From the NCBI RefSeq assembly GCF_037948395.1, contig NZ_CP149940.1, forward strand, positions 1,550,001-1,614,000: DNA of 64,000 nt, written 5' to 3'. The translations under genes and the position numbers were made by a program. This stretch comes from Serratia nevei. Lineage in GTDB: Bacteria; Pseudomonadota; Gammaproteobacteria; Enterobacterales; Enterobacteriaceae. The notes below the pieces were generated by a model. That model searched no databases. It was not told the origin of the DNA and worked only from the letters and a program-made list of their open reading frames with translations. Below, one piece after another: positions 1 through 64,000 of the stretch. How positions within the stretch are numbered: position 1 is the first letter of the stretch; every line of letters begins with the position of its first letter.

Positions 1-1147
1 CGATCTGAACGGTTACCAACAAGAAGGCTTCGGCCCGATGGATCGCACCGTGACGCCGAAAGGGCGCCGCGCCAGCACCGCCCGCGGTTATCTGGATCAG
101 GCGCGTTCGCGGCCGAACCTGAAAATCGTCACCCATGCGCTGACCGACCACATCGTGTTCGACGGCAAGCGTGCGGTGGGCGTCAACTATTTGCAGGGCG
201 ACAGCAATCAGCTGACCCACGCCAAAGCGCGGCGCGAAGTGTTGCTGTGCGCCGGCGCCATCGCCTCGCCGCAGATCCTGCAGCGTTCGGGCGTCGGCCC
301 GGCGGCGCTGCTGAAAAGTCTGGATATCAACGTGGTGCACGATCTGCCGGGCGTCGGGGAAAACCTGCAGGATCACCTGGAGATGTACCTGCAGTACGCC
401 TGTAAGAAACCGGTGTCGCTGTACCCGGCGCTGCAATGGTTCAACCAGCCGAAGATCGGCGCGGAATGGCTGTTCAACGGCACCGGCATCGGCGCCAGCA
501 ACCAGTTCGAGGCCGGCGGTTTCATCCGCAGCCGCGCAGAGTTCGCCTGGCCGAATATTCAGTATCACTTCCTGCCGGTGGCGATTAACTACAACGGCAG
601 CAACGCGGTGAAAGAGCACGGCTTCCAGGCGCACGTCGGCTCGATGCGTTCGCCGAGCCGCGGCCGGGTGCAGGTGAAATCAAAAGATCCGCGCCAGCAC
701 CCGAGCATTCTGTTCAACTACATGGCGACAGAGCAGGACTGGCAGGAGTTCCGCGACGCTATTCGCATCACGCGCGAGATCATGGCGCAGCCGGCGCTGG
801 ACGAATACCGCGGCCGCGAGATAAGCCCGGGGCCGGAGGTGCAGACCGACGAGCAGCTGGACGCTTTCGTGCGCGAGCACGCCGAAACCGCCTTCCACCC
901 GTCCTGCTCGTGCAAGATGGGTGAGGATGAGATGGCGGTGGTCGATGGGCAGGGCCGGGTGCACGGCATGGAAGGATTGCGGGTGGTGGATGCGTCGATC
1001 ATGCCGCTGATCATCACCGGTAACCTGAACGCCACCACCATCATGATCGCCGAGAAGTTAGCCGATCGCATTCGCCAGCGCGCGCCGCTGCCGCGCAGCA
1101 CCGCCGACTATTACGTCGCCGGCGATGCGCCGGTGCGCAAGCAGTAA
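1..1147 (+). CDS. betA: Choline dehydrogenase BetA, C-terminal part (5' end outside window)
   Basis: This is the last 381 codons of a flavoprotein of the GMC oxidoreductase family; the reading frame is open from base 2. BetA oxidises choline to betaine aldehyde at the inner membrane, feeding glycine betaine synthesis for osmoprotection. Visible features are the family substrate-binding region, the HPSCSCKMG segment with the active-site histidine near the C-terminus, and the closing FAD-contact stretch [19 protein letters not shown]. coli BetA has about 556 residues, so roughly 175 are missing upstream. The usual partners betB, betI and betT would lie outside the window. The family is certain. 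Choline specificity is inferred from close resemblance to enterobacterial BetA. Confidence 0.9.
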
Positions 1148-1154
1148 CCGACAC

Positions 1155-1231
1155 GCCCTCTCGCCGTTGAGGGGGAGGGCCGCCGTAGCAAGCAACCCCT
1201 CTCCATATGCTCTTCCCCAAGGCGAGGGGGC
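1155..1231. repeat. GC-rich imperfect palindrome downstream of betA
   Basis: CCCTCTCGCC at 1156-1165 pairs with GGCGAGGGGG at 1221-1230 with one mismatch. The sequence between is rich in runs of G and C that could form further hairpins. It lies between the betA stop and the convergent glutamate-synthase-like gene. It may act as a transcript-end stabiliser, a terminator for both genes or a dispersed REP-like element. No U-run follows. Confidence 0.4.
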
Positions 1232-1255
1232 AACTCCCTTTTATACCTTATCCCA

Positions 1256-2881
1256 TCATGCCGCCGGCAGCGAGATCGCCTGATCGAAACTGGTGGGCGT
1301 CGCCATACGCCACATGCGGGCATAGAACTCGCTTTTGATCTCCGGCTGCAGCAGCGCGCCCGGCTCCAGGTAGTAATAGATATCGGCGTACACCTTGATC
1401 TCGGTCGGCGTGATGCGGCGCAGCATATGGTGCGAGGTCAGCTGCTCCGGGCGGCTGACGCCGGCCGCCGCCAGCATGTCCGCCAGCGCTTTCACCGTAT
1501 TTTGATGGAAGTGGTAGACGCGTTCCGCCTTGTTCGGCACCACCAGCGCCTTTTGCCGCAGCGGATCTTGCGTCGCCACGCCGGTCGGGCAGTGGTTGGT
1601 GTGGCAGCTTTGCGACTGGATGCAGCCGACGGCGAACATAAAGCCGCGCGCCGAGTTCACCCAGTCGGCGCCGAGCACCAGCACGCTGGCGATGTCGAAG
1701 GCGCTGATGATCTTGCCGCTGGCGCCTACCTTGATCTGGTCACGCAGGCCGCAGCCTACCAGCGTGTTATGCACGAACAGCAGCCCTTCGCGCAGCGGCA
1801 TGCCCATATAGTTGGAAAGCTCGAGCGGCGCGGCGCCGGTGCCGCCTTCCTTGCCGTCTACCACGATGAAATCCGGCAGGATGCGGGTGTGCAGCATCGC
1901 CTTGACGATGGCGACAAACTCCCACGGATGGCCGATGCACAACTTGAAACCGACCGGCTTGCCACCTGACAGCTCGCGCAGCTGCTGGATGAAATGCATC
2001 ATTTCCAGCGGGGTGGTGAAGGCGCTGTGCGACGCCGGCGAGATGCAATCGACCCCTTCCGGCACGCCGCGGGTGGCGGCGATTTCCGCATCCACCTTCT
2101 TCGCCGGCAGAATGCCGCCGTGGCCGGGTTTGGCGCCCTGGCTGAGCTTGATTTCAATCATTTTCACCTGCGGGCTTTGCGCCTGTTCGGCAAAGCGCTG
2201 CGGATCGAAATGGCCGTCGGCGGTGCGGCAGCCGAAATAGCCGCTGCCCAGCTCCCACACCAGATCGCCGTTGTTTTCCCGGTGATAGCGGCTGATGCTG
2301 CCCTCGCCGGTGTCGTGGTAGAAATTGCCCTTGGCCGCGCCGAGGTTGAGCGCGCGGATGGCATTGGCGGAGAGCGCGCCGAAGCTCATGGCCGAAATGT
2401 TGAAGATCGACGCGGAGTAGGGCTGGCGGCAGTCGGCGCCGCCGATGGTGATGCGGAAACTGGTCGGGTCGGCGGCTTCCACCGGCCGCATGGAGTGGCC
2501 GATGCACTCATAGCCGGTTTGATAGACGTCCAGCAGGGTGCCAAACGGCTTGTCGCCCATCTCGTTTTTCGCCCGGCGATACACCAGCGTGCGCTGGGTG
2601 CGCGAAAACGGGATCTCTTCATTATCCTGCTCGAGGAAATACTGGCGCAGTTCCGGACGGATGAATTCGAAGAAGAAGCGCAGGCGGCCGATGATCGGGT
2701 AGTTGCGGCAGATGGCGTGGCGCTGTTGCGTGAGATCGTAGATACCCAGCACCATCAAGCCACCGCAGGCCAGGGCCGGCAGCCAGAACCACGGATGGTT
2801 GCGCATCATGATTAAGAAAACCAGGGTGAGCAAGATGCTCAGCACAAAGCAGGTGTAGCGGCTGAATAAGGACGACTTCAT
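1256..2881 (-). CDS. Membrane-anchored FMN-binding glutamate synthase-like protein
   Basis: The 541-residue protein starts with two hydrophobic helices (about residues 10-50) and continues as the FMN-binding synthase barrel of the GltB family. It matches stand-alone glutamate-synthase-like proteins and lacks the glutaminase and GltD parts. The three cysteines of the [3Fe-4S] motif are kept at C420, C426 and C431 (C-x5-C-x4-C, followed by PTGVATQ). Glycine-rich barrel segments for FMN are visible, such as GGTGAAP. The start is supported by GGAG five bases before the ATG. It stands alone, with a perfect palindrome 41 bases upstream. The true substrate is unknown; ferredoxin-dependent glutamate synthesis or another ammonia-transfer reaction is possible. 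Family sure, reaction not. Confidence 0.85.
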   Translation of the reverse strand: MKSSLFSRYTCFVLSILLTLVFLIMMRNHPWFWLPALACGGLMVLGIYDLTQQRHAICRNYPIIGRLRFFFEFIRPELRQYFLEQDNEEIPFSRTQRTLVYRRAKNEMGDKPFGTLLDVYQTGYECIGHSMRPVEAADPTSFRITIGGADCRQPYSASIFNISAMSFGALSANAIRALNLGAAKGNFYHDTGEGSISRYHRENNGDLVWELGSGYFGCRTADGHFDPQRFAEQAQSPQVKMIEIKLSQGAKPGHGGILPAKKVDAEIAATRGVPEGVDCISPASHSAFTTPLEMMHFIQQLRELSGGKPVGFKLCIGHPWEFVAIVKAMLHTRILPDFIVVDGKEGGTGAAPLELSNYMGMPLREGLLFVHNTLVGCGLRDQIKVGASGKIISAFDIASVLVLGADWVNSARGFMFAVGCIQSQSCHTNHCPTGVATQDPLRQKALVVPNKAERVYHFHQNTVKALADMLAAAGVSRPEQLTSHHMLRRITPTEIKVYADIYYYLEPGALLQPEIKSEFYARMWRMATPTSFDQAISLPAA

Positions 2882-2921
2882 AACATCTCCTGATGTTTAT
2901 TTTAATCCACACGACATGACT

Positions 2922-2936
2922 CACGGATAATCCGTG
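2922..2936. promoter_or_regulatory. Perfect palindrome upstream of glutamate synthase-like gene
   Basis: CACGGAT-A-ATCCGTG is a perfect 7-1-7 palindrome. It lies just upstream of a TAAAAT sequence on the minus strand that could be the -10 box of the gene starting at 2881. This position suits an operator. The binding protein is not known. Confidence 0.35.
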
Positions 2937-3066
2937 TGCAAATCGTAGCCAACAGGAAAGGATGTTGTGTGTCTGTTGCTGCTTTGTCGCCGGTTGTTAC
3001 ATTAATTTAACTTGGCGGGGGAGGGCCGGTTGCCGCGCGGCGTACCGCGCAACAAGCCAGGGCCGG

Positions 3067-3657
3067 TTATTTGCCGGCGACGAAGATGGTGCTCATGCTG
3101 CGCAGCCGCAGCTTTTTCATCGCGCTGTATTTCTGCGAGAAGATGGTTTTTGGGTGCGTACCGCGCTTTTCCGCAATGTGCAGCAGGCTGTCGCCGCGCA
3201 GCAGATTGAAGATCACGTCGCTTTCCGCCGGGCTGAGCTCGCGGGTTTTCTGCACTCTGATGCCGCCCGGTTCTTTGCTTTCCAGCAGCCGCTGGATTTT
3301 TTCCTGCAGCGAATAAAGCGGAATGCGGGTGGAGACCAACTCGACGGAAATCCCCAGGATCGACAACAGTTTCACCACTCGCTCGTCGTCATAGAACACC
3401 AACAGGCGCGTTTTGCTGTTGTACTGCTGGTGCAGGGACACCAGGCTTTCGATCACGTTGACGCTCTGTTCGAGGTTTTGCGAGGTGAAAATCAGCGCGA
3501 TATCGTGCTTGGTGATCTTCTCTGCTTTGGCGCCGCCGTGCATGAAATCGGAAAACAGGCGGATATCGTACGCGCCGTAGTGTTTCTTCAGCAGCACCGA
3601 CAGGCCAACATAGCTGTACTTACACTCACTAATCACAAGAACGTTGTTTTTAGACAT
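3067..3657 (-). CDS. LuxR-type helix-turn-helix regulator, fimbria-linked
   Basis: This 196-residue protein has an N-terminal domain of response-regulator size (about residues 1-125) in which no clear phospho-acceptor aspartate pattern is seen. A C-terminal LuxR-type helix-turn-helix follows (about residues 137-192, from RELSPAESDVIF to MKKLRLRS). It lies 21 bases downstream of an EAL-domain gene on the same strand, so the two are probably cotranscribed. Both diverge from the fimbrial operon at 4910. The arrangement recalls MrkI (LuxR-type) and MrkJ (EAL) beside Klebsiella type 3 fimbriae. I infer that it controls the fimbrial genes. No strong ribosome binding site precedes its start, so translation may depend on the upstream gene. 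Confidence 0.75.
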   Translation of the reverse strand: MSKNNVLVISECKYSYVGLSVLLKKHYGAYDIRLFSDFMHGGAKAEKITKHDIALIFTSQNLEQSVNVIESLVSLHQQYNSKTRLLVFYDDERVVKLLSILGISVELVSTRIPLYSLQEKIQRLLESKEPGGIRVQKTRELSPAESDVIFNLLRGDSLLHIAEKRGTHPKTIFSQKYSAMKKLRLRSMSTIFVAGK

Positions 3658-3678
3658 AGGGCAAACACCAATACCGAG

Positions 3679-4395
3679 TTAAAAGTATTCAGCTGTAAGA
3701 AGCGAGTTCAAATCCTTGATGCTGGATTCCTTCCACAGCTTTCCCTGCAGTGCGTAATATGGCATTTCATCCAGCCATTTCTTGTGTTCGGGAGTTTCAA
3801 CTCCTTCGATAATTACCTTGTAATGATTAAGGTAAAAGAAGCGCAGTAACGCGCGCATCAAGCCCTCGCCGCCGGACTTTTTCATGAAGTCCCAAAGCAG
3901 AAAACGGTCGAGCTTAACGAAGCGGAAATGGCTGTTGTACAACGCGGAAAAACCCGCATAGCCAGAACCAAAATCATCAAGCCAAAATGAATAACTATTC
4001 AATGACGGATCGCCGTGCACGCGATCTTTCACCAGCCGGGTTGAATTCTCGCTGATCTCGAAATGAATACAGCGCATAGCGTTAATTCTTTCGGCAAAGT
4101 GAGTATTCGCCAGCGATTGCAGGGAATAATCGTCAACATTCAAAGTGGCTATCACTTGGTTTTCATGAAACCAGTGTTTGTATTTATCGATCAGATTGAT
4201 CTGATCCATCAAAATCTCAATCCGAGTGGCACTGTCGGCGTGGCGAAAGAACTGTTCAGGAGAAAAATGGGCATATTCGCTATTAAACGTAAAGCGAGAC
4301 AGACATTCAACGGCCAGCAATTGTCCCGATTTCGCGAACATTGGCTGAAAAACATAATTAATGCCGTTATTTTTCTCTCTGAAAGAACCGCTCAT
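3679..4395 (-). CDS. EAL-domain protein, probable c-di-GMP phosphodiesterase
   Basis: The 238 residues form a single EAL domain with no sensor or membrane part. The signature EAL reads ECL, but the residues needed for metal binding and catalysis in active members are all present: E30, N86, E113, E116, D140-D141, K161, E197 and Q217. It could therefore still hydrolyse cyclic di-GMP, although several flanking motifs are diverged (FQPMF, LNVDD). Length and context match Klebsiella MrkJ, which turns down fimbriae by degrading c-di-GMP. AAGGA lies about eight bases before the ATG. It heads a two-gene unit with the LuxR-type gene downstream and is divergent from fimA. Activity is inferred from residue conservation only. 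Confidence 0.8.
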   Translation of the reverse strand: MSGSFREKNNGINYVFQPMFAKSGQLLAVECLSRFTFNSEYAHFSPEQFFRHADSATRIEILMDQINLIDKYKHWFHENQVIATLNVDDYSLQSLANTHFAERINAMRCIHFEISENSTRLVKDRVHGDPSLNSYSFWLDDFGSGYAGFSALYNSHFRFVKLDRFLLWDFMKKSGGEGLMRALLRFFYLNHYKVIIEGVETPEHKKWLDEMPYYALQGKLWKESSIKDLNSLLTAEYF

Positions 4396-4724
4396 TTCCC
4401 AATCCTTGGATTGATATTTAACTTGTTGATTTTAAATGATTAAAAAGAAAGTTACTCCGGGTTTATTGGTAAATTTCTTATTTAAAACGTCAGGATGGCC
4501 GAAGCGTGTCGACAGACCATTTAACGCGTAATTCGTGCCAAAGTCCAAACGTCGCAATCTGTTACTAAATGTAAATATTCGGGATAATATTCTGATTTTC
4601 AGGCCTTAATGCAAAATCTTGAACTCTGCAGCTTTCCCAAACACAGATTATTCCTATTCATATGAATCGTCAACATCGATCGATAGGTATCCGCCGATAG
4701 TTTATTCCTATCAAGAGGGGCCTT

Positions 4725-4865
4725 ATGAATGTTTTAAACGATTTAACATTAAGAATATGCTTAGTCTATATTTCGTCCGGCAATGAGTTCATCGAGGCAA
4801 CGCTCCTTTTCAGCAAGGGAGTGCTATCGCTGAGTGTATGCTCAGTGGCGGCAATATATATATAA
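4725..4865 (+). CDS. Possible 46-residue leader ORF upstream of fimA
   Basis: An ATG at 4725 is preceded by AAGAGGGG four bases away, a strong ribosome binding site, and opens a 46-codon frame ending in TAA at 4863-4865. The peptide begins MNVLNDLTLRIC and ends in a hydrophobic stretch (SLSVCSVAAIYI). Its stop codon lies in the loop of the inverted repeat at 4842-4877. I do not recognise it. It could be a leader peptide that couples translation to fimA folding, or chance. Only the ribosome binding site and position support it. Confidence 0.25.
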   Translation: MNVLNDLTLRICLVYISSGNEFIEATLLFSKGVLSLSVCSVAAIYI

Positions 4866-4877
4866 GCCCGCCACTGA
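4842..4877 (+). repeat. 10-bp perfect inverted repeat in the fimA leader
   Basis: TCAGTGGCGG (4842-4851) is repeated in inverse as CCGCCACTGA (4868-4877), with a 16-base AT-rich loop (CAATATATATATAAGC). It ends 32 bases before the fimA start. It could be an RNA hairpin in the leader or, since the loop holds TATATA, an operator straddling a -10 box. Confidence 0.6.
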
Positions 4878-4909
4878 ATCGATTATTTTATTGTTCTATG
4901 GAGCTGGAA

Positions 4910-5449
4910 ATGAAAAAAGTATTATTGCCTTTGGCTGCCCTGGTATTGTCTGCAACTGCTTCCAACGCAATGGCAGCAAGCGGCACTGTTAAATTCACCG
5001 GTGAAATCAAACAGTCTACCTGCCAGGTAACTAGCGATACTCAGAATAAAGAAGTTTACCTGGGTACTTACCCAACTTCTGCTTTCCAAAACGTGGGTGA
5101 CAAATCTGCATCTAAAGCTTTCCAGATCTCTCTGGAAAAATGTGATGCCGGCGATTACAGCCTGCGCTTCGACGGTAACACCGTTGCCGGCAACCCAGAC
5201 CTGCTGTCCGTAAGCAACGTGGGTGGCACTGGCACTGCAGCTACCGGCGTGGGTATCGAAATCACTGACAACAACGGCAAGCCATTCGCTATCGGCGACG
5301 GTTCCAACATCAAAGACGACGTAGCGAAAGTCACCATCGCTGCTGACGGTAAAGCGACCTTCAACCTGCAGGCTCGTTACCGTTCATTCGCTGCAGTGAC
5401 CGCGGGTCTGGCTAACGCCACCAGCCCGTTCACCATCGAATACAAATAA
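4910..5449 (+). CDS. fimA: Major fimbrial subunit (type 1-like pilin)
   Basis: The 179-residue product has a cleavable signal peptide (MKKVLLPLAALVLSATASNAMA). The mature chaperone-usher pilin follows, with the usual two cysteines (STCQV and LEKCDA) that form the Ig-fold disulfide. It ends in an aromatic penultimate residue (FTIEYK), as pilins that offer a C-terminal strand to their chaperone do. I chose the ATG at 4910 because GGAG lies six bases upstream and the signal peptide begins there; an in-frame ATG at 4898 would add four residues. It is exported by Sec, held by the periplasmic chaperone and polymerised through the usher encoded next. First gene of a four-gene operon. Confidence 0.9.
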   Translation: MKKVLLPLAALVLSATASNAMAASGTVKFTGEIKQSTCQVTSDTQNKEVYLGTYPTSAFQNVGDKSASKAFQISLEKCDAGDYSLRFDGNTVAGNPDLLSVSNVGGTGTAATGVGIEITDNNGKPFAIGDGSNIKDDVAKVTIAADGKATFNLQARYRSFAAVTAGLANATSPFTIEYK

Positions 5450-5497
5450 TCGTCTTTCAGGACACACACGGCCAAGGATGGCCCGTAGAGGAAACCG

Positions 5498-6184
5498 ATG
5501 AAAAAGTTCTTTGCTGCTCTGCTGATGCTGGGCGCCTTTAACAGCTACGCCGGTATCCAGGTAGATGCCACTCGCGTGATTTATAAAGGCGATGACAAAT
5601 CCGCCTCGCTGCCAATCCATAACGATGCTTCAGAAGCTTATATGGTGCAGACCTGGCTGGACACCGGTGACAGAAACCAAGTGCCGAAAAATCTGCCTGT
5701 CGTTGTCGTTCCACCGATTCTGAAATTGGACGCCGCTAAAACTGCAGTTCTGCGCTTTATCTATTCCGGTACGGGTTTACCTCAGGATAAAGAAACTCTG
5801 CTGTGGATTAACGTGCAGGAAATTCCACCGGCACCGAAGCAGGAAAACGTGCTTCAGGTTGCGGTGCGTACCCGAATCAAACTTTTTTACCGGCCGGTGG
5901 CGTTGAAAACGACGCTGGACGAGCAAGTACAAAACTTGCGTTGGCAGCGTGAAGGTTCACGTCTGCAAGTGATTAACGATGGCCCGCTGCATATCACCTT
6001 TGGGGCGCTGCATTTGAAAAACAGCGCGGGCAAGACCGTGGATGTGGACGCCAATATGGTGAACCCGAAAGATCGCTTATCGATCAACATCCCGGCGGGC
6101 GTCAGCGTCGGCAACAAGATTGCTTTCAGTTATATCAACGATTTTGGCGGTAGAACGGAAGTCAAGGACGTTCCAGTACAATAA
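5498..6184 (+). CDS. Periplasmic fimbrial chaperone (PapD/FimC family)
   Basis: This 228-residue protein has a short signal peptide (cleaved after about NSYA, residue 18) and the two Ig-like domains of PapD-type chaperones. The arginine near the start of the mature protein (ATRVIYKG) and the RIKLFYRP strand supply the conserved Arg and Lys that bind the pilin C-terminus. The VVVPPILKLDA and LLWINVQEIPP segments are family hallmarks. It lies 48 bases after fimA, with a small GGCC/GGCC hairpin in the gap that could lower expression relative to the pilin. E. coli calls this gene fimC, while Serratia papers number the operon fimABCD in order, so I leave the symbol open. Confidence 0.92.
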   Translation: MKKFFAALLMLGAFNSYAGIQVDATRVIYKGDDKSASLPIHNDASEAYMVQTWLDTGDRNQVPKNLPVVVVPPILKLDAAKTAVLRFIYSGTGLPQDKETLLWINVQEIPPAPKQENVLQVAVRTRIKLFYRPVALKTTLDEQVQNLRWQREGSRLQVINDGPLHITFGALHLKNSAGKTVDVDANMVNPKDRLSINIPAGVSVGNKIAFSYINDFGGRTEVKDVPVQ

Positions 6185-6196
6185 GAGAGACAGGGA

Positions 6197-8791
6197 ATGG
6201 CAAATCAACGAAAAGTAGCAGGCGGAACGACGCGGCTGACACAGCTGATCCGAATTGCAATCATTGCCGCCAGTGCGCCGATGTTATGGAGTGAAGCGGC
6301 GCTGGCAGAGTTTAACATGTCGTTTATTCACGGCGATGAAAACCTGAGCAACGCGGAAGCGGTCGCCCAGGGCGATGCTTTGCAACCGGGCGTTTACCCA
6401 TTCGACATCTACGTCAACCTGACTCAGGTCGATCATAAGGATGTTACTTTTCGTCAGGCTAAAGGCCAGGCCGCGTCTCAACCCTGCTTGAAAGTTGAAG
6501 ACCTGCGCAACTACGGCATCAAACTGCCGGAAACGCTGCAGGCCGGCAGCTGCGTTGATCTGCCTGCGTTGATTAAAGACGCCACCGTCAGCTATGACGC
6601 GGCGGTGCAGCAGATCAACATTTCCGTGCCTCAGACCATGATGGATCTGAGCGCTATCGGCGCGATCCCGCCAAGCATGTACGATGAAGGCATCAACGCG
6701 CTGTTCGCCAACTATAACTTCAACTACAACAAGAACAGCTATCGCCGAGATGACGCCGACGACAGCGAGTACATGTTCCTCGCGTTGAACAGCGGCCTTA
6801 ACCTGGGCAGATGGCGCCTGCGCAACAACTCCACCTGGGACAAACAGAGCGGCAGCAGCAGCAACTGGACTAACGTCTCTTCCTGGGCCGAGACCGACAT
6901 CGTGCCATGGCGCAGCCGTTTGGTGATGGGGCAGGCGAGCACCAACAACAGCGTGTTCAACAGCTTCCAGTTCCGCGGGGTGCAACTCTCCAGCGTTGAC
7001 GACATGCTGCCGGACAGCCTGCGCGGTTATGCGCCGGTGGTGCGCGGCGTGGCGGCAACCAACGCCCGCGTCGAAATTCGCCAGAACGGTTACGTCATCT
7101 ACAGCACCAACGTCGCGCCGGGTCCTTTCGAGATCCACGACGTCTATCCGCATACCAACAACGGTGACCTGCAGGTCACCGTGAACGAGGCCGACGGTTC
7201 GCATAAAACGTTCAGCGTCGCCTACTCTTCCGTGGCCAACATGCTGCGAGAAGGCATTTGGAACTTCCAGCTGACTGCCGGTAAATACCACACCGGCGAT
7301 GGCGGTTATCAGCCGAAGCTGATCCAGGGCACCGCGGCATACGGCATGAACTATGGCCTGACGCCGTTCGGCGGCGCCATCATCGCCGAACACTACCGTT
7401 CCGCCGCCGTGGGTATCGGTAAGAGCCTGGGATCGTGGGGTGCCATCTCCGTGGACGGTTCGATCTCCGATACCGAGCTGGCGAACGGCGATCGCAAACA
7501 GGGGCAGAGCTTCCGTTTCCTGTACTCCAAGTCGCTTAACCAGATGGGTACCAACTTCCAGTTGGCGGGCTATCGCTATGCGACTTCCGGTTATTATGAT
7601 CTCAGTGATGCGGTCCAGGAGCGCAACCGCTGGCGCAACGGCTTTTATGCCAACGATTATTGGGATCCGAACGATCTGCAACCGGGCCAGCCTTCCTGGA
7701 GCAACAACCAGAAACGTACCCGATACACTGCGCGCTACGGCAACAAACGCGAACGCGTCGAGCTGTCGCTCAGCCAGCAGCTGTGGGCGGGCGCCAGCCT
7801 GTACGCCAACGTGAGCCACCAGAACTACTGGGGCGTGTCCGGCAACGATCGCACGATTCAGCTGGGCTACAACGATGGCTTCAAGCGCATTTCCTACGGC
7901 GTTTATCTGCAGGATACGCGCGGCCAGTACGGTTATTCCGATCGCAGCGTGAACTTCACGATGTCGATCCCGCTGGATTGGGGACAGAACAACAACTCAA
8001 CCACTGCCAACTTCAGTGCGGCGCACAGCAAGCAGAGCGGCGACAGCTACTCGACCGGTATCAGCGGCACCATGCTGGACGACCGTCGCATGAACTACTC
8101 GGTCTCCACCGGGCATACGCAGTCCTCCGGTCAGAGCAGCAACCTGAACCTGGGCTACAGCAGCAGCATCGGTAACATCGACGGTAGCTATGCCTATAGC
8201 TCGAAATACCGTCAGGAAGGGCTGGGCCTCTCCGGTGGCCTGCTGGTGCACTCCGGCGGCGCGACCCTGACGCAGCCGTTGCAGAACACCATCTTGCTGG
8301 TGGAAGCGAAAGATGCCAAAGGCGTGCGTCTGGAAAACCAGCCGGGCGTGACCATCGACCGCTTCGGTTATGCAGTGGTGCCGTCGGCTACCGCTTACCG
8401 CTACAACTATGTTGCGCTGCGTACCGAAGACTTCGGCCCGGGCCTGGATGTGCCGGTGGCCAGTAAACAAGTGGTCCCGACCGAGAAATCGGTGGTGAAG
8501 GTGAGCTTCGATACCTTCAAGGGCGTCAGCCTGCTGATTCACGCTCGTCTGGGTGATAACGGCTATCCGGCCATCGGTGCCGGCGTGTTCAACGAGTCCG
8601 GCCGCAACAGCGGTACCGTGGGCCTGAACGGCGCGACCTATGTCTCCGGGGTGAAAGCGGGTGAAAAACTGACGATCAAATGGGGCCCGAAAGCCGACCA
8701 GCAATGCGTACTGCCGATCCCGGCGAACGTGGGCGACAAACAAGTGGCCATGGGATATCAGGAACTGACCCTGCAATGCCAAAAACTGTAA
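6197..8791 (+). CDS. Outer membrane fimbrial usher
   Basis: The 864-residue product has a long basic N-terminus and a signal peptide ending near residue 38 (ALAEFN). The N-terminal chaperone-binding domain begins FNMSFIHGDENLS. The 24-strand beta barrel and plug follow, then C-terminal domains ending in QCVLPIPANVGDKQ...LTLQCQKL with paired cysteines. Ushers recognise chaperone-pilin complexes and thread the fimbria through the outer membrane. Length fits the family (about 830-880). It starts 12 bases after the chaperone gene, and the adhesin gene follows after eight bases, so translation is probably coupled. No frameshift is seen. Confidence 0.95.
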   Translation: MANQRKVAGGTTRLTQLIRIAIIAASAPMLWSEAALAEFNMSFIHGDENLSNAEAVAQGDALQPGVYPFDIYVNLTQVDHKDVTFRQAKGQAASQPCLKVEDLRNYGIKLPETLQAGSCVDLPALIKDATVSYDAAVQQINISVPQTMMDLSAIGAIPPSMYDEGINALFANYNFNYNKNSYRRDDADDSEYMFLALNSGLNLGRWRLRNNSTWDKQSGSSSNWTNVSSWAETDIVPWRSRLVMGQASTNNSVFNSFQFRGVQLSSVDDMLPDSLRGYAPVVRGVAATNARVEIRQNGYVIYSTNVAPGPFEIHDVYPHTNNGDLQVTVNEADGSHKTFSVAYSSVANMLREGIWNFQLTAGKYHTGDGGYQPKLIQGTAAYGMNYGLTPFGGAIIAEHYRSAAVGIGKSLGSWGAISVDGSISDTELANGDRKQGQSFRFLYSKSLNQMGTNFQLAGYRYATSGYYDLSDAVQERNRWRNGFYANDYWDPNDLQPGQPSWSNNQKRTRYTARYGNKRERVELSLSQQLWAGASLYANVSHQNYWGVSGNDRTIQLGYNDGFKRISYGVYLQDTRGQYGYSDRSVNFTMSIPLDWGQNNNSTTANFSAAHSKQSGDSYSTGISGTMLDDRRMNYSVSTGHTQSSGQSSNLNLGYSSSIGNIDGSYAYSSKYRQEGLGLSGGLLVHSGGATLTQPLQNTILLVEAKDAKGVRLENQPGVTIDRFGYAVVPSATAYRYNYVALRTEDFGPGLDVPVASKQVVPTEKSVVKVSFDTFKGVSLLIHARLGDNGYPAIGAGVFNESGRNSGTVGLNGATYVSGVKAGEKLTIKWGPKADQQCVLPIPANVGDKQVAMGYQELTLQCQKL

Positions 8792-8799
8792 GGTACACC

Positions 8800-9873
8800 A
8801 TGAACTTGAGCAAATTAGCACGTAACACACTTCTGTCGGTGGTGGGGCTGGCCGGGTTGGCGATGGCGCAACAGGCGTCGGCGATGCAGTGCCGCTTCGG
8901 CAACTCGACCGGCAATAGCAAGCCAACCGGCAGCGTGACGCAGGATATTGACGTCGGCCGTCCGATCGTGCTGGCCGCCAGCGACTTTGTGGCGGGCAAC
9001 CTGATTTGGCGTTCGCAGAACTTTACCTCCACCTTTACCTGCTGGGATACAGATAGATTCCCACAGGGGGAAAACGCCTACATTTACTGGAACCCGCAAA
9101 ACTCGTTCGGGGCGCTGGATAAATCGTTGTCTATTGGGGTGTCTATTAATGGCATCGACTATGATTCGGTCAACCTGCTGCAAAGCGGCAAGACGCCGAC
9201 CGGTCCAAATCTGGGGCCGGGTACGATCCGCACTAACGGCAGAAGCCCGGCTGCGCCGCAGGCGGTGACGGCCACCTATTCGGTGTATATCAAGGCTACC
9301 GGGGTGAAACCGCCGGCGGGCAACTTCCAGCCGCTGGCGCGCGCGTCGCTGTTCCAGATTGACGGCGTGGGTGGCCTGAACGCCACCAAAGACAGCAACT
9401 TTAACGCCTATATCAAGGGGCTGGACAAGATCCGCGTGATCCAGTGCAACCCGCAGATCACCGTGTTGGCCAACAACGGCGCCAGCGTCGATTTCGGCGT
9501 GCTAACCAGCTCCAGTGCCAAAACCGGCACCATCGCCAAGCAGGTGCCGTTCGATATCAAGGCTACCTTGAGCGGCGGCGAATGTGCCGGTCAGTCTTTG
9601 CAGGCCAGTTTCAGCAGCACCAACGCCGATCCGTCAGACAACACGCAGATCCTGCCGACCACCAAGCCGGGCGTAGCGATCTTCCTGACTCAGCAGCGTG
9701 ATACCAATAAAAAACCGATCCCACTGCAAACCAACGTGGATTTCGGCGGCGTGCTGCAGGATAAGCAGAACGAAGTGAAAGAGACCTTTATCGCGAACCT
9801 GAAGTGGTTGACCAATACGCCGAAGACCGGGGTGTTCAACGCAACCGCCAACGTCGACGTCACCTTCAAATAA
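8800..9873 (+). CDS. Fimbrial tip adhesin (FimH-like two-domain)
   Basis: A 357-residue protein with a signal peptide (MNLSKLARNTLLSV...QQASA) and two parts. The receptor-binding-type domain (about 27-195) starts MQCRFGNS. The pilin domain (about 196-357) holds the cysteine pair in VIQCNP and GGECAG and ends VDVTFK. The pilin domain would insert the adhesin at the fibre tip. The ATG at 8800 is chosen because it begins a signal peptide and follows AAGG; earlier in-frame starts lie inside the usher gene. With no minor pilins such as FimF or FimG in the operon, this protein must sit directly on the FimA rod or borrow adaptors. Receptor unknown. Confidence 0.85.
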   Translation: MNLSKLARNTLLSVVGLAGLAMAQQASAMQCRFGNSTGNSKPTGSVTQDIDVGRPIVLAASDFVAGNLIWRSQNFTSTFTCWDTDRFPQGENAYIYWNPQNSFGALDKSLSIGVSINGIDYDSVNLLQSGKTPTGPNLGPGTIRTNGRSPAAPQAVTATYSVYIKATGVKPPAGNFQPLARASLFQIDGVGGLNATKDSNFNAYIKGLDKIRVIQCNPQITVLANNGASVDFGVLTSSSAKTGTIAKQVPFDIKATLSGGECAGQSLQASFSSTNADPSDNTQILPTTKPGVAIFLTQQRDTNKKPIPLQTNVDFGGVLQDKQNEVKETFIANLKWLTNTPKTGVFNATANVDVTFK

Positions 9874-9890
9874 TCCGGTGTCGCTTCAAT

Positions 9891-9928
9891 AAAAAAGGGG
9901 GCAGTTCTCGCGAACTGACCCCTTTTTT
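9891..9928. terminator. Terminator after the fimbrial operon
   Basis: GGGGCAGTTC and GAACTGACCCC pair around a TCGC loop, flanked by A6 and T6, so it can end both the fimbrial operon and the convergent AraC-type gene. Confidence 0.85.
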
Positions 9929-9947
9929 GTGCCTTATGCCGTGCCGC

Positions 9948-10406
9948 TTAACGCAGCCCCATCCAGCTGGTGCAGACGCCTTCCGGCGGCTTGCCCGCAT
10001 ACCAACGAGGCAGCGTAGGGGCATCGTGGCGCGGTTCGGCCTCCGCCTCTACCGGCTGCGCCGGCCATTCCGCGACGTCCCAGCGGGTGGTGCGGCGATA
10101 GACTGCCGGGGTTTTGCCAAACTGTTTCTTGAAGGCGCGTGAGAACGAAGGCTGAGAGTCGAAATGGTATTGCAGGGCGATATCCAGGATCGGGCGTGGG
10201 CTGGAACGCAGCGCCTGCGCCGCCTGCGAAAGACGCCGCTCGCGGATATAGCTGCCGAGCGCGTGGCCGGTGGTGCTGCGGAACATGCGCTGCAGGTGCC
10301 ATTTGGAGTAGCCCGATTTGGCGGCGACGTTATCCAGCAGCAGCGGCTGGTCCAGATGAGTTTCAATCCAGTCTAGTAAATCGTGAATGATATTGACGCG
10401 ATCCAT
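9948..10406 (-). CDS. AraC-family regulator, MarA/SoxS/Rob-like
   Basis: The 152-residue protein consists of the double helix-turn-helix DNA-binding domain of AraC regulators (about residues 8-107). It contains the MarA/SoxS-type pattern DNVAAKSGYSKWHLQRMFR and the family signature DIALQYHFDSQPSFSRAFKKQFGKTPA. A further C-terminal tail of about 45 residues (rich in Pro, Glu and Trp) is not found in SoxS or MarA. It has no N-terminal ligand domain, so it is probably controlled by its amount, as MarA and SoxS are. GGAG lies ten bases before the start, and an 11-bp palindrome GTCACAGTGAC (10439-10449) sits upstream. Targets are unknown; stress or efflux genes are the natural guess. Confidence 0.8.
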   Translation of the reverse strand: MDRVNIIHDLLDWIETHLDQPLLLDNVAAKSGYSKWHLQRMFRSTTGHALGSYIRERRLSQAAQALRSSPRPILDIALQYHFDSQPSFSRAFKKQFGKTPAVYRRTTRWDVAEWPAQPVEAEAEPRHDAPTLPRWYAGKPPEGVCTSWMGLR

Positions 10407-10567
10407 GGTTTTAGTTCTCCCGCAAAAACGACATTCAGGTCACAGTGACTTAGCTTAATTATCCAAGAATATGCTTTGATAATAGGCGTGAGTGCGCCGT
10501 TACGCAAGGGTAAACCGGGGGTAAAAAGGTAGCCAAAAATGCTCTTTGAACGGCAGGGGGATAAAAG

Positions 10568-10591
10568 AAAGGCCGCATAAAGCGGCCTTTT
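10568..10591 (-). terminator. Terminator of mqo
   Basis: AAAGGCCGC and GCGGCCTTT pair around ATAAA, just beyond the mqo stop on the minus strand, with U residues following. Confidence 0.8.
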
Positions 10592-10612
10592 CAGCAGGAA
10601 ATGAGTGGAAAA

Positions 10613-12193
10613 TCAGTTAGTTTCCGGCTTCACTTCAATGTAGTTCAGACCCAGTACGCTGCTGGTGTAGCCGCGGATCTTGTTGGTCATCTCGATATCG
10701 CCGTTCAGCTTGTGGCCGTAGGACGGGATGATCTCTTTCAGCTTGCTCTGCCATTCCGGCGTCGCCACTTTGTCTTTGAACACGGTTTCCATCAGGTGCA
10801 GCATGATTGGCGCAGCGGTGGAAGCGCCCGGCGAAGCGCCCAGCAGAGCGGCGATGCTGCCGTCTTCAGAGCTGACGACTTCGGTGCCGAACTGCAGCAC
10901 GCCGCCTTTATCTGCGTCTTTCTTGATGATCTGTACGCGCTGGCCTGCGGTCCACAGCTTCCAGTCTTCCTGCTTGGCGTCCGGGAAGTACTCTTTCAGT
11001 GCGGCGAAGCGATCGTCGTCGTTCATCATCAGCTGGCCGACCAGGTATTTCACCAGATCGAAGTTATCCAGACCAACGTGGGTCATCGGCATCAGGTTCG
11101 AGGTGCTCAGCGAGTGCATCAGATCGAACAGCGAACCGTTCTTCAGGAACTTGCTGGAGAAGGTGGCGAACGGCCCGAACAGCAGCACGCGCTTGCCGTC
11201 CAGCATGCGGGTATCCAAGTGCGGCACGGACATCGGCGGCGAACCTACGCTGGCCAGGCCATACACTTTGGCCAGGTGCTGGTTGGCGATCGCCGGGTTG
11301 GTGGTGACCAGGAACTGGCCGCCGACCGGGAAGCCGCCGTAGCCGTCGGCTTCTGGGATGCCGGATTTCTGCAGCAGGGTCAGGGACGCGCCGCCGGCGC
11401 CGATGAACACGAACTTGGCGTTAACGGTGGTTTCTTTACCGTCGCGGTTCAGATCGGCAACGGTCACGCTCCAGGTCTGGTCGGCGTTGCGCTTGATGTC
11501 GCGCACTTCGTGGCTCAGGTTCAGCTTGAACTTGTCGCTGGTGCTCAGCGCGTCAACCAGCTGGTGGGTGATCACGCCGAAGTTAACGTCGGTACCCAGC
11601 GGCATGCGGGTCGCGGCGATTTTCTGCGCCGGATCGCGGCCGTTCATCACCAGCGGCGCCCACTGTTTGATTTGCGCAGGATCTTCGGAGTATTCCATGC
11701 CGCGGAACAGGGTGCTGTGCTGCAGCGCCGCGTAGCGTTTACGCAGGAAGTTGACGTTGTCGTCACCCCACACGAAGCTCATGTGCGGCACGCTGTTAAT
11801 GAAGGATTTCGGATCTTTCAGGACAGCGTTCTTCACCTGATAAGACCAGAACTGGCGGGAGATTTCGAAAGACTCGTTGACCTTCACCGCCTTGCTGATG
11901 TCGATGGTGCCATCGGCTTTTTCCGGCGTGTAGTTCATTTCGCTGAAGGCGGAGTGGCCGGTACCGGCGTTGTTCCAGCCGTTGGAGCTCTCTTCCGCCA
12001 CGCCGTTCATGCGCTCGTACATGTCGATGGTCCAGGTTGGCTCCAGCTCATGCAGATAGGTACCCAAGGTCGCGCTCATGATGCCGCCGCCGATCAACAC
12101 CACGTCGACGGTTTTATTCTTCTCTTCAGCCGCTGCCTGCTGCGTAACGCTAAACAGGCTGAGACTGAAAATCAGGACGAGTAATTTTCTCAT
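10613..12193 (-). CDS. mqo: Malate:quinone oxidoreductase
   Basis: The 526-residue flavoprotein oxidises malate to oxaloacetate and passes electrons to quinone at the membrane, bypassing NAD-dependent malate dehydrogenase. A signal-like N-terminus ([22 protein letters not shown]), also present in E. coli Mqo, precedes the FAD-binding [13 protein letters not shown] motif. Typical Mqo segments follow, such as [17 protein letters not shown] and [19 protein letters not shown]. Length matches E. coli (548). It is a single-gene unit with its own terminator. The gap upstream is about 460 bases. Confidence 0.95.
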
Positions 12194-12654
12194 TGAATTA
12201 AATCTCTTGTGTGTAAATTCTACTCATTGCAGGTGAAAGAATTTAGCGGGAGTTACCCTGGAAAATAATGAAGCCGACCGCCCGGCGTGAGCCGATAGGC
12301 AGCGATAATGCCTTTTTGTTAATAGGGTTTTTAACGAAAAGTGAACTATTGCAGGCCGTCCGGATGCAAATTGATCGGTTCACGTTACTGGCGGGGTATT
12401 ATTGTTTGCGAGAATGTTAAAAACTACTTTTGTAACTAAAAAAAATGAATATAAGCAAAAAACGGCCGGTTGCTGTCGCAGGAATAAACAGAGAGGGGAG
12501 AAAGGCCGTATAACCGCGTTATTTCCAGGGGTTAATTGTCGCGCAATTAAACGTTATTTCGTTATCACACAATAATTGCGGTTAAATTGCAAATACGCAT
12601 CGCTAACCAATAATAAATGGCCGCCGTTGCGGGCGGCCAGGATTCACAAGGCGG
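12194..12654. other. Gene-free interval between phoA and mqo
   Basis: The interval presumably carries the mqo promoter. It is AT-rich. An inverted repeat CGCAATTA (12542-12549) / TAATTGCG (12573-12580) and the phoA terminator hairpin (12619-12638) are visible. I found no convincing small gene. Confidence 0.5.
12617..12640 (-). terminator. Probable terminator of phoA
   Basis: On the minus strand GGCCGCC and GGCGGCC pair, followed by ATTTATTA. The U-run is weak. Confidence 0.55.
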
Positions 12655-14082
12655 TTACTTGATGCCCATCGCATCGCGCATGGTGAAGAACAGATCGGTC
12701 TGATCGGTCAACCCCACCACATTGGCGGCGTGCGGGCCATAGGCCGCGACGCGCAGCTGGGTGCCGGTGTGCCCCTGCGATTCTTCTTCCGAGTTGCCGT
12801 AGCTGAGGGTCATCGGCGCGCCGTCTTTGGTGGTCAGTGTCTGGGTCAGGCCCGGCGCTTTGGCGTCGGCGGCGACGATCTGGCTGGAGTGCGCGTGGTC
12901 GGCGGTGACGATCACCAGCGTGTTGCCGTCGGCGCGGGCGAAGGCCAGCGCTTTTTGCACCGCTTCGTCCAGATCGACGGTTTCACCAATCTGCCCGCAC
13001 GGGTTGGCGGCGTGATCCTGCTTATCGATCGACGCGCCCTCTACCTGCAGGAAGAAACCGTTCGGGTTGTCTTTCAGCAGCGCGATCGCTTTTTCGGTCA
13101 TCGCCGCCAGCGTTGGCGTGGCCGCGGTGCGCGCCGGGTTGTTTTCGCAGGTTACCGCCGGCTTGTCGAGGTTGCCGTGATAGCTGGCTTTCGGCCCCAG
13201 CCAGCGCACCGGCATGTTGCCGTCGGCGAACAGGCCCAGCAGCGGTTTTTGCTGATTGGCCAGGGTAACGGCCTGCAGTTCATCCGCATTGCTCACCCAC
13301 TGGTAACCCTGCGCTGCCGCCTGGTCCTTCAGAGATTTTCCTTGCCATTCGCCGCTTTTCGCCAGTTGGTTGAAGGATTTCGCGCCGCCGCCCAGCGTGA
13401 CGTCGGCGCGGGTTTTCAGCAACTGCTCGGTGATGGAGCCGCGGCCGCCGTTTTCCAGCGCGTTAGCAGCGCATTTCTCGCTGGTTTCCTCCGGGCCGTA
13501 GCATTTGCGCGAGGTGACGTGTGACACCAGCGCCGCCGGCGTGGCGTCCTGCAGTTCGGCGGTGGAGACGTTGCCGGTGGCCTTACCGGCCGCTTTGGCG
13601 ATCTCCAGCAGCGTTGGCTGGTCTTTGCCGTTCACGTCCACGCCGAGCGCGCCGTTATAGGTTTTCACCCCGGTGGCCCAGGCGGTGGCGGAGGCGGCGG
13701 AGTCGGTTACGTAATCCGGTTTGTGGGTTTTCTTGTCCAGCGAGTAGTGGGTGTATTGCCCGGTCAGCGGCAGAGCGTCGATACCCTTGAAGTAACCGCC
13801 TGCGCCTTCGGCGTAGTTACGCGCGGCGGTGATCTCGGAATCCCCCATGCCATCGCCAATCAGCAGGATCACGTTTTTCACCGTTTTGTCCGACAGCGAC
13901 GCCTTCAGCGCGGCGGTCTGATCGCCGGCCAGACGACGGGCACCGCCCGGCTCGGTGAGGGTGCCGCGCGCGGCGCGCTCGGTCAGGCCATCGGCATTGG
14001 CCGAGGTTTCCGCCGCGATGGCGGAAGAACAGAGCAGGGCGGACAGCACGGCGCCGGCGATCAGGGATACAGCAGGTTGCAT
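12655..14082 (-). CDS. phoA: Alkaline phosphatase
   Basis: The 475-residue product has a signal peptide (cleaved near AIAA-ETS) and is exported to the periplasm, where it frees phosphate from organic esters. The catalytic serine is S128 of the precursor within [13 protein letters not shown], corresponding to Ser102 of mature E. coli PhoA. Metal-binding segments [20 protein letters not shown] and [11 protein letters not shown] are present. AAGGAG precedes the ATG. A clear Pho box and -10 lie about 60-90 bases upstream, so PhoB control under phosphate starvation is expected. Cysteines for disulfides are visible in the central part. No anomaly seen. Confidence 0.97.
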
Positions 14083-14140
14083 GGGGTAAGCTCCTTGTCG
14101 TAATACAACAATGTAAATAACATCAAATTGTTACGTAAGG

Positions 14141-14174
14141 AGAGTAGAGCAGAGGGATGACAATTTTATGACAG
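14141..14174 (-). promoter_or_regulatory. phoA promoter with Pho box
   Basis: On the minus strand CTGTCATAAAATTGTCAT (14157-14174) gives two 7-base repeats spaced 11 bases apart, as PhoB requires in place of a -35 box. TACTCT (14141-14146) follows after ten bases as the -10. The start codon is 59 bases further downstream. Confidence 0.85.
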
Positions 14175-14212
14175 CGAAAGACGGGATGGCCCGGCGGCCA
14201 CCCCGTTTGGCG

Positions 14213-14920
14213 TCAGGCCGCGCGCGCCGGGATAGACAGCCCGCGCTGCACCGCCGGCCGCGCCAGACCTCGCTCCAGCCACTGCGCGACGCGCGGGAAA
14301 CTGTCGAACTCCACCAGCTCGCGCGCCTCATAAAAGCCGATCAGGTTACGCACCCAGCCCAGCAGCGAGATATCGGCGATGGTGTAGTCCGCGCCCATGA
14401 TCCAGTCGCGGCCTTCAAGGCGCGTTTCCAGCACGCCGAGCAGGCGTTTCGATTCGTTCTTGTAGCGCTCCAGCGGCCGTTTGTCTTCATACTCGCGTCC
14501 GGCAAACTTGTGGAAGAAACCGAGCTGGCCGAACATCGGGCCGACGGCGGCCATCTGGAAGAACACCCACTGAATGGTTTCATAACGCTGCGCCGGATCC
14601 TGCGGCAGGAAACGGCCGCTCTTTTCCGCCAGGTAGAGCAGAATGGCGCCGGATTCGAACAGCGGCAGCGGTCGGCCGCCGGGGCCATCGGGATCGATGA
14701 TCGCCGGGATCTTGCCGTTCGGGTTCAGCGCCAGAAATTCCGGCGTCCAGGTTTCGTTGTTGCCGATGTCGATCAGGTGCGCTTCATAAGGCAGGCCGAT
14801 CTCTTCCAGCATGATGGACACTTTGACGCCGTTCGGCGTCGGCAGGGAATAGAGCTGCAGCCGTTCCGGGTGCTGAGCCGGCCAGCGTTTGACGATCGGG
14901 AATTGGGTGGAATCGAGCAT
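14213..14920 (-). CDS. Glutathione S-transferase, YfcG/YghU (Nu) type
   Basis: This 235-residue protein has an N-terminal thioredoxin-fold GST domain (about residues 18-105) with the Nu-class pattern LYSLPTPNGVKVSIMLEE and the glutathione-binding FESGAILLYLAEK. A helical C-terminal domain follows, containing MGADYTIADISLLGWV. Nu-class enzymes use a Thr/Asn pair (T28, N30 here) in place of a catalytic Tyr or Cys and act mainly as disulfide-bond reductases. It is cytosolic. It is transcribed towards phoA and separated from the upstream ArsR gene by a near-palindrome at 14940-14960. Substrate unknown. Confidence 0.85.
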   Translation of the reverse strand: MLDSTQFPIVKRWPAQHPERLQLYSLPTPNGVKVSIMLEEIGLPYEAHLIDIGNNETWTPEFLALNPNGKIPAIIDPDGPGGRPLPLFESGAILLYLAEKSGRFLPQDPAQRYETIQWVFFQMAAVGPMFGQLGFFHKFAGREYEDKRPLERYKNESKRLLGVLETRLEGRDWIMGADYTIADISLLGWVRNLIGFYEARELVEFDSFPRVAQWLERGLARPAVQRGLSIPARAA

Positions 14921-14939
14921 GGAAACTCCTCGGGTTGGC

Positions 14940-14960
14940 GGGGTCGCTTAAGCGTACCCC
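14940..14960. repeat. Near-perfect 21-base palindrome upstream of the GST gene
   Basis: GGGGT-CGCTTAAGCG-T-ACCCC is symmetric except for one extra T. It starts 20 bases before the GST start codon and lies after the ArsR stop. It may be an operator, a 5' leader hairpin or a terminator for the upstream gene. Confidence 0.4.
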
Positions 14961-14994
14961 TTGAGTATTGCAGTAAAACTACCCCGCCGCCGGG

Positions 14995-15678
14995 TTACAC
15001 CGTGAGCTCAAAATGTGCGGCCAGCGCTTTTTTACCGGCGGGAGTCAGCTGCAGCTCGCGGCTGTCGAGCCGGCGGACGATCCAGCCGCGTTGAATAAAG
15101 GCGGCCAGCAGCGCGGCGCCCAGTGCGCCACCGAGGTGAGAGCGGCGTTCGCTCCAGTCCAGGCAGCCGCAGGCGAAGCGGCGGCGGGTGGGGGCGGGGG
15201 AGCAATCGACGCCCAGCCGCGCCAGCGCGGCCTGACCGACGTCGCTTAACCGGTAGTCTTCCTCACCGCTCAGCCAGTTCAGCGCATGCAGCCGATCGTG
15301 CAGCTTCACCGCCACCTCGCCCGCCATGTGGTCGTAGCAGGTGCGGGCATATTGCAGCGTGGTGGGCGTGCTGCTTTTCACCGACGGGCGCGGTACGCCC
15401 GCCAGCGCCATCAGGCCTTCCAGCGCTTCGGCCACCGGCTGACCGGCCAGCCGGAAATAGCGATAGCGCCCCTGTTTGACGCAGGCGATCAGCCGCTGCT
15501 CCAGCAGTTTCGCCAGATGCGCGCTGGCGGTGGACGGGGCGACCTCGACCGCCGCGCTGAGCTCGGTGGCGGTGTAGGCGCGCCCATCCATCAACAGGCA
15601 CAGCATGCGTGCCCGGGTGCGGTCGGCGATGGCGGCGCTCAGCGCCGCTAAACGATCTTCTATGTCGATGTTATGCAT
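14995..15678 (-). CDS. ArsR-family transcriptional regulator
   Basis: The 227 residues begin with a winged helix-turn-helix of ArsR type (about residues 8-90), with ATELSAAVEVAPSTASAHLAKLLEQ as recognition region and RYRYFRL as the wing. The long C-terminal part (95-227) is unlike small metal sensors and resembles the extended ArsR proteins that pair with a DHMAGEVAVKLHDRL helix. Cysteines in CSPAPTRRRFACGC could bind metal, haem or sense redox state. It diverges from the P450 gene at 15759. A perfect inverted repeat covers its own start codon, so autoregulation and control of the P450 pair are likely. The effector is unknown. Confidence 0.85.
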   Translation of the reverse strand: MHNIDIEDRLAALSAAIADRTRARMLCLLMDGRAYTATELSAAVEVAPSTASAHLAKLLEQRLIACVKQGRYRYFRLAGQPVAEALEGLMALAGVPRPSVKSSTPTTLQYARTCYDHMAGEVAVKLHDRLHALNWLSGEEDYRLSDVGQAALARLGVDCSPAPTRRRFACGCLDWSERRSHLGGALGAALLAAFIQRGWIVRRLDSRELQLTPAGKKALAAHFELTV

Positions 15679-15701
15679 ACTTCGAGGTTAGGCGAAGTAT
15701 G
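15676..15701. promoter_or_regulatory. Probable ArsR operator, perfect 9-8-9 inverted repeat
   Basis: CATACTTCG (15676-15684) and CGAAGTATG (15693-15701) are exact inverse copies around AGGTTAGG. The left arm includes the ArsR start codon. The repeat sits between the divergent genes, where a self-repressing regulator would bind. Confidence 0.65.
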
Positions 15702-15758
15702 ACTGCGCGTCCAGCGCTAGCCTGTGGTTATCGCCATCTGGTACCGAGGGAGAAAACC

Positions 15759-16778
15759 ATGTCCGTATGTCCTTATGCCGCCGCGCTCGCCGCCGAGCCG
15801 CAGATGCACTATCGCGCCTTGCCGCCCCTGAGCTGGGATAGCGCAGGGCAATGTTGGGTGGCCGCTACGCCGCAGTGGGTGAGGGAAGCGCTGCTCAATG
15901 CCGATCTCGGCGTGCGGCCGGCCGATGAGCCGGTGCCGACGGCCTTGCTGGAGACGCCGATGGCGCCGCTGTTCGCCGGGCTGGCGCGAATGCGCGACGG
16001 CGAGGAGCATCGCACGCTTAAGGCGGCGCTGCAGCGGGCGTTAGCTTCCTGCGACGATACTCTGATTCAGCAAACTGCGGCACACTGTGCGGCGCGGTTA
16101 GCGCCAAAGGCCCCCGAGGCGGCGGCGATCACCCGCTTTAACTACGGGTTGCCGGTCTGCACCCTCGGCGCATTGTTGGGCGTGCCCGAAGCGCAGTGGC
16201 AACATCTTATCGACGACAGCCTGGACTTTGTCCGCTGTATCGCGCCCGGCGGCACGCCGCAGCAGCTGGCACGCGGCATTGCGGCGGCGCAGCGGCTCTG
16301 TGCCCGGCTGGCGACGGGGAATGGCGTGCTGCGCCAGGCCCTGGTGCGGGAGATCGGCGACGCCCGGCTTGTGTCGGCCAATGCGCTCGGCCTGCTGTTT
16401 CAGGCCTGTGAGGCGACGGCGGGCTGGCTCGGGCAGGCGTATTTGCTGGCACGGCAGAACGGCGAAGTGGACACCGCGCTGGATCGGGTGCGGGCGCTGA
16501 CGCCACCTATCCAAAACACGCGCCGTTTCGTCTTACGCGAGACGCAGCTTGCCGGTTGTACGCTGCGCGTGGGGCAGACCGTCTTGCTGTTGCTCGGCAC
16601 CGACGGCGAACTGGCCTTCGGCGCAGGGGCACACCGCTGCCCGGGCGAACGCTGGGCGAGGATTATCGCGCGCTGCGGCGTGGCGCATCTGTGTTCGCTG
16701 AATATTGATGAGCGGGCGTTGGAATCGGTGCGGTGGCGCCATTCCTACAATGCGCGCGTACCTGAGTTTTACCGTTGA
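15759..16778 (+). CDS. Short cytochrome P450-like protein
   Basis: The 339-residue product carries the haem loop FGAGAHRCPGER with the cysteine ligand at C294. It also has a C-helix region (RMRDGEEHRTLKAAL) and an I-helix-like stretch (FQACEATAGWL). Bacterial P450s usually have about 400 residues. Here VGQTVLLLLG is followed almost directly by the haem loop, so the meander segment with the usual NRDP and FDxxR elements is absent. In the K-helix the ExxR glutamate appears as Asp (DRVR). Start chosen at 15759, after GAGGGAG; earlier frame lies over the ArsR gene. A small monooxygenase gene follows 12 bases downstream. Whether it is an active oxygenase is uncertain. Confidence 0.8.
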   Translation: MSVCPYAAALAAEPQMHYRALPPLSWDSAGQCWVAATPQWVREALLNADLGVRPADEPVPTALLETPMAPLFAGLARMRDGEEHRTLKAALQRALASCDDTLIQQTAAHCAARLAPKAPEAAAITRFNYGLPVCTLGALLGVPEAQWQHLIDDSLDFVRCIAPGGTPQQLARGIAAAQRLCARLATGNGVLRQALVREIGDARLVSANALGLLFQACEATAGWLGQAYLLARQNGEVDTALDRVRALTPPIQNTRRFVLRETQLAGCTLRVGQTVLLLLGTDGELAFGAGAHRCPGERWARIIARCGVAHLCSLNIDERALESVRWRHSYNARVPEFYR

Positions 16779-16790
16779 GAGGAAACGATA

Positions 16791-17138
16791 ATGATCGCCG
16801 TGATTTTTGAACTGCAGGCCGCCGACGGGCAGCGTGATACCTATCTGGCGCTGGCGGCGGAGCTGAAGCCGCTGCTGGCGCAGATCGATGGATTCATTTC
16901 CATCGAGCGTTTTCAAAGCCTGGCCGATCCTGCGCGCCTGCTGTCGCTCTCCTTCTGGCGCGACGAGGCGGCGGTGCAGCAGTGGCGCAATCTCGAGCAG
17001 CACCGGGCGGCGCAGGCGCGCGGCCGTGGCAAGGTGCTGGCGCAGTATCGGCTGCGGGTGGCGGAGGTGGTGCGGGACTACGGGCTGGAGAGACGCGACC
17101 AGGCGCCGCAGGATAGCCGTGGCTATCACCGCACCTGA
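16791..17138 (+). CDS. Antibiotic biosynthesis monooxygenase (ABM) domain protein
   Basis: This 115-residue protein is a single ABM-type ferredoxin-like domain. The usual elements are present: IDGFISIERFQSL, LLSLSFWRDEAAVQQWRN and a histidine in LEQHRAAQ. Such proteins are small dimers. Some are cofactor-free quinol or polyketide oxygenases, others degrade haem, and many have no known role. It begins 12 bases after the P450 gene, with GAGAGGAAA before the ATG, so the two form an operon. The pairing suggests oxidation of a shared aromatic or lipophilic substrate, but this is only inference. The C-terminal 20 residues are polar and extend past the domain. Confidence 0.8.
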   Translation: MIAVIFELQAADGQRDTYLALAAELKPLLAQIDGFISIERFQSLADPARLLSLSFWRDEAAVQQWRNLEQHRAAQARGRGKVLAQYRLRVAEVVRDYGLERRDQAPQDSRGYHRT

Positions 17139-17140
17139 AG

Positions 17141-17165
17141 AAAGCCCGCCGCCGGCGGGCTTTCT
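17141..17165. terminator. Bidirectional terminator between ABM gene and isochorismatase gene
   Basis: GAAAGCCCGCCG pairs exactly with CGGCGGGCTTTC, lying between two convergent genes. Confidence 0.75.
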
Positions 17166-17172
17166 TCGCCCG

Positions 17173-17904
17173 TTATTTCGCTTCGCTGCCCACCTTCATC
17201 GCCCCGGCGTAGCTGGCGCCCATCCCCCAGGCAGCGCCGTGGTCGCGGGCGATCTGCAATACGCCTCCCGCCGTGGCTTTGCGGCTCCAGTCCTGTTGCC
17301 ATTCCAGCATCAACGCCACCCAGTTGATGGGCGTGGCGCCCGCCTGTATCAGGCGCTGCATGGCGTTGTTTTGGCTGTCTGGCGTAATGTCGCCGGTGAC
17401 GTCCGACAGAATATAAACCTCATATCCCTCGCCCAGGGCGGACAGCGCCGGCAGCATCACGCAGCTGGCGGTCCACAGCCCGCCGATGATGATTTTCTTG
17501 CGGCCGGATTGTTTGATCAGATCCACCACGCGCCGATCCTGCCAGACGTTGATGGCGGTGCGATCGTACACCTGCAGGTCCGGGCGTGCCTGCGTCACCT
17601 GCTGGAATACCGGCCCGGCGAAGCTTTTGGCGTTGGCCGAGGCCAGAATGGTCGGCACGTTAAACACCTTGGCGGCCTTGGCGATGCCGGCGGCGTTATT
17701 GACCAGGTTGGTTTGGTCGATAGAGGAAATGGTCATGCCGAACATGTCCTGCAGATCGACCAGCAGCAGCAGACTGTTCTCGGCCGTCAGCGGCTGCACA
17801 TAACCCGCCTGGCGGCTGTCGGCGGCGGGGGATTGCGCCAACGCGGCGACGGGGGCGGCGGCGGCGCTCAGGCCGAGCATCAGAGCGAACAGGGTCTTTT
17901 TCAT
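17173..17904 (-). CDS. Exported isochorismatase-family hydrolase
   Basis: A 243-residue protein with a clear signal peptide (MKKTLFALMLGLSAAAAPVAALA) before an isochorismatase-like fold. The first catalytic Asp lies in LLLLVDLQDMFG, and the nucleophilic Cys in GGLWTASCVMLPAL, as in YcaC-type hydrolases. Most family members are cytosolic, so periplasmic export is unusual. The start is taken at the ATG at 17904, with GGAG eight bases upstream; an in-frame longer reading would add 14 residues and bury the signal. A LysR-type gene diverges 132 bases away and probably regulates it. Substrate unknown; amide or carbamate hydrolysis is plausible. Confidence 0.8.
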   Translation of the reverse strand: MKKTLFALMLGLSAAAAPVAALAQSPAADSRQAGYVQPLTAENSLLLLVDLQDMFGMTISSIDQTNLVNNAAGIAKAAKVFNVPTILASANAKSFAGPVFQQVTQARPDLQVYDRTAINVWQDRRVVDLIKQSGRKKIIIGGLWTASCVMLPALSALGEGYEVYILSDVTGDITPDSQNNAMQRLIQAGATPINWVALMLEWQQDWSRKATAGGVLQIARDHGAAWGMGASYAGAMKVGSEAK

Positions 17905-18036
17905 TATTAACTCCATGATTATCAGTAGATTAAATTCACTTCCCACTCAGGGAAGCGGTTGAATAAAGTCTACTGAGGTTGTTGAGGTTAATAATCTGTG
18001 TTTTATTGAATTTATAATTAACCAATAGGACATAAT

Positions 18037-18933
18037 GTGGACGTGCTACTGACGATGCGCGCCTTTCGCCGCGTGGTTGAGCGCAACAGTTTTTATAAGG
18101 CGGCGGAGGATCTGGCGATCACGCCGGCGGCGTTGAGCAAGCAGATTAAGCAGTTGGAGAGCCGGTTGGGTACGTTGTTGCTGGTGCGCACCACCCGCAG
18201 CATGAGCCTGACCGAAGCCGGGCAGCTCTATTACCAGGAAGCCTGTCGGTTGCTCGGCGAGTTCGACGCGCTGGAGCAGACGGTTGCCGCCAGCGCGCAG
18301 CAGGTCTCCGGCACGCTGCGAGTCAATGCGCCGCTTTCGTTCGGCCTCACGGTGCTGTCGCCGCTGTTGCCGTCGTTTATGCAACGCTACCCGCAGCTGC
18401 AGGTGGAACTGACGCTGGACGACAGGGTATTGGACGTGGTGGCGGCCGGTTTCGATATTTCCTTGCGCATTCGCCGACGGCTGCCGGATTCTTCCCTCAG
18501 CGCCCGGGCACTGGGTGAAGTGCACCAGCGAATTTGCGCCGCACCCGGCTATTTGGCGCAGCACGGCGTGCCGCAAACGCCGAATGACTTGCCGCGTCAC
18601 AGCTGTCTGGCCTATTCCCTGGCGGAAAGGCCGGGGCAGTGGCAGTTCACCGCCGGCGAGGAGAGCCTGAGCGTGACGTTCACTCCCCGATTGATCGCCA
18701 ACAACAGCCTGATGCTGCGGGACATGCTGGTGGCGGGACTGGGCATCGGTTCGCTGCCGTCGTTCGTGGCGGATCCCGAAATCGCCGCCGGTAGGCTGGT
18801 GCGGCTGTTCCCTGAACAGATTGCCGAAGCGCATCAGGTCTTCGCGGTTTACCCGACGCGCCGGCATGTGCAGCAGAAAGTGAGTTTATTCACCGAGTTT
18901 GTGCGAGAACAGGGATTGATGACGGCGAATTGA
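18037..18933 (+). CDS. LysR-family regulator divergent from isochorismatase gene
   Basis: The 298-residue protein has the N-terminal LysR helix-turn-helix (about residues 2-60; FYKAAEDLAITPAALSKQIKQLESRLGTLLLVRTTR, read in parts) and a periplasmic-binding-like effector domain (about 90-290). It resembles the DsdC/YafC-type group of LysR proteins with the RTTRSMSLTEAG motif. The start is GTG at 18037, with AGGA six bases upstream. It faces the exported isochorismatase gene across a 132-base AT-rich gap, the usual layout for a LysR regulator and its target. Effector unknown. Confidence 0.88.
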   Translation: MDVLLTMRAFRRVVERNSFYKAAEDLAITPAALSKQIKQLESRLGTLLLVRTTRSMSLTEAGQLYYQEACRLLGEFDALEQTVAASAQQVSGTLRVNAPLSFGLTVLSPLLPSFMQRYPQLQVELTLDDRVLDVVAAGFDISLRIRRRLPDSSLSARALGEVHQRICAAPGYLAQHGVPQTPNDLPRHSCLAYSLAERPGQWQFTAGEESLSVTFTPRLIANNSLMLRDMLVAGLGIGSLPSFVADPEIAAGRLVRLFPEQIAEAHQVFAVYPTRRHVQQKVSLFTEFVREQGLMTAN

Positions 18934-19042
18934 CAACGGCGCACGGTTGTCATATTCCTTAGTTATGAAAAGATCCTATCGCCCATTCGCGCAAATTATT
19001 ATCACCATGCTTCGTGTGGTGGGATAGCGCGTGTGTCGCCAA

Positions 19043-19073
19043 TAAAAAACCCGCCGGCAAGGCGGGTTTTTTT
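19043..19073. terminator. Strong bidirectional-type terminator after LysR gene
   Basis: AAAAAACCCGCC and GGCGGGTTTTTTT pair around GGCAA, about 110 bases after the LysR stop and upstream of the kinase gene. Confidence 0.85.
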
Positions 19074-19103
19074 ATCCCCTTCCGGCAACGACCGGAGAAC
19101 GGC

Positions 19104-19601
19104 ATGAAAACCTACCCTGCAGTTTTACACCTGATGTGCGGCAAGGCCGGCGCAGGCAAATCGACGTTGGCGCAGCGTTTGGCGCAGCAACCGCAAACGC
19201 TGTTGCTGGTCGAAGATGCGTGGCTGGCGACGCTGTATGAACACGAGATGGCCAGCTTGCAAGACTATGCGCGCTGTTCCGAACGGTTACGGCGGGCGCT
19301 GGGCGGGCACCTCGTTCAGCTGCTGCGCGGCGGCTGGTCCGTGGCGCTCGATTTCCCGATGAATACGCCGGACAGGCGGCGCTGGGCCAAAGCGTTGGCG
19401 GAGGAGGCCGGCGTCGCGCACTGCCTGCATTTTCTCGACGTCAGCCATGCGCAGTGCCTGAGCCGGATAACGCTGAGAAACGCGCGCGGCGAGCACCCGT
19501 TTACACTGAACGAAGCGGAGTTTGAGCGCCTGGCACAGTACTTTGTTCCCCCGGCGGAAGAGGAAGGGATGACCGTTTTGCGTTATGGCGAACAGAACTG
19601 A
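19104..19601 (+). CDS. Small P-loop kinase (AAA/zeta-toxin-like)
   Basis: The 165 residues hold a Walker A motif GKAGAGKSTLAQRL near the N-terminus and a DFPMNTPDRRRW segment that may carry the second nucleotide-binding acid. An Arg-containing lid (LSRITLRNARGEHPF) follows. This layout fits the zeta-toxin/gluconate-kinase-like family of small ATP-dependent kinases often annotated as ATP-binding proteins. The start at 19104 follows CGGAGA. The gene stands alone between two hairpins, with no antitoxin beside it, so a metabolic or RNA-repair role is as likely as toxicity. Substrate unknown. Confidence 0.75.
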   Translation: MKTYPAVLHLMCGKAGAGKSTLAQRLAQQPQTLLLVEDAWLATLYEHEMASLQDYARCSERLRRALGGHLVQLLRGGWSVALDFPMNTPDRRRWAKALAEEAGVAHCLHFLDVSHAQCLSRITLRNARGEHPFTLNEAEFERLAQYFVPPAEEEGMTVLRYGEQN

Positions 19602-19604
19602 AAA

Positions 19605-19625
19605 CCGGCGCCATGACGGCGCCGG
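19605..19625 (-). terminator. Terminator between kinase and GNAT genes
   Basis: CCGGCGCC and GGCGCCGG pair around ATGAC. On the minus strand it is followed by TTTTC, so it mainly serves the GNAT gene. Confidence 0.6.
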
Positions 19626-19633
19626 CAACAGGG

Positions 19634-20140
19634 TTAGGATTCGGCGTTAAACGCGTTGTGGAAGGCGACTTCCGCACACGGCAGCGCGCCCTGGAAGGCG
19701 ATGGCGCGGAAGTAGTCTTGCGGCACGCCCGGCAGGGTCAGCGCGGTCTGCGCCTGGAAGCCGAAACGGCCGTAATAGTTCGGATCGCCCAGCACCACGC
19801 AGCCTGCGGCGTGCCGTTCCTGCAGCTCGGCCAATAGCTGGCGGATCAGCCGGCTGCCGATCCCCCGGTTCTGACTGGCCGGCAGCACCGACACCGGCGC
19901 CAGCCCGTACCAACCGGCGGTGCCGTTGCTGAGTATGACCGGCGAGACGGACGCGTGCCCGATCGGTGTGCCATTGTGCTCAGCGACCAGCGACAGGGTG
20001 AGAGCGCCTGCCGCACGCAGCGCGTTGACGATAAACTGCTCGGTGTGGCTGCTGTGTTCGGCATGCAGGAACGCGGCGGCGGTCAGGGTGGTGATGGCGG
20101 CGATGTCGGCCGGCGTTTCGTGGCGTAAAGTGATGTTCAT
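19634..20140 (-). CDS. GNAT-family N-acetyltransferase (YhbS/YjhQ-like)
   Basis: This 168-residue protein has the GNAT fold with the acetyl-CoA loop in SQNRGIGSRLIRQLL and the YhbS-type ending GDPNYYGRFGFQAQ. It lies 62 bases downstream of yjhX on the same strand, so it is probably cotranscribed. In E. coli the TopAI toxin (YjhX) is neutralised by YjhQ, a GNAT-family protein encoded next to it, so this gene may be the matching antitoxin. By eye its sequence looks closest to YhbS, a housekeeping acetyltransferase. Both readings remain open. A small hairpin (20173-20189) sits between the two genes. Confidence 0.82.
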   Translation of the reverse strand: MNITLRHETPADIAAITTLTAAAFLHAEHSSHTEQFIVNALRAAGALTLSLVAEHNGTPIGHASVSPVILSNGTAGWYGLAPVSVLPASQNRGIGSRLIRQLLAELQERHAAGCVVLGDPNYYGRFGFQAQTALTLPGVPQDYFRAIAFQGALPCAEVAFHNAFNAES

Positions 20141-20172
20141 GGTTGTATCCTGATTAAATAAGGCTGAGCCGA

Positions 20173-20189
20173 CCGGGCTACCTGCCCGG
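20173..20189 (-). terminator. Hairpin between yjhX and GNAT gene
   Basis: CCGGGC and GCCCGG pair around five bases, with no U-run after it on the minus strand. It may be a partial terminator or processing site rather than a full stop. Confidence 0.35.
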
Positions 20190-20202
20190 CCGGTATCGAT
20201 GA

Positions 20203-20460
20203 TTAACGGTTATCCAGCTGCGCACGCACGGCCTTGAGCCCGGCGAAGGTGACGCGATAAGGGCGCCCCTGGCGAGAGAGGATCAGGCGTTTGGTTTTGA
20301 GTTTGGTGAAGACGGCCAGCGAGCAGTCGGCCAGGCCGAGCCCTTCGCGGGTGTAGCATTCGACGTGGGTGACGCGACCGGCGTCGTTGCGGGTGAAGGC
20401 GATATAGCCGCCTTTGGCCAACACGTGCAGCACGCGTTGTTCCGCTTTGGAAATGTTCAT
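20203..20460 (-). CDS. yjhX: YjhX/TopAI family protein (UPF0386)
   Basis: The 85-residue product closely follows E. coli Yjh[19 protein letters not shown], then [27 protein letters not shown] and a C-terminal VRAQLDNR. E. coli YjhX was renamed TopAI because it binds and inhibits topoisomerase I, and it is countered by YjhQ. The start at 20460 follows AGGA nine bases upstream; a longer in-frame start at 20496 lacks support from family members. A sigma-70-type promoter and a structured 5' leader with an eight-codon ORF lie upstream, much as expected for a gene controlled by leader translation. The fold looks like a small winged-helix domain. Confidence 0.88.
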
Positions 20461-20625
20461 GTTGGGAGATCCTGTAATAACCCCAGATACGCGCATCCCC
20501 GCGCAAACGCGCGTCGGATACGTCAGAGTCCCTCGCCATACGGCAAGGAAGCGACTATCGGGTGGTTACAATCTCCAACATACAGGCCTCGGGCAGTGAA
20601 AAACGCCAGGACGGCGTTTCAGCGC
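20461..20625 (-). promoter_or_regulatory. Structured leader of yjhX with possible attenuation
   Basis: From the predicted start near 20623-20625 the leader runs about 160 bases to the yjhX ATG. In order it holds a 5' hairpin (20599-20620, AAACGCC/GGCGTTT followed by a short U-run), an eight-codon ORF, a 9-bp stem with a GTAT loop (20529-20550), and two mutually exclusive stems. In these, the GCGCG at 20509-20513 can pair with 20500-20504 or with 20489-20494. Near the start codon, TGGG (20482-20485) can pair with CCCA and enclose the AGGA ribosome binding site. Such switching structures suit control by translation of the small ORF. Confidence 0.55.
20555..20581 (-). CDS. Eight-codon leader ORF (MLEIVTTR) upstream of yjhX
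   Basis: The frame starts with ATG at 20581-20579, preceded five bases away by GAGG, and stops at TAG after eight codons, well before yjhX. A ribosome binding site this good before so short a frame, inside a leader with alternative stems, suggests a regulatory leader peptide. In E. coli, topAI expression is controlled through a short upstream ORF (toiL) that responds to ribosome-targeting drugs; I infer an equivalent role here. Confidence 0.5.
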
Positions 20626-20629
20626 AGTT

Positions 20630-20658
20630 AATGTAGCCAATGGCCGGTTGGCTGTCAA
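20630..20658 (-). promoter_or_regulatory. yjhX promoter
   Basis: On the minus strand TTGACA (20653-20658), a perfect -35 box, is followed after 17 bases by TACATT (20630-20635) as -10. It lies just downstream of the cynS stop, giving yjhX its own start. Confidence 0.7.
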
Positions 20659-20661
20659 TTT

Positions 20662-20683
20662 GCCGGCGGCGCGGGCCGCCGGC
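20662..20683 (-). terminator. Hairpin after cynS
   Basis: GCCGGCGGC and GCCGCCGGC pair exactly around four bases, 11 bases beyond the cynS stop. U-run is lacking, and the AAACGCC/GGCGTTT hairpin with U-run further on (20599-20620) may finish termination. Confidence 0.45.
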
Positions 20684-20693
20684 GCAAGGCCAA

Positions 20694-21164
20694 TCAGAAA
20701 GGCTTGGTCGGCAGGTATTTGCCGTCCAGGGTGATCACCGCGCGTTCGCCACCGTCCGGATCGGCGACCTTTTTGATATCCAGCTTGAAGTTGATGGCGC
20801 TGATGATGCCGTCGCCGAACTGCTCGTGCACCAGCGCTTTCAGCGTGGAGCCGTAAACCTGCAGCATTTCATAGAAGCGATAAATGGTCGGATCGGTCGG
20901 CACGCCGCCGGGAATGCTGCCGCGCAGCGGGATGGTTTGCAGCAGCAGCACCGCCTCTTCGTCCAGCCCCAGCTTGGCCGCTACCGTGCGCGCCGCCGGT
21001 TCCGGCAGCGCATGCTGCCCCAGCAGCGCGGCGGTGACGAACGCCAGGCTGAGACCGGTGCCCTCGGCCAGCGCGTCGAAAGTCAGGTTATGGCGGATCT
21101 TGGCGGCCATAATGGTGTCAGTGAGCGCTTCGCGCGGGGCGGCGTTATGCAGAGAGTGTGTCAT
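20694..21164 (-). CDS. cynS: Cyanate hydratase (cyanase)
   Basis: The 156-residue enzyme converts cyanate and bicarbonate to ammonia and carbon dioxide. The three catalytic residues known from E. coli cyanase are in place at R96, E99 and S122. The N-terminal helix-turn-helix-like domain (about 1-80) and C-terminal catalytic domain (ending [11 protein letters not shown]) are complete. It follows cynT by 19 bases on the same strand, so the products work together, cynT returning the bicarbonate used up. No cynX transporter gene follows, unlike E. coli. Expected to be induced by cyanate through CynR. Confidence 0.97.
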
Positions 21165-21183
21165 GTTAGCTCCTTTTGTTGGC

Positions 21184-21837
21184 TTAAAAACGGGCGATCG
21201 CCGGGGTGGCGGTCACGTCGGGATGGGTGGCGAGCGGCACGAAGCGGCGGGTTTCGCCGTCCAGCGCCTCGATAGCGCCGCTGGCGATGTCATAGACCCA
21301 GCCGTGCAGCGTCAGGCGGCCCTGATCCAGCGCCAGGGCGACGGAAGGGTGCGTTTTGATGTTGTTGAGCTGGGCGATGACGTTTTCGCGCACCATCGAC
21401 GCGACCCGGGCCTCGTCGGAGGCGTGCGGATAAGCCTGATTGACCGCCTTCGCGGAATCGGCGTAACGCAGCCAGCCGGCGACCGTCGGCAGGTGCTCCA
21501 GACACTGGCAGGTGGCGATGGCGGTCATCGCGCCGCAGTCGGAATGGCCGCAGATCACGATATCCTCCACGCCCAGCGCGGCGACGGCGTACTCGACCGA
21601 GGCGGTAACCCCGCCGGGTTCGGGGCCGAAAGAAGGCACGATGTTACCGGCGTTGCGGATCACGAACAGATCCCCCGGCTCGCGCTGGGTGACCAGCTCC
21701 GGTACCAGGCGGCTGTCGGAACATGAGATAAACAGGGTGCGCGGGTTTTGGCGGGTCGCCAACTGCTGAAACAGCGCCGTGCGTTCAACAAAGGCTTCGC
21801 GCTGGAACTTCAGGAAGCCTTCAATGACCTCTTTCAT
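21184..21837 (-). CDS. cynT: Carbonic anhydrase of the cyanate operon
   Basis: A 217-residue beta-class carbonic anhydrase, very similar to E. coli CynT. Zinc ligands C39, H98 and C101 with the neighbouring D41 are present (SCSDSR and CGHSDCGAM). It re-hydrates CO2 so that bicarbonate is not exhausted while cyanase works. The start is set at the ATG at 21837, preceded by GGAGAAACGG and matching the E. coli N-terminus ([16 protein letters not shown]); a longer reading would add four residues. First gene of the cynTS operon and divergent from cynR. Confidence 0.95.
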
Positions 21838-21895
21838 CCGTTTCTCCATTGGGTGTCGTTATGCGATGGCGGCATGATGAACGCTTCTGGCTATA

Positions 21896-21945
21896 GGGTC
21901 TAAGACCCATTTATAATGCCAGCTATAGGTTTTACTAATAGCTGG
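21896..21945. promoter_or_regulatory. CynR binding region with LysR-type box
   Basis: CCAGCTAT (21919-21926) and ATAGCTGG (21938-21945) form a perfect inverted repeat spaced by 11 bases, a textbook T-N11-A LysR box, right before cynR. A second palindrome GGGTCT-A-AGACCC lies at 21896-21908. TATAAT at 21912-21917 may be the cynR -10. Confidence 0.65.
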
Positions 21946-21951
21946 GGCGCT

Positions 21952-22902
21952 ATGCTGCTGCGACACATCCGTTATTTTCTGGCCGTTGCCGAACAGGGCA
22001 ACTTCACCCGCGCCGCCGAAGCGCTGCACGTCTCGCAACCGACGCTGTCTCAACAGATCAAGCAGCTGGAAGACACACTGGGGGCGCCGCTGTTCGATCG
22101 CAGCGGCAGAGCCGTGCGCCTGACCGACGCCGGTGAGGCGTGGATGCGCTATGCGCGGCTGGCGCTGCAGGATCTGGACGCCGGCGCGCGGGCGATCCAT
22201 GACGTGGCGACGCTGGCGCGCGGCCATTTGCGGCTGGCGATGACGCCGACCTTCACCGCCTATCTGGTGGGGCCGACGATCGATGCGTTCTACCGCCGCT
22301 ACCCGGGGATTACCCTGAGCATCGAGGAGATGGCGCAAGAGCGAATTGAGGCGCTGCTGGCGCAGGATAGGCTGGATCTGGGCATCGCCTTCGAGATGGC
22401 GCAGTCGGCGGAGGTGGAAGCGGCGGCGTTGTTCAGCGAGACGCTGGAGCTGATGGTCGGCGCCGACCATCCCCTGGCGTCTCATCGCCGGCCGCTGACG
22501 CTGGCGGAGTGGCAACATCTGCCGCTGGCCTTGCTGAGCGGCGACTTCGCCACGCGGCAGTTTATCGATCGCTACTGCACGCAGCTGGGATTTCGGCCGC
22601 AGGTGGCGGTGGAGGCCAACGCGCTGGGCGCCATCGTCGAGATCGTGCGGCGCGGGCAGCTCGCCACGCTGCTGCCGGCCGCCATTGCGCGCGAGAATCG
22701 GCAGTTGAAAAAAGTGGCATTGGTCAACGCCATGCCGGTGCGGCAGGCGGTGTGGCTGCAGCGCAAAGGCGCTTACCGCAGCGCCGCCGCGCAGGCGTTT
22801 ATTGCCGTCTTGCAGGAACAGGGCGTTACGCCAACGCCCCCCAGCGCTGCGTCATCCCCAGCAGATGCACCAGCCCGAAGCCGAGGCAAATCAGCGAGCT
22901 GA
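21952..22902 (+). CDS. cynR: Cyanate operon regulator CynR (LysR family)
   Basis: The 316-residue LysR protein begins MLLRHIRYFLAVAEQGNFTRAA, as E. coli CynR does, with helix-turn-helix residues about 1-60 and effector domain 90-290. The ATG at 21952 is the start that matches the family; earlier in-frame ATG at 21916 lies in the operator. It should activate cynTS in the presence of cyanate and repress itself. The protein is about 17 residues longer than E. coli CynR (299), and its last 77 bases overlap the end of the convergent DUF1304 gene. The extra C-terminal tail (PSAASSPADAPARSRGKSAS) is low-complexity. Confidence 0.92.
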   Translation: MLLRHIRYFLAVAEQGNFTRAAEALHVSQPTLSQQIKQLEDTLGAPLFDRSGRAVRLTDAGEAWMRYARLALQDLDAGARAIHDVATLARGHLRLAMTPTFTAYLVGPTIDAFYRRYPGITLSIEEMAQERIEALLAQDRLDLGIAFEMAQSAEVEAAALFSETLELMVGADHPLASHRRPLTLAEWQHLPLALLSGDFATRQFIDRYCTQLGFRPQVAVEANALGAIVEIVRRGQLATLLPAAIARENRQLKKVALVNAMPVRQAVWLQRKGAYRSAAAQAFIAVLQEQGVTPTPPSAASSPADAPARSRGKSAS

Positions 22903-23257
22903 CGACGATAAAGCGCTGGCTGCGGCCGGTATCGCGCAGGGCGAAGGGGCCGGCGACGCCGCGCAGCAGGTAGATGAAGGTAATGATAAACAGCGCGGGC
23001 CGCAGCAGCGGCAGCGGCGCGATCAGGCCCGCGCCGGAAAGCGCATACAGCGACCAAATAAACAGCACCAGCGCGATACCGGCGGTGACGACGGCCGGGA
23101 ACTTTTTACCCGCTTCCGCCGCCTTAATGAAGCGATCGCCGGCGCCGCATAGCCGGTAGCCGCGCGGCCCGGCGGCGATCACCCAGATATGCAGCAGCGC
23201 GGCGATGGCGCTCAGCGCGGCGCCGATCAGCAGCGCGGTGTTATAGAGGTGCGGCAT
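22826..23257 (-). CDS. DUF1304 family membrane protein
   Basis: The 143-residue protein has four hydrophobic helices (about residues 7-29, 56-74, 82-101 and 116-136) and the family's LHIWVIAAG segment near the start. It is an inner-membrane protein of unknown function. It runs convergently into cynR and overlaps its last 77 bases, yet the frame and composition look like a genuine gene. It diverges from the exported hydrolase at 23349 with a 91-base gap. No operon partner on the same strand. Confidence 0.8.
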   Translation of the reverse strand: MPHLYNTALLIGAALSAIAALLHIWVIAAGPRGYRLCGAGDRFIKAAEAGKKFPAVVTAGIALVLFIWSLYALSGAGLIAPLPLLRPALFIITFIYLLRGVAGPFALRDTGRSQRFIVVSSLICLGFGLVHLLGMTQRWGALA

Positions 23258-23348
23258 GGTAGCGCTTCCCTGTCAGAAAAGTGGTTGGCATGAAGCGTAG
23301 ACCAGAAAAGGCGAATTAACCGAACGTAACAGGGAAGAGGAGCAAGTA

Positions 23349-24260
23349 ATGAGACTGGCGACGGGTATGCTGAGCGCATTGGCGCTGTGGAGCGGGCTGG
23401 CGATGGCACAACCTGCGGCGCTGACGCTGCCCAGGGAAGACGGTTCGAGTATTCATTACTATCTGGACGCCGCGGTGCCCGGGCAATCGTCGGCGGCGCT
23501 GTTGGTGATCCTGCAAGGATCGGATTGCAACAGTGTGCGGCATATCCGCCTGCTGGCGCCGTTGCGGCAGGGGTTACCCGCCGCAGACCTGCTGACGGTG
23601 GAGAAATACGGCATCGACGACCGGTTGCCGTACCGCGAAGAAGTCCCGCGGCAGGATTGCCCGGACGCTTTTGTGCAGCATGACACGCCGCAGCGGCGGG
23701 TGAGCGATGTCACCCAGGTGCTGCAGGCGGTGATTGCGCGCAACGGCTATCAAAAGGTCGCGGTGCTGGGAGGCAGCGAAGGGGCGGTGATCGCCAATCT
23801 GGTGACGGCCTCCTCGGGCCGGATTGATGCCACCCTCGCGTTCAGCGGTGGCGGGCGCTGGTTTATCGACGACGTGCGCCACAGCGCTGCCGGCGCGCCG
23901 AAGGAAGAGATGGCCAGGCTGAACGCATTTTTGCAGCAGGTGATGACGGCGCCGCCGTTCCCCCTGAACGCCAGCGATCATGGCTATGCCTGGTGGCATG
24001 GCATGCTGAACATCGATCAGCTCGCCACGCTGCGCAGCATCAAGACGCCGGTGCTGATCGTGCAGGGCGACCAGGATCGCGCCGTTTCGCCGGGGGCGGT
24101 CGACAATATGATCGACGAATTACGGGCCGCCGGCAAAACGAACATTACCTATGTCAATTACGCTGGATTGGACCATGTGATGCGGCGTGAAAATGGCGCC
24201 AGCGAGATGGCGCGGGTGGTGGCGGACATGCGCGCGTGGCTGGAGAAGCAGCTGCGCTGA
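23349..24260 (+). CDS. Exported alpha/beta hydrolase
   Basis: This 303-residue protein has a signal peptide (MRLATGMLSALALWSGLAMA) and an alpha/beta hydrolase fold. The nucleophile elbow is GGSEGA (serine near residue 143), the acid is probably in GDQDRAVSP and the histidine in LDHVM. Two cysteines in GSDCNSV and RQDCPDA may form a disulfide in the periplasm. It acts outside the cytoplasm. The substrate, an ester or peptide, is unknown. GGGAAGAGGAG precedes the ATG. The MHS transporter gene that follows converges on it, so the two are not an operon. Confidence 0.8.
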   Translation: MRLATGMLSALALWSGLAMAQPAALTLPREDGSSIHYYLDAAVPGQSSAALLVILQGSDCNSVRHIRLLAPLRQGLPAADLLTVEKYGIDDRLPYREEVPRQDCPDAFVQHDTPQRRVSDVTQVLQAVIARNGYQKVAVLGGSEGAVIANLVTASSGRIDATLAFSGGGRWFIDDVRHSAAGAPKEEMARLNAFLQQVMTAPPFPLNASDHGYAWWHGMLNIDQLATLRSIKTPVLIVQGDQDRAVSPGAVDNMIDELRAAGKTNITYVNYAGLDHVMRRENGASEMARVVADMRAWLEKQLR

Positions 24261-24277
24261 CCGGCCACCCATGGGCC

Positions 24278-25582
24278 TTACTCGGTGTGGCGCTCCCGGA
24301 ACAGCAGAGTGGCTATCAGGCTGACGGTCAGCATGCCGGTCACGTACCACGCCGGCGCCAGCGGGTTGTCGCTGACATCCAGCAACCAGGTAACGATCAG
24401 CTGCGCCGAGCCGCCGAACAGCGTCACGCCGAAGGCGTAGATCATCGAGGTGCCGGTGGCGCGCACGTGGCGCGGCAGTGCCGAGACGATCAGCATGGTG
24501 CTGGACAGCATGTTGATGCCCAGCGCGCCGATCAGCAGGATGCGGAAGACGATCGCCAGCCACAGGGTTTGCGTGGCGCTGAGGAACCAGAAGGTTGGGT
24601 AAATCAGGATCAGTGCCGCAAAGATCGAGAACAGCAGCGGCCTTTTGTAATTCTGGATCCGATCGACATAGCGCCCGGCGTAATAGACTGCCACGATTTG
24701 CACCACGGAGGCGATGCAGCTGAACAGATAGGCGGTCGGGCCGGCGATGCGGTAGGTCTGCATCATGTAGGTCGGCATGTAAAGCAGCACCACATAAACC
24801 ATCACGGTGCCGGACATGATGACCAGCACACCCAGCAATAGGTCTTTAGCATGGTTGCTCACCAGATCCCATACCGGATTCAGCGGTACCCGCGCACGAT
24901 CCGGCTGTTCGCCGCTGTAGGTCTCTTCCAGGTGCTTACGGATATAGACGCCGACCGGAATGATCAGCAGGCCGATGATGAACGGCACGCGCCAGCCCCA
25001 GGCATACAGCGCCTCTTCCGACAGAAAATAGGTGAGCGCCAGCCCGCAAGAGGCGCCGAGCAGGGCGCTGACGCCCTGGCTGATCGCCTGCCAACTGACG
25101 AAAAAGCCGCGCTGATTGGCCCCGGCGGACTCCAGCAGTAGCGTGGTCGCTGAGCCCACTTCACCGCCGGCGGCGAAGCCCTGAATCAGGCGACCGACTA
25201 CGATCAGCACCGGCGCCAGAACGCCGATTTGCGCATGGGTTGGCGCGAAGGCAATCAGGGCGGTGCCGACGCCCATCAGCACGATGGTCATCAGCATGGC
25301 GGCCTTGCGGCCGACCCGGTCGGCATAGGCGCCCAGCACCATGCTGCCCAGCGGGCGCATGATAAAGCCGACGCCGAACACCGCCACCGACATCAACAAA
25401 GAGCCGTAGGCGCTGTCGCTGGGAAAATAGAGTTTGCCGATGATGGCGGCAAAGAAGCTGTATACGGTGAAGTCGAAAATCTCCAGGCCGTTGCCCAGGC
25501 TGGCGCCGACAATGACTTTGTAATTTACCGCGCCTTTCTCTGCCGTTTGGCTTTTGGGCAAGGTTTTTTCAGCAGTGTTCAT
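24278..25582 (-). CDS. MFS transporter of the metabolite:H+ symporter (MHS) type
   Basis: The 434-residue protein has 12 predicted membrane helices and the MHS signature at its start (GASLGNGLEIFDFTVYSFFA), followed by the MFS loop AYADRVGRKAAM. Related carriers move organic acids or betaine (KgtP, ShiA, ProP, CitA), so uptake of a carboxylate is likely, but the substrate cannot be read from sequence. It is a single gene after a 690-base AT-rich upstream region with two overlapping palindromes at 25699-25719 that may be an operator. Confidence 0.88.
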   Translation of the reverse strand: MNTAEKTLPKSQTAEKGAVNYKVIVGASLGNGLEIFDFTVYSFFAAIIGKLYFPSDSAYGSLLMSVAVFGVGFIMRPLGSMVLGAYADRVGRKAAMLMTIVLMGVGTALIAFAPTHAQIGVLAPVLIVVGRLIQGFAAGGEVGSATTLLLESAGANQRGFFVSWQAISQGVSALLGASCGLALTYFLSEEALYAWGWRVPFIIGLLIIPVGVYIRKHLEETYSGEQPDRARVPLNPVWDLVSNHAKDLLLGVLVIMSGTVMVYVVLLYMPTYMMQTYRIAGPTAYLFSCIASVVQIVAVYYAGRYVDRIQNYKRPLLFSIFAALILIYPTFWFLSATQTLWLAIVFRILLIGALGINMLSSTMLIVSALPRHVRATGTSMIYAFGVTLFGGSAQLIVTWLLDVSDNPLAPAWYVTGMLTVSLIATLLFRERHTE

Positions 25583-26274
25583 CGTTATCTCTCGCGATAG
25601 GTGGACGGTGTGTTGTTATTATTTTCTGGCCGTGGTGGCATTATCCGGGACGGCGATAACCGCCGCCCGAAGCGGCAACAGAATGGCAACGTCTCCTTTA
25701 CATATACTTGTATGTACAACCCTGTGCAATATGAGGGCGGTTAACGGGATAACGCGGGTTTGATTTTTTTAAGATTTTGTATTTATATGTTTTTTTTGAA
25801 TTTATAACGTGTGGCAGTGAGGTGATTTAGTGCCGATTTAGTGAGCTGTAGCGCATTAATCATCGAAAAAATCCTGGCATTTAAGAAGGGGGTCACAAAA
25901 TGTCGCGTATAGCAGAATATGTGGCGATAGTCGGCAAGAAATAGAATTAAATAGAAGTGTGTTGACTGTATCAATGATTCTCAAGAGGTATTCAGGTGCG
26001 ATTTATTCTTACCTGGTGCGGTATCTGGCGAGAATGTATTTCATTTTTTATTTTAATTAATACCGATAATTAATATGTTTTGTGAATTTGTTCGAGCTAT
26101 TGTACGGTTTGCTGAGCGAAGCCTCCCCGTGACTTTCATCGGTATTATCCAACGCAGGTATGATTCATCCGTCGGCGCCGCTCAAAATGTCACCAAAACT
26201 TCCCGCGATCTCTGCACCCCGTTGTGGCATAATGCGCGCCAAATCACATTCCCTATGTATAAAGAGCGAGCGCT
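25583..26274. other. Gene-free AT-rich interval of 690 bases
   Basis: The region between the divergent MHS transporter and ybiT holds their promoters. It is markedly AT-rich from about 25750 to 26070, unlike the rest of the window. I see a 14-codon frame at 25900-25944 behind AAGGGGG, and no larger credible gene or RNA. Confidence 0.5.
25699..25719. promoter_or_regulatory. Overlapping palindromes upstream of MHS transporter
   Basis: TACATA-TACTTG-TATGTA (25699-25716) overlaps TTGTA-TG-TACAA (25708-25719). The second resembles operators of GntR-family (FadR-type) repressors. No GntR gene is nearby. Confidence 0.4.
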
Positions 26275-27867
26275 GTGTTAAGCACCAACAACATCACCAT
26301 GCAGTTCGGCAGCAAGCCGTTGTTTGAAAACATCTCTGTCAAATTCGGCGGCGGCAACCGTTACGGCCTGATCGGCGCCAACGGCTGCGGCAAGTCCACC
26401 TTTATGAAAATCCTCGGCGGCGATTTGGCGCCGACCGGCGGCAACGTGTTCCTCGATCCGAACGAGCGCCTGGGTAAACTGCGTCAGGATCAGTTTGCCT
26501 TCGAACAATACAGCGTGCTGGACACCGTGATCATGGGCCACACCGAGCTGTGGGCGGTGAAGGAAGAGCGCGACCGCATCTACGCCATGGCGGAGATGAG
26601 CGAAGAAGACGGCTATAAAGTGGCCGATCTGGAAGTCGCCTACGGCGAGATGGACGGTTACACCGCCGAAGCGCGCGCCGGCGAACTGCTGCTTGGCGTC
26701 GGCATTCCGGTGGAACAGCACTACGGCCCGATGAGCGAAATCGCGCCGGGCTGGAAGCTGCGCGTATTGCTGGCGCAGGCGCTGTTCTCCGATCCGGAAA
26801 TCCTGCTGCTCGACGAACCGACGAACAACCTGGACATCGATACCATTCGCTGGCTGGAGCAGGTGCTGAACGAACGTAACAGCACCATGATCATCATCTC
26901 GCACGACCGTCACTTCCTGAACATGGTCTGCACCCACATGGCGGATCTGGACTACGGCGAACTGCGCGTTTATCCGGGCAACTACGACGAATACATGACC
27001 GCCGCCACCCAGGCGCGTGAGCGTCTGCTGGCCGACAACGCCAAGAAGAAGGCGCAGATCAACGAGCTGCAATCGTTCGTCAGCCGCTTCAGCGCCAACG
27101 CCTCCAAATCCAAGCAGGCCACCTCGCGCGCCCGCCAGATCGACAAGATCCAACTGGAAGAAGTGAAGGCCTCCAGCCGCCAGAACCCGTTCATCCGTTT
27201 CGATCAGGACAAGAAGCTGTTCCGTAACGCGCTGGAAGTGGAAGCGCTCACCAAGGGCTTCGACAACGGCCCGCTGTTCAGCAAGCTGAACCTGATGGTG
27301 GAAGTGGGTGAGAAGGTTGCGGTGCTGGGCGCCAACGGCATCGGTAAAACCACCCTGCTGAAAACGCTGGTGGGCGACGCGCAGCCGGACAGCGGCACCG
27401 TGAAGTGGTCGGAAAACGCCCGCATCGGTTACTACGCGCAGGATCACGAATACGAGTTCGACGATACCCTGACCGTGTTCGACTGGATGAGCCAGTGGAA
27501 GCAGGAAAAAGACGACGAGCAGGCGGTGCGCAGCGTGCTGGGCCGTTTGCTGTTCAGCCAGGACGACATCAAGAAGAAAGTGAAGGTGCTGTCCGGCGGC
27601 GAGAAGGGCCGCATGCTGTTCGGCAAGCTGATGATGCAGCGCCCGAATATTCTGGTGATGGACGAACCGACCAACCACCTGGATATGGAATCCATCGAAT
27701 CGCTGAACATGGCGCTGGAGATGTACGAAGGCACGCTGATCTTCGTCTCCCACGACCGTGAGTTCGTCAGCTCGCTGGCGACGCGCATTCTGGAAATCAC
27801 CCCGAACAAGGTGATCGACTTTACCGGCAACTACGAAGACTATCTGCGCAGCCAGGGCATCGTGTAA
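26275..27867 (+). CDS. ybiT: ABC-F family ATPase YbiT
   Basis: The 530-residue protein has two ATP-binding cassettes without membrane segments. Walker A motifs are GANGCGKST and GANGIGKTT, each domain has a signature-like region and an [11 protein letters not shown] or [11 protein letters not shown]alker B. The two are joined by the charged ABC-F linker ([20 protein letters not shown]). The sequence and length agree with E. coli YbiT almost throughout. ABC-F proteins act on the ribosome; YbiT is thought to help restart stalled translation. Start is GTG at 26275, after GAGCGAG. Single gene with its own terminator. Confidence 0.95.
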
Positions 27868-27886
27868 CCCTCGCGGCAACGCATCA

Positions 27887-27913
27887 GGGCGGGAATTATC
27901 CCGCCCTTTTTTT
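27887..27913 (+). terminator. Terminator of ybiT
   Basis: GGGCGGG and CCCGCCC pair around AATTAT and are followed by seven T residues. Confidence 0.9.
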
Positions 27914-27918
27914 ATCCG

Positions 27919-28674
27919 TCATTCCCCGCCGCACACCTCGCAGTGCGGATCCTTCGGCAGTTTCATCTCGCGGAATTGCATGCTCATCGCATCGAACATC
28001 AACAGCTTGCCGCGCAGCGGCTGACCATAGTCGGCCAGCAGCTTGATGGCTTCCATCGCCTGCAGGGTGCCGATGGTGCCGACCAGCGGGGCCATCACGC
28101 CCGCTTCGACGCAGGTGAGGGCGCTGTCGCCGAATAGCCGGCTCAGGCAGCGGTAGCAGGGCTCGCCCGGCTGATAGGTGAACACGCTGAGCTGGCCTTC
28201 CATACGGATCGCCGCGCCGGAAACCAGCGGCCTCTGCTGCGCGTGGCACAGGCGATTCAGGGCGTCGCGCGCCGCCACGTTGTCGGTGCAGTCCAGCACC
28301 AGATCGCAGGCAGCGATTTCTGCCGCAATCGCCTCATCTTCCAAACGGCCGTTGATCGCGTCGATGCGGATATGCGGATTAATGGCGCTCAGTTCCTGCC
28401 TGGCGGAGGCGACTTTGCTCTGGCCGATGCGATCGTCGCGGTGCAGGATTTGGCGCTGCAGGTTGGAGAGCGAGACGGTGTCGAAATCCACCAGTACCAG
28501 GTGGCCGACGCCGGCCGCCGCCAGGTAAGGCGCGGCGGCGCAGCCCAGCCCACCCAGCCCGGCGATCAGCACGCGGGCGGCCTTCAGCTTCTCCTGGCCG
28601 TCGAAGTCAAAGCCGCGCAGCACGATCTGGCGGTTGTAGCGCAGCGCTTCGGCGTCGGTCAATTCCGGCAGCAT
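27919..28674 (-). CDS. moeB: Molybdopterin-synthase adenylyltransferase
   Basis: The 251-residue E1-like enzyme adenylates the C-terminus of MoaD, the small subunit of molybdopterin synthase. The nucleotide-binding glycine loop AGLGGLGCAAAPYL lies near residue 40, and the zinc-binding cysteine pairs are in CYRC and CEVC near the C-terminus. The conserved DCTDN motif is also present. It follows moeA by two bases, forming the moeAB operon with moeA transcribed first. Length agrees with E. coli (249). Confidence 0.96.
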   Translation of the reverse strand: MLPELTDAEALRYNRQIVLRGFDFDGQEKLKAARVLIAGLGGLGCAAAPYLAAAGVGHLVLVDFDTVSLSNLQRQILHRDDRIGQSKVASARQELSAINPHIRIDAINGRLEDEAIAAEIAACDLVLDCTDNVAARDALNRLCHAQQRPLVSGAAIRMEGQLSVFTYQPGEPCYRCLSRLFGDSALTCVEAGVMAPLVGTIGTLQAMEAIKLLADYGQPLRGKLLMFDAMSMQFREMKLPKDPHCEVCGGE

Positions 28675-28676
28675 GC

Positions 28677-29915
28677 TCAGCTCCTCAGCAGGGCGTTGAA
28701 CGGCTCGATCTCCACCGTTTCGCCTACCGCCACCGAACCGCGTTCGCGCTCCAGCACGATGAAACAGTTGCCCTGGCTGTAGGAGCTGAAGACGTGCGAG
28801 CCCTGGTGGCCGGTGGTGCTGACCTCCAGTTCGCCCGCGGCGTTGCTGCTGAACACGCCGCGCTGGAAATCGAGGCGGCCCGGCGATTTCTTCAGCGGCG
28901 TCAATGCGCGCGCCCGCAGGCGCGGCGGCAGGCGCCAGTCGCTGTGGCCGGCCAGCTTCGCCAGCAGCGGTTGCACCAGCTGGTAGAAGGTCAGGGCGGC
29001 GGAAACCGGGTTGCCCGGCAGGCCGCAGAACCAGGCGTGGCCCAGCTTGCCGAAGGCGAAGGGTTTGCCGGGTTTGATCGCCAGCTTCCAGAAGCTAACC
29101 TGGCCCAGCTCGTCGAGCATCTGTTTGGTGTAGTCGGCCTCGCCGACCGAGACGCCGCCGCTGCTGATGACCACGTCGGCCTGGCTGTCCGCCCGTTCGA
29201 AAGCGGCGCGCAGCGCATCGCGATCGTCGCGGATAATGCCGAGATCGAGCACCTCGCAGCCCAGCTGTTCCAGCATCAGGCGCACCGCGAAACGGTTGGT
29301 GTCGTAGATTTGGCCCGCCTGCAGCGGCTGGCCGACCGGCTGCAGTTCGTCGCCGGTAGAGAACACCGCCACTTTCAGCTTACGCATTACCTGCACCTCG
29401 GCGACGCCAAGCGAAGCCAGCAGCGGCAGCTGCGCGGCGCCCAGCTTCACGCCCGCCGGCAACACGCTCGCGCCCCGGCGAATGTCTTCACCCGCCAGAC
29501 GGATATTCTGGCCGGCTTCAACCGGCACGGTAAAACGCACGCCCTGGTCGCTCACCTCGGCCTGTTCCTGCATGACCACCGCGTCCGCCCCGGCCGGGAT
29601 CGGCGCGCCGGTCATGATGCGCACGCAGCTGTTGGCCGGCCATTGGCCGTCGAACGGCGCACCGGCGAAGGCCTTACCGGCGACCGGCAGCGGCGCATTG
29701 GCCGCCAGGTCGGCGAGGCGCAGCGCATAGCCGTCCATCGCCGAGTTGGCGAACGGCGGCACGTCGAGCGGCGAGACCACCGGCGCGGCGGTGATGCGGC
29801 CGGCGGCGGCGGTCAGGGCAACGGATTCGGTCTGCTGCAGCGGGGCGATCTGCCCGAGCATTTTTTCCAGCGCTTGCTCCAGGGAGATGAGATCGGAAGT
29901 ATGGCAATGATCCAT
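28677..29915 (-). CDS. moeA: Molybdopterin molybdotransferase
   Basis: The 412-residue protein inserts molybdate into adenylated molybdopterin, the last step of molybdenum cofactor synthesis. Family segments visible are [41 protein letters not shown] and [14 protein letters not shown], and GLPGNPVSA in the MPT-binding domain, all as in E. coli MoeA (411). First gene of moeAB. A DUF924 gene diverges upstream where E. coli has iaaA, so there is a one-gene insertion in the shared order. Confidence 0.96.
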
Positions 29916-30072
29916 AAAGGGAACTCCGTAATCAGGGTGCGCTAAAATAGCGACAAAGTGCGGGTATTATGGCAGAGAACGCCGGGGGGGAGAACGGGTT
30001 ATGCTTGCCATCTTTCGTACTGCGGCGCCGGGGCGAACGGGTATAAACTGCGCAAAACAGAGGAGAATCATG

Positions 30073-30609
30073 ATGCATAAACAGGTTATCGAGTTCTGGT
30101 TCGACGAGATCGAACCGATCATGTGGTTTAAAAAGGACGACGATTTCGATCGTCTGCTGCACAGCCGTTTCGGCGAAATCTGGCGGGCAGCGGCGGCGGG
30201 GGAGCTGGCGCACTGGCGCGACACCATCGAAGGGCGCCTGGCGGAGGTGATCGTGCTCGATCAGTTCAGCCGCAACCTGTTCCGCGGCACGCCACAGTCG
30301 TTCGCCTGCGACGGCATGGCGCTGATCCTGGCGCAGGAGGCGATCCGCAGCGGCGAGTGCGAACGGCTGAGCCGCGAGCAGCGTGGCTTCCTCTATCTGC
30401 CGTTCATGCATTCGGAATCGCCGCTGATCCACCAGCAGGCGCTGGTGCTGTATACCGAGCTCAACAACGACGACCAGCTGGAGTTCGAGCTGCGGCATAA
30501 GGCGATCATCGATCGTTTCGGCCGCTACCCGCATCGCAATGCGATATTGGGGCGCACCAGCACGCCGGAAGAAGAGGCCTTTTTGCAGCAACCTGGATCA
30601 GGCTTTTAA
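30073..30609 (+). CDS. DUF924 family protein
   Basis: The 178-residue protein matches the DUF924 family: VIEFWFDEIEP at the start, IVLDQFSRNLFRGTP, AFACDGMAL-type segment and FLYLPFMHSE. These soluble helical proteins have TPR-like folds and no proven function. Two ATGs stand side by side at 30070 and 30073; the second is favoured by AGGAG seven bases upstream. It sits between moeA (divergent) and iaaA. A perfect 10-bp hairpin follows its stop. Confidence 0.82.
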   Translation: MHKQVIEFWFDEIEPIMWFKKDDDFDRLLHSRFGEIWRAAAAGELAHWRDTIEGRLAEVIVLDQFSRNLFRGTPQSFACDGMALILAQEAIRSGECERLSREQRGFLYLPFMHSESPLIHQQALVLYTELNNDDQLEFELRHKAIIDRFGRYPHRNAILGRTSTPEEEAFLQQPGSGF

Positions 30610-30967
30610 TCGTTGGATCATCTGCGCCCGGCCGGGGAAAAAACAGCAGGCCGGGCGCCGCAATAAGTGTTATTCAGCGCGAACGTTTATTTCCTTACGC
30701 CATGCCGCTATTTCCGCACGCGAAATTACCAATAATCTCAGCCGCAGGATCGGCGGTTTGCCGTTTTTTATAACCTGCTGTTTTTATTCCAATAAGCTAT
30801 TTCAAGGTGCGAAACGGTCTAAGCGCGCTACGCTAAAAGCGGGGCGTGGACGTTATGCTGTACTTCCACTGCAGGACTAAATAGAGTCGAAAAAGACTGA
30901 ATAATAATGATACCGCGCTCAGCTTATTCGCTGCGCAACGGCGGGATTAACACAGGGTGTCAGGCAA
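30610..30967. other. Interval between DUF924 gene and iaaA
   Basis: It contains the hairpin at 30624-30658 and, presumably, the promoter of the iaaA-gsiABCD operon. No gene is seen. Confidence 0.5.
30624..30658 (+). terminator. Perfect 10-bp hairpin after DUF924 gene
   Basis: GCGCCCGGCC and GGCCGGGCGC pair around a 15-base loop, 14 bases after the stop. No U-run follows, so it may stabilise the transcript or work with Rho. Confidence 0.5.
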
Positions 30968-31924
30968 ATGAGCAAACCAGTGATTGCCATTCATGGCGGC
31001 GCGGGCGCAATTACCCGGGCGGCGCTGAGTGTGGAAAAAGAACGGCTGTATATCCAGGCACTGTCCGAGATCGTGGCCGCCGGGCAGGCGATACTGGCGC
31101 AGGGCGGCAGCGCGCTGGACGCGGTGACAGAAGCGGTGCGGCTGCTCGAAGAGTGCCCGCTGTTCAACGCCGGTAAAGGATCGGTGTTCACTCATCAGGG
31201 CACCCATGAGCTGGACGCCTGCGTGATGGACGGCCGCACCTGCGATGCCGGCGCCGTCGCCGGCGTCAGCCGCATCCGCAACCCGGTGCTGGCGGCGCGC
31301 GCGGTGCTGGAAAACAGCGAACACGTGCTGTTTGCCGCCGAAGGCGCCGAGAAGTTTGCCGCGGCCCACGGCCTGGAACTGGTCACCCCCGATTTCTTCT
31401 TTACCCAGGAACGTTTCGATCAGCTGCACCGGGCCCAGGCGGAGCAGGGCCGGGTATTGCTCGATCACGACGGTGCGGCGCAGGCCGGCGAGCCGCTCGA
31501 TCCCGATCGCAAATTCGGCACCGTCGGCGCGGTGGCGCTGGATGCGTTGGGCAACCTCGCCGCCGCCACCTCCACCGGCGGCATGACCAACAAGCAGGCC
31601 GGGCGGGTAGGCGACACGCCGATCATCGGCGCCGGCTGCTATGCCAACAACGCCACGGTGGCGGTCTCCAGCACCGGCACCGGTGAAATCTTCATGCGCG
31701 GCGTGGCGGCCTATGACGTCTCCGCCCTGATCGAGTATGGCGATCTGAGCCTGCAGGCCGCCAGCGATCGGGTGGTGATGGAGAAGCTGCCGGCGCTCGG
31801 TGGCAGCGGCGGCATGATCGCCGTCGATTGCCACGGCAATCTCGCGCTGCCGTTCAACTGCGAGGGGATGTATCGCGGTTTTGGCTATGTCGGCGATGCG
31901 CCGTCCGTCGGGATTTACCGCTAA
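30968..31924 (+). CDS. iaaA: Isoaspartyl peptidase/L-asparaginase
   Basis: The 318-residue precursor belongs to the Ntn-hydrolases that cut themselves to free a catalytic threonine. Here that is T185 in [10 protein letters not shown], followed by [12 protein letters not shown] and GAGCYANN as in E. coli IaaA. It removes N-terminal isoaspartate from peptides and hydrolyses asparagine. It heads the operon with the glutathione importer gsiABCD, 19 bases upstream of gsiA, which suggests joint recycling of imported peptides. Length agrees with E. coli (321). Confidence 0.95.
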
Positions 31925-31943
31925 GCGTTCACCGGGAGGGTGC

Positions 31944-33818
31944 ATGACCGACGTTTCACTCCGGCCCGCCGGCAACGGGTTGTCATTGCCGCCGCAGCGA
32001 GTGCTGACGGTGCGCGATCTGAGCATCAGCTTTCCTCAACCGGACGGCGCCGTGGCAGCGGTGCGTAACCTGTCGTTCGATCTCGATCGCGGCGAGACGC
32101 TGGCGATCGTCGGTGAATCCGGCTCCGGCAAATCGGTGACTTCGCTGGGGCTGATGCGGTTGGTGGAGCAGGGCGGCGGGCGCATCGTCGGCGGCGCCAT
32201 GACGCTGCGCCGGCGCGACGGCGCGCTGCTCGATCTGGCGCGCGCCTCGCAGAGTACGCTGCGCACGGTGCGCGGCGCCGACATGGCGATGATCTTCCAG
32301 GAGCCGATGACTTCGCTTAACCCGGTATTTCCGGTCGGCGAGCAGATCGCCGAATCGCTGCGCCTGCATCAGGGCATGGATCGCCGCAGCGCGCGCCAGG
32401 AGGCGCTGCGTATGCTCGATCTGGTGCGTATTCCGGAGGCCAAAGAGGTGCTGGGGCGCTACCCGCACCAGCTTTCCGGCGGCATGCGCCAGCGGGTGAT
32501 GATCGCCATGGCGCTCTCCTGCAAACCGGCGCTGCTGATTGCCGATGAACCCACCACCGCCCTCGACGTCACCATTCAGGCGCAGATCCTGCAGCTGATC
32601 CGCGTGCTGCAACAGGAGATGCAGATGGGGGTGATCTTCATCACTCACGACATGGGCGTGGTGGCGGAGATCGCCGATCGGGTGCTGGTGATGCGCCGCG
32701 GCGAACAGGTAGAACAGAATCGGGTGCGCGAGCTGTTTGCCGCGCCGCAACAGGCCTATACCCGGGCGCTGCTGGCGGCGGTGCCGAAGCTGGGGGCGAT
32801 GGCCGATCGGCCGCTGCCGGCGAAGTTTCCGCTGCCGGGCGGCGAGGAGGATACGGCGCCGCAGGATACCGTACCGCCCGGCGCCGCGCCGATCCTGCTA
32901 GTGGAGCATCTGGTTACGCGCTTTGATCTGCGCGGCGGATTGTTCAATCGGGTCACTCGCCGGGTGCACGCGGTGGAAAACGTCAGTTTCGATCTTTACC
33001 CCGGCGAGACGCTGGGGCTGGTGGGCGAGTCCGGCTGCGGCAAGTCCACCACCGGGCGCTCTCTGCTGAAGCTGGTGGACAGCCAGAGCGGCACCATCAC
33101 CTTCGCCGGGCGGCGGATAGACCAATTGAAGGGGCCGGCGCTGCAGCACCTGCGGCGCGATATTCAGTTCATCTTTCAAGATCCCTACGCCTCGCTCGAT
33201 CCGCGCCTGACGGTCGGTTTTTCCATCATGGAGCCGCTGCTGGTACACAACGTGATGCGCGGCCGGGAGGCGGAGCAACGGGTGGCCTGGCTGCTGGAGC
33301 GCGTCGGCCTGCTGCCGGAGCATGCGCGCCGCTACCCGCACGAATTTTCCGGCGGCCAGCGCCAGCGTATCTGCATCGCGCGTGCGCTGGCGCTGAACCC
33401 GAAAGTGGTGATCGCCGACGAGGCGGTCTCGGCGCTGGACGTGTCGATTCAGGCGCAGATCGTCAATCTGTTGCTCGATCTGCAGCGCGAGTTCGGCATC
33501 GCTTTTCTGTTTATTTCACACGACATGGCGGTGGTGGAGCGCATCAGCCACCGGGTGGCGGTGATGTACCTCGGGCAGATCGTCGAGATCGGCCCACGGC
33601 AGGCGGTGTTCGACAATCCGCAGCACCCCTACACCCGCAAGCTGATGGCGGCGGTGCCGGTGGCCGATCCCGCTCATGCCCACAAACGGCAGCCGCTGCC
33701 GGCCGATGAGATCCCGAGCCCGGTGCGCGCGCTGGGCGATGAACCCGTTACCGCACCGCTGGTGCAGGTTGGCGCCGGGCACTTTGTCGCCCGCCACCCG
33801 ATCGCCGGTGCTTTTTAA
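31944..33818 (+). CDS. gsiA: Glutathione import ATP-binding protein GsiA
   Basis: The 624-residue protein fuses two ABC ATPase domains, as in E. coli GsiA (623). Walker A motifs are GESGSGKS near residue 57 and GESGCGKST near residue 361, signatures LSGGMRQRV and FSGGQRQRI, and Walker B motifs [10 protein letters not shown] and [10 protein letters not shown]. It powers the GsiC-GsiD permease. The ATG at 31944 is preceded by GGGAGGG. The oligopeptide/dipeptide transporter C-terminal extension is seen after each domain ([12 protein letters not shown] and [12 protein letters not shown]). Confidence 0.95.
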
Positions 33819-33841
33819 AGACCTCAGGAGAGACAAGCGAC

Positions 33842-35377
33842 ATGAAGCACACATTCAAACGCAATGCGCTGTTGACCGCCGTACTGCTGGCGGCGGGAAC
33901 CGGCCCGGTCTGGGCGGCGAAGGACGCGGTGATCGCCGTGGCCTCCAATTTCACCACCCTCGATCCTTACGACGCCAACGACACGCTGTCGCAGGCGGTG
34001 GCCAAGTCGTTCTATCAGGGGCTGTTCGGCTTCGACAAGGACATGAAGCTGGTGAACGTGCTGGCGGACAGCTACGAGGTCAGCAAAGACGGCCTGACCT
34101 ACACGGTCAAACTGCGCCAGGGGATTAAATTCCACGACGGCACCGCGTTCAACGCCGAGGCGGTGAAGGTAAACCTCGATCGCGCCAGCAACCCGGACAG
34201 CCACCTCAAGCGCTACAACCTGTTCAAGATGATCGACAAAACCGAGGCGGTGGACGCCAATACGGTGAAGATCGTGCTGAAGGCGCCGTTCTCGGCGTTC
34301 GTCAACAACCTGGCGCACCCGGCGGCGGCGATCATCTCGCCGGCGGCGCTGAAGCAATACGGCAAAGAGATCGGTTTCCACCCGGTCGGTACCGGGCCGT
34401 ATCAGTTCGTGACCTGGAACCAGACCGATTTCGTCAAGGTGAAGAAGTTCGACGGCTACTGGCAGCCGGGGCTGCCGAAGCTCGACAGCATCACCTGGCG
34501 CCCGGTGGTGGATAACAACACCCGCGCGGCGATGCTGCAGACCGGCGAGGCGACCTTCGCCTTCCCGATTCCCTACGAGCAGGCCAAGGTGCTGGAGGGC
34601 AACGCCAAGTTGGACGTGGTGGCAGCCCCGTCTATCCTGCAGCGTTACATCAGCATGAACGTCACCCAAAAGCCGTTCGACAACCCGAAGGTGCGCCAGG
34701 CGCTGAACTACGCCATCAACAAGGACGCGCTGATCAAGGTGGCGTTCGCCGGTTACGCGGTGCCGGCGGAAGGCCCGGTGCCGCCGGCCATTGACTTCGC
34801 CGCCCGCTATAAGCCGTGGCCGTACGATCCGGCCAAGGCGCGCGAGCTGCTGAAAGAGGCCGGCTACCCGAACGGCTTCACCACCACGCTGTGGTCTTCC
34901 CACAACCACAGCACCGCGCAGAAGGTGCTGCAGTTCACCCAACAGCAGCTGGCGCAGGTGGGGGTGAAAGTGACGGTGACGGCGATGGATGCCGGGCAGC
35001 GTGCGGCGCAGGTGGAGAGCGTCGGGGTGAAGGACACCGGGGTGCGGCTGTTCTACACCGGCTGGTCGGCCTCGACCGGGGAAGCGGACTGGGCGCTGTC
35101 GCCGCTGTTCTCTACCCAGGCGGCGCCGCCGAAGCAGTTCAACACCGCGTTCTACAGCAACCCGCAGGTGGACAAGGATCTGACCGACGCGCTGGCGACC
35201 ACCGATCGCGCCGAGAAGCAGAAACTGTATCAGGACGCGCAGGATCGCATCTGGGCCGACGCGCCCTGGATCTTCCTGGCGACCGAACGTCTGTTGTCGG
35301 CCAACAGCAAACAGCTGAGCGGCTTCTACGTGATGCCGGATACCTCGTTCAACTTTGATAACGCCGATCTGAAATAA
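33842..35377 (+). CDS. gsiB: Glutathione-binding protein GsiB
   Basis: The 511-residue periplasmic solute-binding protein of the dipeptide/oligopeptide class has a signal peptide ([21 protein letters not shown], cleavage near VWA-AKD). It shows the family pattern [22 protein letters not shown]. It delivers glutathione or related peptides to GsiC-GsiD. Followed by a perfect hairpin before gsiC, which can make the binding protein more abundant than the permease. Ligand assigned from gene order and close similarity with E. coli GsiB. Confidence 0.94.
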
Positions 35378-35386
35378 GGCGCCCAT

Positions 35387-35418
35387 CCCCGCCCGTGGCC
35401 AAGCGGCGGCGGGCGGGG
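35387..35418 (+). repeat. Stem-loop between gsiB and gsiC
   Basis: CCCCGCCCG (35387-35395) and CGGGCGGGG (35410-35418) pair perfectly around 14 bases. The right arm ends 11 bases before the gsiC ATG, so it may protect the gsiB end of the transcript and dampen gsiC translation. Confidence 0.65.
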
Positions 35419-35429
35419 GAAGGAATGAG

Positions 35430-36350
35430 ATGCTCAATTATTTTCTGAAACGACTGCTGGGCCTGATCCCGACGCTGCTGATCGTGGCGGTGCTGGTGTT
35501 CCTGTTCGTTCACCTGTTGCCGGGCGATCCGGCGCGGCTGGCGGCGGGGCCGGAGGCCGACGAGGCGGTGGTGCAGCTGGTGCGCAAGGATTTGGGGCTG
35601 GATAAGCCGCTGCCGCAGCAGTTCGCGCACTTCTTCGTTAACGCGCTGCGGGGCGACTTCGGCATCTCGATGGTGTCCAAACGCCCGGTGAGCGAAGAGA
35701 TCGCCTCGCGCTTTATGCCGACCTTCTGGCTGACCGTCACCAGCATGCTGTGGGCGGTGGCGTTCGGCCTGGCGATCGGCGTGGTTTCGGCGGTGTGGCG
35801 CAACCGCTGGCCGGATCGCCTCGGCATGACGCTGGCGGTGTCGGGGATCTCGTTCCCGGCCTTTGCGCTCGGCATGCTGCTGATGCAGGTGTTCTCGGTC
35901 GAGCTGGGGTGGCTGCCGACGGTGGGCGCCGACAGCTGGCGGCACTACATTCTGCCTTCGATCACCCTGGGGGCGGCGGTGGCGGCGGTGATGGCGCGCT
36001 TCACCCGCGCTTCGTTCGTCGAGGTGCTGCAGGAGGACTACATGCGCACCGCGCGCGCCAAGGGCGTGCGGGAAAGCGTGGTGGTGATGAAACACGGCCT
36101 GCGCAACGCGATGATCCCGGTGGTGACCATGATGGGGTTGCAGTTCGGCTTCCTGCTCGGCGGTTCGATCGTGGTGGAGAAGGTGTTCAACTGGCCGGGG
36201 TTGGGGCGGTTGCTGGTGGACTCGGTGGAGATGCGCGATTACCCGGTGATCCAGGCTGAGGTGCTGCTGTTCTCGCTGGAGTTCATCCTGATCAACCTGC
36301 TGGTGGATATGCTGTACGCGGCGATCAACCCGGCGATTCGTTATCAATGA
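35430..36350 (+). CDS. gsiC: Glutathione permease subunit GsiC
   Basis: The 306-residue inner-membrane protein has six helices and the DppB-type arrangement. A first helix (residues 9-31) is followed by a periplasmic loop starting [15 protein letters not shown]. The EAA loop with [20 protein letters not shown] contacts the ATPase. It forms the channel with GsiD. GGAAGGA precedes the start, just after a hairpin. Length agrees with E. coli (306). Confidence 0.95.
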
Positions 36351-36359
36351 GGACGCGGC

Positions 36360-37268
36360 ATGATTAAGCATTGGCGGCGCAACGCCGCACTGAAGGCGAT
36401 GCCGCTTATCGACTCCAACGCGGTACGCACGCCGTGGCGCGAGTTTTGGCGGCGTTTTCGTCGCCAGCGGGCGGCGCTGGTCGCCGGCCTGTTGGTGCTG
36501 CTGCTGATTGCGGCGGCGCTGCTGGCGCCTTATCTGGCACCGTTCGATGCGGAAAACTATTTCGATTACGACCGGCTGAACGAAGGGCCTTCGCTGATGC
36601 ACTGGCTGGGCGTCGACTCCCTCGGGCGCGATATCTTCAGCCGCATCCTGATGGGCACGCGCATTTCGCTGGCGGCCGGGGTGTTCTCGGTGCTGGCGGG
36701 CGGGGCGATCGGCACCCTGCTGGGGTTGCTGGCCGGCTACTATGAGGGCTGGTGGGATCGCCTCACCATGCGCGTCTGCGACGTGCTGTTTGCGTTTCCC
36801 GGCATTCTGCTGGCGATCGGCGTGGTGGCGATCATGGGCAGCGGCATGGCCAATGTGATCGTCGCGGTGGCGATCTTCAGCATTCCGGCCTTCGCCCGCC
36901 TGGTGCGCGGCAATACGCTGGTGCTGAAGCACCTGACCTATATCGAATCGGCGCGCAGCATCGGCGCCTCGGACTGGACCATCATCCTGCGGCACATCCT
37001 GCCGGGCACCCTGTCTTCGATCGTGGTCTATTTCACCCTGCGCATCGGCACCTCAATCATCACCGCCGCCAGCCTGTCGTTTCTGGGCCTGGGCGCCCAG
37101 CCGCCGACGCCGGAGTGGGGAGCGATGCTCAACGAGGCGCGCGCCGATATGGTGATCGCGCCGCACGTGGCGATCTTCCCCAGCCTGGCGATATTCATCA
37201 CCGTGCTGGCCTTCAACCTGTTGGGCGACGGATTGCGCGACGCGTTGGATCCGAAACTGAAGGGGTGA
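36360..37268 (+). CDS. gsiD: Glutathione permease subunit GsiD
   Basis: The 302-residue DppC-type permease has a cytosolic N-terminus and six helices, with the typical [20 protein letters not shown] after the first helix, [19 protein letters not shown], and the coupling loop [20 protein letters not shown]. It starts nine bases after gsiC and ends the operon; a strong terminator follows about 110 bases later. Confidence 0.95.
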
Positions 37269-37377
37269 GGGTATCGCTGAATTGGCATACCCCTGTTTAC
37301 GAGTATAATTGATGAAAATTTGACCCGCGTATATTACAGGGATGAGGTATGGATATGGCAATGATGGCTTTTGAAGA

Positions 37378-37409
37378 AATCCGGGCGGTTTAACCGCCCG
37401 GATTTTTTT
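37378..37409. terminator. Terminator between gsiD and fghA
   Basis: AATCCGGGCGGTT pairs with AACCGCCCGGATT, followed by a T-run, between two convergent operons. Flanking A and T tracts let it work both ways. Confidence 0.88.
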
Positions 37410-37410
37410 A

Positions 37411-38253
37411 TCAGCGGAACAGGTGCTCGGCGTGGAAGCGCAGGTGATCTTCCACGAAGGTGGCGATGGTGAAGTAGCTGTGATCGTACCCCGGCTGAAT
37501 GCGCAGCGTCAGCGGCCAGTCGCGCTGGCGCGCCAGCTCCGCCAACCGTGCCGGCTGCAGCTGGTCGGCCAGGAACTGGTCGTCGTCGCCCTGATCGATC
37601 AGCACCGGCATTTTCTCCGCGCCGCTGGCCAGCAGATGGCAGCTGTCGTACTGCAGCCACTGGCTTTCGTCGCTGCCCAGATAGGCGGTGAACGCCTTGC
37701 GGCCCCACGGCACCTGGCACGGGTTAACGATCGGTGCGAACGCCGATACCGAGCGGAAGCGCTGCGGATTGCGAAACGCCATCATCAGCGCGCCGTGGCC
37801 GCCCATCGAGTGGCCGAAGATCGACTGACGATCGCTGACGCTGAAGTGCTGTTCGATCAGCGCCGGCAGTTCGGCGCTGATGTAGTCGTACATGCGGAAG
37901 TGGCGATCCCACGGCGCCTGGGTGGCGTTCAGGTAGAACCCGGCGCCCTGGCCCAGATCGTAGCCTTCGTCGTTCGGCACCTCGTCGCCGCGTGGGCTGG
38001 TGTCCGGCATCACCAGCACCAGGCCCAGCTCGGCGGCGATGCGCTGCGCGCCGGCTTTCAACGTGAAGTTCTCGTCGTTGCAGGTCAGCCCCGACAGCCA
38101 GTACAGCACCGGCGGCGGGTTGTCATCGCGCGGCGGCGGCAGGTAGATGCTGAATGTCATGTTGCAATTCAGGCTCTGCGCCGCGTGGCGATAGCGCTGC
38201 TGCCAGCCGCCGAACATGCGGTGCTCTTCGAGAAGTTCCAATGACAACGTCAT
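37411..38253 (-). CDS. fghA: S-formylglutathione hydrolase
   Basis: The 280-residue esterase releases formate and glutathione from S-formylglutathione, the second step of formaldehyde detoxification. The nucleophile is S149 in [10 protein letters not shown]; the acid and histidine are probably in DQGDDDQFL and YDHSYF. It follows adhC by 14 bases, and AGGAGG stands before the ATG at 38253. Two E. coli homologues exist: FrmB, next to FrmA, and YeiG, next to folE. This gene sits beside adhC and near folE, combining both contexts. Confidence 0.95.
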
Positions 38254-38267
38254 CTCTGCCTCCTGGC

Positions 38268-39422
<1,155 letters not shown>

Positions 39423-40343
39423 TCAGGCGATATCGACAACGTCTGATAAATCGTTGGGGGTGCTTTCATCAACAGCGGCGGTTTCCGTCTGTTCAATAAT
39501 CAACTCTTTCAGCGCGCGCACGTTCGGCCCGAACGCGTCGCGGCGCCACAGCAACCAGGTGGCGGTGTCGGCCACGTCCGGCGGCAGGGTATGAACCCGA
39601 ACCCGCTCATGGCCCGGCAGCAGGCTCAGCACCGAATGCGGGATCATCGCCAGCCCGGCGCCGCTGGCGACGCAGGCCAGCATGGCGTGATAGGACTGGA
39701 TCTCCATAATTTGCCCCGGCCGCGCGCCTTCGCGCTTGAACCAGGCCTCCAGCCGCAGGCGGTAGGAGCAGCTGGCGCGAAAGGCGAACAGCGTCTCGCC
39801 ATTGGCGTCTTTGGCGCTGTGGATCGGCGCGTGATCGAGACAGGAGATCACCACCATATGTTCAGGATAGGCGATGCAGCCGTTCAGCTCGTCATAGGGT
39901 ACCGGGCCGTCGACCAGCGCCGCGGCCAGCGTGCCGGCGCGCACCCGATCGGCGATTTCGCCGGAGGTGCCGGTGGTCAGCGACAGCGAAACCTGCGAGA
40001 AGCGCTGGTGGTAAGCCGCCAGCAGCGAGGGCAGGCGGGTAGCGGCGGTGCTCTCCATCGAGCCGAGGGCGAAGTTGCCCGCCGGTTCGCCGGCGTGGGT
40101 GATGCTCATCGCCTCATCGCTCAGCGCCAGGATGCGGTTGGCGTAGCACAGAAAGTTATGGCCCATCGGCGACAGGCGCAGGCGCTGTTTTTCGCGGATA
40201 AACAGATCGGCGCCCAGCTCCTGCTCGAGCTGGCGCAGCCGGGTGGTCAAATTCGACGGCACGCGGTGCAGCTGCTCGGCGGCGCGGGCGACCGAGCCGG
40301 TTTCCGCCACGCAGCAGAACATGCGAAGCTGGGTCAGATCCAT
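39423..40343 (-). CDS. LysR-family regulator, PtrR/YneJ-like
   Basis: The 306-residue protein begins MDLTQLRMFCCVAETGSVARAA and continues with HRVPSNLTTRLRQLEQELG, closely resembling E. coli PtrR (YneJ), which controls the putrescine-related sad gene. A C-terminal tail of about 25 acidic residues is extra. It is 27 bases upstream of adhC in the same direction and diverges from an MFS gene. Formaldehyde operons in E. coli use the small repressor FrmR, so here LysR-type control of adhC-fghA, of the transporter, or both is likely. Effector unknown. Confidence 0.88.
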   Translation of the reverse strand: MDLTQLRMFCCVAETGSVARAAEQLHRVPSNLTTRLRQLEQELGADLFIREKQRLRLSPMGHNFLCYANRILALSDEAMSITHAGEPAGNFALGSMESTAATRLPSLLAAYHQRFSQVSLSLTTGTSGEIADRVRAGTLAAALVDGPVPYDELNGCIAYPEHMVVISCLDHAPIHSAKDANGETLFAFRASCSYRLRLEAWFKREGARPGQIMEIQSYHAMLACVASGAGLAMIPHSVLSLLPGHERVRVHTLPPDVADTATWLLWRRDAFGPNVRALKELIIEQTETAAVDESTPNDLSDVVDIA

Positions 40344-40448
40344 AATATTCTCGTTTCGTGATGAACTTGATAACTATTATTCAGTTTTTGTGAGTTTAAT
40401 ACTGCGGCATGATACTGGCAACTTTCTTTTAACCTTTTGGATGCCGGT

Positions 40449-41606
40449 ATGGCTTTACGTATTGCCTTGAGCGGTTTTGCCGCGCTGATCGTCGCGATGG
40501 GCATTGGCCGCTTCGCTTTCACTCCCCAGGTGCCGCTGATGATCGCGGAGCACCAGTTCAGCCTCACCGGCGCCGGGCTGGTGGCGGCGATCAACTATTT
40601 GGGCTACCTGTGCGGCGCCTACGACGCGATGCGCGCCACGCGCCACGTCGAGCGGCGCCTGTGGTTGGGCGTATGGGGCGCGATGGCGCTGACGCTGCTG
40701 TCGGCGCTGGCGCAGGATGAATGGACGCACGGTGCGCTGCGCTTCGTCATCGGCTGGGCCAGCGGTTGGGCGATGGTGCTGGTGGCGGCCTGGACCAACG
40801 AGCGGTTGGCGCACTACGGCCGGCCGGCGCTGAGCGCGGCGGTGTTCGCCGGGCCAGGCGTCGGTATCTTCCTCAGCGGCATGCTGGCGGTGGGCATCAA
40901 CACGCTGGGGCTGACGGCAGCGCAGGCCTGGCTGGTGTATGGCGGGCTGGCGCTGGTGTTGGTCGGAGGAATTAGCGCCTTTCTGCCGCGCAGCGGCGAG
41001 CTGCATCGCCCGGACGTGGCCCCGGAGCCGCTGCTGCTGACGCCGGCGCTCAAACGCCTGGTGTGGAGCTACAGCCTGGCCGGGTTCGGCTATATCCTGC
41101 CGGCGACGTTCTTGTCGCAGATGGCGGCGGCACGTTTTCCCGGCAGCCTGTTCGCGCAGTTCGTCTGGCCGGTGTTCGGTGGCGCGGCGGTGTTGGGGAT
41201 CGTTATCGGCATTTTGACTCGCCACAGGCTGACCACCCAGACCCGGCTGGCGATCACGCTGTGGATACAGGCGCTGGGCGTGCTGAGCGCCGAAGTGGTG
41301 CCAGGCGTGGCCGGCCTGGCACTCGGGGCGTTGCTGACCGGCGGCGGTTTTCTCTGCGTGGTGCAGCTCGCCCTTCAGCACGGCCGTGAACTGGCGCCGC
41401 GCCATGCGCGTTACATGGCCGGGTTGCTGACCACCGGTTATGCGATCGGCCAGCTGGTTGGGCCGATGCTGTCGGCGCTGTCGACCGCCATGACCCATCG
41501 GCTGGAGCCGGCGTTGTACGTGGCGGTGGCGGCGCTGTTGGTGGCCGGTGCGCTGGTGGTGAATACCCCGGCGCGGCGGCTGGCGCAAAAAACGGCGATG
41601 CGCTGA
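40449..41606 (+). CDS. YbfB/YjiJ-family MFS transporter
   Basis: The 385-residue inner-membrane protein has about 12 helices and the YbfB-type opening IALSGFAALIVAMGIGRFAFTPQVPLM (read in parts). Transported substrate is unknown; such proteins are often found beside LysR regulators. The ATG at 40449 is chosen because the only alternative in frame is a TTG at 40437 with no ribosome binding site. It diverges from the PtrR-like gene with about 105 bases between, which should contain the regulator's sites. Confidence 0.85.
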   Translation: MALRIALSGFAALIVAMGIGRFAFTPQVPLMIAEHQFSLTGAGLVAAINYLGYLCGAYDAMRATRHVERRLWLGVWGAMALTLLSALAQDEWTHGALRFVIGWASGWAMVLVAAWTNERLAHYGRPALSAAVFAGPGVGIFLSGMLAVGINTLGLTAAQAWLVYGGLALVLVGGISAFLPRSGELHRPDVAPEPLLLTPALKRLVWSYSLAGFGYILPATFLSQMAAARFPGSLFAQFVWPVFGGAAVLGIVIGILTRHRLTTQTRLAITLWIQALGVLSAEVVPGVAGLALGALLTGGGFLCVVQLALQHGRELAPRHARYMAGLLTTGYAIGQLVGPMLSALSTAMTHRLEPALYVAVAALLVAGALVVNTPARRLAQKTAMR

Positions 41607-41850
41607 TTAAAATCCATACAAAAAGCGTGGAATCCCGCAGCCGGCCTGATTGTGCTAAATGCGAATATTTCACCTGCGGATGAAGCACTATCACTGGATA
41701 ATCGCCGCGCTCTCATCTACAGTGGGGGCAAAATCTTGACCGGGTTCACGTTATCCATCACGAAAACTCTGCCGTCACGAGAGCAAGCAATTCGCCGGCC
41801 GCACGCCCTACCAGGCCGCCGGCGGGTTCCGTCCGCAGGAGAACAAGTAC

Positions 41851-42516
41851 ATGACATCATTAAGTAAAGAAGCCGCGCTGGTGCATGCGGCGCTGGAAGA
41901 GCGTGGTCTGGAAACGCCGCTGCGCGGGGAAGTGCTGGATCGCGAAACGCGCAAGCGCCGCATCAAAGAGCACATGACCGAAATCATGCAACTGCTGAAT
42001 CTCGATCTGTCCGACGACAGCCTGGCGGAGACGCCGCATCGCATCGCCAAAATGTATGTCGACGAGATCTTCTCCGGGCTGGACTACGCCAACTTCCCGA
42101 AAATCACCGTCATCGAGAACAAGATGAAGGTGGATGAGATGGTGACGGTGCGCGATATTACGCTGACCAGCACCTGCGAGCACCACTTCGTGACCATCGA
42201 CGGCAAGGCCACCGTGGCCTATATCCCGAAAGACTCGGTGATCGGCCTGTCGAAGATTAACCGCATCGTGCAGTTCTTCTCCCAGCGTCCGCAGGTGCAA
42301 GAGCGCCTGACCCAGCAGATCCTCGTGGCGCTGCAGACGCTGCTCGGCACCAATAACGTGGCGGTATCGATCGATGCGGTCCATTATTGTGTCAAGGCGC
42401 GCGGCATCCGCGACGCGACCAGCGCCACCACCACCACCTCGCTGGGGGGGCTGTTCAAGTCCAGCCAGAATACCCGCCAGGAGTTCCTGCGCGCGGTGCG
42501 TCATCACCAGGGGTGA
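41851..42516 (+). CDS. folE: GTP cyclohydrolase I
   Basis: The 221-residue enzyme converts GTP to dihydroneopterin triphosphate, the first step of folate synthesis. The zinc and active-site motif TCEHHF and the segment [24 protein letters not shown] are as in E. coli FolE (222). The ATG at 41851 follows AGGAGAACAAGTAC. A 244-base gap upstream should hold its promoter. A terminator lies between folE and yeiB. Confidence 0.97.
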
Positions 42517-42548
42517 TGGCGTTGCGGGGCGACCCGCACGACGACAAC

Positions 42549-42570
42549 AGGCGCCTGCGGGCGCCTTTTT
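42549..42570 (+). terminator. Terminator of folE
   Basis: AGGCGCC and GGCGCCT pair around TGCG, followed by five T residues. Confidence 0.8.
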
Positions 42571-42595
42571 CATGAGCGGAAGACAGCGATAAAAA

Positions 42596-43768
42596 ATGAA
42601 CAGTCACCCTCTGCCGCGCATCGCCACGCTGGACTGCGTGCGCGGCATCGCCATTCTCGGCATTTTATTGCTGAACATCAGCGCCTTCGGCTTGCCGAAG
42701 GCCGCCTATCTCAACCCGGCCTATCTGGGCATGCCGTCGTCGCGCGACGCCTGGACCTGGGCACTGCTCGATCTCTTCGCCCAGGCGAAGTTCCTGGCGA
42801 TGTTCGCGCTGCTGTTCGGTGCCGGGCTGCAAATGCTGTTGCGGCGCGGCAAAAGCTGGATCCGCGCGCGGCTGTCGTGGCTGGTGCTGTTTGGCCTCGC
42901 GCACGCCATCTTCCTGTGGGACGGCGATATTCTGCTGGCCTATGGGCTGATCGGCCTGGTGTGCTGGCGCATGATCCGCGAAGCCAAAGAAACCTTCCAG
43001 CTGCTGAAAACCGGCGTGGTGCTCTATCTGATCGGCGTAGCGGTGCTGCTGCTGCTCGGCTTCGTTTCGCACGGTGAGCCGGGCAGCTTCTGGCAGCCGG
43101 GCGTGGCGGAGCTGCAGTACGAGAAGTTCTGGAAGCTGCAGGGCGGTTTCGAAGCCTGGCGCAGCCGCGCCGATCTGCTCTCGTCCAGCCTGTTGGCCAT
43201 CGGCGCGCAGTATGGCTGGGAGCTGGCGGGGCTGATGCTGTTCGGCGCCGGGCTGATGCGCAGCGGCTGGCTGCGCGGCAGTTATTCCTCCGGTTATTAC
43301 CTGCGGCAGGCGGCGTGGCTGCTGCCGCTTTCGGTGCTGATCCAGCTGCCGGCGGTGGCGCTGCAATGGCAGGTCCACTGGGACTATCGCTGGAGCGGTT
43401 TCCTGCTGCAGGTGCCGCGTGAGCTGGGCGCCCCGCTGCAGGCCATGGGCTATCTGGCGCTGTGCTACGGTTTCTGGCCCGCGCTGTCGCGCATGCGCAT
43501 CGCCCACTGGCTGAGTCTGGTGGGGCGCATGGCGCTGAGCAACTACCTGCTGCAAACGCTGATCTGCACCACGCTGTTTTATCGCTTCGGTCTCTATGCG
43601 CAGTTCGACCGGCTGCAGCTGTTGGCGTTCGTGCCGCTGGTCTGGCTGGCCAACCTGGCGTTTTCCGCACTGTGGCTGCGTTACTTCGCTCAGGGGCCGA
43701 TGGAATGGCTGTGGCGCAAGCTGACGCAGCTGGCCGCCGGCGCAGCGGAACCCAAAACGCAGAAGTGA
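42596..43768 (+). CDS. yeiB: DUF418 membrane protein YeiB
   Basis: The 390-residue protein has about ten hydrophobic helices and the family opening RIATLDCVRGIAILGILLLNI, also seen in HGSNAT-type acyltransferases. The DUF418 domain occupies the C-terminal part (about 220-385, with SGYYLRQAAWLLP, LGAPLQAMGYLALCYG and GRMALSNYLLQT). Function is unknown; acyl transfer across the membrane is suggested by relatives. It keeps the E. coli order folE-yeiB-galS. Confidence 0.9.
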   Translation: MNSHPLPRIATLDCVRGIAILGILLLNISAFGLPKAAYLNPAYLGMPSSRDAWTWALLDLFAQAKFLAMFALLFGAGLQMLLRRGKSWIRARLSWLVLFGLAHAIFLWDGDILLAYGLIGLVCWRMIREAKETFQLLKTGVVLYLIGVAVLLLLGFVSHGEPGSFWQPGVAELQYEKFWKLQGGFEAWRSRADLLSSSLLAIGAQYGWELAGLMLFGAGLMRSGWLRGSYSSGYYLRQAAWLLPLSVLIQLPAVALQWQVHWDYRWSGFLLQVPRELGAPLQAMGYLALCYGFWPALSRMRIAHWLSLVGRMALSNYLLQTLICTTLFYRFGLYAQFDRLQLLAFVPLVWLANLAFSALWLRYFAQGPMEWLWRKLTQLAAGAAEPKTQK

Positions 43769-43795
43769 GCGCCAGCCGGCAGGTTAAAAAAATGT

Positions 43796-43857
43796 ATGTA
43801 AACGTTTTCTTTCCTGTGACGTAATTCACGCGAGCAGCGGGTCAATCGGGGTAGGAT
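43796..43857 (+). promoter_or_regulatory. galS promoter with CRP site and Gal-type operator
   Basis: TGTGACGTAATTCACG (43815-43830) differs from the CRP consensus at one base. Its centre is about 41.5 bases before the start predicted from a TAGGAT -10 box (43852-43857), a class II position. An imperfect Gal operator ATGTAAACGTTTTCTT overlaps it at 43796-43811. Confidence 0.65.
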
Positions 43858-43894
43858 AGCGCCACCGGCCACTACCCCGATTTCAGGATCCCGC

Positions 43895-44932
43895 ATGCCT
43901 CCAGTTCATCCGATCACCATTCGCGACGTGGCGAAACGCGCCGGGGTCTCCGTGGCGACCGTCTCCCGCGTGCTGAACCACAGTGCGCTGACCAGCAAGG
44001 AGACGCGTGAGCAGGTGCTGCAGGCGGTGGCGGAGCTGGGCTATCGCCCCAACGCCAACGCGCAGGCGCTGGCGACCCAAAGCAGCGATACCCTGGGCGT
44101 GGTGGTGATGGACGTCTCCGACCCGTTCTTCGGCGCGCTGGTGAAAGCGGTAGACACGGTGGCGCAGAAACACCACAAATACCTGCTGATCGGCAACAGC
44201 TATCATCAGGCGGACAAAGAGCGCCACGCGATCGAAGTGCTGATCCGCCAGCGCTGTAATGCCCTGATTGTCCATGCCAAAGCCCTGAGCGACGCCGAGC
44301 TGATCGGCTTTCTGGAGCAGGTGCCGGGCATGGTGCTGATCAACCGGATTATCCCCGGCTATGAGCCGCGCTGCGTCGGGCTGGATAACGTCTGCGGCGC
44401 GGAAATGGCGATGCGTCTTTTGCTGTCGCAGGGCCATCGGCGCATCGGTTATCTGGGCTCCAATCACCCGATCGAAGACGGGCCGCTGCGCCAGCAGGGC
44501 TATGCGCAGGCGATGGCCGCCGCCGGGCTGGCCACGCCCGACAACTGGCGCGCCTACGGTTCGCCGGATCTGCAGGGCGGCGAGGCGGCGATGGTGGAAC
44601 TGCTGGGGCGTAACTTGCAGCTGAGCGCGGTGTTCGCCTACAACGACGCCATGGCCGCCGGCGCCATGGCGGTGCTGAAAGAAAACGGTATCACAGTGCC
44701 GCAGCATTTCTCGCTGATCGGCTTCGACGACATCCCCATCGCACGTTACACCAGCCCCAAGCTCACCACGGTGCGCTATCCGATCGTCTCGATGGCCACG
44801 CTGGCGACCGAGCTGGCGTTGCAGGGCGCAGCAGGCCTGGCGGAGCCGCAGGCCGCTCATCTGTTCATGCCGACGCTGGTACGGCGCCATTCTGTCGCCC
44901 CCTGGCAAAGTGAGGCGACGGTCACTCTCTGA
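43895..44932 (+). CDS. galS: Galactose isorepressor GalS (LacI family)
   Basis: The 345-residue LacI-type repressor has its helix-turn-helix at the start ([23 protein letters not shown] in parts, residues 6-28) and a sugar-binding domain with [13 protein letters not shown] and [11 protein letters not shown]. Its place directly before mglBAC identifies it as GalS rather than GalR. It should repress mgl and itself, relieved by galactose. Operator sequences precede both galS and mglB. Confidence 0.92.
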
Positions 44933-44944
44933 CGATTTAATCTT

Positions 44945-45005
44945 GTGTAACCGTTTTCAATCTGTGAGAAAATTCACAGAATATTAACATCGCGCCGTCT
45001 ATGCT
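44945..45005 (+). promoter_or_regulatory. mgl promoter: Gal operator, CRP site and -10
   Basis: GTGTAACCGTTTTCAA (44945-44960) matches the GalR/GalS operator at all fixed positions except the last. TGTGAGAAAATTCACA (44963-44978) is a perfect CRP site. TATGCT (45000-45005) is the likely -10, placing CRP at about -41.5. The leader then runs about 185 bases to mglB. Confidence 0.85.
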
Positions 45006-45196
45006 CTAGGCGTTTTCCGGCGCAAAGGCCCTTGCCGCTGCAACCTTTACCTCGCGCTGACACAGCATTTCTCGGAAATAACAAGATCCACGGACGACAG
45101 GTGTTGAGTGGAAATCGCCTGGCCTGGGGTGTGCGCACTGCCGGTGACCATTGGCTCAAAGACGAGTAATACCCTACACAGAACCGGAGACTGACA

Positions 45197-46189
45197 ATGA
45201 ATAAGAAGGTTTTCACCCTGGCCGCCATGGCCGCAGCCATGATGTTTGGCGCCGCAGCCCATGCTGACACCCGTATTGGCGTCACGATTTACAAGTACGA
45301 CGACAACTTCATGTCGGTGGTGCGCAAGGCTATTGAGAAAGACGCCAAGGCTTCACCGGACGTCACCCTGCTGATGAATGACTCGCAGAACGACCAGTCC
45401 AAGCAGAACGATCAGATCGACGTGCTGCTGGCCAAGGGCGTGAAAGCGCTGGCGATCAACCTGGTCGACCCGGCCGCGGCGCCGGTGGTTATCGATAAGG
45501 CGCGCGCAAACGATATCCCGGTGGTGTTCTACAACAAAGAACCTTCCCGCAAGGCGTTGGACAGCTACGACAAGGCGTATTACGTCGGCACCGATTCCAA
45601 AGAATCCGGCGTGATCCAGGGCGAGCTGATCGCCAAACACTGGAAAGCCAATCCGGCCTGGGATCTGAACAAAGACGGCCAGATCCAGTATGTGCTGCTG
45701 AAGGGCGAACCGGGCCACCCGGATGCCGAAGCGCGCACCACCTACGTGGTGAAAACGCTGAACGAAAAAGGCATCAAGACCCAGCAGCTGCAGATGGATA
45801 CCGCGATGTGGGATACCGCGCAGGCGAAGGACAAGATGGACGCCTGGCTCTCCGGCCCGAACGCCAACAAGATCGAAGTGGTGATCGCCAACAACGACGC
45901 CATGGCAATGGGCGCGGTGGAAGCGCTGAAAGCGCACAACAAGACCAGTATCCCGGTGTTTGGCGTCGATGCGTTGCCTGAAGCGCTGGCGCTGGTGAAA
46001 TCCGGCGCGATGGCGGGCACGGTGCTGAACGACGCCGACAACCAGGCGAAAGCCACCTTCGAGCTGGCGAAGAACCTGGCGGCGGGCAAACCGGCCACTG
46101 AAGGCACCCAATATAAAATCGAAAATAAAGTCGTGCGTATTCCTTACGTCGGCGTAGATAAAGACAACCTGTCTCAGTTTGTTAAATAA
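45197..46189 (+). CDS. mglB: Galactose/methyl-galactoside-binding protein
   Basis: The 330-residue periplasmic protein has a signal peptide ([23 protein letters not shown]) and the ribose/galactose-binding fold: [15 protein letters not shown], the [22 protein letters not shown] hinge and [13 protein letters not shown]. It binds galactose and glucose for the transporter and for Trg chemotaxis. AGTGAACCGGAG-like sequence precedes the ATG. A large hairpin separates it from mglA and may raise its level. Confidence 0.97.
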
Positions 46190-46209
46190 GAATTGAGATC
46201 CCGCTAAGA

Positions 46210-46250
46210 CCCCGCCGGCGGCGCCAACACCAGGAATACCGCCGGCGGGG
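46210..46250 (+). repeat. Perfect 12-bp stem-loop between mglB and mglA
   Basis: CCCCGCCGGCGG (46210-46221) and CCGCCGGCGGGG (46239-46250) pair perfectly around 17 bases. Such structures behind periplasmic binding-protein genes stabilise the upstream message. Confidence 0.75.
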
Positions 46251-46288
46251 ATGTTTACGACTGCAAGATCGTTAAGCCAGGTGTATTT

Positions 46289-47797
46289 ATGGCCGATAGC
46301 TCACGCGAATTTCTGCTGGAAATGACGGATATCTGTAAGTCATTTCCCGGCGTCAAAGCCTTGGACAATGTCAATTTACGCGTCCGCCCGCACTCGATTC
46401 ACGCCCTGATGGGGGAGAACGGCGCGGGGAAATCGACGTTGCTGAAATGCCTGTTCGGCATTTACAAAAAAGACAGCGGCAGCATTGTGTTTCAGGGCCG
46501 GGAGATCGATTTCAAGAGTTCGAAAGAAGCGCTGGAGCACGGCGTTTCCATGGTGCACCAGGAGCTGAACCTGGTGCTGCAGCGCACCGTGATGGACAAC
46601 ATGTGGCTGGGGCGCTACCCGACCAAAGGCCTGTTCGTCGATCAGGAAAAAATGCTCAAAGACACCCAGGCGATCTTCGACGAGCTGGATATCGACATCA
46701 ACCCGCGCGAAAAGGTGGGCAACCTGTCAGTATCGCAGATGCAGATGATCGAGATCGCCAAGGCGTTCTCCTACGACGCCAAAATCGTCATCATGGATGA
46801 ACCGACCTCCTCGCTGACGGAAAAAGAGGTCAATCACCTGTTCACCATCATCCGCAAGCTGAAAGAGCGCGGCTGCGGCATCGTCTATATCTCGCACAAG
46901 ATGGAAGAGATCTTCCAGCTGTGCGACGAGATAACGGTGCTGCGTGACGGGCAGTGGATCGCCACCCAGCCGCTGGAAGGGCTGGATATGGACAAGATCA
47001 TCGCCATGATGGTCGGCCGTTCGCTCAGCCAGCGCTTCCCCGACAGGCAGAACACGCCAGGTGAGGTGATCCTCGAGGTGAAGAACCTGACGTCGCTGCG
47101 CCAGCCCTCGATTCGCGATGTGTCCTTCGATCTGCACCAAGGCGAGATCCTCGGCATCGCCGGGCTGGTGGGTGCCAAGCGAACCGATATCGTCGAGACG
47201 CTGTTCGGCATTCGCGAAAAGGTGGCGGGCACTATCAAGCTGCACGGCAAGGCGATTGACAACCACAGCGCCAACGAAGCCATCAACCACGGTTTTGCGC
47301 TGGTGACCGAAGAACGCCGATCCACCGGGATTTATGCCTACCTCGACGTGGGCTTCAACTCGCTGATCTCCAATATCCGCAATTATAAAAACAAGCTCGG
47401 CCTGCTGGATAACGCGCGGATGAAGAGCGACACCCAGTGGGTGATCGACGCCATGCGGGTGAAAACGCCGGGGCATCACACCCATATCGGCTCGCTGTCC
47501 GGCGGCAATCAGCAGAAGGTGATCATCGGCCGTTGGTTACTGACGCAGCCGGAGATCCTGATGCTGGATGAACCGACGCGCGGCATCGACGTGGGCGCCA
47601 AGTTCGAGATTTATCAGCTGATGACCGAACTGGCGAAGAAGGGCAAGGGGATCATTATCGTCTCGTCCGAAATGCCGGAGCTTTTGGGGATCACCGACCG
47701 TATTTTGGTGATGAGCAATGGTCAGGTTGCGGGCATCGTTAACACCAAACAGACCTCGCAAAATGAAATCTTACGTCTCGCCTCCCTGCACCTTTAA
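46289..47797 (+). CDS. mglA: Galactoside import ATP-binding protein
   Basis: The 502-residue ATPase has two ABC domains. The first is complete ([37 protein letters not shown]). The second has the diverged Walker A found across sugar ABC importers of this class ([16 protein letters not shown]), with [13 protein letters not shown] and [11 protein letters not shown]. It energises MglC. Starts about 100 bases after mglB and ends 11 bases before mglC. Confidence 0.97.
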
Positions 47798-47808
47798 GGA
47801 TCGGAATT

Positions 47809-48819
47809 ATGAACGCGCTAAATAAAAAAACCTTATTTACCTATTTCAAGGAAGGCGGCATTTACGTGGTGTTGCTGGTGCTGTTGGCCATCATCATCAT
47901 TCAGGATCCGACTTTCCTCAGCCTGATGAACCTGAGTAACATCCTGACGCAGTCTTCGGTGCGCATCATCATCGCGCTGGGCGTGGCGGGGCTGATCGTG
48001 ACCCAGGGCACCGACCTGTCCGCCGGGCGGCAGGTGGGGCTGGCGGCGGTGGTGGCGGCCACGCTGCTGCAGTCGATGGATAACGTCAACAAGGTGTTCC
48101 CGCATATGGAAACCTGGTCGATTCCCCTGGTCATCCTGCTGGTGTGTGCGGTCGGCGCGGTGATCGGCCTGGTTAACGGCCTGATTATCGCCTATCTCAA
48201 CGTGACGCCGTTCATCACTACGCTGGGCACCATGATCATCGTCTACGGCATCAACTCGCTGTATTACGATTCGGTCGGCGCTTCGCCGGTCGCGGGCTTC
48301 GATCCGAAGTTTTCCACCTTTGCCCAGGGGTTCTTGCGCTTCGGTGACTTTAAACTGTCGTACATTACCTTCTATGCGCTGATCGCCATCATATTCGTCT
48401 GGATCCTGTGGACCAAGACCCGCTTCGGCAAGAACATCTTCGCCATCGGCGGCAACCCGGAAGCGGCCAAGGTGTCCGGGGTCAACGTGCCGTTGAACCT
48501 GATCATGATCTATGCGCTGTCCGGCGTGTTCTACGCCTTCGGCGGCTTGCTGGAAGCGGGACGCATCGGCAGCGCCACCAATAACCTCGGCTTTATGTAT
48601 GAGCTGGACGCCATCGCCGCCTGCGTGGTGGGGGGCGTCTCCTTCGCCGGCGGGGTGGGTACGGTGTGGGGCGTGGTGACCGGGGTGATCATCTTCACCG
48701 TCATTAACTACGGCCTGACCTATATCGGCATCAACCCGTACTGGCAGTACATTATCAAGGGCAGCATCATCATCTTCGCCGTGGCGCTGGACTCGTTGAA
48801 ATACGCCAAGAAGAAGTAG
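47809..48819 (+). CDS. mglC: Galactoside permease
   Basis: The 336-residue inner-membrane permease has about ten helices and the RbsC-type motif GLIVTQGTDLSAGRQVGLAAV. Later segments NPEAAKVSGVNVPLN and GRIGSATNNLGFMYELDAIAACVVGG (read in parts) are shared by the family. GGATCGGAATT precedes the start. Last gene of mglBAC and followed by a terminator. Confidence 0.96.
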   Translation: MNALNKKTLFTYFKEGGIYVVLLVLLAIIIIQDPTFLSLMNLSNILTQSSVRIIIALGVAGLIVTQGTDLSAGRQVGLAAVVAATLLQSMDNVNKVFPHMETWSIPLVILLVCAVGAVIGLVNGLIIAYLNVTPFITTLGTMIIVYGINSLYYDSVGASPVAGFDPKFSTFAQGFLRFGDFKLSYITFYALIAIIFVWILWTKTRFGKNIFAIGGNPEAAKVSGVNVPLNLIMIYALSGVFYAFGGLLEAGRIGSATNNLGFMYELDAIAACVVGGVSFAGGVGTVWGVVTGVIIFTVINYGLTYIGINPYWQYIIKGSIIIFAVALDSLKYAKKK

Positions 48820-48839
48820 GTTTACCGCAGTACAGACAA

Positions 48840-48864
48840 CAAGGCCGGCCTATTGCCGGCCTTT
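48840..48864. terminator. Terminator between mglC and sanA
   Basis: CAAGGCCGGC pairs with GCCGGCCTTTG around CTATT, followed by TTTTG. Shared by two convergent genes. Confidence 0.8.
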
Positions 48865-48883
48865 GTTTTGGGCGTTTGCCGCG

Positions 48884-49664
<781 letters not shown>

Positions 49665-49752
49665 TCAAGGCTACTTTACCTGACCGATCGACGCAAGACG
49701 CGAACCGCCTGAAGCACGCGCAACGCCGCATTTTTAGGCGGTTTTGCCGCAC

Positions 49753-49777
49753 AAAAAAGCCCGGCGGAGCCGGGCTG
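49753..49777 (-). terminator. Terminator of maeA
   Basis: On the minus strand AGCCCGGC and GCCGGGCT pair around TCC, followed by six T residues. Confidence 0.88.
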
Positions 49778-49796
49778 GGTCAATTTAGCGCGCCAG

Positions 49797-51506
<1,710 letters not shown>

Positions 51507-51715
51507 TCACGTATCAGATAACTTTATTGCCGACGATCCTAAGAGATAAAGAGAAGATGTACAGCATTTGTTGCCAGATGATGAACCAGGTTGGCGTAAT
51601 TATCGACAATCAAATGATTTTTTAACTAAAGAAAGTCTCTCTGGCGGCGTTGGGGCATTGTATTTGGCGGGCGGGGCTGTTAGCGGCGGAACCGGATGGC
51701 TCCGCCGTGGTGCGC

Positions 51716-52600
51716 TTAGAACGCGGCGCGGCTGACGTTTTGGCAGCCCAGTGCCGCCAGCGTGGCACGGGTGGCGTCCCACTGGCTGAGGATCGCCTCT
51801 TGCGGTTCGACCAGCACGGCGCGGCGGATGTTCAGGCAATCGCCGCCGGAGAGGTTCAGCAGGATCAGCGCGGCCTGCAGCGGCGGCAGGCTCGGGTTGA
51901 AGGCGGCGTTTTCTGCATAGCGGCCGGCGTAGAGGTTACCGTCCTGCGTTTCCAGCGCCACGCCGCTGTGGGCGTTGCTGTACGGTGCGTGGCTCTGATT
52001 GGCCGCAGCCAGCGCCGCCTGCGTCAGCGCATCGTCCAGCGCCAACCGATGGCCGTGATCGACCTTGTCCATCAGCAGCGAAGCGATATCCAGATCTTTC
52101 GGGCCGAAGGCGTCCGGCAGATAGTCCGCCAGCGTGGCCGGCGCGCGGCCCGGCAGACGGATCTGCAGCTCGCCGCCGCTGTTCAGTTCATTCATAAACT
52201 GACGGCAGTGGCCGCACGGCGTGTAGTTGACGGTGACCGAGGCCAGCGCAGGCTCGCCGCGCAGCCAGGCATGGGTAACCGCACATTGTTCTGCATGCAC
52301 GGTTTGCTGCAGCGGTGCGCCGCTGAATTCCATATTGGCGCCGAAATAGAGGTTGCCACTTTGCCCGCGCGCGATGGCGCCGACGTGGAAGTGCGATATC
52401 GGGGTTAACGAGCAGGCCGCCGCCAGCGGCAGCAGCGCGAATGCCAGCGCGTCATCGTCCAACCCGCAGCCTGTGCGGATCGCCGCCGCTTGCTCGGCCG
52501 TGAACATCGCCGGAAAGTCAGGCGCGTCCAGATAGGGCCGCAGGGCGGATTGCAGTGTCGCGGGCAGTGCGCTGAACGCGGTGTGAAAACGCGGATGCAT
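51716..52600 (-). CDS. cdd: Cytidine deaminase
   Basis: The 294-residue enzyme, the long enterobacterial form with two deaminase-like domains, converts cytidine and deoxycytidine to uridines. Zinc ligands are in HAEQCA (with the catalytic Glu) and PCGHCRQF. The second domain is the degenerate copy that completes the dimer, as in E. coli (294). It has its own promoter region with CRP- and CytR-like sites, and yohK lies 137 bases upstream on the same strand. A hairpin CGGCGGA/TCCGCCG (51684-51707) follows. Confidence 0.97.
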
Positions 52601-52631
52601 AGAAAGTCTCTCTACAGGTTAACGGGATAAC

Positions 52632-52724
52632 ATTCTAGGCAGGCCAGAGACATTAAAGTGTGATTAATGTCTCTTAATTGATGAAATTAATGCAATGAGA
52701 TACATAAATGCGAGATGTATCGCA
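52632..52724 (-). promoter_or_regulatory. cdd promoter with two CRP-like sites and a CytR-like octamer
   Basis: On the minus strand TAGAAT (52632-52637) is a likely -10. One CRP-like site lies at 52659-52674 (one perfect half, TCACA), centred near -41.5. A second, TGCGA-N6-TCGCA (52709-52724), lies exactly 50 bases further up. ATTGCATT (52689-52696), one mismatch from the CytR octamer, lies between. This mirrors E. coli cdd. Confidence 0.6.
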
Positions 52725-52737
52725 AGTTTCACCCTGT

Positions 52738-53433
52738 TCAACCGAACAGGTGCAGCAGCACCGGGAACAGGAACGGTGCCAGCAGGGAGGTGATGATGCC
52801 GCAGATCACCAGCGCCAGCGAGCCGAAAGCGCCTTCCTGGTAGTCCATCTCCGCGCAGCGTGCGGTGCCCAGCGCGTGGGATGCGGTACCCATCGCCAGA
52901 CCGCGCGCCGAGTGGGTGGTGATTTTCAACAGGTTGAACAGCGTATGGCCGAACACGGCGCCAAGGATACCGACGAAAATGACGCAGACCGCGCTGATCG
53001 CCGGAATGCCGCCGAGCGAGTCCGCGACGGCCATGGCGATCGGCGTAGTGACCGATTTCGGCAGGATAGAGGCGGCGATTTCCGGCGTGGCACCCAGCCA
53101 CAGGGCGATGGCGCCACCGCTGATCATGGCGGTCAGGCTGCCGATGAAGCACACCGCGATAATCGACTTCCAGCGCGCGCGGATCTGGTGCAGCTGTTCA
53201 TACAGCGGGAAGGCCAGCGCGACGACCGCCGGCTGCAGCAGATCGTTGAGGATTTTGCTGCCCTGAAAGTAGCGCTCATAGGGGATGCCGGTGAGCAGCA
53301 GCAGCGGGATGATCACCGCCATGGAAACCAGCAGCGGGTTGAGCAGCGGCATGTTCAGCTTGCGCGCCAGCCAGCGCGCGGCGAAATAGACCGCCAGCGT
53401 CAGCGGCAGCGACCACCAGATTTCATGGATCAT
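52738..53433 (-). CDS. yohK: LrgB-family membrane protein YohK
   Basis: The 231-residue inner-membrane protein with about seven helices belongs to the LrgB/CidB family. The motif [19 protein letters not shown] is as in E. coli YohK, followed by [18 protein letters not shown]. It pairs with YohJ; its ATG overlaps the end of yohJ by four bases. Members act in export or cell-wall-related functions, and some relatives transport glycolate or pyruvate. Role here is inferred only from family. Confidence 0.94.
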
Positions 53434-53837
53434 GGGTTGCCCTCCGTGTCATCGGGCTTACCGGCGATGCGGCGCTCGCGGTGAAAATAGTGTGAGGTAT
53501 AGCCGACCACCACCAGCACCATCAGCGTGCTGATGAGGCAAGAGATAACCAGCGGGCCCAGATGCGCGACGATCTGGTCGTAGTATTTCATCACCCCGAC
53601 GCCGATCGGCACGAACAGCAGCACCATGTAGCGGATCAGCAAATGGCAGCCGGGTTTAACCCATTTGGCCGGCAGGATCTGGGTAGAGAGCAGGGCGAAC
53701 AGCAGCAGCATGCCGAGGATGCTGCCGGGAATGGCGAACGGCAGCAGCGCCGCCAGCGCATTGCCGACGAACAGACAAAGGTAGATGAGGAGCAGGGCTC
53801 TCAGGTATTTCCAGCACAGTGTGAGCACGTTGGCCAT
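53430..53837 (-). CDS. yohJ: LrgA-family membrane protein YohJ
   Basis: The 135-residue protein has four helices and the LrgA/CidA family motifs [12 protein letters not shown] and [18 protein letters not shown]. Start at 53837 matches the E. coli N-terminus (tryptophan-containing WKYLRA) and follows GGGAAAAGACA; a longer frame to 53957 has no support. First gene of yohJK. The family resembles holins in build. Confidence 0.93.
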
Positions 53838-53975
53838 TGTCTTTTCCCGTTTAACTGATGCATTCATCATACAATTAAACTGTGAGCCATGCCACAGATC
53901 GCACCATGAATTCTCGCTATGGATGCCATGCTCGATCGGCGGGTTGACAGCCCGCAATCGCTGGTACGCGTGGGT

Positions 53976-55187
53976 TTAGCGCGTATCTTCGGCGGTTGCC
54001 GCCGCGTGTTCCGCCAGCCGGTGGCCGAGGAAGAAAAACAGCAGGCTGAGCAGCGCGGCGACGATCAGCATCACGAACATCAGCGGCGGCGCGGCATAGC
54101 TGAGCAGTACCCCGCACAGCACCGGGTTGATGGCGCCGCCCAGCGCGCTGAGATTTTGTACCCCATAGTAGCTGCCTTTCAGGTGCGGCGGCGCGATAAA
54201 GTCGATGAACATGTATTCCACCGGGATAACGATGATTTCGCCGAGGGTAAACACCGCCATCGCCGCCAGCCACAGCCAGACCGCCTGGCCGGCCACCATA
54301 AAACCGAGCAGCCCGACGATGAAAAACAGCGTGCCCAGCGCCAGCCAGCGCAGCATGTTTTCCTGACGCATGCCGCGGCTGAGCAGGTATTGCAGGGCGA
54401 TGACGATGCTGGCGTTGACGATCATCACCAGCCCGATGATTTTGTAGGCGAACTCGGCGCTGGAGACGGTGATCAGGTATTGCGACAGATAGCCGGTGAA
54501 CTGACCGAACACGACGGCACCCAGGGTACTGCCGAGAGTGAAGTAGATCAGCCGCCGATCGCTGCGCAGGATAGTCACCGTCTGGCGGAAGTTGGGGAGC
54601 GCCGCGGGGGCGGCGGCTGGCGTTGCGCGCTGTTCCCGACCGCGCAAGCGCAGGCTTAGCGTCGCCACCGTCGCCAGCGCCAACCCGCCCGACAGGTAAA
54701 ACGGCAGCAGCGGGCTAAGCCCGGCCACCAGAACGCCGAGCGCAGAACCGATCGCCCAGCCGACGTTGACCAATGTGTAGTTGATTGAGAAAGCCTTGAT
54801 GCGCTGCTCGACCGGCAGCCAGTCGGCGAAACAGGCCTTAATGGTGATGCTCAGCACAGAATAACAGGTATGCAGGATCGCCAGCACCACGATCACGCCG
54901 CCGGGGCGCGGGATCCAGGGAAGGGCGAAGAAGCTCAGCGCAAACAATAAAATCGACAGCAGGATCAGGCGGTTCTTGCTGAATTTGTCCACCAGATAGC
55001 CGCCGTACAGGCTGGCAAGGATGCCGAGGGTCAGGCTGACGCCCAGGATCACGCCCACGCTCTTCGGCAGCAGATGGAAATGCTCGGTGAGATAGATGGT
55101 AATGAACGGCAGCGTCACGCCGCGGCCGATGGTCAACACCAGCGAACTGGCCAGCAGCATGTTAATCAGCGAGGGGAATCCCTTCAT
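53976..55187 (-). CDS. MFS exporter, YdeE-like
   Basis: The 403-residue protein has 12 predicted helices and strongly resembles E. coli YdeE, a dipeptide/drug exporter: LLASSLVLTIGRGVTLPF, FSINYTLVNVGWAIGSALG, MAVFTLGEIIVIPVEYMFID. It is upstream of yohJ on the same strand with 138 bases between, so it may be a separate unit. Substrate is inferred from the homologue and could differ. Confidence 0.85.
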   Translation of the reverse strand: MKGFPSLINMLLASSLVLTIGRGVTLPFITIYLTEHFHLLPKSVGVILGVSLTLGILASLYGGYLVDKFSKNRLILLSILLFALSFFALPWIPRPGGVIVVLAILHTCYSVLSITIKACFADWLPVEQRIKAFSINYTLVNVGWAIGSALGVLVAGLSPLLPFYLSGGLALATVATLSLRLRGREQRATPAAAPAALPNFRQTVTILRSDRRLIYFTLGSTLGAVVFGQFTGYLSQYLITVSSAEFAYKIIGLVMIVNASIVIALQYLLSRGMRQENMLRWLALGTLFFIVGLLGFMVAGQAVWLWLAAMAVFTLGEIIVIPVEYMFIDFIAPPHLKGSYYGVQNLSALGGAINPVLCGVLLSYAAPPLMFVMLIVAALLSLLFFFLGHRLAEHAAATAEDTR

Positions 55188-55285
55188 TCGAAGCCTGTGT
55201 ATGCATACAGTTATTGGGCAATGCAGATAACATAGCGTATTTTGGCGAGGACGGAAGGGGAAAGCCGAAAATTAGTTTAAAAACA

Positions 55286-55305
55286 GAGGCTGCGTCGGCA
55301 GCCTC
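55286..55305 (-). terminator. Terminator of the sugar-binding protein gene
   Basis: GAGGCTGC and GCAGCCTC pair around GTCG; on the minus strand TGTTTTT follows. Confidence 0.75.
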
Positions 55306-55318
55306 GTCAAAAACAGCA

Positions 55319-56386
55319 TTATTTACCGTGTTCGGCCTGCAGCGTGGCGAACCACGGCTGCACGAAGTCGCTGCTGCTGCCCCAGCCGGGGATGATCTTC
55401 GCCAGCCCGGCGACGTTGACCGGCCCCGGCTGCGCCAGCAACAGCGCTTGCGGAATGACCGTCGCTTTGAACTGATAGCTGTCCGGCGTGCTTTCCCCGG
55501 CGATCTTGTTGGCTACCAGGCGCAGGTTGACTGCGCCGATAAGTTTCGGATCCACCGCCACGCTGACCTGCCACGGGCTGCCGGCTTCGCGCATCAGTTG
55601 CAAGTCCTGGTTGGAGATATCGATGCTGTACAGCTTGATCTCGGTGCGGCCGTTCTCTTTCAATGCCTTGTAAGCGCCCTGGGTGAAGGCGTCCCAGGTG
55701 CCCCAGATGGCGTCGATCTTGCCTTTCGGGTATTTCGCCAACACCGCGCCCACCTTGTTGGCGGTATCGCCCTGTACGTCGGAGGAGACCGCACCGATCG
55801 ATTCCAGCTCATGAATGCCCGGATGCTGTTTCAGCAGATGCTGATAGGCGGCCTGGCGACGTTCCATCGGTGGGAAGCCGGCCACCCAGAGTTTGATGAT
55901 GTTGGCCTGGCCGTTGAAATCCTTCACCAGCTGGCCGAAGGAGGCGTTGGCCAGCGAAGCGTCGTCCTGCTGCGAGACGGTGACGCCGGGAACGCTGCCG
56001 CTGACGTCGGTATCGAAAGCCGCGACGGCGATGCCGGCCGCCGCGATGCGTTTGACCAGATCGGTGGAATAGGGGGCTCGCCCCTGCGAGAGGATGATGC
56101 CGTCATATTTCTGGCTGATAGCCTGGTTGACGAAGTCCTGGAAACGCGCGTCGTCGCCGTTGCTGAGGAAGGTGTCCACCTTGAAGCCCAGCTTGCGTCC
56201 TTCCTGAATGGTGCCCGCCAAAAATTGCGTGGTGTTGTCGTCGGATCCGAGGTTGCGGATCACCGCGATGCGCACCGGCCCCTGATGCTGAGCGATGGCG
56301 GCCGGCACGGCGGCGTTTTCCGCCGCCTGCAGCGGCAGGGCGGCCAGCAGGCTGAGGGCGAGCAGCGAAGTCTTGAGATTTTTCAT
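55319..56386 (-). CDS. Solitary periplasmic sugar-binding protein
   Basis: The 355-residue product has a signal peptide (MKNLKTSLLALSLLAALPLQA) and a type I periplasmic-binding fold of the ribose/autoinducer-2 class: VRIAVIRNLGSDDNTTQFLAG, FVNQAISQKYDGIILS, AFDTDVSG. The ATG at 56386 follows GGAG by ten bases; a TTG at 56401 is the longer option. No ATPase or permease genes are adjacent, so it must share a transporter encoded elsewhere or serve sensing. Ligand unknown, perhaps a pentose or inositol. Confidence 0.85.
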   Translation of the reverse strand: MKNLKTSLLALSLLAALPLQAAENAAVPAAIAQHQGPVRIAVIRNLGSDDNTTQFLAGTIQEGRKLGFKVDTFLSNGDDARFQDFVNQAISQKYDGIILSQGRAPYSTDLVKRIAAAGIAVAAFDTDVSGSVPGVTVSQQDDASLANASFGQLVKDFNGQANIIKLWVAGFPPMERRQAAYQHLLKQHPGIHELESIGAVSSDVQGDTANKVGAVLAKYPKGKIDAIWGTWDAFTQGAYKALKENGRTEIKLYSIDISNQDLQLMREAGSPWQVSVAVDPKLIGAVNLRLVANKIAGESTPDSYQFKATVIPQALLLAQPGPVNVAGLAKIIPGWGSSSDFVQPWFATLQAEHGK

Positions 56387-56563
56387 TATTATAGGCTCCA
56401 AAAAAGCGGGTAAACGGTCCCGGTGAAGGTCTGTTATAGCAGTCTTTCTGTCTGGACGTCTATTTGTTGTTGCGGAGCATCATAGCGAGATGCGGCGGGC
56501 GAGGGAATCAGAGCGGTTATGACTTTTTCTTACTGTTTATAACGTTGGGTTTGAGGCATTAAA

Positions 56564-56587
56564 AAGGGCCGAGCAAGCTCGACCCTT
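56564..56587 (-). terminator. Terminator of metG
   Basis: AAGGGCCGAGC pairs with GCTCGACCCTT around AA; the minus strand continues with T residues. Confidence 0.8.
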
Positions 56588-56607
56588 GATGTAACGCGCC
56601 GGCGCGG

Positions 56608-58635
56608 TTACTTGACCTGCATGCCAGGCTGCGCGCCGCTGTCCGGGCTCAGCAGGAAGATCTCTTTCCCGCCGGGGCCCGCCGCCATCACCATGCCTTC
56701 CGAAACGCCGAAGCGCATTTTGCGCGGTGCCAGGTTGGCGACCATGATGGTCAGGCGGCCTTCCAGCGCTTTCGGATCCGGGTAAGCGGAGCGAATGCCG
56801 GAGAAGATCTGGCGCGATTCGCCGCCCAGATCCAACTGCAGCTTCAGCAGTTTGTCGGAGCCTTCGACAAAGTCGGCGCTCTTGATCAGGGCGATGCGCA
56901 TGTCCACCTTGGCGAAGTCGTCGAAGGTGATGGTTTCCTGAATAGGATCATCGGCCAATGGACCGGTCACCGGCTTGGCGGCGGCCATGTCTTCTTTCGA
57001 GGCGTTGACCATTTCGCTGACCTTGTCCAGATCGATGCGGTTGAACAGCGCTTTGAATGCGTTCACCTGGTGGCCCAGCAGCGGCAGCGGGATTGCGTCC
57101 CAGCTCAGCTCGGCGTTGAGGAACGCTTCGGCGCGTTCGGTCAGCGAAGGCAGCACCGGCTTCAGGTAAGTCATCAGCACGCGGAACAGGTTGATGCCCA
57201 TCGAGCAGATGGCCTGCAGATCGGCGTCGCGGCCTTCTTCCTTCGCCACCACCCAAGGTGCCTGCTCATCCACGTAGCGGTTGGCCAGATCGGCCAGCGC
57301 CATGATTTCGCGGATCGCGCGGCTGAACTCGCGGCCGGCGTAAGCTTCGGCGATGCTCTGCGCCGCGTCGACGAAGGTCTGGTACAGCGCCGGATCGGCC
57401 AGGCTGTCGGCCAGCTTGCCGCCGAAGCGTTTGTTGATAAAGCCGGCGTTACGTGACGCCAGGTTCACCACCTTGTTGACGATGTCGGCGTTTACGCGCT
57501 GCACGAAGTCTTCCAGATTGAGATCGATATCATCAATGCGTGAAGAGAGCTTGGCGGCGTAGTAATAGCGCAGGCAGTCGGCGTCCAGATGCTGCAGGTA
57601 GGTGCCGGCCTTGATGAAGGTGCCGCGCGATTTGGACATTTTGGCGCCGTTCACCGTCACGTAGCCGTGCACGAACAGGTTGGTCGGTTTGCGGAAGTTG
57701 CTGCCTTCCAGCATCGCCGGCCAGAACAGGCTGTGGAAGTAGACGATGTCCTTGCCGATAAAGTGATACAGCTCGGTGGTGGAATCTTTGCGCCAGAACT
57801 CGTCGAAGTCCAGATCGCCGCGCTTGTCGCACAGGTTCTTGAAGGAGCCCATGTAGCCGATCGGCGCGTCCAGCCAGACGTAGAAGTATTTGCCCGGCGC
57901 ATCCGGGATCTCGAAGCCGAAGTAAGGCGCATCGCGGGAGATGTCCCACTGCTGCAGGCCGGATTCGAACCACTCCTGCATCTTGTTCGCCACTTGCTCT
58001 TGCAGCGCGCCGGAGCGCGTCCACGCCTGCAGCATTTCGCTGAAGGCCGGCAGGTCGAAGAAGAAGTGCTCGGAGTCGCGCATCACCGGCGTCGCGCCGG
58101 AAACCACGGACTTCGGATCGATCAGTTCCGTCGGGCTGTAGGTGGCGCCGCACACTTCGCAGTTATCGCCGTATTGATCCGGCGATTTGCATTTCGGGCA
58201 GGTGCCCTTCACGAAACGGTCCGGCAGGAACATGCCTTTCTCCGGATCGTACAGCTGAGAAATGGTACGGTTCTTGATAAAACCGTTTTCTTTCAGGCGG
58301 CTGTAAATCAGGGTGGACAGCTCGCGGTTTTCATCGCTATGGGTCGAATGGTAGTTGTCATAGCTGATGCCAAAGCCGGCGAAATCCTGTTGGTGCTCCT
58401 GGCTCATCTCCGCGATCATTTCTTCCGGTTTCACGCCCAGTTGCTGCGCTTTCAGCATGATCGGCGTGCCGTGCGCGTCGTCCGCGCAGATGAAATGCAC
58501 TTCGTGGCCGCGCATTCGTTGGTAACGCACCCAGATATCCGCCTGGATGTGCTCGAGCATGTGGCCGAGATGGATGGAACCATTTGCGTACGGTAGCGCG
58601 CACGTCACCAATAATTTTTTCGCGACTTGAGCCAT
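56608..58635 (-). CDS. metG: Methionyl-tRNA synthetase
   Basis: The 675-residue enzyme charges tRNA-Met. The HIGH-type motif is seen near the start ([14 protein letters not shown]), the zinc cysteines in CPKCKSP and CEVCG, KMSKS in [11 protein letters not shown], and the C-terminal tRNA-binding domain (from about residue 570; [21 protein letters not shown]). Length agrees with E. coli (677). It diverges from mrp with 159 bases between. Confidence 0.98.
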
Positions 58636-58794
58636 AGTGAGAACTTGCTTTCTGTAATGAATAAAAGGGCCTTCGATGTTAACCGATCGCGCCCTTCGCT
58701 GCTAGGGCGGTTTCTTGCAGGTTATATGCGCCAGCGGCAGCGCAGTTCTGATATGCTTAGCCGGAAGCTACTCATTCAAAATCAAGGAGCCGGG

Positions 58795-59907
58795 ATGAAC
58801 GCAAAATCCCCTGAGCAGACCAACCCCGAAGTTCTGCGCGCCCTGGTGACCGGTGTACTGGCCGCCTTTGAACACCCGACGTTGAAAAACAACCTGACCG
58901 CATTGAAGGCCATTCATCACTGCGCGTTGCTGGACGATGTACTGCATATCGAACTGACGATGCCGTTTGCCTGGCAGAGCGGTTTTGAGGCGCTGCAGGC
59001 GAGCGTCGGCCCCGAGCTGTTGCGCGTGACCGGCGCTTCCGCTATCGACTGGAAGCTGAAACACGACATCACGACGCTGAAACGCGCCAACGGCCAGGCC
59101 GGCATCAAAGGCGTGCGCAACATCGTCGCCGTCAGCTCCGGCAAAGGCGGGGTGGGGAAATCCAGCACCGCCGTCAACCTGGCGCTGGCGCTGGCCGCCG
59201 AAGGGGCCAAGGTCGGTATTCTGGACGCCGACATTTACGGCCCGTCGATCCCCAACATGCTGGGTACCGAACATGAGCGGCCGACCTCGCCGGACGGTCA
59301 GCACATGGCGCCGATCGTGGCGCACGGCCTGGCGACCAACTCCATCGGTTACCTGGTGACCGACGATAACGCCATGGTGTGGCGCGGCCCGATGGCCAGC
59401 AAGGCGCTGATGCAGCTGCTGCAGGATACGCTGTGGCCGGATCTGGATTACCTGGTGCTGGACATGCCGCCGGGCACCGGCGACATCCAGCTGACGCTGT
59501 CGCAGAACATTCCGGTGACCGGCGCGCTGGTGGTTACCACCCCGCAGGATATCGCTTTGCTGGATGCCGCCAAGGGCATCGTGATGTTCGAGAAAGTGCA
59601 TGTGCCGGTGCTGGGCATCGTGGAGAATATGAGCGTGCACATCTGCAGCAACTGCGGTCACCATGAGCCGATCTTCGGCACCGGCGGCGCTGAAAAGCTG
59701 GTGCAGAAATACCACAGCCGTCTGCTGGGGCAGATGCCGCTGCATATCTCGCTGCGCGAAGACCTGGATCGCGGTACGCCGACGGTGATCAGCCGCCCGG
59801 ACAGCGAATTCGCCGAGATGTATCGTCAGCTCGCCGGCCGCGTGGCCGCGCAGATGTATTGGCAGGGCGAGGCGATCCCGACAGAGATTGCGTTCCGCGC
59901 GCTGTAA
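58795..59907 (+). CDS. mrp: Iron-sulfur cluster carrier protein Mrp/ApbC
   Basis: The 370-residue P-loop ATPase carries the deviant Walker A motif SSGKGGVGKSSTAVNLA, an N-terminal DUF59-like region (about residues 10-90), and the cluster-binding cysteines in HICSNCGHHEP. It helps load Fe-S clusters onto apoproteins. The ATG at 58795 follows AAGGAGCCGGG. E. coli Mrp has 369 residues and lies next to metG in the same divergent layout. A terminator follows. Confidence 0.96.
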   Translation: MNAKSPEQTNPEVLRALVTGVLAAFEHPTLKNNLTALKAIHHCALLDDVLHIELTMPFAWQSGFEALQASVGPELLRVTGASAIDWKLKHDITTLKRANGQAGIKGVRNIVAVSSGKGGVGKSSTAVNLALALAAEGAKVGILDADIYGPSIPNMLGTEHERPTSPDGQHMAPIVAHGLATNSIGYLVTDDNAMVWRGPMASKALMQLLQDTLWPDLDYLVLDMPPGTGDIQLTLSQNIPVTGALVVTTPQDIALLDAAKGIVMFEKVHVPVLGIVENMSVHICSNCGHHEPIFGTGGAEKLVQKYHSRLLGQMPLHISLREDLDRGTPTVISRPDSEFAEMYRQLAGRVAAQMYWQGEAIPTEIAFRAL

Positions 59908-59928
59908 TCTGCCTATGGCAAGGCAAGA

Positions 59929-59954
59929 ACCCGGCTTAAACGCCGGGTTTTTTT
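59929..59954 (+). terminator. Terminator of mrp
   Basis: ACCCGGC and GCCGGGT pair around TTAAAC, followed by seven T residues. Confidence 0.9.
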
Positions 59955-60582
59955 ATGGGATGCGGACAGGGTTGTGCAAATCCGCGCGGGTATAAGGACG
60001 TTCGATTTGCGCCAGCGTTTTGGCGATATGTTCCAGCAACCCCTGGGTGGGGGCCGGCTGACGATGTCCCATCAGTGCCAACGGCAAGGCCAGCGCGATG
60101 GCCAGGTGTGGCCAGGAAAGGCATGGGCGAGCCTTGGCGCGTTGCAGCCACAGGAACAGTGCGCTGGCCAGGTAGCCTAAAATCAATCCGCTGATCACCT
60201 CGGATACCGAGTGAACGCGAATTTCCAGCCGCGACACGCCGATGGTGAAAGGCAATATCCACCCGGTCAATAGCGCGAGGCTGCGCACCGGATGGGAAAA
60301 TCGGCCGGTCAATGCCCAGAGCAGCGGCGGCCAGATGCTGGCTGCGAGGGCCGAATGGCCGCTGAATCCGGTGAAATCATAACTTGCGTTACCAATACCC
60401 CAGCCCATAAAGGCCAGTTTGGACAGGCAGACCAGCCCGCCGGTGAAGCCGAAGATCAACGCCCACTGCCAGCCTGCCGCGCGGGTGGCGGAAGACGCGA
60501 GCAGCAACAAAAACAGAATCAGCGCACAGGGTAGCAGCAGCATGCTGTCGCCGAAAAAAGTCAAAAAATACCAATCCAGCAC
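59953..60582 (-). CDS. PAP2-family membrane phosphatase-like protein
   Basis: The 209-residue protein has five or six helices and the PAP2 core: SGH in [10 protein letters not shown] and the SR-x5-H motif in [15 protein letters not shown]. The third motif has Glu where Asp is usual, and the first motif (K-x6-RP) is poorly kept (K near residue 55 without RP). It may be a lipid or undecaprenyl pyrophosphate phosphatase, or an inactive relative. It converges on mrp and diverges from udk. Confidence 0.8.
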
Positions 60583-60812
60583 ATCAATCTCCGATGAAAG
60601 ACTACGGGGTCCAGAAGTCAGCGCTGGAGTTTAACCTGTTGCCGGGCATTGCCCTAGCCGTGAGATTCTTAAAATGCGCGTTGCCGATACGGCGCGATAG
60701 CCCGAATTCGCCCGCCGTCGCGCAATATACAGTGGCGCAAACCCCGACGACTCCCTATAATTGTCGCGTTTTAGTTCCCCCCTTCACATTACGAAATCAG
60801 GTCTTTAATTTT

Positions 60813-61454
60813 ATGACTGACAATCCGCATCAGTGCGTCATTATTGGTATAGCTGGCGCATCTGCCTCCGGAAAAAGCCTTATTGCCAGCACGTTGTACC
60901 GCGAACTCCGCGAGCAGGTCGGCGATGAGCACATCGGCGTTATTCCAGAAGACAGTTACTATAAAGACCAGACTCACCTGACCATGGAAGAACGGGTCAA
61001 AACCAACTATGACCACCCGAGCGCCATGGATCACAATCTGCTGTTCCAGCATCTGCAGATGCTGAAGGCCGGCAAGGCGATCGAACTGCCGCTGTACAGC
61101 TACACCGAACACACGCGCAAGAAAGAAACCGTCCATCTCGAACCTAAAAAAGTGATTATTCTGGAAGGGATCTTGCTGCTGACGGATATCCGCCTGCGCC
61201 AGGAGATGAACTTCTCGATCTTCGTCGACACGCCGCTGGATATCTGCCTGATGCGCCGCATGAAGCGCGACGTCAACGAGCGCGGCCGCTCGATGGATTC
61301 GGTGATGGCGCAATACCAGAAGACCGTGCGCCCGATGTTCCTGCAGTTTATCGAACCTTCCAAACAATACGCCGATATCATCGTCCCGCGCGGCGGCAAG
61401 AACCGCATCGCGATCGATATTCTGAAAGCCAAAATCAGCCAATTCTTTGAATAA
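60813..61454 (+). CDS. udk: Uridine kinase
   Basis: The 213-residue enzyme phosphorylates uridine and cytidine with ATP or GTP for nucleotide salvage. The P-loop [12 protein letters not shown] lies near the start, with [19 protein letters not shown] and [13 protein letters not shown] for substrate binding. Length identical to E. coli Udk (213). Start at 60813 matches the family; the Shine-Dalgarno is weak. Together with dcd and asmA it keeps the E. coli gene order. Confidence 0.97.
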
Positions 61455-61465
61455 TGCCGCTTAAT

Positions 61466-61489
61466 GGCCGGAAATGTGCATTTCCGGCC
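61466..61489 (+). repeat. 10-bp hairpin between udk and dcd
   Basis: GGCCGGAAAT and ATTTCCGGCC pair perfectly around GTGC, 11 bases after the udk stop. No U-run follows, so it may only stabilise or partly terminate the udk message. Confidence 0.5.
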
Positions 61490-61579
61490 GGTGGCCAACT
61501 ATTTGCACCCCGGCGTAGACCTTTCGCCCGTTGTGTGGCAATTTTTGTTTAGTGACGCGTTTTGATGGAGAAGAAAGAC

Positions 61580-62161
61580 ATGAGACTGTGCGACCGCGAT
61601 ATAGAAGCCTGGCTGGATAGCGAGAAACTGGTGATTTCCCCGCGCCCGCCGCTCGAACGCATCAACGGGGCCACAGTAGATGTCCGTTTGGGCAATCAGT
61701 TCCGCGTGTTCAGTGGCCATACCGCGCCTTTTATCGATCTTAGCGGGCCGAAAGACGAAGTCAGCGCCGCGCTGGATCGCGTGATGAGCGACGAGATTGT
61801 CCTGCCGGAAGGCGAGGCGTTCTTCCTCCATCCCGGCGAGCTGGCCCTGGCGGTGACGTTCGAATCCGTGACGTTGCCGGACGATCTGGTGGGTTGGCTC
61901 GACGGCCGTTCTTCTTTGGCGCGCCTGGGGCTGATGGTGCACGTGACCGCGCACCGTATCGATCCGGGCTGGCATGGGCGCATCGTGCTGGAGTTCTACA
62001 ACTCCGGCAAGCTGCCGCTGGCGCTGCGGCCGGGGATGCTGATTGGCGCCTTGAGCTTTGAGCCGTTGTCCGGCCCGGCGGCCCGGCCATACAACAGCCG
62101 CCAGGACGCAAAATATCGCGATCAGCAGGGCGCAGTAGCCAGTCGAATCGACAAGGACTAA
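61580..62161 (+). CDS. dcd: dCTP deaminase
   Basis: The 193-residue enzyme turns dCTP into dUTP, the main route to thymidine nucleotides in enterobacteria. The sequence follows E. coli Dcd throughout: [49 protein letters not shown] with the catalytic Glu in [18 protein letters not shown]. The ATG at 61580 follows GGAG nine bases before; the frame could begin six codons earlier but family members do not. Confidence 0.97.
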
Positions 62162-62205
62162 CGGCGCGGGATGCACCGTCGGTGTGGCGCTGACAAGAGG
62201 GTGGC

Positions 62206-64000
62206 ATGAGAAGATTACTGACGACATTGGCGATTTTACTGGTGGTCGTGGTGGCGGGGATGTCCGCGCTGGTACTGCTGGTCAATCCGAATGATTTTCG
62301 CGGCTACATGGTCAAAAAAGTCGAGCAGAAGAGCGGCTACCAGCTGACGCTCGAAGGCGACCTGCGGTGGCACATCTGGCCGCAGCTCAGCATTTTGGCC
62401 GGCCGCATGACGCTAACCGCACCGGGTGCCAAAGCGCCGGTGGTGAGTGCGGAAAACATGCGCCTCGATGTCAAACTGTTGCCGCTGCTGTCGCATCAGC
62501 TGTTTGTGAAGCAGGTGATGTTGAAAAACGCGGTTATCCGCCTCACGCCCGACAGCGAAGAGCACTCGCAGGTGGACGCCCCAATCGCACCCGCCGGTAG
62601 CGGTACTGACGCGGCAGACGCGGCCTGGAAGTTCGATATCGATAACCTTCGGGTGGTGGACAGCCTGCTGATTTGGCAGCGTGCCGATAACGAACAAATC
62701 AATGTCCGGGATATCAATCTCACCCTGCAACAAACGGAGAAACGCCAGGCGCAGCTGGAACTTTCCAGCCGGGTCAACCGCGATCAACGTGACCTGACCT
62801 TCAGCATGGCGGCCGATGTCGATCTGCAGCAGTTCCCACGCCAGATTGGCGCCAAAGTGACCCAGTTCAATTACCAACTGGCGGGCGCGGATATTCTGAA
62901 CGGCGGTATTCAGGGAGAGGGTAATGCCCAGGTGGTCTATCAGCAGACGCCGGCGCAGATTGCCGTCGGCCAGCTTAACGTCAGCGCCAATAACAGTCAG
63001 TTGACCGGCGATATCAGCGCCACGCTGGGGGCAGTGCCCGGCTATGTGGTGAACCTCAATTCGGCAAACCTCGATCTCGACGCGCTTTCCGGCTGGCAAT
63101 CCAGCACCACGACCGCCGAGCAGCCCGCCGTGACTTCCGCGCCGGTGATCGCCAGCCAGGTTGACGATCGGCAGCAAAACCTGGAGGCGCTGCGCGATTT
63201 CACTGCACAATTGAACCTGCAGGCGGCACAGGTAACCTATCGCGGTATGAACGTTGCCCAGTTGGCCGTTACGGCGGACAACCAACGCGGCCTGCTGACG
63301 TTGCACAAGCTTGCCGGGCAATTGGCCGGCGGAGATTTCTCCTTGCCGGGAACGCTCGACGCGCGCGGCAATAAACCGGTGATAAGCGTACAACCGGTGC
63401 TGAATCAGGTTGAGCTCGGCACGGTGCTCAAGGCATTCGATATGCCGCAGATGCTCACCGGCAAGTTCAGCATGAAAGGGGATCTGACCGGCGATCGCCT
63501 CTCTTCACAGGCATTTGAGCGCCGCTGGCGCGGTACGGCGCAGCTGGCGATGCAGGATGCGCAGCTGCACGGCCTGAATATTCAGCAGCTGATTCAGCAG
63601 GCGGTGGCGCGTAATGATAACAGCGTACGTGGGCAAGACAGCTATCAGCGCTATACCGAAGTCAAAAGCGTCTCGGCGCAGGCCAGCCTGAGTCAGGGCA
63701 TGGTCAAACTTAGCGGCCTGACGGCGGATTCGCCTTTGCTGGCGCTGACCGGCGCCGGCAGCATCGATATGCCGGGCAAACAGTGCGACATGGCGCTCAA
63801 CGTGCGCGTCACCGGCGGTTGGCAAGGGCGCGGCGAGCTGATTGAGCAACTGCAAAAAACGCCGATCCCGCTGCGGGTCTATGGGCCTTGGCAACAGCTG
63901 AATTATCAACTGCAGGTCGATCAAGTGCTGCGCAAAACGCTGCAGGATCGGGCCAAGGATGCGTTGAACAAATGGGCTGAAAAGAACAAGGATTCGCGCG
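62206..64000 (+). CDS. asmA: AsmA, outer-membrane assembly-related protein (3' end outside window)
   Basis: 598 codons are visible, against 617 residues in E. coli AsmA, so only the last few are missing. The N-terminus has one membrane helix (LLTTLAILLVVVVAGMSALVLL); the rest is a large periplasmic beta-rich domain with the family's DFRGYMVKKVEQKSGYQL and GDLRWHIWPQLSI segments and a C-terminal AsmA domain. Relatives (TamB, YhdP) bridge the envelope for lipid transport. It follows dcd by 44 bases and is likely cotranscribed. No frameshift seen. Confidence 0.95.
   Translation, partial: MRRLLTTLAILLVVVVAGMSALVLLVNPNDFRGYMVKKVEQKSGYQLTLEGDLRWHIWPQLSILAGRMTLTAPGAKAPVVSAENMRLDVKLLPLLSHQLFVKQVMLKNAVIRLTPDSEEHSQVDAPIAPAGSGTDAADAAWKFDIDNLRVVDSLLIWQRADNEQINVRDINLTLQQTEKRQAQLELSSRVNRDQRDLTFSMAADVDLQQFPRQIGAKVTQFNYQLAGADILNGGIQGEGNAQVVYQQTPAQIAVGQLNVSANNSQLTGDISATLGAVPGYVVNLNSANLDLDALSGWQSSTTTAEQPAVTSAPVIASQVDDRQQNLEALRDFTAQLNLQAAQVTYRGMNVAQLAVTADNQRGLLTLHKLAGQLAGGDFSLPGTLDARGNKPVISVQPVLNQVELGTVLKAFDMPQMLTGKFSMKGDLTGDRLSSQAFERRWRGTAQLAMQDAQLHGLNIQQLIQQAVARNDNSVRGQDSYQRYTEVKSVSAQASLSQGMVKLSGLTADSPLLALTGAGSIDMPGKQCDMALNVRVTGGWQGRGELIEQLQKTPIPLRVYGPWQQLNYQLQVDQVLRKTLQDRAKDALNKWAEKNKDSR

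Follow-up and report, generated by a model that had tools for sequence, protein, structure and literature searches.

A homologue of yjhX, the topAI of Escherichia coli, lies downstream of cyn genes in Serratia nevei, and the question raised by this locus is what kind of leader precedes the gene and whether it may place yjhX under the control of ribosome-targeting drugs. For E. coli, the main text of Baniulyte & Wade (eLife 2025, PMC12121999) describes toiL, an eight-codon upstream open reading frame (uORF) of topAI-yjhQP that encodes MLENVIIR behind a GAGG, as in Serratia; in the layout proposed there, with SHAPE and reporter data in support, a stall within this uORF unmasks topAI, the translation of which suppresses Rho termination, and topAI is induced through toiL by tetracycline, retapamulin, tylosin, erythromycin, and spectinomycin. 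The initial annotation of our window, by which we mean the whole stretch of 64,000 nucleotides that was analyzed (contig NZ_CP149940.1, positions 1,550,001 to 1,614,000), had suggested the same logic for the Serratia gene, and its interpretation of a topAI-like, drug-sensing uORF is supported by the gene family, the MLE-x-V peptide, the complementarity between the uORF and the yjhX ribosome binding site (RBS), and compensatory changes. Judged by these sequence features, the window leader is a member of the known ToiL kind, equipped with a variant sensor peptide.

The locus and its leader

The genes and leader elements follow one another on the minus strand in the order cynT-cynS, promoter, leader of about 163 nt with its uORF, yjhX, and a GNAT gene (Table 1). 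The promoter described in the initial annotation, TTGACA-17-TACATT, is present with 10/12 matches as the sole sigma-70-type site in 19600-21300; the shuffle control of the promoter scan gave a mean of 0.3 sites (sd 0.6), which makes the window match weak by itself, and a 10/12 site with a 17-nt spacer occupies the same place in 17/17 cyn-linked Serratia loci. Transcription would start at about 20623, and the leader length agrees with the 160 bases or so that had been estimated. Also recovered were the 5' hairpin with its U-run, an 8-bp stem that leads into Us and keeps AACGCC/GGCGTT in 17/17 loci, and the 9-bp stem TTCCTTGCC/GGCGAGGGA, which is present in the MFE fold. The 5' hairpin was considered as an intrinsic terminator and was not listed by the terminator scan, which found no intrinsic terminator after cynS or near the leader. 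A strong, GC-rich inverted repeat, GCCGGCGG/CCGCCGGC, lies without a T run between cynS and the -35 box (20662-20684, minus strand). The Rfam search returned nothing over gathering for the window leader or for four relatives' loci. In a base-composition check bearing on the Rho question, C exceeds G mainly in the coding part of yjhX and G exceeds C in much of the leader, so that no rut site is established in the window.

Table 1. Features of the cynS-yjhX region, with positions in the window
Feature	Position	Strand	Basis or remark
cynS	20694-21164	-	Upstream neighbor of the leader
Predicted -35 hexamer TTGACA	20653..20658	-	Promoter scan and conservation
Predicted -10 hexamer TACATT, spacer 17	20630..20635	-	Promoter scan and conservation
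5' hairpin GAAACGCC/GGCGUUUU, U-ending	20600..20620	-	Fold; kept in 17/17 cyn-linked Serratia loci
Shine-Dalgarno GAGG of the uORF	20587..20590	-	Sequence
toiL-type uORF, 8 codons plus TAG	20555..20581	-	Supplies the 5' strands of P1 and P2
P3	20517..20559	-	GATAGTC (last uORF codon and stop) with GACGTATC; 9-bp stem 20529-20550 as cap; pairing assigned by eye, with the fold and alignment A2 as further basis
P5 hairpin CGCGC/GCGCG	20500..20513	-	Alignment and comparison of loci
P2 3' strand GGTTATTAC	20474..20482	-	Complements uORF codons 5-7
Probable Shine-Dalgarno AGGA of yjhX	20470..20473	-	Between P1 and P2; sequence, role inferred
P1 3' strand CTCCCAACAT	20459..20468	-	Overlaps the yjhX start codon; complements uORF codons 1-3
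yjhX/topAI homologue	20203..20460	-	85 aa; PF09857, E 4.3e-41
GNAT acetyltransferase, putative and distant YjhQ-like partner	19634..20140	-	33.7% identity over 83 aa

The protein encoded by yjhX matches PF09857 over the full length of the profile (1-85 of 85) and NCBIfam PRK13687 with 141.5 bits against a cut-off of 99; a Foldseek search with the model of YjhX returned nothing at E <= 0.001, and a sequence search of solved structures gave one match, at E 0.59. The GNAT gene that follows is a putative partner of the TopAI-YjhQ type, distant from YjhQ by sequence, and no yjhP match was found on the fetched 1.5 kb in Serratia. Elsewhere in the window, an Rfam P9 element ("Pseudomonas sRNA P9", 55.5 bits; 18992-19070, plus strand) stands directly 5' of a P-loop kinase-like ORF (AAA_33, scanned as 19101-19601, plus strand), of which it may be the leader.

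The cyn-gene neighborhood pointed out by the initial annotation is real and was seen only in one Serratia group, where the order cynT-cynS-toiL-yjhX recurs in 17/17 loci (L001, L013-L024, and L052-L055). On the fetched stretches no cynS was found outside these 17 loci; L071 has a cynT-like ORF 2.2 kb after yjhX, S. rubidaea (L070) combines the uORF MLEHVII with a fetched stretch free of cyn genes, and a further locus from a named Serratia (L125) has the uORF MLENVIIR and likewise no cyn genes, but little upstream DNA was available there. Given this distribution, the link is likely to reflect a local insertion of an independent module and to offer no clue to function.

Predicted pairing between the uORF and the yjhX ribosome binding site

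The eight-codon ORF had been recognized from the outset: it reads ATG TTG GAG ATT GTA ACC ACC CGA TAG (20581-20555), and it starts, with a Shine-Dalgarno of its own, 121 nt before yjhX, compared with 139 nt before topAI in E. coli. Its peptide, MLEIVTTR, has M-L-E-x-V in common with MLENVIIR and differs at residues 4, 6, and 7, with two Thr, so that it departs from identity over the first seven residues, which the main text of PMC12121999 gives as conserved in bacteria with topAI-yjhQP. What the two systems have in common is that the uORF codons pair with the yjhX RBS and that the same gene lies downstream; Serratia is set apart by the peptide, by its own 5' hairpin, by a GNAT protein of low identity to YjhQ, by the lack of a yjhP match, and by its position after cynTS.

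The initial annotation had also drawn a stem able to hide the yjhX RBS, and such a stem is indeed present; left unstated there was that its anti-RBS strand consists of the uORF codons themselves. In the window, AUGUUGG-AGAU--UGUAACC pairs with GGUUAUUACAGGAUCUCCCAACAU: P1 joins codons 1-3 to the bases that surround the yjhX start codon, and P2, which has two mismatches in the alignment register, joins codons 5-7 to GGTTATTAC, immediately 5' of AGGA. Read from the sequence, the uORF is the predicted antisense strand of the switch.

The strength of this pairing was compared in 109 distinct leaders, the uORFs of which had been picked without use of pairing. The cognate uORF:RBS duplex has a mean of -19.4 kcal/mol; the mean is -12.5 when the RBS is swapped for that of another species and -12.3 when it is shuffled. 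The cognate duplex falls at or below 5% in 67/109 leaders against swaps and in 71/109 against shuffles, 38/109 missing that level in the shuffle test, and the window duplex ranks at 1.9% and 0.5%, respectively. In whole-leader folds, the mean probability that the RBS pairs with the uORF region is 0.60, compared with 0.11 for shuffled sequences. The window leader has an MFE of -74.2 kcal/mol (z -3.45), with 0/200 shuffles as stable, and the fold z is at or below -2 in 105/109 distinct leaders.

Alignment across relatives, the check proposed with the initial annotation, found the ORF and the stems conserved. Across 30 leaders, hand-picked from 55 eligible ones as alike enough for a sequence-only alignment on which a five-helix structure was drawn by eye, the five helices are 83.1% paired, compared with 76.1% in shuffle controls that are inflated by relatedness and at most 51.7% when slid, and they hold 100 two-sided changes compared with 46.3 in shuffles, with 0/500 shuffles for pairing and for changes. 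For the uORF:RBS helices only, 89.6% of cells are paired (82.4% shuffled, at most 60.4% slid) and two-sided changes number 46 versus 19.7, again with 0/500 shuffles for each; the number of pair types in these helices is not above that of shuffles, 428/500 of which reach it. P1 (95.7%), P2 (84.8%), and P3 (94.3%) are the best kept of the helices, and P4 (69.0%) and P5 (68.5%) the least. An example of matched change is the Leu2 codon, in which the synonymous TTG and CTG track an A or G three bases before the yjhX start (UA 17, CG 8, UG 2, other 3). In the E. coli leader L010, the palindromes discussed as operator candidates for topAI (PMC4666372) map to the part of the RNA leader that holds P5 and P4.

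Searched with a covariance model built from the 30 leaders, the 68 yjhX loci outside the model yielded 24 matches with E no higher than 1, all of which overlap the yjhX leader and 18 of which have E under 0.05, with 44/68 loci lacking a match. Run on the genome of the window, the RNA model R1 found this leader and no other (150 of 639 first-look candidates scored); it gave matches in 3 of 369 Gammaproteobacteria genomes, namely this one, G408, which is not independent because its locus L029 helped build R1, and G684, at 28 bits; as 8 candidates per genome were scored under strict filters, this search is no proof that other genes lack such a leader.

Distribution, peptides, and partner genes

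From 149 loci, 145 readable yjhX leaders were obtained, leaving out L009 (partial) and L122, L136, and L137 (too little upstream DNA). A uORF was called in 135 of the 145, 122 belonging to class A (M-x-E/G-x-A/V/T/S) and 13 to class B (E/Q-T/S-R), both classes having been defined after the leaders were read. The strict motif, a post hoc definition over residues 1-5, occurs in 93/109 distinct leaders and in 3/5450 shuffled ones, and the loose uORF call is made in 44/2180 shuffled leaders. The uORF starts 110-155 nt before yjhX in 91/109, closer in 4, and farther in 14. Pairing is weak in class B, where the duplex beats shuffles at 5% in 4/13 only; the whole-leader pairing probability there is 0.37 versus 0.10, with 5/13 leaders having at most 1/40 shuffles as high.

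ToiL-type leaders are present in Gamma-, Beta-, and Alphaproteobacteria, with hosts that include Serratia, Citrobacter, Yersinia alsatica, Stenotrophomonas, Acinetobacter, Chromobacterium, Janthinobacterium, Azonexus, Rhodospirillales, Sphingomonas, Bosea, and Ochrobactrum. Genomes with yjhX numbered 13/30 searched in the genus, 9/295 in the order, and 40/398 in the phylum; a DNA match was found in 1763/5426 complete E. coli genomes, and viral contigs gave 18 yjhX matches. The uORF is present in each of the 13 genus genomes that carry yjhX, and it was called in 28 of the phylum-level loci taken from the best 30 of the 40 matching genomes, the other two being near misses. Of at least 586 stretches matched in the scan of named genomes, the best 80 were kept, and this sample therefore leans to close relatives. 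In the open-access literature we found ToiL-type leaders reported only for E. coli and Salmonella, and the figure supplements of PMC12121999 may hold some of the taxa.

The ten leaders without a uORF call are L007, L008, L042, L051, L072, L112, L135, L140, L144, and L149. L072 is from Pseudomonas salomonii, and L042 (MFSFVETF) and L051 (TTG start, ...SETR) are near misses of class B. In L007 and L008, from two genomes of the same order, a TTG-start ORF ending in SIV (MTRTLISIV and MTKKLFSIV) lies 113-114 nt before yjhX; these ORFs are possibly divergent toiL. Six IMG/VR contigs classed as viral (L142, L143, L145, L146, L147, and L148) carry yjhX with very short uORFs (MSELV, MSELA, or MSELVR) and a GNAT gene.

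The gene after yjhX varies between loci: it encodes an acetyltransferase, a methyltransferase, or a beta-lactamase fold, or none is recognized (the scan covered 100/109 distinct loci; of the others, 6 lacked an ORF in range and 3 ended). On a YjhX tree of 118 of 119 rows, the class of the neighbor gene changes at least 23 times. Given this variable partner, toiL goes with yjhX and not with one fixed antitoxin. In Sinorhizobium meliloti, where MFHQSESR lies upstream of yjhX, the 1.2 kb fetched downstream of yjhX carries no annotated gene, but the annotation used is incomplete, and the stretch does contain long open frames.

With respect to the peptide itself, Arg is the last uORF residue in 80/109 distinct leaders, encoded by five different codons. 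In xGATAA-type leaders the last codon lies inside helix P3, a possible cause of the Arg; in leaders free of the xGATAA constraint, 38/61 uORFs end in Arg compared with 10/178 other short ORFs of the same leaders. According to the main text of PMC12121999, erythromycin apparently stalls E. coli toiL at termination, which makes a termination role reasonable, and it is likely that the terminal Arg matters at that step as part of the peptide. The same text offers missing Ala, Ser, and Thr codons as a possible explanation of why E. coli toiL does not respond to chloramphenicol. At least one such codon occurs in 82/109 distinct uORFs, and as Thr6 and Thr7 of MLEIVTTR would form a chloramphenicol stall context, Serratia yjhX, unlike E. 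coli toiL, is predicted to respond to this drug.

Mechanism, alternatives, and significance

We consider that this is a ToiL-type leader, in which the uORF complements most of the yjhX RBS and the resulting hairpin would silence yjhX until a drug-stalled ribosome opens it, and we give this reading a probability of roughly 85%. For Serratia, the uORF, its conservation, the complementarity, the compensatory changes, and the five-helix consensus come from sequence, and the steps that involve ribosomes and drugs are carried over from E. coli. The uORF would be translated continuously, each passing ribosome opening the hairpin only briefly; drugs would park a ribosome on it at the positions found in E. 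coli, namely Met1 for tetracycline and retapamulin, Val5 for tylosin, and termination for erythromycin, and the parked ribosome would free the AGGA and AUG of yjhX, whose translation would then guard against Rho inside the gene. In ermC/ermB and other macrolide-induced leaders, too, stalling on a short uORF reshapes the RNA and frees a downstream RBS, but there the regulated gene encodes an rRNA methyltransferase that confers resistance, and the rearrangement takes place in RNA 3' of the stalled ribosome (main text of PMC12121999), whereas in the Serratia leader the uORF itself would serve as anti-RBS strand, and the downstream gene, yjhX, encodes a homologue of a topoisomerase I inhibitor. 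The alphaproteobacterial DUF1127 attenuator of S. meliloti also combines a uORF-dependent tetracycline response with proposed Rho-type termination, but it serves another gene, and its C-rich uORF codons are described as the termination element and not as an anti-RBS strand (PMC12218461).

Two alternatives place the control elsewhere in the leader. The initial annotation had drawn two mutually exclusive GCGCG pairings as the switch, downstream of the uORF. The window does hold three GCGCG copies, and the local pairing of the first with the second stands, being complete in 17/17 cyn-linked loci (P5 appears as CACGC/GCGTG, a matched change, in L020, L024, L054, and L055); the alternative pairing of the first with the third is complete in 15/17, in L024 and L055 through a matched change, but keeps 3/5 pairs in L020 and L054, and P4 and P5, the home of these repeats, are the least kept helices, which makes switching by these pairings very unlikely. 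That the palindromes are DNA operators for a repressor was first considered in E. coli, where Yamaguchi & Inouye described ACACCGCGGTGT and TGCAcgtttTGCA in the region 5' of topAI (PMC4666372); gel-shift experiments with YjhQ and with the TopAI-YjhQ complex were negative in that study, and we read the first palindrome in the alignment as the covarying P5 RNA hairpin, so we attach next to no weight to this idea.

Two others concern the origin of the transcript and the role of the uORF. Should yjhX be transcribed mainly by read-through from the cyn promoter, it would be regulated with cyanate use rather than through the leader; the common minus strand and constant gene order of the cyn-linked loci speak for this, as does the empty terminator scan after cynS, but a good, conserved promoter separates cynS from the leader, read-through RNA would carry the leader anyway, and the leader is conserved at loci without a nearby cynS, all of which renders this quite unlikely. 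It is also conceivable that the uORF is kept solely as RNA, its translation sensing nothing specific and any slowdown of ribosomes opening the hairpin. Part of the peptide conservation is indeed RNA conservation, given that Glu3 is GAG in 68/71 eight-codon class A uORFs and that the xGATAA end lies within P3; against this stand the terminal Arg, spelled by five codons and enriched even outside the xGATAA leaders, and the drug-specific stall positions described in E. coli toiL (main text of PMC12121999), and we regard this explanation as unlikely while leaving it a small share of plausibility.

Beyond the single locus, three points go further than the main text of the E. coli study, namely the occurrence in three classes, the existence of a second class of peptide, and the exchange of the cargo; the breadth and the swapped cargo are the interesting part of the result. 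We tentatively propose, at somewhat less than even odds, that toiL-yjhX is an ancient, phylum-wide antibiotic-sensing module that joins one covarying RNA switch to sensor peptides that differ by lineage (one class with Glu3 and another with Glu/Gln-Thr/Ser-Arg, Arg being the usual last residue in each) and to exchangeable cargo, with YjhX, of predicted MarR-like fold, as the constant output rather than as half of a toxin-antitoxin pair, and with the codons setting each drug list, to which Serratia would add chloramphenicol. With natural sensor variants such as MLEIVTTR of Serratia and MFHQSESR of S. meliloti, laboratory reporters could test directly how the uORF codons relate to the drug list. 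The E. coli study itself closes its main text with the speculation that topAI and the rest of its operon serve additional functions related to what toiL senses (PMC12121999). Because the leader stays with yjhX across three proteobacterial classes while the neighbors change, it is the role of YjhX by itself, when translation is under stress, that now calls for an answer.
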